Below are positions 1 through 41,553 of a DNA stretch of 41,553 nt, piece by piece (position 1 is the stretch's first letter; each line of letters starts with the position of its first letter). The notes under the pieces are model-generated. The model was not told the DNA's origin. It saw only the letters and a program-made list of their open reading frames with translations, and did no database searches. Source of the stretch: Gemmatimonadota bacterium (lineage in GTDB: Bacteria > Gemmatimonadota > Gemmatimonadetes > Gemmatimonadales > Gemmatimonadaceae); contig VGVM01000018.1 in NCBI GenBank assembly GCA_016874035.1, positions 1 through 41,553 of the forward strand. The letters run 5' to 3'. A program made the position numbers and the translations under genes.

Positions 1-638
1 TTCATCGCGACCCGACTGATGCCAACGCCGATCTCTATCGCACGCTGGCACCGCTCGCGGAGCGCCTGCGTCCCGCGCCGATCATTCGCCCGGACTTTCC
101 CGGGATGAATCGGGAGCTCGGCTTCGCCTGCGACGCCGGCGCCGAGTCAATCCGTGCGTGCCCGGAGCAGTGGGGCCTGGGATCGTCGCACCCGGCGATG
201 ACCGAGCTGGCCCTGGCCTGCGCTGAACGCGGACTCGCACTACACCTGACAGTGCGGTACGAAGACCTGCGGCAGCGGCACCGTCTGGACACGGCTGCAG
301 ACCTGCCCGCGGCCACGGTGCGTGCGCTCGCGCGCGCCGGCGGTGATGCGTTGCGGCTCGTCGTCTCGGCGGCCGGGCGCGACATGATCGAGGAGACGCA
401 CTGGGGACTGACACCCGCCGAGCAGCGGCGCGTGTACTGGGACTTCACGTGGGTGTGGGGTCCGCCGGAGGACCACCTGGCGCACTTGTTCCGCAGCATC
501 GGCTCCGAACGATTTGTCTTCGGTTCCCAATGGCCGCTCCGGCTGGTGCAGGCGCCGATCGCGAACCTCGACTTGCTACCTGATTCGGTTCGCGAGCCGT
601 CCGGCGGCATCCGCCTCGGCAATCCGGCAGTTCGGTAG
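1..638 (+). CDS. Amidohydrolase family protein, 3' part (5' end outside the window)
   Basis: The reading frame is open from the left edge and ends with TAG, so only the C-terminal ~211 residues are visible. They read like the second half of an amidohydrolase-2 type metal-dependent TIM-barrel hydrolase. A segment LAPLAERLRPAPIIRPDFPG is followed by a strand-helix repeat, an internal WDFTWVWGP motif, and near the end FVFGSQWPLRL, which resembles the conserved 'FGSDWP'-type element that follows the last barrel strand in this superfamily. The metal-binding HxH motif would lie upstream, outside the window, so the substrate cannot be judged. No signal peptide is visible because the start is missing. 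The next gene begins 18 bases downstream on the same strand, so the two are probably co-transcribed. Family assignment is moderately secure; the exact function is unknown. Confidence 0.6.
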   Translation, partial: HRDPTDANADLYRTLAPLAERLRPAPIIRPDFPGMNRELGFACDAGAESIRACPEQWGLGSSHPAMTELALACAERGLALHLTVRYEDLRQRHRLDTAADLPAATVRALARAGGDALRLVVSAAGRDMIEETHWGLTPAEQRRVYWDFTWVWGPPEDHLAHLFRSIGSERFVFGSQWPLRLVQAPIANLDLLPDSVREPSGGIRLGNPAVR

Positions 639-656
639 GCCGCCGCGCGCGCCCCC

Positions 657-1382
657 GTGTTCGACGCCTCGCCACTCACCGACCTTCGCGACGATCTCGC
701 CGACCCGGCGATGGTTCCGGACGCGATTGCCCGCACGGCGATCGTCTCCCGACTGGACGACATCATCGCAGCCATCAGCGGGGCGGATCGTGCGCTCGAC
801 AAGCTTCCCCGTGCCGATATCGCCGAGGCCGCGCGGCTCACGGCGAACGCGTATTACATCGGCGGCCGCTCATGGCGCCGGCAACTCGCGGAGTCGGACA
901 TCCCAGCGGCCACGCTCATGGCCGTCCACGAGGAGTCCACGCGGGCGATCGAACCCATGGTGCGGGAACTCGAGCGACTGCTCGTGGCGGCCAACCACAC
1001 GACCATCCGGCGCGACGGGGAACTCGAGTTTGTGATCACCTGCGCGGTGTGCGGCGGCGAGGCGGTCACTTTCTCGCGTGCGCGCGCACATACGGACTCA
1101 CCTATCCAGCTGGTCGTGAGCAGCCTGAGCCCGGTCACGGTCTTCCGGCCGATCGCGGGGCCGCGCATGAAGGACCTCGTCTCGCTCCTGGAGCGCGGCA
1201 ACGCGGGCGCCGTGATCGCGCACCTCAAGGAGACGCAGCCCGGTGGCTGCGACGCGCATTGCCCGACCTGCGACCGTGTGTACTGCCGCACCCACTACGC
1301 GGTCGAGGCGCAGTGGAGCGGCAGTTGGCACGAGGCCACCCACGCCACGTGCCCGGTCGGGCACGACCACGAGGTGGACTGA
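657..1382 (+). CDS. Hypothetical protein with C-terminal Cys/His zinc-ribbon-like region
   Basis: This 241-residue protein starts at a GTG 18 bases after the amidohydrolase stop. I do not recognise the family. The N-terminal ~120 residues are predicted helical (repeated acidic and Leu-rich helices). A first Cys pair, CAVCGG, lies near residue 124. The C-terminal 50 residues contain CDAHCPTCDRVYC, CRTHY, HEATHATC and GHDH, enough ligands for one or two structural zinc sites. There is no signal peptide or transmembrane segment, so it is probably cytoplasmic. Its close spacing suggests an operon with the amidohydrolase. The cysteine-rich tail could mediate protein or nucleic-acid contacts, but nothing in the sequence decides this. 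It is convergent with the S9 peptidase gene, whose stop lies 8 bases beyond. Confidence 0.7.
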   Translation: MFDASPLTDLRDDLADPAMVPDAIARTAIVSRLDDIIAAISGADRALDKLPRADIAEAARLTANAYYIGGRSWRRQLAESDIPAATLMAVHEESTRAIEPMVRELERLLVAANHTTIRRDGELEFVITCAVCGGEAVTFSRARAHTDSPIQLVVSSLSPVTVFRPIAGPRMKDLVSLLERGNAGAVIAHLKETQPGGCDAHCPTCDRVYCRTHYAVEAQWSGSWHEATHATCPVGHDHEVD

Positions 1383-1390
1383 GGGACTCC

Positions 1391-3625
1391 CTACGGCGTC
1401 GGGCGCCGACCGATCTCGTAGTCTTTCGGGGGCTCCGCGCCCAGGAGGTGCTGCACGAAGTAATCCCAGCGCCGCCGCATCATGTAGTTGGACGCGGCTC
1501 CGTAGCCATGTCCCGCGTTCGGAATCATCAGCAGGTCGAATGACTTGTTCGCCTTGATGAGCGCGTCCACCACGATCATCGTGTTTTCCGGCGGCACGTT
1601 GGTGTCCAGCGTCCCGTGGGCGAGCAGCAGCTTCCCCTTCAGGTTCTTGGCGAGCGTCTGGTTCGCCTCGATGTCGTAGTTGTCGGTGCCATCGGGGTTC
1701 CGGACGAGGAGCCCCTGATAGCGCTCCCCCCAGTCGTCTTCGTAGAGTCGCTGGTCGTGGTTGCCGGATTCCGAGATCCCGACCTTGAAGAAGTCCGGAT
1801 AGCGGAACATGGCGTCCGCGGTGATAAATCCGCCGCCTGAGTGACCCCACATCGCGGCGCGGTCAATGTCAATGTACGTGTACTGGCGCGCGAGGTCCTT
1901 CATTCCCGCGACCTGATCCGGAATCGTGTTGTCGCGGCCCATCCGGCCGTAGTAGAAGTCGTGGAACGACTTTGACCGCCCCGGCGTTCCGCGTCCGTCA
2001 ATGGACACGACGACGAACCCGAGTTCCGCCAGCGCCTGCCGGTCGCCGCGCACTGCGCTGAACGCGCGCGAGCCCACGCTTCCGCTCTGCGGACCCGGAT
2101 ACGCCTGGTTGATGATCGGGTACTTCTTGTTTCGATCCAGGTTGCTCGGGATGTGCATCACGCCGTAGAGATCGGTCTTGCCGTCATCGGCCTTCACCTT
2201 GATCGGGATCGGCTTCTGCCAACCCTGCGCGACCAGCCGCGCGATATCCATCCGCTCTAGCGGCATCACGAGCTTTCCGTCGGCGTCGCGCAGCTCGACC
2301 ACCGGCGGCACGTCGGGCTTCGAGTACGTGTCCACGAGGTACTTGCCGCTCGGCGCGAGTGCGATCGTGTGCATGCCATCCGCCGGCGTCAGCGACACCT
2401 GCGGCGCGCGGCCATCGAGGCCGACGCGGTACGCGTGCGCGAAGTACGGGTCCTGCCCTGCCTCGCGCCCGTTCGCCATGTACCACAGCATCCGGTTCTT
2501 TTCGTCCAGTCGCACGATCTGCGTGACCGGTCCGTCACCGGTCGTCACCTTCCGCTTCAGCGCGCCGGTGCCAAGGTCGTGCAGGTACAGTTGGCCCCAG
2601 TCGTCCTTCTGCGAGTACCACAGCAGTTCATTCGTGTCCCACAGCACGTTCCAGCCGGTGCGCGACTCGAAATGCGTCGCCACCGTCTCCGTCATCACAT
2701 CGCGCACATCGCCGGTGAGCGCGTTGGCGACGCGGAGGATCGTCACCTTGTGGTCGCGCGAGGTGGACGCGAGCGCGAGCTGCGTGCCGTCGGGCTTCCA
2801 CTTGTAATCGTTCATGCTGATGTCATCGCCGAGCGTTGCGCGGTGGTACTGCGGCGCAAGCTTGAGGCGCACGGTCCGACCGGACTCCACCTCGATGATC
2901 ACGTGGTGCAGCATCGCGACCACGCTGTCGCCCGGCAGTGGGTAGGGCCACGACTGCAGGTCCGGCTGGCCAACACGCACGTTCGTCATGTGCCACTCGC
3001 GCACGTTGCGCTCGTCCTGCTGCTGCGTGGCAATCTTCCTCGAGTCCGGTGACCAGAGGAGGATGGCGCGGTCGCTGCGCGTCCAGCCCGCGTTGTCCGT
3101 CGCGTAGCCGAAGTACTTCGCGCCGTCGCGAGTGAGTTGCCGCTCCTGGCCCGTCGCGACGTCGCGCACCCAGAGGTTCCAGTCGCGAATGAACGCGCCG
3201 AGCTTGCCGTCCGGGGACATCGCGAGCGGCGGGCCCGCGTTGCCGCGCCCACCGCGACCGCCCGCGCCGGGAGGGCCCGGCGGACCGCCGCGACCGCCAC
3301 CGCCGGGCGGCGCCGACGCCGCGTTTGCCGGAACACCGGGACAGTTGGTCATCTGCGCTGCGCAGACCGTCCGCGTCTTCGCGGCAGGGTCAATGAGCAC
3401 GATCTCGGCGCCCGCGGCGGTCGTATTCCGGTACCAGAACCGGTCGTCGGCCAGCCAGTTGGGCTGTACCGCGCCGCCGAACGTCGTATTCGCCAGCGCC
3501 GGCTGCAGGTGCCGCTCGGCGCGCGCGTACTCATCGGCGGAGACAGTGGTGGGACGGTAGGGCTGTTGGGCGGATGCCGCGGTCGTGCTGACAGCCAGTG
3601 CGACAAGCAGAAGGCGAGAACGCAT
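1391..3625 (-). CDS. Exported S9 family serine peptidase (dipeptidyl peptidase IV-like)
   Basis: A 744-residue prolyl-oligopeptidase-fold peptidase. The chosen ATG at 3625 is preceded by AGGA seven bases upstream and opens a clear Sec signal peptide (MRSRLLLVALAVSTTAASAQ); an upstream in-frame ATG at 3691 would add residues without a signal and overlap the neighbouring gene. Residues ~60-460 form the DPPIV-type beta-propeller. The C-terminal alpha/beta-hydrolase domain carries the triad Ser596 (GHSGGG), Asp674 (GTLDTN) and His706 (NAGHGYG). The nucleophile elbow is GHSGGG rather than the common GxSYGG. A Gly/Pro/Arg-rich insert (about 3226-3318) interrupts the propeller. By family knowledge it removes dipeptides from, or cleaves, proline-containing peptides in the periplasm or outside. 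Another S9 gene lies 62 bases upstream on the same strand, suggesting a shared transcript. Confidence 0.9.
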   Translation of the reverse strand: MRSRLLLVALAVSTTAASAQQPYRPTTVSADEYARAERHLQPALANTTFGGAVQPNWLADDRFWYRNTTAAGAEIVLIDPAAKTRTVCAAQMTNCPGVPANAASAPPGGGGRGGPPGPPGAGGRGGRGNAGPPLAMSPDGKLGAFIRDWNLWVRDVATGQERQLTRDGAKYFGYATDNAGWTRSDRAILLWSPDSRKIATQQQDERNVREWHMTNVRVGQPDLQSWPYPLPGDSVVAMLHHVIIEVESGRTVRLKLAPQYHRATLGDDISMNDYKWKPDGTQLALASTSRDHKVTILRVANALTGDVRDVMTETVATHFESRTGWNVLWDTNELLWYSQKDDWGQLYLHDLGTGALKRKVTTGDGPVTQIVRLDEKNRMLWYMANGREAGQDPYFAHAYRVGLDGRAPQVSLTPADGMHTIALAPSGKYLVDTYSKPDVPPVVELRDADGKLVMPLERMDIARLVAQGWQKPIPIKVKADDGKTDLYGVMHIPSNLDRNKKYPIINQAYPGPQSGSVGSRAFSAVRGDRQALAELGFVVVSIDGRGTPGRSKSFHDFYYGRMGRDNTIPDQVAGMKDLARQYTYIDIDRAAMWGHSGGGFITADAMFRYPDFFKVGISESGNHDQRLYEDDWGERYQGLLVRNPDGTDNYDIEANQTLAKNLKGKLLLAHGTLDTNVPPENTMIVVDALIKANKSFDLLMIPNAGHGYGAASNYMMRRRWDYFVQHLLGAEPPKDYEIGRRPTP

Positions 3626-3687
3626 GTGGGTCCTGTGAGGGATCGTTCGATTAGGAAGTTCGCGCGCCGACAACCAGCCAGCAATCG

Positions 3688-5829
3688 TCACGGCACGGTA
3701 GCGCTTTTCATGTACTGATCAAACCACCCCTTCTCGTTCAACATCCGGTGCACGTTGTTCCAGTGTCCGGAAATGCCGTGGGGTTGATCGGCATACACGA
3801 TCATCTTGGCCGGCACTCCCTGTTTCTTGAGCGCCACATACAGCTGCTCATTCTCCGTGAACGGCACGCGGCGGTCCACTTCGCCGACCACGAACAGCGT
3901 CGGCGTCTTCGCGCGGCCGGCATACGTGATCGGCGATTGCTTCAGCATGATCTCGCGCGCCTCGGGTTCCCACGGTTTCCCGTAGAACTCCGTCTCCTTC
4001 GTTCGCGCGATGTCCGCGTTCGCATAGTCGCTCATCCAGTTCACGATGCCCGCGCCGCTCGCCGCGGCCGCGAAGCGGTCCGGGTACTGCGTGATCAGCC
4101 AGTTCGTCATGAACCCGCCGTACGAGTGGCCGATGCTCGCCACGCGGCGCCGATCGAGTGAATACGTGCCGAGCACAAGGTCCACGCCGGCCATGACGTC
4201 CTGGCCGTCCTTCATACCCCAGGCACCCCATGTGCCCCAAAGGAACTTCTCTCCATAACCGGTGGAACTCCGGAAGTTCACTTCGAGCACCGCGTAGCCG
4301 CTCGCTGCGAAATACTGGTTCTTGAAGTTGTAGCCGTACTGGATGGCACTGTGCGGGCCGCCGTGGTTGTTCACGATCAGCGGGTACGGACCACCACCCT
4401 GCCGATACCCAACCGGCAGCGTGATCCATCCTTCGATCTCCGTTCCGTCCGCGCTCTTGAACTTGAGTCGGTCCGTGCGCGGCACCTGGATGTCGCGCAT
4501 GAAGGCATCGTGCACGCGCGTCAACTGACGCTCGTTCGTGCCGTCAATACGCGCGGACCAGACCTCGGGCGGTCCGTCGTGCGTATGCACGGTGTACACC
4601 ATGCGCGTCATCGCGCGATCGAACCCCAGATCGGCCAGGCGTCGCTCTCCCTTGGTGACGGCCTCGACCGCACCGTCGGTGGGCGAAACCCGGAAGAGGT
4701 GCACTGTTCCGCCGACGCCCCCTGAGAAGTAGATGCCCTTCGAGTCCGGACTCCACCGCACCGCGCTCGGCAGGTAGTCCCAGGCCTCCGTGAGGTTCCG
4801 CTCCGCGCCACCGGCGGCGGGAATCACGATGAGGTCGGTCGCGCCACCGTGATTCAGCTTCTTCGCGATGACGTGGTCGGTAGTGAACTGCCGCGTCATG
4901 ACGATCCATTTGCCGTCCGGCGAGTACGTCGCGCCGCGATAGTCATAGCGCGCGTCGGGCGTGAGCCGCGTGAGCTTGCCGTCGGCGACGCTGAGGCTCC
5001 ACGCCTCGGAGCGGCCGTAGGAAAGCTCGGAGCGATACGCCGAGTCGGCGGTGAAGAGGATTCGCGTTCCGTCAGCGTTCCATTGCACGCCCGACGGCCG
5101 CAGCCCCATGCGCGTGAGCTGGCGTGCGTCGTTCGCATCGGGTGTGCCGACAAACAACTCCTGCGGCGGACTCACATATGGATCGGACACGTTCGGCAGC
5201 GGGTACGCACCGCCGTCGCGCTGGTAGTCGAGCCAGTCGAACTGGATTCCCTTGAACCGTTCGTCGTGACGTTGTTCGAATGCAGTCGCGCCAGAGGTGG
5301 GCTTCGCGGGTGGCGGCGTGTCGCGAACCGTCACGACCTGCCGGCCGTCGGGGCTTACCACGCGCACCGGCGCCGCGTTCCCGCGACCGCCGCGGCCGCC
5401 TCCCCCTCCTGCGCCTTGCGCGGTCGCCGCCCCGTTTCCTGCGAGGGTGTCTATGCGCGAGGGCTGGGTCGGGTTCACGGCCAGCGTGCGCCCACCGGAC
5501 TGAAACCGCAGACGGCCGTCGGGCGCCCAGTTGTAGCTCGCGACGGTCGCGCCCTCCGCGCTCACGCGCTGCGCCGCACCGGAGCCGTCCCAGGGCACGA
5601 GCCAGAGTTCAGCCACGGTACCGTTGTTCTCCTCAACGCGCGTCGAAACGGAGAACGCCACCCACTGCCCGTCCGGCGACAGGTCCACGCCCCCCACGGT
5701 CTTGATGCGGTAGTAGTCTTCGACCGCCAGCGGCTTCTTCTGTGCGAACGCCAGCGTCGAGGCAGCCGCCAGGCCGACCGCGCAGAGCGAAATCCTGTGC
5801 GCGATCCCGCGCCGAGTCACCGACATCAT
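3688..5829 (-). CDS. Exported S9C-type serine peptidase (acylaminoacyl peptidase-like)
   Basis: A 713-residue exported peptidase. The start is the first ATG of an ATG-ATG pair at 5829, with GGGAG seven bases upstream. The longer open frame (to 6159) would overlap the divergent DUF1801 gene and lacks a signal there. Residues 1-29 form a signal peptide ending TLAFA-QKK. A seven-bladed propeller built of WD40-like 'SPDG' repeats (residues ~40-440) precedes a hydrolase domain with Ser569 (GHSYGGF), Asp652 (GEVDRR) and His684 (QPHGISG). A Gly-Arg insert occurs near 5375-5420. S9C enzymes release N-terminal residues or di/tripeptides from oligopeptides; the specific substrate is unknown. It sits upstream of a DPPIV-like gene in the same direction, so the pair probably degrades peptides together in the periplasm. 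Confidence 0.9.
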   Translation of the reverse strand: MMSVTRRGIAHRISLCAVGLAAASTLAFAQKKPLAVEDYYRIKTVGGVDLSPDGQWVAFSVSTRVEENNGTVAELWLVPWDGSGAAQRVSAEGATVASYNWAPDGRLRFQSGGRTLAVNPTQPSRIDTLAGNGAATAQGAGGGGGRGGRGNAAPVRVVSPDGRQVVTVRDTPPPAKPTSGATAFEQRHDERFKGIQFDWLDYQRDGGAYPLPNVSDPYVSPPQELFVGTPDANDARQLTRMGLRPSGVQWNADGTRILFTADSAYRSELSYGRSEAWSLSVADGKLTRLTPDARYDYRGATYSPDGKWIVMTRQFTTDHVIAKKLNHGGATDLIVIPAAGGAERNLTEAWDYLPSAVRWSPDSKGIYFSGGVGGTVHLFRVSPTDGAVEAVTKGERRLADLGFDRAMTRMVYTVHTHDGPPEVWSARIDGTNERQLTRVHDAFMRDIQVPRTDRLKFKSADGTEIEGWITLPVGYRQGGGPYPLIVNNHGGPHSAIQYGYNFKNQYFAASGYAVLEVNFRSSTGYGEKFLWGTWGAWGMKDGQDVMAGVDLVLGTYSLDRRRVASIGHSYGGFMTNWLITQYPDRFAAAASGAGIVNWMSDYANADIARTKETEFYGKPWEPEAREIMLKQSPITYAGRAKTPTLFVVGEVDRRVPFTENEQLYVALKKQGVPAKMIVYADQPHGISGHWNNVHRMLNEKGWFDQYMKSATVP

Positions 5830-5946
5830 CTGGAAGCTCCCGGCCGTGGCCCGGCCATGTACCCTGAAGTCCCTATGAGATAGCCAAATCCCACTTGCCG
5901 CGCATCCGCGTGAGGCAGACATTCCCTGCCCTCCCTCCCGCTCGCC

Positions 5947-6153
5947 ATGCCGAAGAAAGACGCTCGCATTGACGCCTACATCGCGAAATCGGCCCCGTTC
6001 GCGCAGCCGATCCTGAAGCACCTTCGCGCCGCGATCCACGCCGCCTCGCGCGACATCGAGGAGAACGTGAAGTGGGGCATGCCCAGCTTCGAGTACAAGG
6101 GCCTGCTCTGCGGGTTCGCCGCGTTCAAGGCGCACGCGACCTTCGGATTCTGA
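5947..6153 (+). CDS. DUF1801 protein, N-terminal piece of a gene interrupted by in-frame TGA
   Basis: These 68 residues (MPKKDARIDAYIAKS...) match the DUF1801 (YdhG-like) fold seen at the start of many small bacterial proteins, including the WGMPSFEYKG segment typical of the family. The frame ends at TGA (6151-6153) straight after ATFGF. The very next codons in the same frame encode KHSLV and continue for another 133 codons, so the TGA stands where relatives have Trp (FGFW followed by K). A TGG-to-TGA change would explain this. The gene is therefore probably one 201-residue reading frame broken by a nonsense change, or a base-call error. No Shine-Dalgarno sequence is visible before the ATG. 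It is divergent from the S9C peptidase gene. Confidence 0.7.
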   Translation: MPKKDARIDAYIAKSAPFAQPILKHLRAAIHAASRDIEENVKWGMPSFEYKGLLCGFAAFKAHATFGF

Positions 6154-6168
6154 AAGCATTCGCTCGTC

Positions 6169-6552
6169 GTGTCCGACCCCAAGTCGAAGTGGTCGGAAGC
6201 GATGGGAAGCTTTGGCCGACTAACGTCGGTGAAGGATCTCCCACCGAAGGCGGAGCTCATCAAGCTCGTGAAGAAGGCCATGGCGTTGAACGACGACGGC
6301 GTGAAGGCGCCACACATGACGAACCGCAAGAAGCGGCCGGCGCTGCCCGTACCCAAGGACCTCGCCGCTGCGCTCGCGAAATCCGCCACGGCACGGGAGC
6401 ACTTCGACGCATTCTCACCCTCGGCCCGGCGTGAGTACATCGAGTGGATCACCGAGGCGAAGGCCCCCGAAACGCGGCTCCGCCGCCTGACCACCGCAGT
6501 GGAATGGATCGGCGAGGGCAAGCGGCGGAACTGGAAATACGAGAACTGCTGA
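6169..6552 (+). CDS. YdeI/OmdA-type C-terminal piece of the interrupted DUF1801 gene
   Basis: This is the downstream part of the same reading frame as the DUF1801 piece; the internal GTG at 6169 is only a possible restart. It contains the YdeI/OmpD-associated (PF13376-like) signature: a basic LPVPKDLAAALAK segment, then FDAFSPSARREYIEWITEAKAPETRLRR and a Lys/Arg-rich end (GKRRNWKYENC). Full-length relatives combine DUF1801 and this tail in about 200 residues, which is exactly what reading through the TGA would give (201 residues). The biochemical role of the family is not established; some members have been linked to stress or bacteriocin tolerance. It converges on the third S9 peptidase gene, seven bases away. 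Whether this piece is translated on its own is doubtful. Confidence 0.6.
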   Translation: MSDPKSKWSEAMGSFGRLTSVKDLPPKAELIKLVKKAMALNDDGVKAPHMTNRKKRPALPVPKDLAAALAKSATAREHFDAFSPSARREYIEWITEAKAPETRLRRLTTAVEWIGEGKRRNWKYENC

Positions 6553-6559
6553 GCGGTCG

Positions 6560-9274
6560 CTACGGCACGACCGGCTTGGCCGCGTGTGCGTTCTTCACGT
6601 AGATGTCGAGCCACGCGGACCAGCGCGCCCACTGGTCGAGGTCGCTCTCCTTCGTGGCCGGGCCGTGGTCTTCATACGGATACATGAAGAGCGATGACAC
6701 TTTCCCGTTCGCACGGAGCGCCTGCATCATCCGGATCGAGCTTTCGGGATCCGTGCCGACGTTCTGGTCCTCGAGCGAGTGATACATGAGCACGGCGCCC
6801 TGGATCTTGTCCGCATACATGAAGGGCGACATCTCGAGGTAGGTCTTCTGCGCCTGCCAGAAATCGCGCCGCTCGCTCTGGAACGCCGTCGGCGTCAGCG
6901 TGCGGTTGTACATCGCGTCGCCGGCAATGCCCGCCTTGAAGAACGGTGTATGCGCCAGCGCGTTCATGGTGCTGAATCCGCCGTAGCTGTGCCCGCCGAT
7001 ACCGAGCCGCGTGCGGTCAATGAAGCCCTGGCGGTCGAGCTCGTCAATCACCGCGGAGAGGTTCATCCGCAGGTCCGACACATAGTTGTCGTTCATGCGG
7101 CCTTCCTCGCCCACGATCGGTGGATCGAAGTTCGCCACCGCGTAGCCCTGCAGCGCGAGGAACTCGATCGTGCGCGGCCCGGCGTTCGGGAACGCATTGA
7201 CGTTCTCGCTTCGCAGCGTGCGGTCATACGCCACCTGTTCCGTGTACTCACGCGGGTAGAACCAGAACATGCCTGGGAGGCGCGTGCCCGGCTGGTAGTT
7301 CGGTGGCAACGTCACGCGCACCACGAACTTCCAGCCGTCGGGCCGCGTCACCGTCACCCGACGCCGCACGGCCGCCGTGAACTCGGGCGTGTAGTCCTTG
7401 TTCGCCGTGATCTTCGTCATCGTGCCGGCCTTCATGTCGCGCAGGTAGGCATCCGGCACCTGCGTGCGGGTTTGCCGCACGACGATCGCGCGATTGAGGT
7501 CATCGTCGAGCGCTGCGGAGAAATCGTCGCTGGATTCCGCTGCGCTTTCGAACACCCGCGCCTTCTGGCCGGTCGCGATCGTCACCTTGTCCACGAAGGC
7601 CTTTGGCGCGTTCTGCAGGTAGTTCGGGTGGAACTGCGTGCCGCGGAGGAACACCGCGCCATCCGTTGACACCATCGCGACCTGGCCACCGAGCGTTCCG
7701 CGGCGCGTGAGCATGCCACCGGGATTCGCATAGAACTGGAGCGAGTCGTCCTGCGCGCTGAGGCGCCCGCCGCCGCCACCACCGCCGCCGCCGAACCCGC
7801 CACGGCCGCCACCACCGGACGCCACGAACGACGGCGCGTACATCCGCTGCCGCACGATCGTGTGCTTTGTTCCCGGGTTCGCGAGGTCCACGTGGTAGAT
7901 CTCGCCGACGCTGTTCGCGCTCGTGCCGATGAACAGCTGCTTGGCGTCATCCGTCCAGGTCACCGAGCTGATCGGGCCATCGGCCTGGTACAGCACCTTT
8001 GTGTCGGTGGGGCCGTACGGCGGCGACCACTGCATCACGCGCTCGCGGCGCGCGCCACCGTTCGGACCACCGCGTCCGCCGGCTCCGCCTGCGCCTCCGC
8101 CGGCGCCGCCCGCGCGACCACCGTTATTGGCGGCCGAGTCGGCGGCGACATAGAACATGCCTTGACCGTTCGGCATCCACCCCAGGAGCCGACGACCATC
8201 CGGTCCCGCCGCGCCGCCACGGCCCCCGAAGCCCGGGCCACCCTGCGTCGTATCGGGTACTTCACGCAGCGGGCGCTTCTGCAGCGTCGTCACGACCTTG
8301 CCCGTCGCATCCCACAGTTCTTCGTTCGAACCGAACGACGAGTACTGCACCACGAACGAGAACGGTTCCTGCATCGTCGAGACGCGGAAGTACTGCCCGT
8401 CGGGCGAGGCATCCACCGACTGGATCATCGCCGGCGCCCCAACCTTCTTCGCGACTTTCGTCTTCACGTCAACGACGGCCAGCTGGCCGGTCGTGTACCA
8501 CTTGAGCTGATCGCGCTCCCAGGTCTCCTCGAGCAGGCTCCAGTGCTGCCGCTGCGGTGACTTTGCGCCGTCCATCCACAGGCGAACCTGGGGACCCGTC
8601 GCGATGTCCGGCTTCTTGGGTTCCGGCGCGCGCGGCTCGGGGAGCTGCACCAGCACGATGCCCTTCGAATCGGCGGTCCAGTCAATGCTCGACACCAGCG
8701 TGGCGAGTAGCGGGGTCTTCGTCAACTGCACGGACTTTGTCGTGGCGATATCGGCCACGAACACATGCGAAGCGGCGTCGAAGTTCGCGATGAAGGCGAT
8801 CTGCTTCCCGTCGGGCGACCAGGCCGGCGACGACACGGTCGCGCCTTTCGGCACTTCGATTGCCGTGGTCTTCCCCGTGGTCGGGTCGATCATGGAAAGT
8901 CCCACGGATCCGCGGCTCGTCATCGCACGCGCACGGTTGGCTTTCGGGTCCACCTGCAGGCCGGCGAAGTACAAGTGCGTCTTGCCGAACGTCTGAACGC
9001 TCGGCAGTCCTTCACCTTCCTCGCGGAGGAAATAGCGCCGGTCGGGGCTCGGATTGCTGAGCGAGATGTTCAGGTGTCGAGGCGCCAGCACCAGCTTGGT
9101 GAGGTCCGCCGAGGGAGCCGTGTACGCCTCCTTGGCGAGGGTTTCCTTCGCGGCCTTGATTGCGGCGTCGGCGTCATTGCTCTGTGCAATGACGGAGCCG
9201 GACCAGACGGCGAGCGCCGCGAGGCCCAGGGCAAAGCGGTGGCGGAGTGCGAGTGTCATGCGGGTCTGTCCCAT
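6560..9274 (-). CDS. Exported S9 family peptidase with three Gly-rich inserts
   Basis: A 904-residue exported prolyl-oligopeptidase-type enzyme, longer than its two neighbours mainly because of low-complexity inserts. The start is either ATG 9274 or ATG 9259 (MTLALRHRF); both give a signal peptide ending SVIA-QS, and 9259 has a weak GGGA nine bases upstream. The propeller contains repeated 'SPDGKQIAF'-type blades. The hydrolase domain has Ser763 (GGHSYGGF), Asp836 (LEDQN) and His870 (EDHGP), numbered from 9274. Three Gly/Arg-rich stretches lie in propeller loops (about 8208-8245, 8049-8132 and 7766-7820). Relatives are annotated as S9 or glutamyl-endopeptidase-like (S9D) enzymes; specificity cannot be read from the sequence. 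A minus-strand TATGTT (9333-9338) could be its -10 element. Confidence 0.87.
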   Translation of the reverse strand: MGQTRMTLALRHRFALGLAALAVWSGSVIAQSNDADAAIKAAKETLAKEAYTAPSADLTKLVLAPRHLNISLSNPSPDRRYFLREEGEGLPSVQTFGKTHLYFAGLQVDPKANRARAMTSRGSVGLSMIDPTTGKTTAIEVPKGATVSSPAWSPDGKQIAFIANFDAASHVFVADIATTKSVQLTKTPLLATLVSSIDWTADSKGIVLVQLPEPRAPEPKKPDIATGPQVRLWMDGAKSPQRQHWSLLEETWERDQLKWYTTGQLAVVDVKTKVAKKVGAPAMIQSVDASPDGQYFRVSTMQEPFSFVVQYSSFGSNEELWDATGKVVTTLQKRPLREVPDTTQGGPGFGGRGGAAGPDGRRLLGWMPNGQGMFYVAADSAANNGGRAGGAGGGAGGAGGRGGPNGGARRERVMQWSPPYGPTDTKVLYQADGPISSVTWTDDAKQLFIGTSANSVGEIYHVDLANPGTKHTIVRQRMYAPSFVASGGGGRGGFGGGGGGGGGRLSAQDDSLQFYANPGGMLTRRGTLGGQVAMVSTDGAVFLRGTQFHPNYLQNAPKAFVDKVTIATGQKARVFESAAESSDDFSAALDDDLNRAIVVRQTRTQVPDAYLRDMKAGTMTKITANKDYTPEFTAAVRRRVTVTRPDGWKFVVRVTLPPNYQPGTRLPGMFWFYPREYTEQVAYDRTLRSENVNAFPNAGPRTIEFLALQGYAVANFDPPIVGEEGRMNDNYVSDLRMNLSAVIDELDRQGFIDRTRLGIGGHSYGGFSTMNALAHTPFFKAGIAGDAMYNRTLTPTAFQSERRDFWQAQKTYLEMSPFMYADKIQGAVLMYHSLEDQNVGTDPESSIRMMQALRANGKVSSLFMYPYEDHGPATKESDLDQWARWSAWLDIYVKNAHAAKPVVP

Positions 9275-9441
9275 GTGACGGGGGAAACGGTGGGGCCGCC
9301 GGAGCCCGGCGGGCGCCGACAGCCAACGCTAGAACATACGGTTCCCCGACAGCGGGCGCTGGACGGCCAGAAGGCCCCCATGTGCGGCGATTGGCTCGGC
9401 GCGGCTAGTCATGGAGCGATCCGCTCGGCTACCGTTCCCGT

Positions 9442-10608
9442 ATGACCGAACGCCTGTATTACACGGACGCGCGGCTGACCCGGTTCAGCGCCAAGGTTGT
9501 TGCCGCCGATGGGCCTCGCGTAACGCTTGACCGCTCAGCGTTTTACCCGACCTCCGGCGGCCAACTGCACGACACGGGCTCGCTCGGCGGGCGCCGCGTG
9601 GTGGATGTGATTGATGACGGCGACGTCGTGGCCCATATGCTCGACGAGGCGGTCGGGGCGTCCGTCGGCGATACCATCGAAGGCGTGGTGGACTGGCCGC
9701 GGCGGTTCGATCACATGCAGCAGCACACGGGCCAGCACCTGCTATCGGCGGTTTTCGACGACCTGTATGGGGCGAAGACCGTGAGCGTGCACTTTGGCGC
9801 CGAGTCGGCGACGCTCGACCTGGATGCCGCGCCCTTCTCTAATGAAAGGATAGTGAAAGCCGAGTTGCGCGCGAATGCGGTTATCGCGGAGAACCGGCCG
9901 GTGACCGTGACCTTCGAAGATGCCGCCACTGCGACCGGGCTCAGGAAGCCGAGTGATCGAGACGGAACAATCCGTGTCGTCACGATTGCGGACGCCGACC
10001 GGAGCGCGTGCGGCGGAACGCACGTCGCGGCGACAGGTGAGATTGGCGCGCTGACGATCCGCCGCGTGGAGAAGTACAAGCAGGGTTGCCGCGTGGAGTT
10101 CCGCTGCGGCGCGCGGGCGCTGGCGCGGGCGCGGGCGGACTACCAGATGCTCGCCGATATCGCGAGTGGGCTCACGGCGGGGATTGATGAACTGCCGACG
10201 CTGATCGCGTCGAAAACAGCCGAGCTGGACGCCGTGCTGACATCGCGGAAAAAGTTGGCGGAGACGGTCGCGGGTTTCCGCGCGCGCGAGTTGTGCGACG
10301 CGGCCACTCCCGATGTGACCGGCGTGCGACGCGTCGTTGCGGTCGCTGATGATGCCGACGGGCTTCGCGCGCTCGCCCAGGCGTGTGCGGCGTTGCCGAA
10401 GGTGTTGTTTGCGGGGACCTGCGCGTCGCCGCCGACGATCGTGATTGCGGCGAGCGACGATTCGGGAGCGAACGCGGGTGCACTGCTCAAACCCGCGTTG
10501 GCGGCCGTGGGTGGCCGCGGCGGCGGCAGCCCGCGGCTGGCTCAGGGGACCGCGCCGAGCGCTGATGCGCTTGCCGGAGTGGCGAGTGCGGTGGTGGGGG
10601 CGAGCTGA
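9442..10608 (+). CDS. Alanyl-tRNA editing protein (AlaX, long form)
   Basis: A 388-residue cytoplasmic enzyme expected to hydrolyse Ser (or Gly) mischarged onto tRNA-Ala. It has the AlaRS-type editing fold with zinc ligands His91 and His95 (HMQQH) and Cys190 and His194 (CGGTH), and an N-terminal beta-barrel segment (FYPTSGGQLHDTG) typical of AlaX-II. Residues ~230-385 form the DHHA1-like C-terminal domain ending in GGRGGGSPRLAQG, which is the conserved glycine motif of AlaRS and AlaX and is not a low-complexity insert. Its length fits the long AlaX class. There is no signal peptide. No clear Shine-Dalgarno precedes the ATG, so it may be translated from a very short leader. It converges with the Rieske gene across a repeat-rich spacer. 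Assignment is secure; the usual name alaX is not an official symbol for this organism. Confidence 0.92.
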   Translation: MTERLYYTDARLTRFSAKVVAADGPRVTLDRSAFYPTSGGQLHDTGSLGGRRVVDVIDDGDVVAHMLDEAVGASVGDTIEGVVDWPRRFDHMQQHTGQHLLSAVFDDLYGAKTVSVHFGAESATLDLDAAPFSNERIVKAELRANAVIAENRPVTVTFEDAATATGLRKPSDRDGTIRVVTIADADRSACGGTHVAATGEIGALTIRRVEKYKQGCRVEFRCGARALARARADYQMLADIASGLTAGIDELPTLIASKTAELDAVLTSRKKLAETVAGFRARELCDAATPDVTGVRRVVAVADDADGLRALAQACAALPKVLFAGTCASPPTIVIAASDDSGANAGALLKPALAAVGGRGGGSPRLAQGTAPSADALAGVASAVVGAS

Positions 10609-10612
10609 GACA

Positions 10613-10664
10613 GATAGTAGGTAGTAGGTCACCTACTATCTACCACCTACTATCTACTACCTCC
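10613..10664. repeat. Palindromic, tandem CTACTATCTAC-type repeat between convergent genes
   Basis: This 52-base spacer is made almost wholly of permutations of TAGTAGG and its complement. TAGTAGGT (10622-10629) faces ACCTACTA (10631-10638), with pairing continuing imperfectly outward. ACCTACTATCTACC at 10631 is repeated with one change at 10645. The composition is AT-richer than its surroundings. Lying between two converging stop codons it may act as a bidirectional terminator, but there is no T-tract. Confidence 0.6.
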
Positions 10665-10665
10665 A

Positions 10666-11166
10666 TCAGCTGATCGTCAGCGTCGCCCCGCCGCCACTCA
10701 CCGCGACGTTGAACCGCTGAAGCGCCGAACTCGCCGGGCCCATCGTCACGCCGCCGCTGTTGTTGAACCGCGACCCGTGGCACGGGCAGACGAATGCGCC
10801 GCCCTGGATGTTGACGTCGCAGCGCGCGTGCGTGCACACGCGAGAGAGCGCGACGAACTCCGACGCACTCGACCGCACGACCGCCACCGGCAGCGTGCCG
10901 AGGTTGCCTACCGCCGCGATCCCGCCGACGTTCGCGAGCGCCGGGAAGTTCGCCACCGTCACGGTCAGCGTCGTGCCACTCGTCCCGGGTTGCGGAGTTG
11001 GATTGGGTGTGCCCGTCGGCGCGGTCACCTTGTCGGCCCCGCCACCGCCGCTGCAAGCCGCCAGCACCGTCGCCACGGCGGTAAGCGTCGCCGCCGACAG
11101 GAACTCGCGGCGCGGAAGTGACTCGTCAGACGGCACAGCGCCGTTCAATGCGTTGGTGGTGTCCAT
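10666..11166 (-). CDS. Rieske [2Fe-2S] lipoprotein with twin-arginine signal
   Basis: A 166-residue envelope protein. The N-terminus combines a twin-arginine motif (PRREFLSAATL) with a hydrophobic stretch ending in a lipobox (LAAC), then a Gly/Pro/Thr-rich linker, so it is probably exported folded and lipid-anchored. The Rieske cluster ligands are Cys111 and His113 (CTHARC) and Cys127 and His130 (CPCHGS). Cys116 and Cys129 are placed for the stabilising disulfide of high-potential Rieske proteins. No partner cytochrome or oxygenase gene is next to it, so its electron partner is unknown. The ATG at 11166 is chosen because the upstream GTG (11214) would only add a Pro/Ser/His-rich tail; neither has a good ribosome-binding site. 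A minus-strand TATGAA lies at 11229-11234. Rieske identity is secure; physiological role is open. Confidence 0.88.
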   Translation of the reverse strand: MDTTNALNGAVPSDESLPRREFLSAATLTAVATVLAACSGGGGADKVTAPTGTPNPTPQPGTSGTTLTVTVANFPALANVGGIAAVGNLGTLPVAVVRSSASEFVALSRVCTHARCDVNIQGGAFVCPCHGSRFNNSGGVTMGPASSALQRFNVAVSGGGATLTIS

Positions 11167-11264
11167 GGTCTCAGCGGTCGGAGGGTGATGGGAAGAAGGT
11201 GGGGGAGCGACCACTACGAATCAACTAGTTCATACCCGACATTGTCCGCGCGCGTCACTCGGCC

Positions 11265-12842
11265 TCACCGCGCCTCGGCTGAGGCGCACTTGGCCAGGAT
11301 TCCGCGCGGCGCCTTCGCGTGCGGGAACAGCTCGGCCGCCTGCATCGCATTGTGGTAGGCCAGCCGGCACATGCCCCGATTGTGCAACAGCTCCGCGGCC
11401 TTCAGCTGCACGCGGTACGACTCCGGATCACGACTGGCCGCGGCGCGGGTGCCATCGAGCGTACCGGTTGAATACAACCGCATTGCGTCAATCTTGAGCG
11501 CGCTCACCAGGACGAACAGCGTGCAGGCCACGCCTACGCCGAGCGCTGCCGCGCGGCGGGTCCGCGCCGTCGGCTCGAACGATGCCACCGGCTTCCCCAC
11601 CGGCACCATGGCACCGGCAATCCCCCAAAGCATCATCGTCGGCAACGCCAGCAACGTGACCGCGTCAAACAGTCCCTGGATCGCCACGAGGAGCACGACA
11701 CTCCCGCCCGCGAACGCGCCCAGCCGCTCTGCGGACGGCATCGCACTGTCGCGCCAACCGCGCAGCGAATGCCAGCCAAGCAGGAGGATCGTTGCGGCAA
11801 GCGCGAGGAACGCCGGCACCCCGCACTCGGAGATCGCCGCGACCCAGTCACTGCTCGGCCACGGATTCGCGGTCATCCCGGTTGATGCGATCAGCGACGG
11901 ATCACTCGCGGCGACCACCGCGGGATACTCCGCCGCCCAGTTCCCAGGACCGACGCCGAGCAGGGGATTCGCGCGCACGAGCCTCAGCGAGTTCGTGTAC
12001 TGCTTGAGCCGTCCCGCCCCGCTCCCTTCGCGGTAGTTCACCACGTCGCGCATCGAGTCGAGGTAGGGCGAGTCGCTGTTCCAGTCGAGTGAATTGGGAA
12101 TCGCGAGCGCAGCCACGATCCCCACCACCAGCGAGCCCCCCACCAGCCACGCGCGCCCGGGTACCAGCACCGCGCGCAGCACCGCGCGCCCGCGCCAGAG
12201 CTCGGGAATCGCGAGCGCGCCCCAGAGCGCGATCGCCAGCCACGCCGCCCGGGTGCGCGAGAGCACGAGCGCGGCCGCCAGCACGAGCACGGCCGCCGAG
12301 CCGATCAACGCACGCAGCGTGGACCGCGATGTGGCGGCGAGCCAGAGTACGACCGGCAGCCCGACGGCCGCGACGTGAGCCACGAAGTTGCGATTGCCGA
12401 GCGTCCCGCCGGGCACGCGATTGGCCGCGAACACGTCCCATTCCACGCCGTACGCCTGCACGAGCGCGGAGATTGCCGCAGCCATGGCGGCTCCGCCGAC
12501 CGCCCGGGCCACGACTCGCTCGCGCCCGGCCGTTCGCGCGACCCGCGCCGCGAGGAACACCAACGCGCCGCTCACCGTGATGGCAAGCGCCCGGACGGCG
12601 TGCCACCCGCTCGTGGCCGCGAACGCCGCCACGACGGAAAGGACCAACCAGGCCGCCAGCGCAATTTCGGCTCGCCCGATCGTCGTGCGGCGAAGGGCCT
12701 GGATCGTCACGACGCCCAGCCCGAGGGCGGTCGCGTGCAGCACCAGCTCCTTGGGGACGAAGAACCGATCGAGCTCGAACGCGCGGTACGTGACGGCAGC
12801 GATCGCCGCCCCGCACGCGCCGAGCCAGAACAGCGCGGTCAT
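11265..12842 (-). CDS. O-antigen ligase / Wzy-like polytopic membrane protein
   Basis: A 525-residue inner-membrane protein with about a dozen hydrophobic segments. It carries the O-antigen-ligase family signatures: GTLGNRNFVAHVAA in the middle, SRTRAAWLA two helices later, and a large periplasmic loop with LKQYTNSLRLVRANPLLGVGPGNW, the region bearing the catalytic Arg/His area of WaaL/Wzy proteins. The last ~70 residues are soluble and resemble a single TPR-like helical pair (AAELLHNRGMCRLAYHNAMQAAELFP). Family members join or polymerise lipid-linked glycans at the periplasmic face; here no glycan biosynthesis gene is adjacent. The frame remains open upstream to 12998, but that part is polar and overlaps the promoter of the divergent small gene, so ATG 12842 is preferred. 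The start is uncertain. Confidence 0.8.
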   Translation of the reverse strand: MTALFWLGACGAAIAAVTYRAFELDRFFVPKELVLHATALGLGVVTIQALRRTTIGRAEIALAAWLVLSVVAAFAATSGWHAVRALAITVSGALVFLAARVARTAGRERVVARAVGGAAMAAAISALVQAYGVEWDVFAANRVPGGTLGNRNFVAHVAAVGLPVVLWLAATSRSTLRALIGSAAVLVLAAALVLSRTRAAWLAIALWGALAIPELWRGRAVLRAVLVPGRAWLVGGSLVVGIVAALAIPNSLDWNSDSPYLDSMRDVVNYREGSGAGRLKQYTNSLRLVRANPLLGVGPGNWAAEYPAVVAASDPSLIASTGMTANPWPSSDWVAAISECGVPAFLALAATILLLGWHSLRGWRDSAMPSAERLGAFAGGSVVLLVAIQGLFDAVTLLALPTMMLWGIAGAMVPVGKPVASFEPTARTRRAAALGVGVACTLFVLVSALKIDAMRLYSTGTLDGTRAAASRDPESYRVQLKAAELLHNRGMCRLAYHNAMQAAELFPHAKAPRGILAKCASAEAR

Positions 12843-12970
12843 CCACGACGCCGCGCGATCCGACAGCGCGTGCGTCAAGAGCCCGCCCTGGGCGTCACCC
12901 GCGTGCGCGTCCACGCGCGGAATGTGATGGGTCGCGGCCTGCCGTCCAAGCCCCAACGATGCGCCGGCGC

Positions 12971-12979
12971 TGCTACATT
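12971..12979 (+). promoter_or_regulatory. Extended -10 promoter element for the 58-residue gene
   Basis: TGCTACATT fits an extended -10 (TGn-TANNNT) and lies 34 bases before the ATG at 13014. No convincing -35 is visible. The same TACATT hexamer occurs upstream of the kinase gene. Confidence 0.4.
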
Positions 12980-13013
12980 CCCCCGCATCATCCGGCACTC
13001 GGAGGAGCCCGGA

Positions 13014-13190
13014 ATGGCGATGTACGACGACAAGAAGATTGCGAGTCTGGTCAAGAAGATGGCCAAGCAGGCGCGCCCGAAAACCGAAGCGGGCAAGACC
13101 TACGACAAGACCGCACCACAGCGCGCCACCGATGAAGGCGCGATCGAACGCGACAAGTTCTTCAAGGAAATGAAGCGGCGCGAGTTCTGA
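13014..13190 (+). CDS. Small basic hypothetical protein (58 residues)
   Basis: A short but convincing gene. A strong Shine-Dalgarno (GGAGGAG, 13001-13007) stands six bases before the ATG and an extended -10-like element lies further upstream. The product (MAMYDDKKIASLVKKMAKQ...) is rich in Lys, Arg, Asp and Glu, predicted helical at both ends, and has no signal peptide, membrane segment or cysteine. I do not recognise a family. The amphipathic helix DDKKIASLVKKMAKQ followed by a charged spacer and a helical basic end (KFFKEMKRREF) would suit nucleic-acid or protein binding, but this is speculation. It is divergent from the O-antigen-ligase-like gene and convergent with the acyl-CoA ligase gene. 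Confidence 0.75.
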   Translation: MAMYDDKKIASLVKKMAKQARPKTEAGKTYDKTAPQRATDEGAIERDKFFKEMKRREF

Positions 13191-13193
13191 TCG

Positions 13194-13216
13194 GGCCGCG
13201 GCGGGCGCCGCGGGCC
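13194..13216. terminator. GC-rich hairpin between convergent genes
   Basis: GCGGC (13198-13202) pairs with GCCGC (13207-13211), with outer GGCC pairing around a one-base bulge. It separates the stop codon at 13190 from the converging stop at 13216. There is no T-tract, so termination is only a guess. Confidence 0.35.
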
Positions 13217-14919
13217 TAGCTCCGCTGCTCGGCCGGCTCGAGCTTGAGCTCCCGCCGCAGCACCTTGCCGATCATGGATTTCGCGAGCTCGCGCCGGAAC
13301 ACCACGCGCGCGGGCACCTTGAAGAACGCGAGGTGCTGCTTGCAGAACTCGCGCAGGTCCGCCTCCGTCGCCTGCATGCCCTGACGCAGCACGACGAACG
13401 CCACCGCGATCTCGCCCTTCGCCGCATCGGTGAACCCGCGCACGCCGGCTTCCAGCACCGCCGGGTGCTTCGCGAGCGCCTCCTCGAGCTCCCGCGGCCA
13501 GACCTGCATCCCGCCGGCCTTGATCAGGTCCTTCTTCCGGTCCACGATGAACACGAATCCGTCCTCGTCCATGTACCCCAGGTCCGCCGTGTGCAACCAG
13601 GTGTGGCCGTCGGCGTGGCGCACGAGCATCGCCGCCGTCTCATCCGGATTGTTGAAGTAGCCGCGCATCATCTGCGGTCCGCGAATCAGGATCTCGCCGA
13701 CTTCCCTCAGGGCGAGGTCGCGCGTCGGGTTGTCCACATCCACGATCCGAACGAACACATCAGGGAGCGGGACGCCGACCGAGCCGAGCTTTGTCTTGCC
13801 CTCGATCGGGTTGCCCGTTGCGGCAAGCAGAGATTCCGTGAGCCCGTACGCCTCAATGATGCGCGCGCCGGTGATCTCCTCAAACCGGCGCTTGGTCTCG
13901 GCCATGAGCGGCGCCGCGCCGGATGAACAGATCTTGAGCGAGCGAAAGCTCGCCTTCCCACTCTTGATGTCCGGATGATTCAGGATCGCGTTGTACAGCG
14001 TCGGCACGCCGGCAAAGAGCCGGGGCTTGAACCGATGCACGGATTTCACGAGGTCGTCGAGGTCGCGCGGGTTCGGGACCAATGCCAACGGGTTGCGGCC
14101 GACGAGGTACGCAGACTGCGCAAAGCACGCGCCATATGAATGAAAGAGCGGCAGCGGCAACAGGAAGGAGTCCGTCTTGTCGCGGATGACCGACGAGGTC
14201 CACGCGCGGAACTGCATCGCTGTCATGACCAACGAGTGGTGCCATGCGGGCACGCCCTTTGGTGTGCCGGTCGTTCCACCCGAGAGGAGGATCAGCGCGT
14301 CGTCCTGCGGGCTTGGTCGCGCGGCCGACGCCTTTCGTCCGCGGTGCGGCGCCAGGAACTCCCCCCACGCCGCGTCCCCACTCCTCACGACGGCCCGATG
14401 TCCCAGCTTGCGCTCCATCAGGAGCGTGAAGAGCACCTTCAGGTGCGTCGGGAAGAACTCCTTGATGTTCGTCGCGATGCCCTTCTCTATAGATGTGCCC
14501 GGGCGCGCCTCACACACCCGCTCATAGAACGGATTGAGCGTGACGATGATCCGTGGCGCCACCGTGAGCAGGTTCGCGTGCAGCTCCTCGGCGGTGTAGA
14601 TGGGGTTCAGCGGGCAGGCCACGGCGCCGAGCTTCCACGCGCCGTACTCCGCGATCAGGAACTGCGGGCAGTTCGGGAGAAGCAACGCGATGCGGTCGCC
14701 CTTCCGGATTCCCGCGGCCTCAAACGCGGCCGCGCAGGCGTCCGATTCCGTTTCGAGCTGGGCCCACGTGACCGTGCGGCCCTTGAACCAGAGCGCTATC
14801 GCGGACGGGTCCTCCCGCGCCGCATCGCCCAGGTAATCGAGCAGCGTGCGGTCCGGGTACGGCGCGACCGAGCGGGGCACGCCGGGATCGTAGTTCTTGT
14901 ACCAGATCGGCTCAGCCAT
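13216..14919 (-). CDS. Long-chain acyl-CoA ligase / AMP-binding enzyme
   Basis: A 567-residue cytoplasmic or membrane-associated ligase of the ANL superfamily, expected to activate a carboxylic (probably fatty) acid to its adenylate and then the CoA thioester. Motifs appear in the right order: P-loop LLSGGTTGTPKGVP, core YGLTES, ATP-binding HTADLGYMDEDGFVFIVDRKKDLIKAGG region (hinge Asp and Lys), and a C-terminal SMIGKVLRREL containing the catalytic Lys. Length is normal for FadD-type enzymes. ATG 14919 is preferred over a GTG three codons upstream; no good Shine-Dalgarno is visible for either. It is divergent from the M20 peptidase and no other beta-oxidation gene is adjacent, so the in vivo acid is not known. 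Confidence 0.9.
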   Translation of the reverse strand: MAEPIWYKNYDPGVPRSVAPYPDRTLLDYLGDAAREDPSAIALWFKGRTVTWAQLETESDACAAAFEAAGIRKGDRIALLLPNCPQFLIAEYGAWKLGAVACPLNPIYTAEELHANLLTVAPRIIVTLNPFYERVCEARPGTSIEKGIATNIKEFFPTHLKVLFTLLMERKLGHRAVVRSGDAAWGEFLAPHRGRKASAARPSPQDDALILLSGGTTGTPKGVPAWHHSLVMTAMQFRAWTSSVIRDKTDSFLLPLPLFHSYGACFAQSAYLVGRNPLALVPNPRDLDDLVKSVHRFKPRLFAGVPTLYNAILNHPDIKSGKASFRSLKICSSGAAPLMAETKRRFEEITGARIIEAYGLTESLLAATGNPIEGKTKLGSVGVPLPDVFVRIVDVDNPTRDLALREVGEILIRGPQMMRGYFNNPDETAAMLVRHADGHTWLHTADLGYMDEDGFVFIVDRKKDLIKAGGMQVWPRELEEALAKHPAVLEAGVRGFTDAAKGEIAVAFVVLRQGMQATEADLREFCKQHLAFFKVPARVVFRRELAKSMIGKVLRRELKLEPAEQRS

Positions 14920-15027
14920 GTGGCGCACTCATAAGGTAGTTTTCACGGGCAAGACGCCTCGACCCTTTGCGAGTGGCAGCGTCCAGCCGCTCGCGACGGA
15001 CAAACCCAGCACCTAACGCCGCCGAAT

Positions 15028-16317
15028 ATGCACCAAGTTCACCGTCTGGTCAGCAGGGCCGTCCTCACGGCGGTTTTCGCGCTCGCCGCGGCCCCGCTCG
15101 CCGCACAAGGTACCGTCCCGATCGACGACCCGGCTATCCGGCGTGCGTTCGCGGCGATCCAGTCGTGGAACAACTGGATCATTGATAACCAGGTCTCGAT
15201 CTGCGAGATCCCCGCGCCACCGTTCAAGGAAACCGCGCGCGGTATCGAGTACCGCAAGCGCCTGATGGCACTCGGCTATTCCAATGTGAAGATCGACACG
15301 GCCGGCAACGTGGTCGCCGAGCGGCCAGGTCGCGGCGGGGGCCCATCAATCATGATCGCGGGGCATCTCGACACGGTCTTCCCCGAAGGCACCGATGTCA
15401 AGGTGAAGCGGACCGGTACGCGGCTCGACGGCGCCGGCATCGGCGACGACTGCCGCGGGCTCGCCGTCGTTCTTGCCGTGGCGCGCGCACTGAACGAGGC
15501 GCGCATCGAGACGCGCGGCACCGTGTACCTCGTGGGCAATGTCGGTGAGGAAGGACCCGGCAACCTGCGGGGCGTGCGTGAGCTGCTCACCAACAGTTAC
15601 AAGGGCAAGGTGGACCAGTTCATCTCGGTGGACGGCACCGGGCTCGACATCACGGCGCGCGCCGTGGGCAGCAAGCGCTTCAACGTGGTCTTCACCGGCC
15701 CGGGCGGCCACAGTTACGGCGCGTTCGGGAATGTGCCGAGCGCGATTCACGCCATGGGGCGCGCAATCGGGAACATCGGCGACCTCGTGCCGCCGACGGG
15801 CATGAAGACGACCTACAACGTCGGGACCGTGAAGGGCGGGACGTCGGTGAACACCATCTCACCCGACGCCTCGATGGAGATTGACATGAGGTCGGAGAGC
15901 CTGGAGAACCTCGAGAAGATGGATCAGCTGATCCACGCGGCGATCGCGAAGGCCGTCGCCGCGGAGAATGCGCGCTGGCCCGGCGCGCGTGGCCAGATCT
16001 CCGTGCGTTACGACACGATCGGGATTCGACCCGTGGGGCGCGTGATCCAGAACGACAGCACACCGATCATCCGCACCGGCCTCGCGGCGGCGAAAGCGAT
16101 GGGGTTCACGCCGGACGTCGGCGCGAGCAGCACGGACAGCAACCTGCCGATGAGCATGGGGATCCCCGCGATGACGATTGACGGCGGCGGGCGTGGCGGG
16201 AATGCGCACGCGGCCGGCGAGTGGTACGATGACGGGCAGGACGGGTATAAGGGACCACAGTGGGCGCTGTTGATCGTGGCGTCGCTGGCCGGGCTCGTGC
16301 GGTCCACCACTCCGTAA
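15028..16317 (+). CDS. Exported M20 family metallopeptidase (PepT-like)
   Basis: A 429-residue exported di-zinc peptidase. The N-terminus is a Sec signal (RAVLTAVFALAAAPLAAQG). The catalytic domain has His113 and Asp115 (GHLDTVF), the bridging Asp140 or Asp141 (GIGDDCRG), and Glu174-Glu175 (GEEGPGN) as general base and metal ligand. GPGGHSYGAFGNVPSAIHAMGRA begins the dimerisation lid domain, and a late His (NAHAAGEWYDDG) completes the site. Relatives are tripeptide aminopeptidases or carboxypeptidases acting on small peptides. Two short GRGG segments occur in loops. DUF411 follows 25 bases downstream on the same strand, so the two may share a transcript ending at the strong terminator at 16830. 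The periplasm is the likely site of action. Confidence 0.88.
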   Translation: MHQVHRLVSRAVLTAVFALAAAPLAAQGTVPIDDPAIRRAFAAIQSWNNWIIDNQVSICEIPAPPFKETARGIEYRKRLMALGYSNVKIDTAGNVVAERPGRGGGPSIMIAGHLDTVFPEGTDVKVKRTGTRLDGAGIGDDCRGLAVVLAVARALNEARIETRGTVYLVGNVGEEGPGNLRGVRELLTNSYKGKVDQFISVDGTGLDITARAVGSKRFNVVFTGPGGHSYGAFGNVPSAIHAMGRAIGNIGDLVPPTGMKTTYNVGTVKGGTSVNTISPDASMEIDMRSESLENLEKMDQLIHAAIAKAVAAENARWPGARGQISVRYDTIGIRPVGRVIQNDSTPIIRTGLAAAKAMGFTPDVGASSTDSNLPMSMGIPAMTIDGGGRGGNAHAAGEWYDDGQDGYKGPQWALLIVASLAGLVRSTTP

Positions 16318-16342
16318 ACAGTATTGAAGGGAGGATACTCCA

Positions 16343-16813
16343 ATGGAACGACGTGATTTTGTTCGGTACTCCGCGGCGGGGCTCGCGCTTGGCGTGTTTT
16401 CGCGCGAATTGCTTGCGGAATCGGCGGCTCCGGCTGCGCCACTGCCGCCGATGACCGTGTACAAGACGCCCACCTGCGGCTGCTGCAAGGACTGGGTGAA
16501 GCACGCGCAGGCGGCGGGCTTTCAGGTGAAGAGCATTGACCTGACCGACCTGACGAAGATCAAGCAGGACGCGGGCGTGCCGGCCGAACTCGAGAGCTGC
16601 CACACCGTGCTCGTCGGCAAGTACGTGATCGAAGGTCACGTGCCGGCGGACCTGGTCAAGAAGGTGCTCGACGAGAAGCCGCCGATCATCGGGCTCGCGG
16701 TGGCCGGCATGGTGGTCGGCTCGCCGGGCATGGAGCAAGGCAACATGAAGCAGCCGTACAAGGTGATCGCGTTCTCGAAGGGCGGAAAGTCGAGCGTGTA
16801 CGCGCAGCGGTAG
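16343..16813 (+). CDS. DUF411 metal-binding exported protein
   Basis: A 156-residue protein of the DUF411 family, a thioredoxin-like fold often found beside copper or metal resistance genes. The hallmark KTPTCGCCKDWVKH places Cys45, Cys47 and Cys48 as likely metal ligands, followed by the conserved HTVLVGKYVIEGHVPADLV and a PGMEQG segment near the end. The N-terminus (MERRDFVRYSAAGLALGVFSREL) contains a twin-arginine-like RRDF motif and a hydrophobic stretch, so it is probably exported. A good Shine-Dalgarno (AGGGAGG, 16328-16334) precedes the ATG. No efflux pump or oxidase is adjacent, so which metal it handles is not evident. The gene ends 16 bases before a strong intrinsic terminator. Confidence 0.87.
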   Translation: MERRDFVRYSAAGLALGVFSRELLAESAAPAAPLPPMTVYKTPTCGCCKDWVKHAQAAGFQVKSIDLTDLTKIKQDAGVPAELESCHTVLVGKYVIEGHVPADLVKKVLDEKPPIIGLAVAGMVVGSPGMEQGNMKQPYKVIAFSKGGKSSVYAQR

Positions 16814-16829
16814 GGCATCAGCCCGAACG

Positions 16830-16862
16830 AAAAAGGGCCCCGTAATTCACGGGGCCCTTTTT
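16830..16862. terminator. Strong bidirectional intrinsic terminator
   Basis: A perfect 9-bp GC stem (GGGCCCCGT / ACGGGGCCC, 16835-16843 and 16849-16857) has a 5-base loop and is flanked by five A on the left and five T on the right. It therefore serves the DUF411 gene on the plus strand and the tRNA on the minus strand. Confidence 0.92.
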
Positions 16863-16874
16863 CATTCGCGAGAA

Positions 16875-16947
16875 CTGGGGCGGGTGGACTCGAACCACCA
16901 ACATCCGCATTAACAGTGCGGCGCTCTGCCGATTGAGCTACACCCCA
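16875..16947 (-). tRNA. tRNA-Asn (anticodon GTT)
   Basis: The minus strand folds as a complete 73-base cloverleaf. The acceptor stem is TGGGGTG / CGCCCCA with one G-T pair, followed by a D-arm (TAGCTCAATCGGCAGAGC region), an anticodon loop CTGTTAA giving GTT (Asn), a T-arm GGTTCGAGTCC and discriminator G. The 3' CCA is not encoded (TTC follows). It has its own promoter-like sequence upstream and a shared terminator downstream. Confidence 0.95.
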
Positions 16948-16981
16948 TCAGGACAACAACCAACGCGCCTGAGGACGCAAA

Positions 16982-17044
16982 TCCCGGCCAAATTTCAGGC
17001 CGGGACTGAGCTTCAATTGTATCGGTTTCGGCCCCGAAAACCAA
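16982..17044 (-). promoter_or_regulatory. Promoter and hairpin leader of tRNA-Asn
   Basis: On the minus strand TTGGTT (17039-17044) and TACAAT (17016-17021) are separated by 17 bases, a good sigma-70-type promoter. Immediately after the expected start the transcript would contain an 8-bp perfect hairpin (TCCCGGCC / GGCCGGGA, 16982-17005) before the mature tRNA 5' end at 16947. Confidence 0.55.
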
Positions 17045-17078
17045 CTGCTTAAAGGGGTTACGGCATATCTTCTCCCCT

Positions 17079-17639
17079 ATGACGCCGACACGATTTCGCG
17101 CCCCGAGAACCCGCCTGGCAGGTGCCGCCGTAGCCTTCTCCGGGTTCACAATGCTCGCCGCACTCACGGCCTGCGGCGAGAAGGCTGCGCCCCCGCCGCC
17201 CTCCGCAGCACAAACGCTCGCCGCCGTCCGCGACGCCAAGTCGCTGCCGCCCGAAACCTACGTCAGCCCCACGGCCGGGTTCGACCTGCACCTCCCCGGA
17301 ATCTGGACCGGCAAGTACGTCGCCTCCGAGAAGAACGACACGACCGCCGGCGCTCACCTCGCCGTCGAGTTCAAGTTCAAGCCGGACTCCGGCTCCGCCG
17401 CGCCGAGTCACCTGCTCATGACGATCCGGCTCTTCACCAAGGCCGCCTGGGACAAGGTTTCGGCGCGCCCGGGCGCACCGGTCGGCGTGAAACTCGCCGA
17501 GTCGGGGAAGACCGTGTTCGTTCTTTCGCTGCCGGAAGCGAACCCGTATCCGGCGACGTCGCCCGAGGCACCGCGCTACGACCAGCTGATCATCTCGATC
17601 GCGCAGGGCGGCCAGCAGGTTCATCTCGCGCCGCGGTGA
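17079..17639 (+). CDS. Putative lipoprotein of unknown function
   Basis: A 186-residue exported protein with an Arg-rich n-region, a hydrophobic stretch and a lipobox (LTAC, Cys near residue 32), followed by a Pro-rich linker (KAAPPPPSAA). The mature part contains SPTAGFDLHLPGIWTGKY, a beta-strand-rich pattern seen in small envelope lipoproteins with a PsbP/LpqN-like fold, and an Ile/Phe-rich end. I cannot assign a family with confidence. There are no cysteines besides the lipobox one. The gene starts only about 10 bases after an AT-rich CATATCTTC that may be its -10, implying a very short leader. It is followed after 7 bases by an aminotransferase gene, so the two are probably co-transcribed, though no functional link is evident. 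Confidence 0.7.
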   Translation: MTPTRFRAPRTRLAGAAVAFSGFTMLAALTACGEKAAPPPPSAAQTLAAVRDAKSLPPETYVSPTAGFDLHLPGIWTGKYVASEKNDTTAGAHLAVEFKFKPDSGSAAPSHLLMTIRLFTKAAWDKVSARPGAPVGVKLAESGKTVFVLSLPEANPYPATSPEAPRYDQLIISIAQGGQQVHLAPR

Positions 17640-17646
17640 GGCAGGC

Positions 17647-18858
17647 ATGAGCTCAGTATTGGGCGCGCCGCCGCGCGCCACGCGGCTTTCCGCACTCGCA
17701 ATCGAAGGCGCGTTCGCCGTCGCCGCAGCGGCGCGCGCGCTCGAGCAGCAGGGGCGTGAGGTCATTCACCTCGAACTCGGCCAACCCGACTTCCCTTCCC
17801 CGCCGCATGCGATCGCCGCGGGCATCGGCGCGCTCGAAGCCGACGATGCGAAGTACACCGCACCGGCCGGGATCCCGGAACTCCGCGAAGCGCTCGTCGC
17901 GTACGCTCGTGGCCGCGGGATTCCCGCCACGCTCGGCAACGTCGTCGTGACATCGGCCGCCAAGCCGATGCTGCAGTACGCGCTCCTGCTCACGGTGAAC
18001 CCGGGCGATGAAGTGCTGATTCCCTCGCCAGGATTCCCGATCTACCCTTCGGCCGTGCGGCTCGCGGGCGGGACCGAGCGCTACTATGGCATCCGCCTCA
18101 CCGACGGGCGCTGGACCGTTTCGTGGGACGAGATCGAATCGCTGATCACGCCGCGCACGCGCGCGATCATGCTCAATTCGCCACACAACCCGACCGGGTG
18201 GACGGCAACGGCTGACGACATGGTGCGAATCGGCTTGCTGGCCGAGCAACACAACCTGTGGGTCATCAGCGACGAGATCTACAGCGGCCTCGCGTACGAT
18301 TACGCGGACGGCATCGCTCCGTCGGCTGCCGCAGTGCCGGGACTGCTCGACCGCACGATCATCATTGACGGATTCTCCAAGCGCTGGTCCATGACCGGCT
18401 GGCGGCTCGGGTTCGGCATCGTGCCGGAGTCGCTCTGGGAAGACCTCGTCGCGCTGGTCATCAACAATACGTCGTGTGCGCCGCCGTTCATCCAGCGCGG
18501 TGGCGTCGCCGCGGTCGCCGGCTCACAGGATGTCGTGCACGCGCTCCGGCGCTCGCTGCACGAACGGCGCGATCGGTTCGTCGCGGGCCTGAACTCGGTT
18601 CCCGGCGTCCACTGTGCGCTTCCATCCGGCGCGTTCTATGCGTTCGCGGATATCCGCGAGCTGCTCGCGCGCACCGGACTCGATACGCAGACGTTCCAGT
18701 CCAAGCTGTTGCAGGAGTTCGGTGTCGCGGGGTGCCCGGGCACCGACTTCGGGACGATCGGCGACGGGTTCATCCGGTTTTCGTTCGCGACTGCCGCGCC
18801 GAAACTGGATCGTGGCGTCGAGTTGCTGAATGCCGCAGCGAAGGCGTTCGGCGCGTAG
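17647..18858 (+). CDS. PLP-dependent class I/II aminotransferase
   Basis: A 403-residue cytoplasmic fold-type I aminotransferase of the aspartate/aromatic group. It carries LGQPDFPSP near the N-terminus, the SPHNPTG motif (substrate and PLP ring contacts), DEIYSGLAYD (PLP N1 Asp), the Schiff-base Lys245 in DGFSKRWSMTGWRLGF, and a C-terminal GFIRFSFA with the Arg that binds the substrate carboxylate. Length is normal. Substrate specificity (Asp, aromatic, Ala or other) cannot be told from these motifs. The ATG is preceded by GAGG a few bases upstream and the gene follows the lipoprotein closely. It converges with the plug-domain protein gene, 12 bases from its stop. Confidence 0.9.
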   Translation: MSSVLGAPPRATRLSALAIEGAFAVAAAARALEQQGREVIHLELGQPDFPSPPHAIAAGIGALEADDAKYTAPAGIPELREALVAYARGRGIPATLGNVVVTSAAKPMLQYALLLTVNPGDEVLIPSPGFPIYPSAVRLAGGTERYYGIRLTDGRWTVSWDEIESLITPRTRAIMLNSPHNPTGWTATADDMVRIGLLAEQHNLWVISDEIYSGLAYDYADGIAPSAAAVPGLLDRTIIIDGFSKRWSMTGWRLGFGIVPESLWEDLVALVINNTSCAPPFIQRGGVAAVAGSQDVVHALRRSLHERRDRFVAGLNSVPGVHCALPSGAFYAFADIRELLARTGLDTQTFQSKLLQEFGVAGCPGTDFGTIGDGFIRFSFATAAPKLDRGVELLNAAAKAFGA

Positions 18859-18870
18859 CTGATATCGACG

Positions 18871-21333
18871 CTACCGCGTCCACACCGCGATCAGCCCGCA
18901 CCATTTGCCGGTGCCTGTGCCGCCGTACTGCGGCGGGATAGATGCGGGTCCCGCGAACACCTCGATCCCGTGGATCTGATCGGGCGGCGGTAGCTGGTTG
19001 AGGTTTGGCATGGACTCGGGCCAGAGCACGCCGTCCACCATCACCTTCATATAGCAGGGCAGGTCGCTCAGCAGCCGCGCGTTCTCCACCCGCATCGAGC
19101 GCGCAATCACCTGCCCGCCCTGCTCGGCGATCTTCACCGACGGTACGTTCGTCAGCAGGTGCCAGGCACTCACGGGATTTCGCTTCTCGATGTCCGTGCG
19201 CGTGAAGGAGCGCGTTGCCATGGCATTCAGCCGGCGCGTCTCGAACTCGTCTAGCTGCCCGAACTTCCGTTCATCGCCAATGATGCGCACCGTGTCGAGC
19301 GCGGGCGGGTCGTTGCCGCTCAGGATGATCGGCACCGTGTTGCGGCCCTCCGCGATCGTCGCCGAGACCTGGCCTGGCCGGAAGCCGATCTTTCGCGCAC
19401 GCACCACCACACGCCCGGTTGGCGCGTCCGGCACCAGCGCGCGACTGTTGGTCCCCGTCGTGTAGTTCTTCTTCACGCCGTCGGGTGTTTCGATCTCCAG
19501 CGTCACGCCCGGCAGGTATGCGCCGTCTTCGTCCGTAATGATCACCTCGACCAGCGCGCGACCCTTGCGCGGCAGGATCCGGTCAACGGTCTCAGTGACG
19601 TTGTGCGGGACGAGGTCAATCGTGCCGAACGGCTGGTCGGGTTCGAGCGTCACTCGCTTGGCGTCCGCACCGTTGTCGGTCTTGACGCGCGCGATCAGCA
19701 GGACCTCGCGCGGAACGCCGCAGGTGCGCCACCGGCCCGCGCCATCGGTGAACGCGCCAACCGACTGTTCCGTCCACGCCATCCGGTCGGCCGTCGCCTC
19801 GGAAACGATCTTCACGCGGCCCTGCCAGGTCAGCACGACCGACGCGTTCGCCACAGGGTTCCCGATCGTGTCGCGCACGACGCCGCGCACCATTCCGTCG
19901 CCTGTGTGCAACGAGTCGCGGCACGCTGACTTCAGGAGCTCATCCGCTGACGGCAGTCGCAGTGAGTCGCGGCGCGCGCCGGATCCGCCACGGCCGCGCG
20001 CGTCGCCCGCCACGATCTCGATCTCGCGCGTGATCGGCGCGATCCCCAGTGTATCCATGAGCGGCGTGCGCACGCGTGCCTCGTACCGACCGGGCAGCAC
20101 GGGTTCGATCCTCGCTCGGCCCGTGGCATCGGTCATCGTCGAGTAATCGGTGCCCATCAGCTCCACCGACGCACGCGCTGCCGGCGTCCAGCGGTCGCGG
20201 GACACGAGTTGCAAGTCGAGCACTGCGCCGCGCGCGCGATACAGCGTCGTATCGTTCCGGCGCACCTCGTTCACCGTACCGCCCATGATGTGCATCGCCC
20301 GCACCGTGCTCCCGGGCGCGGGCCGGACCACGCGTCGCATCCCCGTCCCGGTGTTGTCCGGCAGCCGGCCGAACTCCGGCATGCGGATCGTCCAGTCGCT
20401 GACCAACCAGCCGCCGCTGCCAAGCCGGAGGAAGTCCACGCGACCGCCGGGGTTCGCCGCCTCCGCGGCCGGCGGAAGATTCGTGTAGCCGAACTCCATC
20501 CAGCGGAGCTCTGCCGTGCGGCGGTCAAGCCAGAACGTACCGGCGATGTCCCGCAACTCGCTCCGCGGATTCGACGGGCGGAACCCGACGCCGACCAGCG
20601 TGTCCGCACCGCGCGGCGCGGCGGCGATGTGAAAGCAGTGCGTCGCTGCAAACGATTCGGAAAGAAGCACCGCACCATCCGGGGCGTGGTACACCGTCTG
20701 CCCGGCGTCCGCCACGATATACCCGCGGCGCGCGAGCACTTCGGCCGGCAGGCTACGAAACGCGTGCGTGGTCGGGCTGATCGTCGTGCGCACACGCAGC
20801 CCACGCACGATCCGGCCCGTGGGATCAAGCGTGCGATCGAACTCGACCCACTCGGCGTTGAGCGGCGCGCCATCCGCCGCGAGCTGAGCCGTCATGATCG
20901 CCTTGCGCGCTTCTTCCCATGCGCGCGCGACAAGCGCACCGGTGTCCGGGTTCGTGCGGCAGGCATCGTCGCCGCGGACCGTGACGGTCGTCAGCGACAC
21001 GGCGATGTCCGTCAGTCGAATGGGCGAGGCGGCGGCAATGTCCGTCCCGTTCACGGCAACTGACGGCCCGCCGGTCGGACGGTAGCCGACCCGCAGCACC
21101 TGCAGCTGGTAGCGCCCGGGGCGCGCGAGGCGCACGAGGTACTCGCCTCGCGTGTTCGTCAGTGCGCGCACGGCCTCGCCGCTGTCGGGCGTCGCGACGA
21201 CGATTACACTCGCCGCGCGTGTGTTGCCGTCACCCAGCGTGACCGTGCCACGGATGCCCTGCGCGCCAAGTGTTGGCGACGCGAGCACGGCAACAGTCGC
21301 AGCCAAAGGATTGATGAGACGCGCGAGGCGCAT
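18871..21333 (-). CDS. Multi-domain carboxypeptidase-regulatory-like protein with C-terminal TonB plug
   Basis: An 820-residue exported protein. After a signal peptide (ATVAVLASPTLGA-QG) comes a CarboxypepD-regulatory domain (residues ~25-115), a middle domain with two conserved Cys, and then at least three further regulatory-like beta-sandwich domains (ARASVELMGTDYSTMTD, NPVANASVVLTW, LPGVTLEIETPDG). The last ~130 residues are a TonB-plug-like domain (FTRTDIEKRNPVSAWHLLTNVPSV ... VMVDGVLWPESMPNLNQL ... IHGIEVFAGPASIPPQYGG) and the protein ends right after, without the 22-strand barrel. A short Arg-Gly linker (ARGRGGSGARR) occurs mid-protein. The ATG at 21333 (or GTG 21336) lies only 9 bases after the flavoenzyme stop, indicating an operon. 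It probably acts in the periplasm or at the outer membrane; its partner is unknown. Confidence 0.8.
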   Translation of the reverse strand: MRLARLINPLAATVAVLASPTLGAQGIRGTVTLGDGNTRAASVIVVATPDSGEAVRALTNTRGEYLVRLARPGRYQLQVLRVGYRPTGGPSVAVNGTDIAAASPIRLTDIAVSLTTVTVRGDDACRTNPDTGALVARAWEEARKAIMTAQLAADGAPLNAEWVEFDRTLDPTGRIVRGLRVRTTISPTTHAFRSLPAEVLARRGYIVADAGQTVYHAPDGAVLLSESFAATHCFHIAAAPRGADTLVGVGFRPSNPRSELRDIAGTFWLDRRTAELRWMEFGYTNLPPAAEAANPGGRVDFLRLGSGGWLVSDWTIRMPEFGRLPDNTGTGMRRVVRPAPGSTVRAMHIMGGTVNEVRRNDTTLYRARGAVLDLQLVSRDRWTPAARASVELMGTDYSTMTDATGRARIEPVLPGRYEARVRTPLMDTLGIAPITREIEIVAGDARGRGGSGARRDSLRLPSADELLKSACRDSLHTGDGMVRGVVRDTIGNPVANASVVLTWQGRVKIVSEATADRMAWTEQSVGAFTDGAGRWRTCGVPREVLLIARVKTDNGADAKRVTLEPDQPFGTIDLVPHNVTETVDRILPRKGRALVEVIITDEDGAYLPGVTLEIETPDGVKKNYTTGTNSRALVPDAPTGRVVVRARKIGFRPGQVSATIAEGRNTVPIILSGNDPPALDTVRIIGDERKFGQLDEFETRRLNAMATRSFTRTDIEKRNPVSAWHLLTNVPSVKIAEQGGQVIARSMRVENARLLSDLPCYMKVMVDGVLWPESMPNLNQLPPPDQIHGIEVFAGPASIPPQYGGTGTGKWCGLIAVWTR

Positions 21334-21342
21334 CACCTGACG

Positions 21343-22479
21343 CTACCGATCAAGCCGGAACGGCGAAAGGTCGAAGGCACAGTGTCCATCAATCACCATC
21401 GCTGCCTGCAGCTCGCCGATAGCGCTCGCGAACTTGAACCCATGCCCGGAACAGGGGCTCGAGATCAGGACCTGCGGCATTCCCGGCAGCACATCAATCA
21501 CGAAGCGCAGGTCGAGCGTGTCGGTGTACGGACACACGGCGGCGTCGAGCACGTTGGCGTCGGCGACCCACCCGAAGAGGCGCGCGACCGCCGTCCGCAC
21601 TCGCGCGATGTCGTGCGGCTCGATCGTGCGCCGCATCTCGCGCACGTCCGGCACCGGCTCGCCCTCGTAGTGAACGGCGACCTTCCACCCGCGCTTGGAG
21701 ACGGGGAATCCGTACACCAGCTGGCCGTCTTCGAACTCGCAGAGAAAAACCGGGAAACGACTCGGCTCCCACATCGCGCGGTCGCCGGGGAGCTCGAACC
21801 ACACCAGCGTCTGCCGCTCGACATTGAGCGTCGGCCCCATCGCACCGAGCAGTTCGTGCATCCACGGGCCGGCCGTGAGTACCAGCCGCCCTGCCTCGTA
21901 GGTGCCCTGCGTGGTGCGCACCTTCACGCCACCGCCGGGTGTGGCCATCCAGCCCAGTACCCGTTCGTTGACCTGGATCGTCGCGCCGTGCTGCACGGCC
22001 AGTCCGATATGCGCCGCGATGCAGCGCTCGGGGTCCAGGAAACCCGCCGCGGGGTCGAACAGCGCCTTCATCCCGCTGAGCGGCATGAACGGCGGAAAGC
22101 GGTCCTGAAGCTGGTCGTGACGGATCTCTTCACACGGCAGCGAAAACTCCGCGGCCGCGCGCCGCGCACCCTTGATCAGCCCGCTGGACTCGCGGCCGAG
22201 CATGAGTCCGCCTGTGACTGTAAGCAGGCCGGGTGTATTCGAGTCCTTCTCGAGCTTCCGCCACAGTTCATGCGCACGCTGCACCAGCGGCACGTAAAGC
22301 GGGTGCTCGTAATACACCTGTCGGATGATCCGCGACTCGCCGTGCGACGAGCCCATCGCGTGCGGTGGCTTGTACTGGTCAATGCCGAGTACGCGCTGCC
22401 CGCGGGCGGCCAGGTGATACGCCGTCGCGCTGCCCATCGCGCCGAGGCCGACGACGATCACGTCGTAGGGGGAGGTCAT
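21343..22479 (-). CDS. solA: Sarcosine oxidase / N-methyl-amino-acid oxidase family flavoenzyme
   Basis: A 378-residue cytoplasmic flavoprotein of the MSOX/SolA group, which oxidatively demethylates sarcosine, N-methyltryptophan or related secondary amines with release of formaldehyde and hydrogen peroxide. The dinucleotide-binding motif is VVGLGAMGSATAYHLAARG, followed by GSSHGESRIIRQVYYEHP, the family flavin-contact segment. Cys316 (AVCPYTDT) occupies the position of the cysteine that binds FAD covalently in monomeric sarcosine oxidase, and GHGFKFASAIGE closes the flavin site. Length equals that of MSOX. solA versus soxA cannot be separated without alignment, so the symbol is tentative. It sits upstream of the plug-domain gene, and its leader contains competing hairpins. 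Confidence 0.85.
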   Translation of the reverse strand: MTSPYDVIVVGLGAMGSATAYHLAARGQRVLGIDQYKPPHAMGSSHGESRIIRQVYYEHPLYVPLVQRAHELWRKLEKDSNTPGLLTVTGGLMLGRESSGLIKGARRAAAEFSLPCEEIRHDQLQDRFPPFMPLSGMKALFDPAAGFLDPERCIAAHIGLAVQHGATIQVNERVLGWMATPGGGVKVRTTQGTYEAGRLVLTAGPWMHELLGAMGPTLNVERQTLVWFELPGDRAMWEPSRFPVFLCEFEDGQLVYGFPVSKRGWKVAVHYEGEPVPDVREMRRTIEPHDIARVRTAVARLFGWVADANVLDAAVCPYTDTLDLRFVIDVLPGMPQVLISSPCSGHGFKFASAIGELQAAMVIDGHCAFDLSPFRLDR

Positions 22480-22502
22480 GTGGCTGGGATGATGATGACG
22501 GG

Positions 22503-22562
22503 CGAATCCTCGAGTCCCAAGAAACTAGGACGGGGACCGAGGATTCGAACCCTCGGTCCCCG
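22503..22562 (-). promoter_or_regulatory. Leader of the flavoenzyme gene with competing hairpins (possible terminator/attenuator)
   Basis: On the minus strand segment 1 (CGGGGACCGAGG) pairs perfectly over 12 bp with segment 2 (CCTCGGTCCCCG) around an 8-base loop. Segment 2, extended 5' to CGAATCCTCGGTCCCC, can instead pair with segment 3 (GGGACTCGAGGATTCG, 22503-22518) over 15 bp with one bulge. The two folds exclude each other. There is no long U-tract; the simplest alternative is a terminator for the upstream HEAT gene. Confidence 0.5.
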
Positions 22563-22591
22563 CTATTTGCGTACCTTCGCTCCCCGAGGGA

Positions 22592-23494
22592 CTACTCGCG
22601 CTTGTCCAGCATCCCCTTCAGTGCATCCTTCACCCGCAGGTCGTCTGACCGGGCCAGCGCCGTGATCGCCCGCCGCCGCCTGGCCACGGGCTCCGTCGGT
22701 GAACTCGCCAGCGCGAGCGGCCACGTCGAGTTCTCCGACCCACCGGCGTTCGCCAGCGTGTTGATTACCGCGTCGCGATCGCGATCGAGGTTGAGCGTCG
22801 GGTAGAGGTCCCGGAGCAGCTTGTAGTCCGCTCCCGTGGCGTAGTCGCCGCCAAGTCCGCGGATCAGCTCCGTGCGCACCTCTTCGGGCAGGTCGTTGCG
22901 ACGCACCGCGGTGCGCGCGAACTGGCGGGCGCGCGGGTCCCCGCTGCGCGACAGCGTCTGCATGGACTGCTTGGCCACCCAGAGGTCGGCATCCGATGCA
23001 AAGCCGATGAGCGTCGGGATGCCTTCCCCGCGGTTGAACCCGGCCACCGTAGTCAGCGCATGCTGCCGGATGTTCTCGCCCTCATCGCGGTTCCGCACGA
23101 TATCATTCAGCGCGCGCGCGGCCGCTGCGGCACCCACGCCACCTTGCTCGGAGCGCCGGCGCGCGAGCCACGTGATCGCGCTCCGTCGGATGTCGCGCGG
23201 CCGACCCTGATCGCGCGCGATCGCGAGCAGCGCCGTGGTCACGGTCGCACTGTCGGCCAGCATCGCCGGTGACAGCGCCTCGCGTGCCGGTCGTCCCTCC
23301 GCGCTCGCCGCAAGCGAGAGCAGGTAGTCCACCGCCTCCTTCGCACTCACGGTGCCGAGGTCCGGGCCGGACTCGGCGTCACGCACGAGCGGCCCGGCAA
23401 ACGTCTCGACCTTCACCAGCTCGCGGCCGGCCCGCGTCAACACGACCCGCACCGGACCGCGCGCGCATTCAATGGACCGCTGTCCGTCACTCAT
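22592..23494 (-). CDS. HEAT-repeat protein, downstream piece of an interrupted gene
   Basis: These 300 residues are mostly tandem HEAT-like helical pairs (IRRSAITWLARR, IRQHALTTVAGF, ADLWVAKQSMQTLSRSGD, RRAITALARSDD). The N-terminal ~60 residues (ECARGPVRVVLTRAGRELVKVETFAGP) are a beta-rich module that makes better sense as a continuation of the exported piece encoded directly upstream in the same frame. The frame between the two is open except for one TAG at 23504-23506; the ATG at 23494 would start a product lacking the signal peptide. HEAT repeats bind other proteins; exported HEAT proteins beside ECF sigma genes recur in Gemmatimonadota (from memory). Function is unknown. Confidence 0.7.
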   Translation of the reverse strand: MSDGQRSIECARGPVRVVLTRAGRELVKVETFAGPLVRDAESGPDLGTVSAKEAVDYLLSLAASAEGRPAREALSPAMLADSATVTTALLAIARDQGRPRDIRRSAITWLARRRSEQGGVGAAAAARALNDIVRNRDEGENIRQHALTTVAGFNRGEGIPTLIGFASDADLWVAKQSMQTLSRSGDPRARQFARTAVRRNDLPEEVRTELIRGLGGDYATGADYKLLRDLYPTLNLDRDRDAVINTLANAGGSENSTWPLALASSPTEPVARRRRAITALARSDDLRVKDALKGMLDKRE

Positions 23495-23503
23495 AAACCC
23501 GCT

Positions 23504-23716
23504 CTACGACGTCGTCTGATACCAGCCGTCATCGTCCACTCTATAGAACGTCTGCCCGTTCCCGCACACGCCGCTGCGCGACGCAAAGTTGAACTGCACC
23601 GGTCCATCCGGCGCGGCGTTCACGCGCCGTTCGAGCGACTGCGCGCCGGCCGTGCCGGTTGTGCATGCGACCATCGTCGCAGGGACCAGCACTTTCACCC
23701 AGGATGCGATGCGCAT
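23504..23716 (-). CDS. Signal-peptide piece of the interrupted HEAT-repeat gene
   Basis: A strong Shine-Dalgarno (GGAGG, eight bases before ATG 23716) starts a 70-residue frame with a clean signal peptide (MRIASWVKVLVPATMVACTTGTAGAQ) and the mature start SLERRVNAAPDGPVQFNFASRSGVCGNGQTFY. It ends at TAG 23504. The downstream HEAT piece continues in the same frame three codons later. A CAG (Gln) to TAG change would join the two into a 374-residue exported protein with two Cys that could form a disulfide (VCGNG and IECARG). The start lies three bases after the preceding gene's stop, so it belongs to the sigma-factor operon. As it stands this piece would be a short secreted peptide. Confidence 0.65.
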   Translation of the reverse strand: MRIASWVKVLVPATMVACTTGTAGAQSLERRVNAAPDGPVQFNFASRSGVCGNGQTFYRVDDDGWYQTTS

Positions 23717-23719
23717 GGC

Positions 23720-24469
23720 TCAGTCCTCCGGACGGTCGATCAACTGCAGGATCATCCGCGCGGCGCGTGGATCGTCCTTCTTGCTCGACAGCGCTTCGAT
23801 CGCGCGGCGACGCAACTCGGGGTCCGTGCCGTTCTTGGCGATGTCGCCCAGCTTGTCCACGGTCTCCGGTTCCTTGCGACTGCCCAGCTGGCGGATGATC
23901 TCCGAGCGCATCTGCCGCTGGCCGGTCTGGTCGTACAGGCGGTTGAGCGCGGCGATATCCGCGGCCTGGCCGATCCGGCGCATGGCCTCCACACGCACTT
24001 CAATGGGCTCATTCTCGTTGTTGACCAGCGTCGTGAACCACCGCTCGTTCTGCGTGCCGCCGATCCGCGACATCGCGCTGATGATCCGCGAGCGGATGCG
24101 GGCGCTCTCGATCTTGCCGTACAGCCCCTGCAGCCACGCGACGTCTTCCTGGGTCGCCTGGTCCGGTTTCAGGGCATCGAGCGCCGTGATGCGCAGCGAT
24201 TCGGGCGCATCGCTCTTCTCGACGATCGCCTTGATGGCCGCGCGGGCGCGGGGCGTGCCGTTCGAGGCCAGCGCGCCGATCACCAATGAGGCGGCGGCGA
24301 ACTGCCACACCAGCCGCCAGTCGCGCGCGGGCGCTCGTCGCACGGCAAAGGCCTCAGCTTCTATGCCGCGCCAGAGCGCATCGGCGTCCGGGGCCCGGGG
24401 CACGCGATACGAGTCGCGCGCTTCGGCCAGCAGGGAGTCCAGCTGTGTGTCGTTATGTTCGTTCGTCAT
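23720..24469 (-). CDS. Anti-sigma-like membrane anchor fused to HEAT repeats
   Basis: A 249-residue protein whose ATG overlaps the sigma-factor stop (ATGA), a sign of translational coupling. Residues 1-50 (LDSLLAEARDSYRVPRAPDADALWRGIEAEAF) look like the cytoplasmic part of a Gemmatimonadota-type anti-sigma factor: acidic, helical, with no zinc motif. Residues ~53-68 (LVWQFAAASLVIGALA) form one transmembrane helix. From residue ~70 to the end there are about five HEAT repeats (PRARAAIKAIVEKSDAPESLRITALDAL and onward). The topology would put HEAT repeats in the periplasm and the sigma-binding part inside. From memory, this HEAT region resembles the C-terminal half of a longer exported HEAT protein normally encoded separately, so an in-frame deletion fusion is possible. 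The product would be a one-piece sensor/anti-sigma protein. Confidence 0.75.
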   Translation of the reverse strand: MTNEHNDTQLDSLLAEARDSYRVPRAPDADALWRGIEAEAFAVRRAPARDWRLVWQFAAASLVIGALASNGTPRARAAIKAIVEKSDAPESLRITALDALKPDQATQEDVAWLQGLYGKIESARIRSRIISAMSRIGGTQNERWFTTLVNNENEPIEVRVEAMRRIGQAADIAALNRLYDQTGQRQMRSEIIRQLGSRKEPETVDKLGDIAKNGTDPELRRRAIEALSSKKDDPRAARMILQLIDRPED

Positions 24470-25056
24470 TCTGTCCGCTCCTTCAAGTGTGGACCGAGCG
24501 CGACGCGCAATCGTGCGCGCGCATCGAACACCCGGGCCTTGCTCGTTCCTTCGGCGATCCCGAGCAGCTCGCCCACCTCGGCGTGCGAGTAGCCCTCGAT
24601 CGTGTGCAGCACCAGCGCCATCCTCAATCCGTCCGGCAATGCGTCAATCGCCGCGTGCAACTGCGCCTGCAGGTCCGGCTCGATCCGTCCGTCCGCGTGT
24701 TCGTGATGCCCGGAGGCATCGACTTCCTCGAGCACCGTCTCCCGCTGTCGGAACCGCTTCACCTTTCGCATCGCATTCAGCGACACCGTGAGCGCCACGC
24801 GGTGCACCCAGGTGCTGAACGCCGGTTCGCCGCGAAACTGGTCCAGCCGACGGAAGACCTGGACGAACGTGTCCTGCGTGAGATCGTCTGCCAGGTCCGC
24901 ATCCCCCGCGATCCGGGTACAGAGCCGGTGAACGCGGTCCACGTGCGCCTCGTACAGGGCGCGCGCAGCCCGCCGGTCGCCTCTCGCGGCCTCCGCGATC
25001 AGCGTCCGTTCGTCCACCGCGGGCACGGCTCCGGTAGGGGCCACGGCTCTCAGCAT
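24466..25056 (-). CDS. ECF-type RNA polymerase sigma factor
   Basis: A sigma-70-family factor of about 196 residues containing region 2 (LYEAHVDRVHRLCTRIAGDADLADDLTQDTFVQVFRRLDQF, with the -10-binding helix FSTWVHRVALTVSLNAMRK) and region 4 (ALPDGLRMALVLHTIEGYSHAEVGELLGIAEGTSKARVFDARARL, the helix-turn-helix for -35). There is no region 1.1 or 3, as expected for ECF factors. The ATG at 25056 is favoured; a GTG at 25164 would add a Gly/Pro-rich tail translated from a G-run. It directs RNA polymerase to an unknown regulon, probably including its own operon. It is followed with a 4-base overlap by the anti-sigma-like/HEAT gene, then by the split HEAT gene. It is divergent from the coiled-coil gene. 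Confidence 0.9.
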   Translation of the reverse strand: MLRAVAPTGAVPAVDERTLIAEAARGDRRAARALYEAHVDRVHRLCTRIAGDADLADDLTQDTFVQVFRRLDQFRGEPAFSTWVHRVALTVSLNAMRKVKRFRQRETVLEEVDASGHHEHADGRIEPDLQAQLHAAIDALPDGLRMALVLHTIEGYSHAEVGELLGIAEGTSKARVFDARARLRVALGPHLKERTE

Positions 25057-25176
25057 CGGTCTCACGGCATTCGACACAGGTAGGCCCAAATTCGTTGGGA
25101 AGGGGGGGTCCCCGCCCGGGCCTGGCGGGCCTGGTGGGCCGCGGTCCCGCGTGGAATTGGTCACTGTGGCGGGGTA

Positions 25177-25204
25177 TTGATCACGCTTCGCGCCGAGCGT
25201 ACAA
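25177..25204 (+). promoter_or_regulatory. Possible promoter overlapping the start of the coiled-coil gene
   Basis: TTGATC (25177-25182) and TACAAT (25199-25204) are 16 bases apart, close to the sigma-70 consensus. The -10 overlaps the assumed ATG, so if the promoter is real, translation would have to start downstream (TTG 25210 or GTG 25231). Confidence 0.25.
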
Positions 25205-25485
25205 TGAGATTGGCATCCAACTTCGAAGCGGTGGACTCAACCTACCGGAACGACCTGATCCGCCTGAACGACACCAACTACGCGCGATTCGATGCGAAGG
25301 TGGAGCAGCGCTTTGCGGAACAGGACACGCGCATCGAGCGTCGGTTCGCGGACGCCGAAATCCGGTTCGCTGCCCTCGAGATCAAGCTCGAAAGGCGCTT
25401 CACGTCGCTCGAATCCAGCATCGCCGCACTCGACGCTTCGGTGGACAAGCGCATCTCCGACGCCAAGAACTCGCTCATCATGTGA
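25204..25485 (+). CDS. Coiled-coil protein cut off before its membrane anchor by in-frame TGA
   Basis: The 93 encoded residues (MRLASNFEAVDSTYRND...) form a heptad-rich coiled coil with repeated RFA/RIERRF units (FDAKVEQRFAEQDTRIERRFADAEIRF, LERRFTSLESSIAALDASV). The frame ends TGA at 25483. The next 16 codons, in the same frame, encode MVGLLIANAAIGAILR and then TAG at 25534. This is the C-terminal transmembrane helix that tail-anchored coiled-coil proteins of this type carry, and a TGG (Trp) in place of TGA would restore a 110-residue tail-anchored protein. TGA is followed directly by ATG, so a separate tiny peptide could be restarted. The family resembles small DUF1640-like coiled-coil proteins but I cannot name it. 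Start choice is uncertain. Confidence 0.6.
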   Translation: MRLASNFEAVDSTYRNDLIRLNDTNYARFDAKVEQRFAEQDTRIERRFADAEIRFAALEIKLERRFTSLESSIAALDASVDKRISDAKNSLIM

Positions 25486-25562
25486 ATGGTCGGCCTCTTG
25501 ATCGCGAACGCGGCGATCGGGGCCATCCTGCGCTAGTTACGGCTTGGCATGGCGCGGGCCGC

Positions 25563-28500
25563 TCACCGCGGCTTCTCCACCTGTCCCAGCTTCCGCAGCC
25601 GCTCGCGCACCTGCTGCACCTGCGGCTGCAGCTCCGGATCCGCGTTCTTCCAGAGTTCGACGAATGCCGTGTACTGCTTGATGGCGTTGTCGCGGTCGCC
25701 CTTGGCTTCATACAGTTCGCCAAGGCGTTTCTGGCTTGGGCCGAGGTAGGTCGCATCGGCGCCGAGGCGGTTAAAGGCATCGAATCCGACGTATCGCGCG
25801 TAGATGGCGATCGCCGAGTCGGCATTACCGGCCAGATCGAACGCCCTTGCAAGGTCAGGCAGCCGACCCCACGGTGCGTTTGGGGTCATCGCGGCGCGAT
25901 AGCCCGCCGCCGCCGCGTCGTACCGTTTCTCCGCCATCGCGATGTCAGCCGTCATCGCGGCCCGTTGGTACGGATCGGCCACGAGCCGGACACCGGTTCG
26001 CGTCTTCTCGAAGTCCGCGAGCGTGGCCTTGGCCGCATCAATCCGCCCGGCGAACGCCTGCGCGCGCACCAGGGCCACGTGCGGTCGGTTCACCGGGTCC
26101 AGTGATCCCAGTGGCGCCGCAGCAAGGGACGCGTCAATGCGCCGCGCCGCGCCGGCCGCATCGTTCCGGAACCAGACATCGCGAAACGCTTCGCCCAGCT
26201 CACTGCCCAGGCGTGCCGCAATGGACCCTGACTCCGTCAGCGCCTCCTGCTGCGTCTTTCGGAACTGAGCGGCACTCCGCACCTGACCTCGCGCGGCCGC
26301 GATGTTGGCCTGAACATTCGCGGCCGTGTTTCGCTGGGTCGCGCTCCGCCCAGCCATCGCCGGAAGCCGCTCGGCCAACTTCGCCGCCGAGTCCAGTTGG
26401 CCAGCTTGCCACGCGATTTGCGACCGGTTTGCACCGAAAACTGTCGCGTTTCGCGCGAAAATCCGCTCCGCGCGTGCCGCCGCCTGGTCTGCCTCGTGCA
26501 GGCGGCCCGTGCTTGCCAAGACGTCAATGATGCCGGAGTGTGCGACGTTACGGAGCGTGTCGAGGGCCAGCGCCCGGATGTAGAGTGATTCGGACCTCGC
26601 GAACTCGCGAATGCCGCGATAGATCACGCCAAGGTTGTTGATTGCAACGAAGTTGTCCGGCGCAAGTTCGATCGCCGCCTCGTACGCCGCGATGGCCTTC
26701 GCCTCATCTTGCTGCGGCCCGCTGTTGTAGTACGAGGCTTCCAGCGTCAGCCGCTCCACGTCACTCAACCGTGCGCGGTGATCGAACCCCTTTTGCAGCA
26801 GCGCGTGTACCCTTGCCGGCTGCGTTCCGAGGTTGTTCAGCGACAGCGCCAGGCGACGGTAGGCCATCGCAAAACTCGTGTCCAGATGAATGGCTTCCTC
26901 GAGGAGGGCGTGACCACGTTCCAGGTCGCCGTCGCTCACGAGCCGGTCACCTTGCACGAACTTCTTGAGAGCCGCGAGTGAGCTGGTGGTCACCCGCGCC
27001 ATGGATTCGGTGGACTGGATGCTCTTCAGCGACTCGCCCACGCGCTCGCGCAGGTCGCGCGAGAGCTGGTCAATGGCGAGGACGATCTCATCGTCGGTCT
27101 TCGCTGTCTCACGGAAGGTCGCGAGCTCCTCCCCGGTCTGCGCCGCGACAAGCCGCGCCACCACCACGCGCGTGTTGCCGAGCATCAGCACTTCGCCGTC
27201 AATGATCGCCTTGTAGCCCTCGCGCGTGGCCACTTCGCGCGCGGTGGCGAAATCCACGTGCGCATTCGCCGGTTTTTCCATGCGGAGGAGCACATCCCGC
27301 ACGCGTGGCAACGGCGCGAGCACGATGGCCTTGGACTTGGCGAGTTCGCTGCGGAGCGCTTCGGTGACGACGGGCCCGAGCGACGTGTCGGAGGCCGGGC
27401 TCGTGAAGTCCGCCAACAGGATTGGGTCGTCCTTCTTGAGGGCGCCGCTCGCCAGCAGCGACCCAAACGGCCCGATTCCCAGCTGGCGCATCGCCATGAA
27501 CGCCGCGATCACGACGATGAACGCGCCGAACGCGTACATGCCGCCGCGAGCCGTGCGGTACCAACTCACATGCGGCGCCGCCTTGAGCGCCATCGTCGCC
27601 ATCGTGCCGTGCTGTACCGCTGCGGTGCCGCCGGGTGTGTATGTCGGTGTTGCCGTCGCGGCGTGCCGCGCCACGCGCTGCACGTACCCGGTCCACAGGA
27701 TCACCGGCAGGCCCAGCGCCATCACGATCAGCGAACCCGCGAACACCCAGTCGGGTAGCCCAATTCCCACGATCGCCGCCTTTGCGAGCACCGCGACCGC
27801 GACGAACGCACCGGCGTAGATCGCCAGCGCCTTCTTGAACATCCCGGGGCCGCCGAGCAGCACCGCCGGGAGCGCCTGGCCGCCGCCCGAGCTCGTCACG
27901 GTGTCGAGCACGCGAACGAGATCGGTCGCCTGCTGTGGGCGATCGCTCGATTCCTTGGCGAGGCAGCGCATCACCAGGTCCGCCAGCGCTGGCGGAGTGT
28001 CCGCGCGGAAGTTCGTGACCGGCTGCGGCTTCTCACCCATGTGCGCCGCGAGCAGCCTGCGCGGCGCCGATTCCACAAACGGCGGCCGGCCCGCCAGCAG
28101 CTCATACGCCATGCAGCCGAACGAATAAATGTCGGCGCGGTGGTCGGTGTCGGGGTCGCCCGCCGCCTGCTCAGGCGACATGTAGCTCGGCGTGCCGATG
28201 CTCGTCCCCACACTCGTGAGCGTAACGCCGCTCCCCTGCGTACGCGAGGCACTGATGGCCTTCGCAATGCCGAAATCCGTCACCGTCGCGGACCCGCCCG
28301 TGATCAGGACGTTGTCCGGCTTGATGTCGCGGTGCACGATTCCGCGCTCGTGCGCGTACGCGAGCGCACGGGCGACATCCCGGAGCATGCTGACCGTCTC
28401 GCCGATCCCGAGCGCGCCGCGGCCCAACCGCGCGCGCAGCGATTCGCCCTCGACCAACGGCATGGTGTAGTACGGCAGTCCCTGCGTCTCTCCCGCCGTA

Positions 28501-28739
28501 AGCACCGGCACGATGTGCGGGTGCTGCAGTTTGGCGGCGAGGAGGATTTCACGATTGAACCGCTCGACGTTCACGCCGGCGGTGAGTTCCGGCGGCAGCA
28601 CCTTCACGACGACTTTGCGCCGTAAAGCGGTCTCCTCGGCCATGAACACGCGGCTCATTCCCCCACCGCCGAGCTCGCGTTCGAGTGTGTAGGCGGCGCC
28701 GAGCGTCTTCTGCAGCTGGTCGCGGATCTGCTGGCTCAC
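25563..28739 (-). CDS. Transmembrane Ser/Thr protein kinase with periplasmic TPR domain
   Basis: A 1058-residue Hanks-type kinase. The kinase domain (residues ~17-280) has a Gly-rich loop (ELGGGGMSRVF), Lys46 (VVVKVL), catalytic HRDIKPDN (Asp138), DFG Asp155 and an activation-segment end GTPSYMSPEQ, all intact, so it should be active. Three hydrophobic segments (~303-325, 331-352, 400-418) would put the C-terminal part outside the cytoplasm. After them comes a FlgO/TolB-N-like alpha/beta module (DDPILLADFTSPASDTSLGPVVTEALRSEL) and about eight TPR-like helical pairs up to the end. It probably senses an envelope signal through the TPR part and phosphorylates cytoplasmic targets. No phosphatase or FHA gene is adjacent. 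TACATT at 28779-28784 may be its -10. Confidence 0.92.
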   Translation of the reverse strand: MSQQIRDQLQKTLGAAYTLERELGGGGMSRVFMAEETALRRKVVVKVLPPELTAGVNVERFNREILLAAKLQHPHIVPVLTAGETQGLPYYTMPLVEGESLRARLGRGALGIGETVSMLRDVARALAYAHERGIVHRDIKPDNVLITGGSATVTDFGIAKAISASRTQGSGVTLTSVGTSIGTPSYMSPEQAAGDPDTDHRADIYSFGCMAYELLAGRPPFVESAPRRLLAAHMGEKPQPVTNFRADTPPALADLVMRCLAKESSDRPQQATDLVRVLDTVTSSGGGQALPAVLLGGPGMFKKALAIYAGAFVAVAVLAKAAIVGIGLPDWVFAGSLIVMALGLPVILWTGYVQRVARHAATATPTYTPGGTAAVQHGTMATMALKAAPHVSWYRTARGGMYAFGAFIVVIAAFMAMRQLGIGPFGSLLASGALKKDDPILLADFTSPASDTSLGPVVTEALRSELAKSKAIVLAPLPRVRDVLLRMEKPANAHVDFATAREVATREGYKAIIDGEVLMLGNTRVVVARLVAAQTGEELATFRETAKTDDEIVLAIDQLSRDLRERVGESLKSIQSTESMARVTTSSLAALKKFVQGDRLVSDGDLERGHALLEEAIHLDTSFAMAYRRLALSLNNLGTQPARVHALLQKGFDHRARLSDVERLTLEASYYNSGPQQDEAKAIAAYEAAIELAPDNFVAINNLGVIYRGIREFARSESLYIRALALDTLRNVAHSGIIDVLASTGRLHEADQAAARAERIFARNATVFGANRSQIAWQAGQLDSAAKLAERLPAMAGRSATQRNTAANVQANIAAARGQVRSAAQFRKTQQEALTESGSIAARLGSELGEAFRDVWFRNDAAGAARRIDASLAAAPLGSLDPVNRPHVALVRAQAFAGRIDAAKATLADFEKTRTGVRLVADPYQRAAMTADIAMAEKRYDAAAAGYRAAMTPNAPWGRLPDLARAFDLAGNADSAIAIYARYVGFDAFNRLGADATYLGPSQKRLGELYEAKGDRDNAIKQYTAFVELWKNADPELQPQVQQVRERLRKLGQVEKPR

Positions 28740-28778
28740 ATCGGCGCCGGTCTGGGGGAATCGGACGCGAAACTCTCT

Positions 28779-28784
28779 AATGTA
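28779..28784 (-). promoter_or_regulatory. Possible -10 element of the kinase gene
   Basis: TACATT on the minus strand lies 39 bases upstream of the kinase ATG, in an AT-rich patch between the kinase gene and the upstream stop. It is identical to the -10 of the 58-residue gene. No clear -35 is seen. Confidence 0.35.
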
Positions 28785-28820
28785 TTCGTCACGCCGGAGC
28801 CCAACCAGCCGTTCGGGTAC

Positions 28821-30458
28821 TTAGTCCCCTCTCCCCCGCCGCCCCAAACCGGAGAGCGCGATCACCGCCGTGCCAACCACAGTTCCGGCGATGCTCGTCG
28901 GGATCCCGGCGACCACGCCAGCGAACAGCGCCTTGAGCGCCGCGCGAATCCGCGAATCGTTCGCCCGTTTTCGCTGGACCCACCACGTGCCGCCTGCCGC
29001 AATCGCGAACGCGGCGAGCGATGACACGACCGTCGTCAGCCCGAGAGAGAGCAGGTCGCTGCCGAAGAACGCCCAGTCCACGCCGAGGATCAGCAGGCCG
29101 GTGGCGGGGTGGAGTATCGTGCCGCGCCTGGGTTGCAGCTGACGCGCAGGAGAAGTCACGAGCCGCCGCCTACCGCCGCGCGCCGTCACCAGCACGTTCA
29201 CCTCGTCCGGGCGCGGATTGATGAAGTCCAAGCGCACGCGCCCGTCGGCCAGCGTGGTCACCACCGCGGGAATCGAGCTGTTGGTGAGGGTCCAGCCGGC
29301 CGGCAACACAACTGCATTCGCGGGTCGCCCGAACGCGCGGTTCCAGATCAGTTCGTCGTTCAACACCTTGTACCGCGCGGTGTCGGTGTAGGTCTCGTAC
29401 ATCCGGAGCCGCGTGGAACCGCCCTTCGGCACCGGCGCAAACCGGAACACCACCACCTCGCTGCTCGGCGTCACGTTGCGCACGCCGATGTTCGCGCGCG
29501 TGATCGCCTCGCCCTTGAGCACTTCCCACTTCAGTTCCTCGCCGGTGTCGAGCACCCGCGCGCGCGGGTTGCTCACCGTGCTGCCCGCGCGGACCTCGTT
29601 CACGTAGTAGCTCACACCTTCGCGGCCCTCCGTGTAGTCGTGGTAGAGGTCGAAGGCATTTGTCTCCGGCTGCTGCAGGAAGTACACGATCTCCCGGTTC
29701 TGGTGCGCGCGTTCGTCGAGTCGCGTCCGGCGATCGGCCGGGGCGCTCGCGTTCGCCGCAGGTGCCGGCGTGCCGACGGTGGCGGACTTCCGAGCGCGCA
29801 GCATCAGCGGTGCCTCGGGCGGCGTGTTATTCAGGAAGGCGATCATCACGCGGCCGTCCGGCGCCTGCAACACCTGCGACGGATAGTTGCAACTCACCAG
29901 TTCGAAGCCGAGCGGGAGGACGACCGCGTTTCGCTTGATGCCGAGCCCGCGGTTGAAGACGATGTCGCCGTTCTCCTCGTAGTAGCTCTTTACGTCGAGG
30001 TATGTCTTGTCAATCAGTACGCGTCCTTCGCCCTCCGTCGGCACGGGCCGCGCGAGCTGCACGCGGATGTACTTCTGCTCCGGGTCGATCGGCCCCTGCC
30101 CTCCGACGCCACCGGCGCGCGCGACGTCCTGGCCGACTTCATCGAACCTGAGCGCTGCGCCTGTCATCCGGTCCCACACGCGCTCATCGCTCGCGACGCT
30201 GCCCTTCCGGATCGCGTTGAAGAACTGCGTGGCGCCCGGCGTCGTCGCCGTCACCTCGTACAGGATGCGGAACTTGCCGCTCCCCGGCGCCAGGAGTTCA
30301 TAGCGCGTGTAGTCGTCGGATTGCGTCTGGCGGGGTGCCGGCTGTTGCCCCGGTTGCTGCCCCGGTTGCTGCCCCGGCTGCTGCGCGCGGAGCGCCGGAA
30401 CGCAACACGGCGCGAACGCCAGGGCCAGGGTGAGGACCTTCACGTTCGCGCCGCGCAT
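28821..30458 (-). CDS. Internally duplicated exported/membrane protein of unknown function
   Basis: A 545-residue protein with a signal peptide (VLTLALAFAPCCVPALRA-QQ), a QQPG tandem repeat (residues 26-39), and then two homologous beta-rich halves. Repeat A spans residues ~54-223 and repeat B ~267-427; each contains a NAVVLP-type strand (177-182 and 381-386) followed by a DGRV(M/R) strand, an offset of 204 residues. The C-terminal ~95 residues contain two or three hydrophobic helices, so the duplicated part is anchored to a membrane with its bulk outside. I do not recognise a family. A good Shine-Dalgarno (GGAGAG) precedes the ATG. It lies 81 bases upstream of the kinase gene on the same strand and could be co-expressed with it, but a separate promoter is also possible. 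Confidence 0.7.
   Translation of the reverse strand: MRGANVKVLTLALAFAPCCVPALRAQQPGQQPGQQPGQQPAPRQTQSDDYTRYELLAPGSGKFRILYEVTATTPGATQFFNAIRKGSVASDERVWDRMTGAALRFDEVGQDVARAGGVGGQGPIDPEQKYIRVQLARPVPTEGEGRVLIDKTYLDVKSYYEENGDIVFNRGLGIKRNAVVLPLGFELVSCNYPSQVLQAPDGRVMIAFLNNTPPEAPLMLRARKSATVGTPAPAANASAPADRRTRLDERAHQNREIVYFLQQPETNAFDLYHDYTEGREGVSYYVNEVRAGSTVSNPRARVLDTGEELKWEVLKGEAITRANIGVRNVTPSSEVVVFRFAPVPKGGSTRLRMYETYTDTARYKVLNDELIWNRAFGRPANAVVLPAGWTLTNSSIPAVVTTLADGRVRLDFINPRPDEVNVLVTARGGRRRLVTSPARQLQPRRGTILHPATGLLILGVDWAFFGSDLLSLGLTTVVSSLAAFAIAAGGTWWVQRKRANDSRIRAALKALFAGVVAGIPTSIAGTVVGTAVIALSGLGRRGRGD
30341..30383 (-). repeat. 12-bp tandem repeat encoding QQPG units
   Basis: About three and a half copies of a 12-base unit (plus strand GTTGCTGCCCCG) lie just after the signal-peptide region of the duplicated exported protein. 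They encode Gln-Gln-Pro-Gly repeats. The copy number may vary between strains because the units are nearly identical. Confidence 0.8.
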
Positions 30459-30529
30459 GGGACTCTCCGTTCAGTTGTCGTTGCCGATCCGTGTCGTGCG
30501 CGGATCGTCGAGCGATCCGGCTCGCGCCG

Positions 30530-30931
30530 CTACTTCTTCGCCGGCGCCTTGAGCTTTTGGCGCAGGCCCATCAGCGCGTTCGCCGTGCCGGGGTTCTTCT
30601 TCATGATGTCTTCGAGCAAGGTGATCATGACGCCATCGTCATCCACCAGCGTCGGTTCGGGGCCGAACCGCTTGCCGTGGCCCATGTGACGCGCGGCGTC
30701 GAGCACCATCGCGTCCGGCAGCACGACGTCAATGTCACCATGCACCACACGCACGGCCATGAACTTCTTGCCGGCCTTCTCCATGTACCCGATGCAGACG
30801 CCATCGGCACCCTTCGGCCACGCGGGGATCTGGTGCGCAGCGCCGTCGGTTCCATCGAACGTCGTCGCGCCGGCCTTGAGGTTCGGGAAGTTTCGCTCGA
30901 ACCCACCTTGATACATGAAGCAGTGATTCAT
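30530..30931 (-). CDS. Hypothetical protein (133 residues)
   Basis: A small soluble protein without signal peptide or membrane helix (MNHCFMYQGGFERNFPNLKAG...). The first ~80 residues look like a small beta-alpha domain with GVCIGYMEKAGKKFMAVRVVHGDIDVVLPDAM. A helical segment follows, LLEDIMKKNPGTANALMGLRQKLKAPAKK, ending in a Lys-rich tail. I do not recognise the family. The ATG at 30931 lacks a clear ribosome-binding site; an ATG five codons downstream is an alternative. The gene lies 71 bases upstream of the duplicated exported protein and 98 bases downstream of the DUF1569 gene, all on the same strand. No function can be inferred from context. Confidence 0.6.
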   Translation of the reverse strand: MNHCFMYQGGFERNFPNLKAGATTFDGTDGAAHQIPAWPKGADGVCIGYMEKAGKKFMAVRVVHGDIDVVLPDAMVLDAARHMGHGKRFGPEPTLVDDDGVMITLLEDIMKKNPGTANALMGLRQKLKAPAKK

Positions 30932-31029
30932 CGGAGTCGTGTGGTCTGGGGAATGAGTCGCCGGCGACCCGCCGGTGTGTCAGCGCCAAATGTCGCACTT
31001 CGCACAGGCGCGCGGAACCCGGGGAGGCG

Positions 31030-31479
31030 CTAGGCCCCGAACTGCGCGAGGTGGTGCGTCAGGTGCCGGGCATGCAGCTTGCCCTGATACTCGAAGGTAT
31101 TCCGCTTGAGGATCGGGTGGAACACGGCCTCGCCGGACGGCGGCTTGGAGGCCAGCTCGTCCATCAGCGCCAGGACGCGTTTCCGCTCCGCCTCGAAGTC
31201 GTAGTTGGTCTTCGGTTTGAGCTGGGGCGCGGTCTCGATCTTGCCCTTCGGCCACGGCCCGTTGAGCATCAGCCAGCGAATCAGCCCGGCCGGGAGGGGC
31301 GGCACGTTCGGCATCTCGCCGTAGGGCACCTTCCCCAGCGCCAAGGACATGGCCTCGGCGCAGTGCCAGAGCATCTGGTCGGGGGACATCTTGCCGAACT
31401 GCCGCTGGGCGTCCGGCCGAAGGTTCATCAGGCGCGCCTTGATGGACTCGCGTGTGGCGGGATCATGCAGGGTCGGCAT
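31030..31479 (-). CDS. DUF1569 (DinB-like four-helix) protein
   Basis: A 149-residue cytoplasmic protein of the DUF1569 group in the DinB/YfiT superfamily. Conserved histidine-bearing helices are visible: MLWHCAEAMSLALG in the first half and LHARHLTHHLAQFG at the C-terminus, the positions that bind a metal ion in DinB-type proteins. The central KPKTNYDFEAERKRVLALMDELA helix and an FHPILKRNTFEYQGKLHARH segment complete the bundle. Such proteins are often thiol-dependent or metal-dependent transferases, but no reaction is established for DUF1569. A good Shine-Dalgarno (GGAGAG eight bases upstream) supports the ATG. It follows the 192-residue exported protein after 29 bases and is probably in the same transcript. 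Confidence 0.8.
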   Translation of the reverse strand: MPTLHDPATRESIKARLMNLRPDAQRQFGKMSPDQMLWHCAEAMSLALGKVPYGEMPNVPPLPAGLIRWLMLNGPWPKGKIETAPQLKPKTNYDFEAERKRVLALMDELASKPPSGEAVFHPILKRNTFEYQGKLHARHLTHHLAQFGA

Positions 31480-31508
31480 GTGCAGACTCTCCGGTGGACG
31501 GTTGGACG

Positions 31509-32087
31509 TTACGGTGTGGCCAGGATCTTCTTAACCCGATCGGCGAAGTCGGCCTCGGCGCGACCGGTCGTGGCGCAGACGACAGGATTCGTGGAGCTCC
31601 CGCGCATGTCGAGCCCGCTTCCGACCATGCCGATGCCGAGGCGCGATTTCGTGCTCGACACCGGCGAGACGATCGCCACCATTGCGATACTCAGCCGAAA
31701 ATTGTCCGCATTCGGCCCAGTGATGGACATCCCGCAGTTGAATACCTGCGACATCGGGAACTTCTGGAAGTACGTGGATTTCACATAGCGCGTGGTCCCG
31801 ATCACGCCTTCGACGGAATCGCGCTTGTCGGTCGCGATCTTGTAGTCGTAGAACACGCGTTCGGCCGCGGACCAGACCTTCCCGGCCGGCACCTCATGCT
31901 CCGTCACGAAGAGCATCGTGTCCAGCGCGACGGGCTGCCGGTATGCCGGAAGCGAAACGCGAACCTTGATTCCGCCCACGGCGGACTGGCCCGTCGCGGG
32001 TTGCGCCAGGACGGCCGCGCCAAGGATTCCACCGATAAGGAGGCCGCGTCCGGCCGATCGAGTTACGGGCGATGTGCGTAGTGGCAT
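31509..32087 (-). CDS. Exported hypothetical protein (192 residues)
   Basis: The chosen ATG (32087) has AGG nine bases upstream and opens a signal peptide (SAGRGLLIGGILGAAVLAQPATG-QS). The longer frame to 32273 would run into the divergent M20 gene. The mature domain is beta-rich: LDTMLFVTEHEVPAGKVWSAAERVFYDYKI, then a Phe/Ile-rich middle, with two Cys (FNCGMS and VVCATTG) that could form a disulfide. The pattern resembles an amyloid-free transthyretin- or lipocalin-like fold, but no family is recognised. It is divergent from the M20 peptidase gene across 67 bases and is the first gene of a minus-strand set with DUF1569. The location is probably periplasmic. Confidence 0.65.
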   Translation of the reverse strand: MPLRTSPVTRSAGRGLLIGGILGAAVLAQPATGQSAVGGIKVRVSLPAYRQPVALDTMLFVTEHEVPAGKVWSAAERVFYDYKIATDKRDSVEGVIGTTRYVKSTYFQKFPMSQVFNCGMSITGPNADNFRLSIAMVAIVSPVSSTKSRLGIGMVGSGLDMRGSSTNPVVCATTGRAEADFADRVKKILATP

Positions 32088-32120
32088 CTGGATAACCTCA
32101 CCAAACTGGCCGCGGCGCGC

Positions 32121-32126
32121 TAGAAT
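32121..32126 (+). promoter_or_regulatory. Possible -10 of the M20 peptidase gene
   Basis: TAGAAT lies 28 bases before the ATG at 32155, in the 67-base divergent interval. The -35 region is GC-rich and unrecognisable, so this is weakly supported. Confidence 0.3.
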
Positions 32127-32154
32127 CTCCGCGACCCTCCTCCCCGCCCCTCCC

Positions 32155-33588
32155 ATGCACCTGCGCATCGTCTCCACGGCAGCGACACTCGCGACCCTGA
32201 TGGTCACCGCACTGGCCTCCGGCCAGTCGCCGACGACCGCCCTGGCACCACACCAGCAACTCGCCAAGGACATCTACAAGGAACTGGTCGAGTACAACAC
32301 GTCCGTGACCACGGCCGGTACAACCGACGCTTCGGTCGCGATGGCCAAGCGGTTCCGCGACGCCGGGTTCCCGGAACAGGACATCTTCGTGGGCGGACCG
32401 GTCCCGCACAAACACAACATCGTCGTACGCTTGCGCGGACGCGGCGGCGCCAACGCGCCGAAGCCGGCGCTGCTCCTCGCGCATATCGACGTGGTCGAGG
32501 CGCTCAAGGCCGATTGGTCGCCCGACCTCGACCCGTTCAAGTTCATCGAGAAGGATGGCTTCTACTACGGCCGCGGCACCGCGGACGACAAGGCGATGGC
32601 GGCGATCTTCGTCGCCAACCTGATTCGCCTGAAGAAGGACAACTACGTCGGCGACCGCGACATCATCGTCGCACTCACGGCGGATGAGGAGGGCGGCCAG
32701 TACAACGGCGTGCGCTGGCTCCTGCAGAACCACAAGGCACTCGTGGACGCCGCGTTCGTCATCAACGAGGGCGGTCGCGGCGCGATGAAGCAGGACAAGC
32801 CATTGTTCAACGAGTTGCAGGCGACACAGAAGAACGTCGCCAACTTCACCGTGACCGCGAAGAACCGCGGGGGACACTCCTCGGTGCCGCGACCCGACAA
32901 CGCGATCTACCAGCTGTCCGAGGGCATCGCGCGGTTCGCCAAGTACAACTTTCCGGTCAAGCTGAACGTCGTCACCCGGACGTTCTTTGAACGCACCGCC
33001 GCCGTGGAAACCCGCGAACTCGGCGCCGCCATGCGTGCGCTCGTCAAGAACGAGGGCGACCAGGCCGCGATCGCCACGATCGCCAAGGACCCTCGCTACA
33101 ACTCGATGATGCGCACCACCTGCGTCGCCACGGGCCTCACCGGCGGCCATGCCGCCAACGCGCTTCCGCAGACCGCTGAAGTCCGAATCAACTGCCGTAT
33201 GGTTCCCGACGCCGATCCGGCCGAAGTGCGCGCGCAGATCGAGAAGGCGTTTGCCGACACCGGACTCGAGGTGTCGCGCGCCGGCACGCGCAACTACGTC
33301 GAGCCGTCGTCCATCGGCCCGGAAATGCTGGGCCCTGTCGAACAGGTCACTCGCGAGCTCTACGGCAGCATCCCGGTGATCCCCGCAATGAGCACCGGCG
33401 CAACCGATTCACAGCCGTTCCGTGTCGCGGGCATCCCCGCGTACGGCGTCTCGGGCATCATGAGCGACGTGGATGACATTCGTGCGCACGGCAAGGATGA
33501 ACGCGTGCTGATCAAGGCGTTCTACGACGGCCAGGAGTTCCTGTATCGGCTGACGAAGCTGCTGACGACGAACCGACCGATCCCGTGA
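32155..33588 (+). CDS. Exported M20 family metallopeptidase (carboxypeptidase-like)
   Basis: A 477-residue exported di-zinc peptidase. The signal peptide is STAATLATLMVTALASG-QS. Metal ligands are His110 and Asp112 (AHIDVV), bridging Asp144 (GTADDKA), and Glu178-Glu179 (ADEEGGQYNG); the lid domain begins at NRGGHSSVPRPDN. The C-terminal MSTGATDSQPF and the His in DIRAHGKDERV complete the site. Similarity in layout to PM20D1 and carboxypeptidase S suggests hydrolysis of N-acyl amino acids or peptides; specificity is not decidable here. The stop overlaps the GTG start of the next gene by four bases (GTGA), so the two are translationally coupled and likely act on successive steps of periplasmic peptide degradation. 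A TAGAAT -10-like element stands upstream. Confidence 0.9.
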   Translation: MHLRIVSTAATLATLMVTALASGQSPTTALAPHQQLAKDIYKELVEYNTSVTTAGTTDASVAMAKRFRDAGFPEQDIFVGGPVPHKHNIVVRLRGRGGANAPKPALLLAHIDVVEALKADWSPDLDPFKFIEKDGFYYGRGTADDKAMAAIFVANLIRLKKDNYVGDRDIIVALTADEEGGQYNGVRWLLQNHKALVDAAFVINEGGRGAMKQDKPLFNELQATQKNVANFTVTAKNRGGHSSVPRPDNAIYQLSEGIARFAKYNFPVKLNVVTRTFFERTAAVETRELGAAMRALVKNEGDQAAIATIAKDPRYNSMMRTTCVATGLTGGHAANALPQTAEVRINCRMVPDADPAEVRAQIEKAFADTGLEVSRAGTRNYVEPSSIGPEMLGPVEQVTRELYGSIPVIPAMSTGATDSQPFRVAGIPAYGVSGIMSDVDDIRAHGKDERVLIKAFYDGQEFLYRLTKLLTTNRPIP

Positions 33589-35660
33589 GGCGGACCGTCG
33601 TTGTCGCGGCGCTCGCCGCGAGCGTTGCGAGTGTCGCGGTCCCTGCCGGCGCCCAGGACGCTGCCGCGGTCGCGACCTGGATTGCCTTCGACGCCCCGCC
33701 GGGATCCGAAGGTCGCGCTGCGCTGCCGAAACCACTGACGGGCTGGACGCGCGATGACTGGGGCAACTGGTCGAAGCGCGTCGGCAGCGGGCGGCCGCGG
33801 CGCGTGGTGGCCTGCGCGCTCGACTTCTCCGGGTACGTCGTCAGCCAGATCACGGACGACGGATACCTCCGCCTCCGCCGGACGGGCCAGGGCGTTCCGC
33901 ACGATCTCTGGGACCAGTTCCACGAAGGCCAACGCACACGCATCCTCACGAAGTCCGGCGTGGTCAAGGCGATCTCCGCGGTCGCCAACGGCCATTTTGC
34001 GTCGCTGCATCGCGCGGATTCACTCCCGGCCACGGTGGACGGCCTCTGGATTGACGTCGGCGCCTCGACACGAGCGGACGCCGAGCGACTCGGCATCGCG
34101 CTGCTCGACCCGGTGTTGTACGATCGGCCGGCGTGGCAGTTCGAGGGCTACGCAACGGGCCCTGGCGCCGGCGCACGCGCGGGCTGCGCGGCCGTTGCAA
34201 CGGCGGCGCAATCAATACCGTCTGCCGGCGAGACGATCTTCGTCCTCTCCACGCAGCGCATCTTCGGCTGGGTCGGGCTCGGCGCGTTCCTCTCGAGACT
34301 TGGGCCCGTTGACGCGATCACCGCGTTCGATGACGGGCGGCTTCAGCCCGCGGACGGTTTCGCCAAGGCGGCGTCGGCAGGTGGTCGTGGCGGCCGGGGT
34401 GGAGCGGCACAATCCGTGCGAGCGGCGCTGCAGGGCTCCTACAACGACTCCATCCGCGTGATTTCGCCGGCGGTGCGCTGGCCGGGGTCTATCGCGGAGT
34501 CCGTGCATGAGCGCGACATCACGCGACTGAACAACCTCGCTGCCGCTGCGGCCGGCGTGTCGCGCGGCTCGTCGGGCGCGCTTGCACTCTCCCTCGACAC
34601 CGCGCGTGCGCTCGCGCCGAGGACAGACGCATACGGCGCGCTGGAAAAGCAGTTCCTCGCGCTCGCCGATCTTCCCGGCGCCCCGGGACACGAGCATCCC
34701 GTTCGCGCAGCTATCACCGCCGCACTCCCCAAGTGGGCGCGTGACAGGGCGCGCGTGGATTCCGCGGGCAACCTTGTGGTCGTCGCGGGTCCGGAACGCG
34801 ACCCGGTGGCATTCATCGCCCACATGGATGAAGTCGGGTTTGAGATCTCGGGCATCCTGGGCGACGGGCGTGTCACGCTTCGCACCATGGGCGGCGCAGT
34901 GGTCACCGCGTGGGAAGGCCGACCGGCGTACTTGCACTTTGACCCGGGAACCGACGGGCGCACGGCCGCTCCGCTCCGGGGCGTCTTCGTACCGCGCGAT
35001 TCCGCGCGTCTTCGTGCGCCGGGGATGATGACGGCCTGGTTTGGCGTGGATTCCGCAACGCTCGTTTCGCGCGGCGTCCGGGTCGGACTTTCCGTGCTCG
35101 CCTACAAGCGAGGCGAACGGCTGGGCGGGACGCGGCTCGTCGCGCGTGCCAACGATGATCGCGCAGGCTCCACGGCGCTGCTCGCCGCGGTGAACCGGAT
35201 CGACCCCGCTACGCTCCCGCGGAAGACGTTCTTCGTCTGGTCGGTGCGCGAGGAAGGCGGCCTGAACGGCGCCCGCGCGTTTGGCGCCGAACACGGCCGC
35301 ACGCTCACGAAGGTGTACAGCATTGACACCTTTGTTTCGACCGACACCCCGCTCGAGTCGCCGCACTTCGCGTACGCGCCGCTTGGAAAGGGCGCCGTAC
35401 TGCGTGGGCTCGACAACTCAACGCTCACACCGCCGACCGAACGCGAGCGGATCCTCGCGATACTGCGCGCCCGCAACATCCCGGTGCAGGTCGGCACCAC
35501 GATGGGCGGCACGGACGGTTCCGCCGTGATGGCCTGGGGGCCGGTACACACGTCGCTTTCGTGGCCGGGCCGTTACTCACACTCGCCTGCCGAGGTGCTG
35601 GACCTCCGCGACCTCGAGTCGCTCAGCCGTGTGATCGAGGCGCTGGCGATTTCGCGGTAG
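33585..35660 (+). CDS. Two-headed M42-like aminopeptidase with degenerate N-terminal half
   Basis: A 691-residue exported protein starting at GTG 33585 inside the previous stop (GTGA overlap), with signal VVVAALAASVASVAVPAGA-QD. The C-terminal half (~345-691) is a complete M42-type metallopeptidase: His413 (AHMDEVGFE), Asp524/Asp525 (RANDDRAG), Glu556-Glu557 (VREEGGLNG), Asp581 (YSIDTF) and His666 (RYSHSPAE). The N-terminal half (~31-325) repeats the same fold elements (ALDFSGYVVSQITDDGYLRL against HMDEVGFEISGILGDGRVTL; WIDVGASTRADAERLG; VLSTQRIFGWVGLG against VWSVREEGGLNGA) but lacks the His and the Glu pair. A Gly-Arg insert (34376-34410) separates the halves. It probably forms aminopeptidase complexes like other M42 enzymes, with the first half structural or regulatory. 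Confidence 0.8.
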   Translation: MRRTVVVAALAASVASVAVPAGAQDAAAVATWIAFDAPPGSEGRAALPKPLTGWTRDDWGNWSKRVGSGRPRRVVACALDFSGYVVSQITDDGYLRLRRTGQGVPHDLWDQFHEGQRTRILTKSGVVKAISAVANGHFASLHRADSLPATVDGLWIDVGASTRADAERLGIALLDPVLYDRPAWQFEGYATGPGAGARAGCAAVATAAQSIPSAGETIFVLSTQRIFGWVGLGAFLSRLGPVDAITAFDDGRLQPADGFAKAASAGGRGGRGGAAQSVRAALQGSYNDSIRVISPAVRWPGSIAESVHERDITRLNNLAAAAAGVSRGSSGALALSLDTARALAPRTDAYGALEKQFLALADLPGAPGHEHPVRAAITAALPKWARDRARVDSAGNLVVVAGPERDPVAFIAHMDEVGFEISGILGDGRVTLRTMGGAVVTAWEGRPAYLHFDPGTDGRTAAPLRGVFVPRDSARLRAPGMMTAWFGVDSATLVSRGVRVGLSVLAYKRGERLGGTRLVARANDDRAGSTALLAAVNRIDPATLPRKTFFVWSVREEGGLNGARAFGAEHGRTLTKVYSIDTFVSTDTPLESPHFAYAPLGKGAVLRGLDNSTLTPPTERERILAILRARNIPVQVGTTMGGTDGSAVMAWGPVHTSLSWPGRYSHSPAEVLDLRDLESLSRVIEALAISR

Positions 35661-35689
35661 CGCCGAACACCGCGGCCGGAACAGGACCC

Positions 35690-36544
35690 TCAGCCCGCGA
35701 CGATTCGCATCGCCGTGCCAGACGGGTCGCGCGCCATGCGCGACCCGTCGCTTCCATTCGTGACTTGGTAACCCGCGGCCGCAAGGCGGCCCTGCACAGC
35801 GGTCACCTCGGCCGCGTCGCGCACCACCAGTTCCCAGTCGAGCAGCTGGGCCTCGTTCGGTTGAGGCGCCGTGGCCTGCCGCGCCCACGTGTTGGCGCCA
35901 AGGTGATGGTGGTACCCACCGGCGCTCATGAACAGCGCGCCCGGATAGTCGCGCGTCACCAGGTCGAGCCCCAGCGTGTTCACATAGAACGCCTCGGTGC
36001 TCCCGAGGTCGCGCACGTGGAGATGCATGTGCCCGATCGTCGTGCCTGCGGGCGCGCCGTTCCACACCGGCTGCGGAAACTCCGCGAGCAGCGACTGCAC
36101 GTCGAGCGGCTCGGTGGCCATCGCGATCGTGCCGTTCACCGTCTTCCACTCGACGCGCGGCCGGTCGCGGTAGATCTCGATGCCGAGCCCGTCGGGGTCG
36201 GAGAGGTAGAGCGCCTCGCTGACGAGGTGATCCGACATCCCGAGTTGCACGCCGCGTGTGTGCAAGTGCACGAGCGCGCCGGCGAGGGCCTCGCGTGACG
36301 GAAGCAGGATCGCGAAATGAAACAAGCCGAGGCGGCCGCGGGGCGGCACTGGCGCCGCCCCGCGATGCTCCACGAGTGTCACGAGCGCGCGCGAACCGCC
36401 CGGTGCCCCGAACGCGTTGCGTTCGCCGGCGATCGGGGTGAATCCGATGACATCGCGATAAAACGCGGATGAACGCTCGAGATCGGCGACCTGGAGGCGA
36501 ACGCCACCGACACGGGTGGTGTCACTGAGCTTGATGCCCGTCAT
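35690..36544 (-). CDS. Two-domain VOC family protein (catechol-2,3-dioxygenase CatE-like)
   Basis: A 284-residue cytoplasmic protein built of two vicinal-oxygen-chelate modules. The first runs from RVGGVRLQVADLERSSAFYRDVIGF to GIEIYRDRP, the second from GHMHLHVRDLGSTEAFYVNTLGL to the end. Candidate metal ligands are the His in GLFHFAIL, the His in IGHMHLHV and a C-terminal Glu of each module. Layout and length match CatE/YfiE-type extradiol dioxygenases and some glyoxalase-like proteins; which chemistry it does cannot be told. Its ATG (36544) overlaps the stop of the CHAD-CYTH gene (ATGA), so it is translated by coupling. A longer frame upstream to 36613 is inside that gene and was rejected. 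It converges with the M42-like gene. Confidence 0.83.
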   Translation of the reverse strand: MTGIKLSDTTRVGGVRLQVADLERSSAFYRDVIGFTPIAGERNAFGAPGGSRALVTLVEHRGAAPVPPRGRLGLFHFAILLPSREALAGALVHLHTRGVQLGMSDHLVSEALYLSDPDGLGIEIYRDRPRVEWKTVNGTIAMATEPLDVQSLLAEFPQPVWNGAPAGTTIGHMHLHVRDLGSTEAFYVNTLGLDLVTRDYPGALFMSAGGYHHHLGANTWARQATAPQPNEAQLLDWELVVRDAAEVTAVQGRLAAAGYQVTNGSDGSRMARDPSGTAMRIVAG

Positions 36545-37986
36545 CGCGACAAGGAGAAGTTGGAATAGTGATCGTCGTCCGTCACTTCGCGGACCACATG
36601 CGGCGCGAGCCACTCGGGAATCGTCACTTGTTGCTCGGGGGAGCGGAGCTCGACTTCGGCGAGCACGAGGCGGCGATCAAGGAACTCGTCAATCTCCCAG
36701 ACCAGCGGGCCGTCCGCGATTCGATACCGGTATTTGTGGATCCGCTTGCCCTTGGTAAGCGGCCAGAACGCGCGGAAGACCTTCGCCGTGGTGGGTTCCT
36801 CGAGTTCCGTGCGGACCAGGCCACGCCCGCCCTTTACCGTGCGGAACCAATTCACCGTGTCGCCCTCCGTCACGCGCCGGATCCGTTCGATGAGTTTCGC
36901 GCCCGGGAGGTATCCCTGTTCCAGCTCCTGGCGCGCCGCGCCGCGGGCCTCGGGTGGCAGCCGCTTCAGGAGGTACTTCCGTTCGATCTCCACGCCGGCG
37001 CCCGCCGATTCCGCCAGCGTGTCGGCGGCGCGCCGGACATCCGCGGCGAGCGCGGGCAGTGCGTCGGTCACCCAGCGATTCGAAAACTCGCTCCACGCCG
37101 CACGCCGCTTGCGCTCGACCCGCGCCAAGAGGGCCGCTCCGCCTTCGGTGGCCGGCGCACGCCGCAGGATCCGCGCGAGGACATACGCGTCGTGCATGTC
37201 GCCCAGCAGGTCCTGCCCGACCTTGAGGCGTACCACCGCCTCGCGGGCCCCCTCCACGAGACCGACGAGCGGCTCCAACGTGTAGCGCAGCCGTTTCCCC
37301 GCGATGCGCGCCTCGTGCGCCAGCTCGTCGCCGAACTCGCCACCGATCGCGAGGAGCGAGCCGTGGAATCGTTCCAGCGCGACGATCGCGCGCGCACTTG
37401 CCGTCTGGGCCCACACGTTCGTCGTGGCCGGGTTCACCACACGGAGCGAATAGCGAGCCAGCTGGCGGCGCAGGCGCGCCACCAGCGGCGCGTATGAGCG
37501 CGTGCGCACGTCGCGGAACGCCCCATCCGCGCGCCGTTTCTCCGCGGCGAGGCGCAGGCGCACCTGCCGCGCGGTGCGCCGGGCCGAGCGCGCCTGAGCG
37601 GAGTGTCCGCGAGTCCCGGCCGCGAGCGCGGCCATCATCGCAATCTGCACCTCGAGGTCGCGGCTGTCGTTGCTCGCGGCCGCCAGCGTGCGAAGGGCGT
37701 CGAGCGTGGAGCGCTTCACGCTGTCCCTCACCTCACGCTTGTACGCGCGCAGCCAGCTACGCAGCCGCCTGAGGGCCACGCGAAAATCATGCAGTGCCTC
37801 GCTGTCGCGCCGGTTCCCCAGTCGCGCATACGCGGCTTCCAGCGCGTCGAGCATGACCAGCGCCACGGCGCGCGCCGCGCGCGGCGTCGGCGCCGCCAGC
37901 AACGCGCGATAGTCAACCGCCGGCGGATCAGGCGGCGTTGACGCGGTCGCCGGTTTCTTCGGCTGTGACCCTCTTCCGGTAGGCAT
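36541..37986 (-). CDS. CHAD-CYTH domain protein
   Basis: A 481-residue cytoplasmic protein. Residues ~25-320 are a CHAD domain: a duplicated helical bundle with regularly spaced His/Arg/Lys (LHDFRVALRRLRSWLRAYK, AHEARIAGKRLRYTLEPL) that binds polyphosphate. From residue ~330 comes a CYTH (triphosphate tunnel) domain with the ExExK signature EIERK (333-337) and alternating charged strands (FRTVKGGRGLVRTELEE, KYRYRI, VWEIDEF, LVLAEVEL). Family members act on triphosphate substrates or polyphosphate. The domain order here is CHAD first and CYTH second. The ATG at 37986 is preferred over 38028; a TATGAT -10-like hexamer just upstream would give a very short leader. The VOC gene follows with a 4-base overlap. 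Confidence 0.88.
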   Translation of the reverse strand: MPTGRGSQPKKPATASTPPDPPAVDYRALLAAPTPRAARAVALVMLDALEAAYARLGNRRDSEALHDFRVALRRLRSWLRAYKREVRDSVKRSTLDALRTLAAASNDSRDLEVQIAMMAALAAGTRGHSAQARSARRTARQVRLRLAAEKRRADGAFRDVRTRSYAPLVARLRRQLARYSLRVVNPATTNVWAQTASARAIVALERFHGSLLAIGGEFGDELAHEARIAGKRLRYTLEPLVGLVEGAREAVVRLKVGQDLLGDMHDAYVLARILRRAPATEGGAALLARVERKRRAAWSEFSNRWVTDALPALAADVRRAADTLAESAGAGVEIERKYLLKRLPPEARGAARQELEQGYLPGAKLIERIRRVTEGDTVNWFRTVKGGRGLVRTELEEPTTAKVFRAFWPLTKGKRIHKYRYRIADGPLVWEIDEFLDRRLVLAEVELRSPEQQVTIPEWLAPHVVREVTDDDHYSNFSLSR

Positions 37987-37998
37987 GCGGGGAGCATC

Positions 37999-38004
37999 AT
38001 CATA
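37999..38004 (-). promoter_or_regulatory. Possible -10 for the CHAD-CYTH gene
   Basis: TATGAT on the minus strand differs by one base from TATAAT and lies 12 bases upstream of the ATG at 37986, which would give a nearly leaderless mRNA. No -35 is clear. Confidence 0.3.
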
Positions 38005-38074
38005 CCCGGCAGGCCGCGAACGTGCCATTCAGACGGCGTATCGCGCTGCCCTCTTCCTGCACCTCGGAGTCCCG

Positions 38075-40771
38075 ATGGTCCCGCAACCCGTTCACCCTGT
38101 GGCCCGCTTCGCCCTCGCGTGCGCCGCGCTGCTCTCCACCGCTTCGGCAATCTCCGCGCAAACGGCGAACCGCCCAACCGGGGGCTCGGCTGTCCCGACG
38201 CCACGCTCCGCGTTCGGCTTCGACGTCGGCGCGGACAGCCAACTTTTCGACTACGACCAGTCCATCGGTTACTTCCGCAAGCTCGCTGCGGCCAGTTCGC
38301 GCATCAAGCTGATGGAAATCGGCAAGACGTCGTACGGGAAACCCTGGACGATCGCCGTGATCTCGTCGCCACAGAACCTCGCGCGGCTCGAGCATTACCG
38401 GCAGTTGAGCCAGCGACTTGCACACCCGGACGGCCTGACGGACAGCGCGGCGCGCGCCATCGCCCGTGAGGCCCGTATGATCGTGGACATCAGCGGCGGC
38501 CTGCACGCATCGGAGATCGCCGGCTCGCAGCACACCCCCCAGCTCGCCTATGAGTTGTTGGCGAACGCGAACAACCCCGATACGAAGGCGATCCTCGACA
38601 ACGTGATCTTCGTGCTCTGGCCGTCCATCAATCCCGACGGCCAGGACATCGTGGTGAAGTGGTGCCGCGACCAGTACGCGGGCCGCAACTCGGGTCCGAT
38701 GGAGCTTTACCAGAAGTACATCGGCCACGACAACAATCGCGACAGCTACATGCTCAACGTCGTCGAGTCGCGCGTGATCCAGAAGGTCTGGCGCGACTGG
38801 GAGCCCGGCATCATCTACGTGCACCACCAGTCGTCCCCGGAGCCGACGCGCATGTGGATCCCGCCGTTCGCGGATCCCGTGGGCTGGCGCGCACCGCCGA
38901 TCGCGGCTCGCACAATCAACACGATTGGCACCTATATCGCGCAGGAGCTCGACGCCAACGGCAAGCCCGGCGGTGTCCACATGCTCGCGACGTTCGACGC
39001 GTGGTACCCGGGATACATCGACTACATGCCGGTTTTCCAGAACATCCCGGCGTGGTGGACCGAAACGCAGGGTGGCAGCTGCGCCACGCCGAAGCCGGTC
39101 GGGCGGCCGGAGAACTTCCCGGCCGAATACCGCGACCTCCGTCCGCAGGCGATGTACTTGAGCCCGTGGCCCGGCGGTCCGTGGAACCTGCGCAACGCCG
39201 TGGACTACATGGTCACCGCCTCGCGCGCCACGCTCAAGTTCGCGGCGAAGTTCCGCGAGGAGCTCAACTACAATCGCTACCAGTCCGGCCGCGACGTCAT
39301 CAGGAAATACCGGAACACCGCACCCTACGCGTACATCGTCTCGCAGCAGCAGCACGACCCGATGGCGCCGGTCGAGCTGCTCCGCCGCTTCGCCTTCCAC
39401 GGCGTGCGCGTGCACCAGCTCGATCGCGATGTGTCGCTCGGCGGCACGAGCCACGCGCGCGGCAGCTGGGTGATCCCGATGGACCAGGAGTTCGCCGAGC
39501 TGGTGCGTGAGGTGTTCGAGGTGCAGAAGTACCCCGAGATGGGCGATGACCTCCCGTATGACGCGGCCGGCTGGACGCTGCCGTTCCAGATGGGCGTCAA
39601 CGTGGCCGAGGCCGGGGTGCCGCTGACCGCAGAGTTCCGCGCCGCGATGAAGCCGGTTCGTGGCACGCCGGACGCCTGGGGCAAGAGCGCGGAGTACCCG
39701 TTCACCACCAATGCCGTCGCCGCGGGCATTACGGTTCCCGGCGGCATCACCGGCAGCGGCGAGCACGTGCTGCTCGACCCGGCACACAACAACACGTTCC
39801 GGTTTGTCACTCGTGCACTTGGGGCTGGTGCGACCGTCCGGTATGTGAAGATGTCATCAGGTACGCGTTGGGCCGTGAGCGGAGTTGCCGCAGCGCAGGC
39901 GGATGCCTGGGCCAAGGAATTGTCTGTGCGCGCCGAGCGCGTAGCCGCGCTGCCGGCAGGGCCCGAAGCCCCCAAGCGCGTCGCGCTCTACAAGGCGGCA
40001 CCGGGCAACATGGATCAAGGCTGGACCGAATGGCTCTTCGACACGCACGGCTACAGCTATTCGCTCATCGGGCCGGCGGACTTGCAAAACGGTGACCTCG
40101 GCTCGCGCTTCGATGTTGTCGTGATGGCGTCGCAGTCGTTCGCTACAGCGGGCGGTGGCGGACGCGGGGGGCCGCCGCCCGGAGGCGGTGGTCGCGGAGG
40201 GCGCGGTGGCGTGGACAGCACCGCACTGCTGGCCGGCGAAGCGCGCACGCGCGCGGTGGAGTCCTTCGTGAACGGTGGCGGAACCGTCGTAGCGTGGAAC
40301 GCCGGCGCGACCGCCGCGGTGAATGCGCTGCGGCTTCCCGTGCGCAACGTGGTGCAAGGTCTCCCGCGCACGGAGTTCTTCCCCAGTATCTCCGTGATGC
40401 GAGTCGAGGTGGACAAGGCGCACCCCGTGATGGCGGGTATGCCGGACACGGCCGACGTCATGGTGAGCGGCGGGCCGGTGTTCTCGCCGTCGGAGGGCTT
40501 TGAGGGAAGCGTGATTGCGAAGTACCCAGCAAGCACTTCACCGCTTCGTTCGGGGTATCTCACCGGGGCGAAGTTGATGCAGGGTCAGGCGGCCGCCCTC
40601 GACGTGAAGCGCGGCAAGGGCCACGTCGTGCTCTTCGCCTTCCAGCCACAATGGCGTGGGCAGCCCACGGCGAGTTTCCGGATGATCTTCAACTCGATGA
40701 TGTTCGCCGGCGCCGTGAGCGCCGAGGCGCAGGGCACGCCAGGGTTCTGGCGGCCGCCGACGGTTCCATAG
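38075..40771 (+). CDS. Exported M14 family zinc carboxypeptidase, large multi-domain
   Basis: An 898-residue exported peptidase. ATG 38075 has GGAG five bases upstream and starts a signal peptide (ARFALACAALLSTASAISA-QT); the earlier ATG at 37985 overlaps the divergent gene's start and lacks a signal. The M14 domain (residues ~45-400) has the zinc motif His144-Glu147 (GGLHASEIAG) and a later His250/His251 (YVHHQSSPEP), with NPDG and NNRDSYMLN substrate-site segments. The C-terminal ~450 residues include an alpha/beta glutamine-amidotransferase-like region (VALYKAAPGNMDQGWTEWLFDTHGYSY; VVAWNAGATAAV) and a Gly-Arg-rich insert (40148-40213). It should remove C-terminal residues from peptides in the periplasm or outside. 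A strong terminator follows at 40796. Confidence 0.9.
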   Translation: MVPQPVHPVARFALACAALLSTASAISAQTANRPTGGSAVPTPRSAFGFDVGADSQLFDYDQSIGYFRKLAAASSRIKLMEIGKTSYGKPWTIAVISSPQNLARLEHYRQLSQRLAHPDGLTDSAARAIAREARMIVDISGGLHASEIAGSQHTPQLAYELLANANNPDTKAILDNVIFVLWPSINPDGQDIVVKWCRDQYAGRNSGPMELYQKYIGHDNNRDSYMLNVVESRVIQKVWRDWEPGIIYVHHQSSPEPTRMWIPPFADPVGWRAPPIAARTINTIGTYIAQELDANGKPGGVHMLATFDAWYPGYIDYMPVFQNIPAWWTETQGGSCATPKPVGRPENFPAEYRDLRPQAMYLSPWPGGPWNLRNAVDYMVTASRATLKFAAKFREELNYNRYQSGRDVIRKYRNTAPYAYIVSQQQHDPMAPVELLRRFAFHGVRVHQLDRDVSLGGTSHARGSWVIPMDQEFAELVREVFEVQKYPEMGDDLPYDAAGWTLPFQMGVNVAEAGVPLTAEFRAAMKPVRGTPDAWGKSAEYPFTTNAVAAGITVPGGITGSGEHVLLDPAHNNTFRFVTRALGAGATVRYVKMSSGTRWAVSGVAAAQADAWAKELSVRAERVAALPAGPEAPKRVALYKAAPGNMDQGWTEWLFDTHGYSYSLIGPADLQNGDLGSRFDVVVMASQSFATAGGGGRGGPPPGGGGRGGRGGVDSTALLAGEARTRAVESFVNGGGTVVAWNAGATAAVNALRLPVRNVVQGLPRTEFFPSISVMRVEVDKAHPVMAGMPDTADVMVSGGPVFSPSEGFEGSVIAKYPASTSPLRSGYLTGAKLMQGQAAALDVKRGKGHVVLFAFQPQWRGQPTASFRMIFNSMMFAGAVSAEAQGTPGFWRPPTVP

Positions 40772-40795
40772 GGCGAAGTCACGGCGCGGAAACAC

Positions 40796-40830
40796 GCGGG
40801 GCGGCGCGAGTGATCGCGCCGCCCCGCTTT
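40796..40830. terminator. Strong intrinsic terminator between convergent genes
   Basis: A perfect 14-bp stem (GCGGGGCGGCGCGA / TCGCGCCGCCCCGC, 40796-40809 and 40814-40827) with a GTGA loop is followed by TTT. It lies between the M14 stop and the converging stop at 40851 and may work in both directions. Confidence 0.8.
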
Positions 40831-40850
40831 GCCTGCTCCCCGCGTGCTGA

Positions 40851-41553
40851 CTATTGCGGCGGTTTCCGGACTGCCGTCCGTTCGCCTCCGCCAGAGCTGC
40901 CGCTCGAGGAACCACTGGACGAGCCGGCCGTTGATCCTGAACCGCCGCTGCCCGAGGATGACCCGCTGCTGTAGCTGGGCGAGGATCCCGAGGAACTGCC
41001 GCCGCTCGAGTATCCGCGTCCATTCACGACACGACCGTGTGACGTACCGATGCTGGGCTCGGGCGGCCGATTCACGACGACGATCGGCTGGGTGCCGGGG
41101 TAGTAGTAGCCGCCGTACGGCGAGTAATAGCCAGGACCCCAATACGCAGCGCGATAGTAGCTCGACCCGTAGAAACGGTTGCAACCGGTCTGGTATGCGT
41201 AGTAGGGATCAAACCAGAAGGGATCCCAGTAGCTGTAGCTCCCGTAACACGAGCTTCCGAATCCGCCGCCCATCGAGCGCGACGCGACCTGCCCATAGCG
41301 CGCGGGCGCCGCGGTCTCAGGGGCGGCACCGCCGGCCTGGAACACGAAGTTCTCCGGGTACGCGATCGCGACGACCGCGTCAATCACGGCCGGGGGAACG
41401 CCTTGGTCCGCGAGCAACACCAACTGTTTACCCGTCACCGACAGCTTCACGTCGCGCGTACGCTCGGCGAGCCAGATCGTGCTGAGCGAGCTGTCCACGC
41501 GGATCGCGACGTCGGCGATGTCGGCAAGCGACAGGGGCGCCGACGCGGCCAGG
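40851..41553 (-). CDS. Ser/Gly/Tyr-rich protein, 5' end outside the window
   Basis: The frame is open through the right edge, so the N-terminus (possibly with a signal peptide) is missing; about 233 residues are visible. The first ~75 form a compact helical domain (LAERTRDVKLSVTGKQLVLLADQGVPPAVIDAVVAIAYP) of a kind seen in Gemmatimonadota envelope proteins (from memory; unnamed). The middle is Tyr/Phe/Trp-rich (YGSYSYWDPFWFDPYYAYQTGC) with two Cys. The last ~60 residues are almost pure Ser-Gly. This looks like a surface or matrix-type protein with a disordered tail, but no function can be assigned. It converges with the M14 gene across the 40796 terminator. Confidence 0.65.
   Translation of the reverse strand, partial: LAASAPLSLADIADVAIRVDSSLSTIWLAERTRDVKLSVTGKQLVLLADQGVPPAVIDAVVAIAYPENFVFQAGGAAPETAAPARYGQVASRSMGGGFGSSCYGSYSYWDPFWFDPYYAYQTGCNRFYGSSYYRAAYWGPGYYSPYGGYYYPGTQPIVVVNRPPEPSIGTSHGRVVNGRGYSSGGSSSGSSPSYSSGSSSGSGGSGSTAGSSSGSSSGSSGGGERTAVRKPPQ

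Follow-up and report, generated by a model that had tools for sequence, protein, structure and literature searches.

Does the gene coupled to an ECF sigma factor gene in this Gemmatimonadota contig encode a genuine fusion of an anti-sigma membrane anchor to HEAT repeats, or does it mark the place where two neighbouring genes were joined by accident? The window, which is the whole stretch of 41,553 nucleotides analysed, carries a 249-aa ORF that overlaps the ECF sigma ORF by 4 bp at the latter's stop. The sequence-only reading of this locus had offered two explanations, a one-component sensor and the scar of a deletion. We conclude that the apparent fusion is probably a deletion scar, joining two neighbouring genes of a decaying operon in one genome. 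The features of the locus are as follows.

22592-23716, minus strand: HEAT B, split; a single frame in which a TAG codon (23504-23506) yields a 70-aa signal-peptide ORF and a 300-aa ORF
23720-24469, minus strand: chimeric ORF, 249 aa; segment and membrane helix (residues 1-65), then HEAT repeats (residues 66-249)
23720-24274, minus strand: putative HEAT A remnant, the C-terminal 184 codons of an exported HEAT-repeat protein, its first ~422 codons gone
24273-24276, minus strand: putative deletion junction, placed by comparing the nucleotides on either side with those of G010
24275-24469, minus strand: putative anti-sigma gene remnant, the N-terminal 65 codons, encoding the cytoplasmic part and most of the membrane helix
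24466-25164, minus strand: ECF sigma gene, apparently intact (Pfam Sigma70_r2, 5.5e-16; Sigma70_r4_2, 1.2e-13)
25177-25516, plus strand: small coiled-coil gene on the other side of sigma, with an in-frame TGA at 25483-25485

The ORF, Pfam and AlphaFold agree that the sigma-coupled gene encodes a helical segment and one transmembrane helix followed by HEAT repeats, as had been described. The most hydrophobic stretch of the protein is residues 53-69 (LVWQFAAASLVIGALAS), with a Kyte-Doolittle mean of 1.75 that is slightly below or near those of homologous anti-sigmas (1.85-2.39), and HEAT_2 matches four stretches across the remainder (E=5.4e-19). AlphaFold predicts helices at residues 3-20, 29-40 and 51-70 and then, starting at residue 73, a HEAT array made up of helices only; the mean pLDDT is 77, the first two short helices being of low confidence and the HEAT array well predicted. 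A fold search with the chimera returned generic HEAT/alphaRep-type matches only. The sigma ORF, whose true start may lie downstream of its first GTG, encodes a protein that shares 72% identity with its counterpart in the nearest relative (G010).

Comparison with relatives shows that the two parts of the protein belong to different genes. There are several lines of evidence. First, when the whole protein was searched against 61 genomes (its own and 60 relatives), most matches began at residue 61-66 and reached the end, and in ~12 of the 61 the N-terminal residues gave a match of their own, on the same strand and 1-3 kb farther upstream. Second, the gene order in relatives is ECF sigma, anti-sigma (~205-215 aa), HEAT A and, usually, HEAT B, where HEAT A is a separate exported protein of about 450-690 aa. 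Third, anti-sigma and HEAT A, here of 484-690 aa, are distinct genes in 16 loci at the genus, family and order levels; at seven loci from farther afield in the class, sigma, anti-sigma and HEAT A likewise follow one another as separate genes, with HEAT B next in six, and anti-sigma and HEAT A are separate in 23 of the 23 relatives read as a single locus. Fourth, the gene that immediately follows sigma in the nearest relative (G010/L034) encodes a 207-aa protein, and residues 1-65 share 52% identity with its first 66 residues and 32-50% with the anti-sigmas of other relatives; residues 66-249 share 70% identity with positions 421-603 of HEAT A in G010, a separate protein of 603 aa, with about 30-50% identity between the HEAT A remnant and other relatives. 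The halves thus match two different adjacent genes of the same operon, with order and orientation kept, which the sequence-only reading had itself named as the sign of a deletion, and the deletion scar put forward there is strongly supported.

Intact HEAT A consists of a signal peptide, a coiled coil (102-165), a YbgF/BamD-like TPR region (TIGR02795, E=1.7e-9) and a HEAT array; HEAT B consists of a signal peptide and a HEAT array. The intact operon on JARIET010000111.1 (L032/L034), for example, has the same four genes in the same order and on the same strand as the window locus, and the pieces left in the window are 52-73% identical to it; the window differs from that operon by the absence of 1,743 bp and by an in-frame stop within HEAT B. 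The arrangement sigma - anti-sigma - HEAT A - HEAT B is kept across the class (L034, L035, L036, L037, L061, L067 and others). Our search of the literature on ECF, anti-sigma and HEAT proteins in Gemmatimonadota found no description of this operon.

The junction lies after residue 65, at window position 24275/24274, so that the passage into HEAT repeats is direct, as had been proposed, but occurs ~3 residues earlier than the residue 68-70 first suggested. Its position is ambiguous by ~2 bp (GC is present on both parental sides), and there is no long repeat. Measured against G010, which as the nearest relative is about 70% identical, the missing 1,743 bp are divisible by 3 and correspond to 141 of the 207 anti-sigma residues and 422 of the 603 HEAT A residues; what is kept corresponds to anti-sigma residues 1-66 (window 1-65) and HEAT A residues 423 to 603. 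On the anti-sigma side the cut falls inside the membrane helix, before its conserved Gly-Arg end, and on the HEAT A side at residue 423, within a predicted helix (414-425); on neither side is there a domain border at the junction. The anti-sigma has lost its conserved periplasmic part, including the motif around LLLDSPxxxDxRxxxLLEDLELVLAQ, and HEAT A has lost its signal peptide, coiled coil, TPR region and first seven HEAT helices.

Full-length homologues with the same junction would have spoken for a real fusion. Among the matches listed from the 394 genomes of the class, 177 of which gave matches, the fused junction is seen in the window only. Two candidates were rejected. One match, in G245, spans query residues 3-246, but this is the L033 contig, on which anti-sigma and HEAT A are separate ORFs. 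A natural fusion was also suspected in G033, where an anti-sigma match was initially absent; translation gave separate genes in different frames.

These observations bear directly on the proposal of a one-component sensor, in which residues 1-45 would hold sigma while the periplasmic HEAT repeats sense a ligand. The ORF is in frame and coupled to sigma, the topology is plausible, the chimeric helix (51-70) is predicted to run straight into the HEAT array, and the pieces do not show accelerated evolution. Against this, the junction occurs in none of the relatives listed and falls within two structural elements rather than at a domain border, the anti-sigma has been stripped of its conserved periplasmic domain, and the adjoining HEAT B and coiled-coil genes are broken too. 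We therefore regard the sensor as highly improbable. The related idea that the deletion itself gave rise to a working membrane-bound sigma inhibitor with the HEAT array as its sensor, i.e. a newborn one-component anti-sigma sensor in a single lineage, seems to us highly improbable as well.

The neighbouring genes carry lesions of their own. The two HEAT B pieces match one intact protein of 365-384 aa in relatives of the same genus and nearby; the site of the TAG is occupied by sense codons in relatives, and the gene is intact in all close relatives. In the coiled-coil gene the TGA replaces a Trp of the homologues just ahead of the C-terminal membrane helix. (This gene is also ~16 residues shorter near its N-terminus than its homologues.) Several lesions within ~3 kb would fit either a decaying locus or poor consensus quality.

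The latter possibility is part of a different explanation, namely that the assembler skipped ~1.7 kb and that base errors account for the nonsense codons, the draft being probably metagenome-derived. The draft genome comprises 191 contigs, at least three lesions fall inside ~3 kb, the junction shares just 2 bp, and a leftover fragment of 1.7 kb could have fallen under a binning length cut-off. However, assemblers rarely skip unique sequence without reads backing the join, the junction holds no long repeat, and the missing parts are nowhere else in a bin that is 99.5% complete. Indeed, when the genome was queried with HEAT A and the anti-sigma in their intact G010 forms, nothing came up beyond the window remnants, HEAT B and noise. 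This makes it unlikely that a mis-join left a fragment in some other part of the bin; a misassembly that left the missing part on another contig was rejected on the same search. We consider an assembly or consensus error unlikely overall, and infer that the event took place in the DNA itself.

Nor was accelerated evolution detected in the remnants: in relative-rate tests against G010 with three outgroups, none of the remaining segments showed an excess of changes (all p > 0.08). The remaining segments have dN of about 0.2-0.4 and dS of 0.7-1.3, with dN/dS < 0.5. Since the remnants evolve no faster, the lesions and any decay can only be recent. The operon is absent from most of the genus, and the anti-sigma N-terminus is confidently found in just 5 of 18 genus genomes, which indicates that the operon is dispensable.

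Taken as a deletion scar, the locus can be accounted for as follows. The ancestral locus would have comprised the ECF sigma, a single-pass anti-sigma (~210 aa), HEAT A and HEAT B, and a deletion of ~1.74 kb would have run from the codons of the anti-sigma membrane helix to the inside of a HEAT A helix. The frame would have been retained by chance (about 1 in 3), giving the chimeric 249-aa ORF, and with the additional nonsense codon in HEAT B the operon looks recently inactivated and decaying. Such an event resembles ordinary pseudogene formation by in-frame deletion in that the junction is within both frames, is confined to one genome and has a second lesion adjoining; it differs in that the frame is kept in the window, so that a protein could still be made. 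That product is presumably non-functional, or at best a blind membrane-anchored inhibitor of sigma. Several points nonetheless weigh against a scar: the frame and the membrane topology survive, the remnants evolve no faster than those of G010, and the junction is known from a single genome.

The assignment of residues 1-65 to an anti-sigma deserves separate comment. The natural reading, from the constant position after sigma, the single membrane helix and a conserved motif (LDxLLxDAxRxYRxPPxxPxDxIW), is that they are part of one. The earlier suggestion that residues 1-50 are of anti-sigma type thus holds as far as operon position and weak profile matches of the relatives are concerned, but finds no direct match in the window protein itself, which matched none of the anti-sigma models. 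Among relatives there are matches, all under cut-off, to NCBIfam CnrY/NccY (NF033790, E=1e-4), to NCBIfam 'antisigma' (NF052375, three of 12 relatives, best E=2e-4) and to Pfam CnrY (one of 12, E=0.06); a profile of the anti-sigma N-terminus matched nothing significant among solved structures in the PDB. There is no cysteine in residues 1-65, which are thus not of the zinc-type class I (HxxxCxxC), and no zinc anti-sigma Pfam match in the window or relatives. The closer likeness is to the CnrH-CnrY (class II) type, in which CnrY binds sigma by a two-helix mode (PMC7406223): the gene is coupled after an ECF sigma and encodes a short two-helix cytoplasmic segment and one membrane helix. It is unlike that type in that the window copy lacks a periplasmic part and the profile matches of the relatives fall below curated cut-offs.

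These findings dispose of an attractive but false example of a new sensor architecture, replacing it with what is probably an ordinary accident, and bring into view an intact operon, conserved throughout the class, where an ECF sigma/anti-sigma pair is accompanied by two exported HEAT proteins. The periplasmic HEAT proteins of that operon are a more sensible place to seek a signal-sensing role. Finally, a perfect hairpin (22530-22563) lies right after the HEAT B stop, with a tRNA T-arm-like sequence (GAGGGTTCGAATCCTC) within a longer stem. No tRNA was called at this hairpin, which scored as terminator-like; it may represent either a terminator or a remnant derived from a tRNA.
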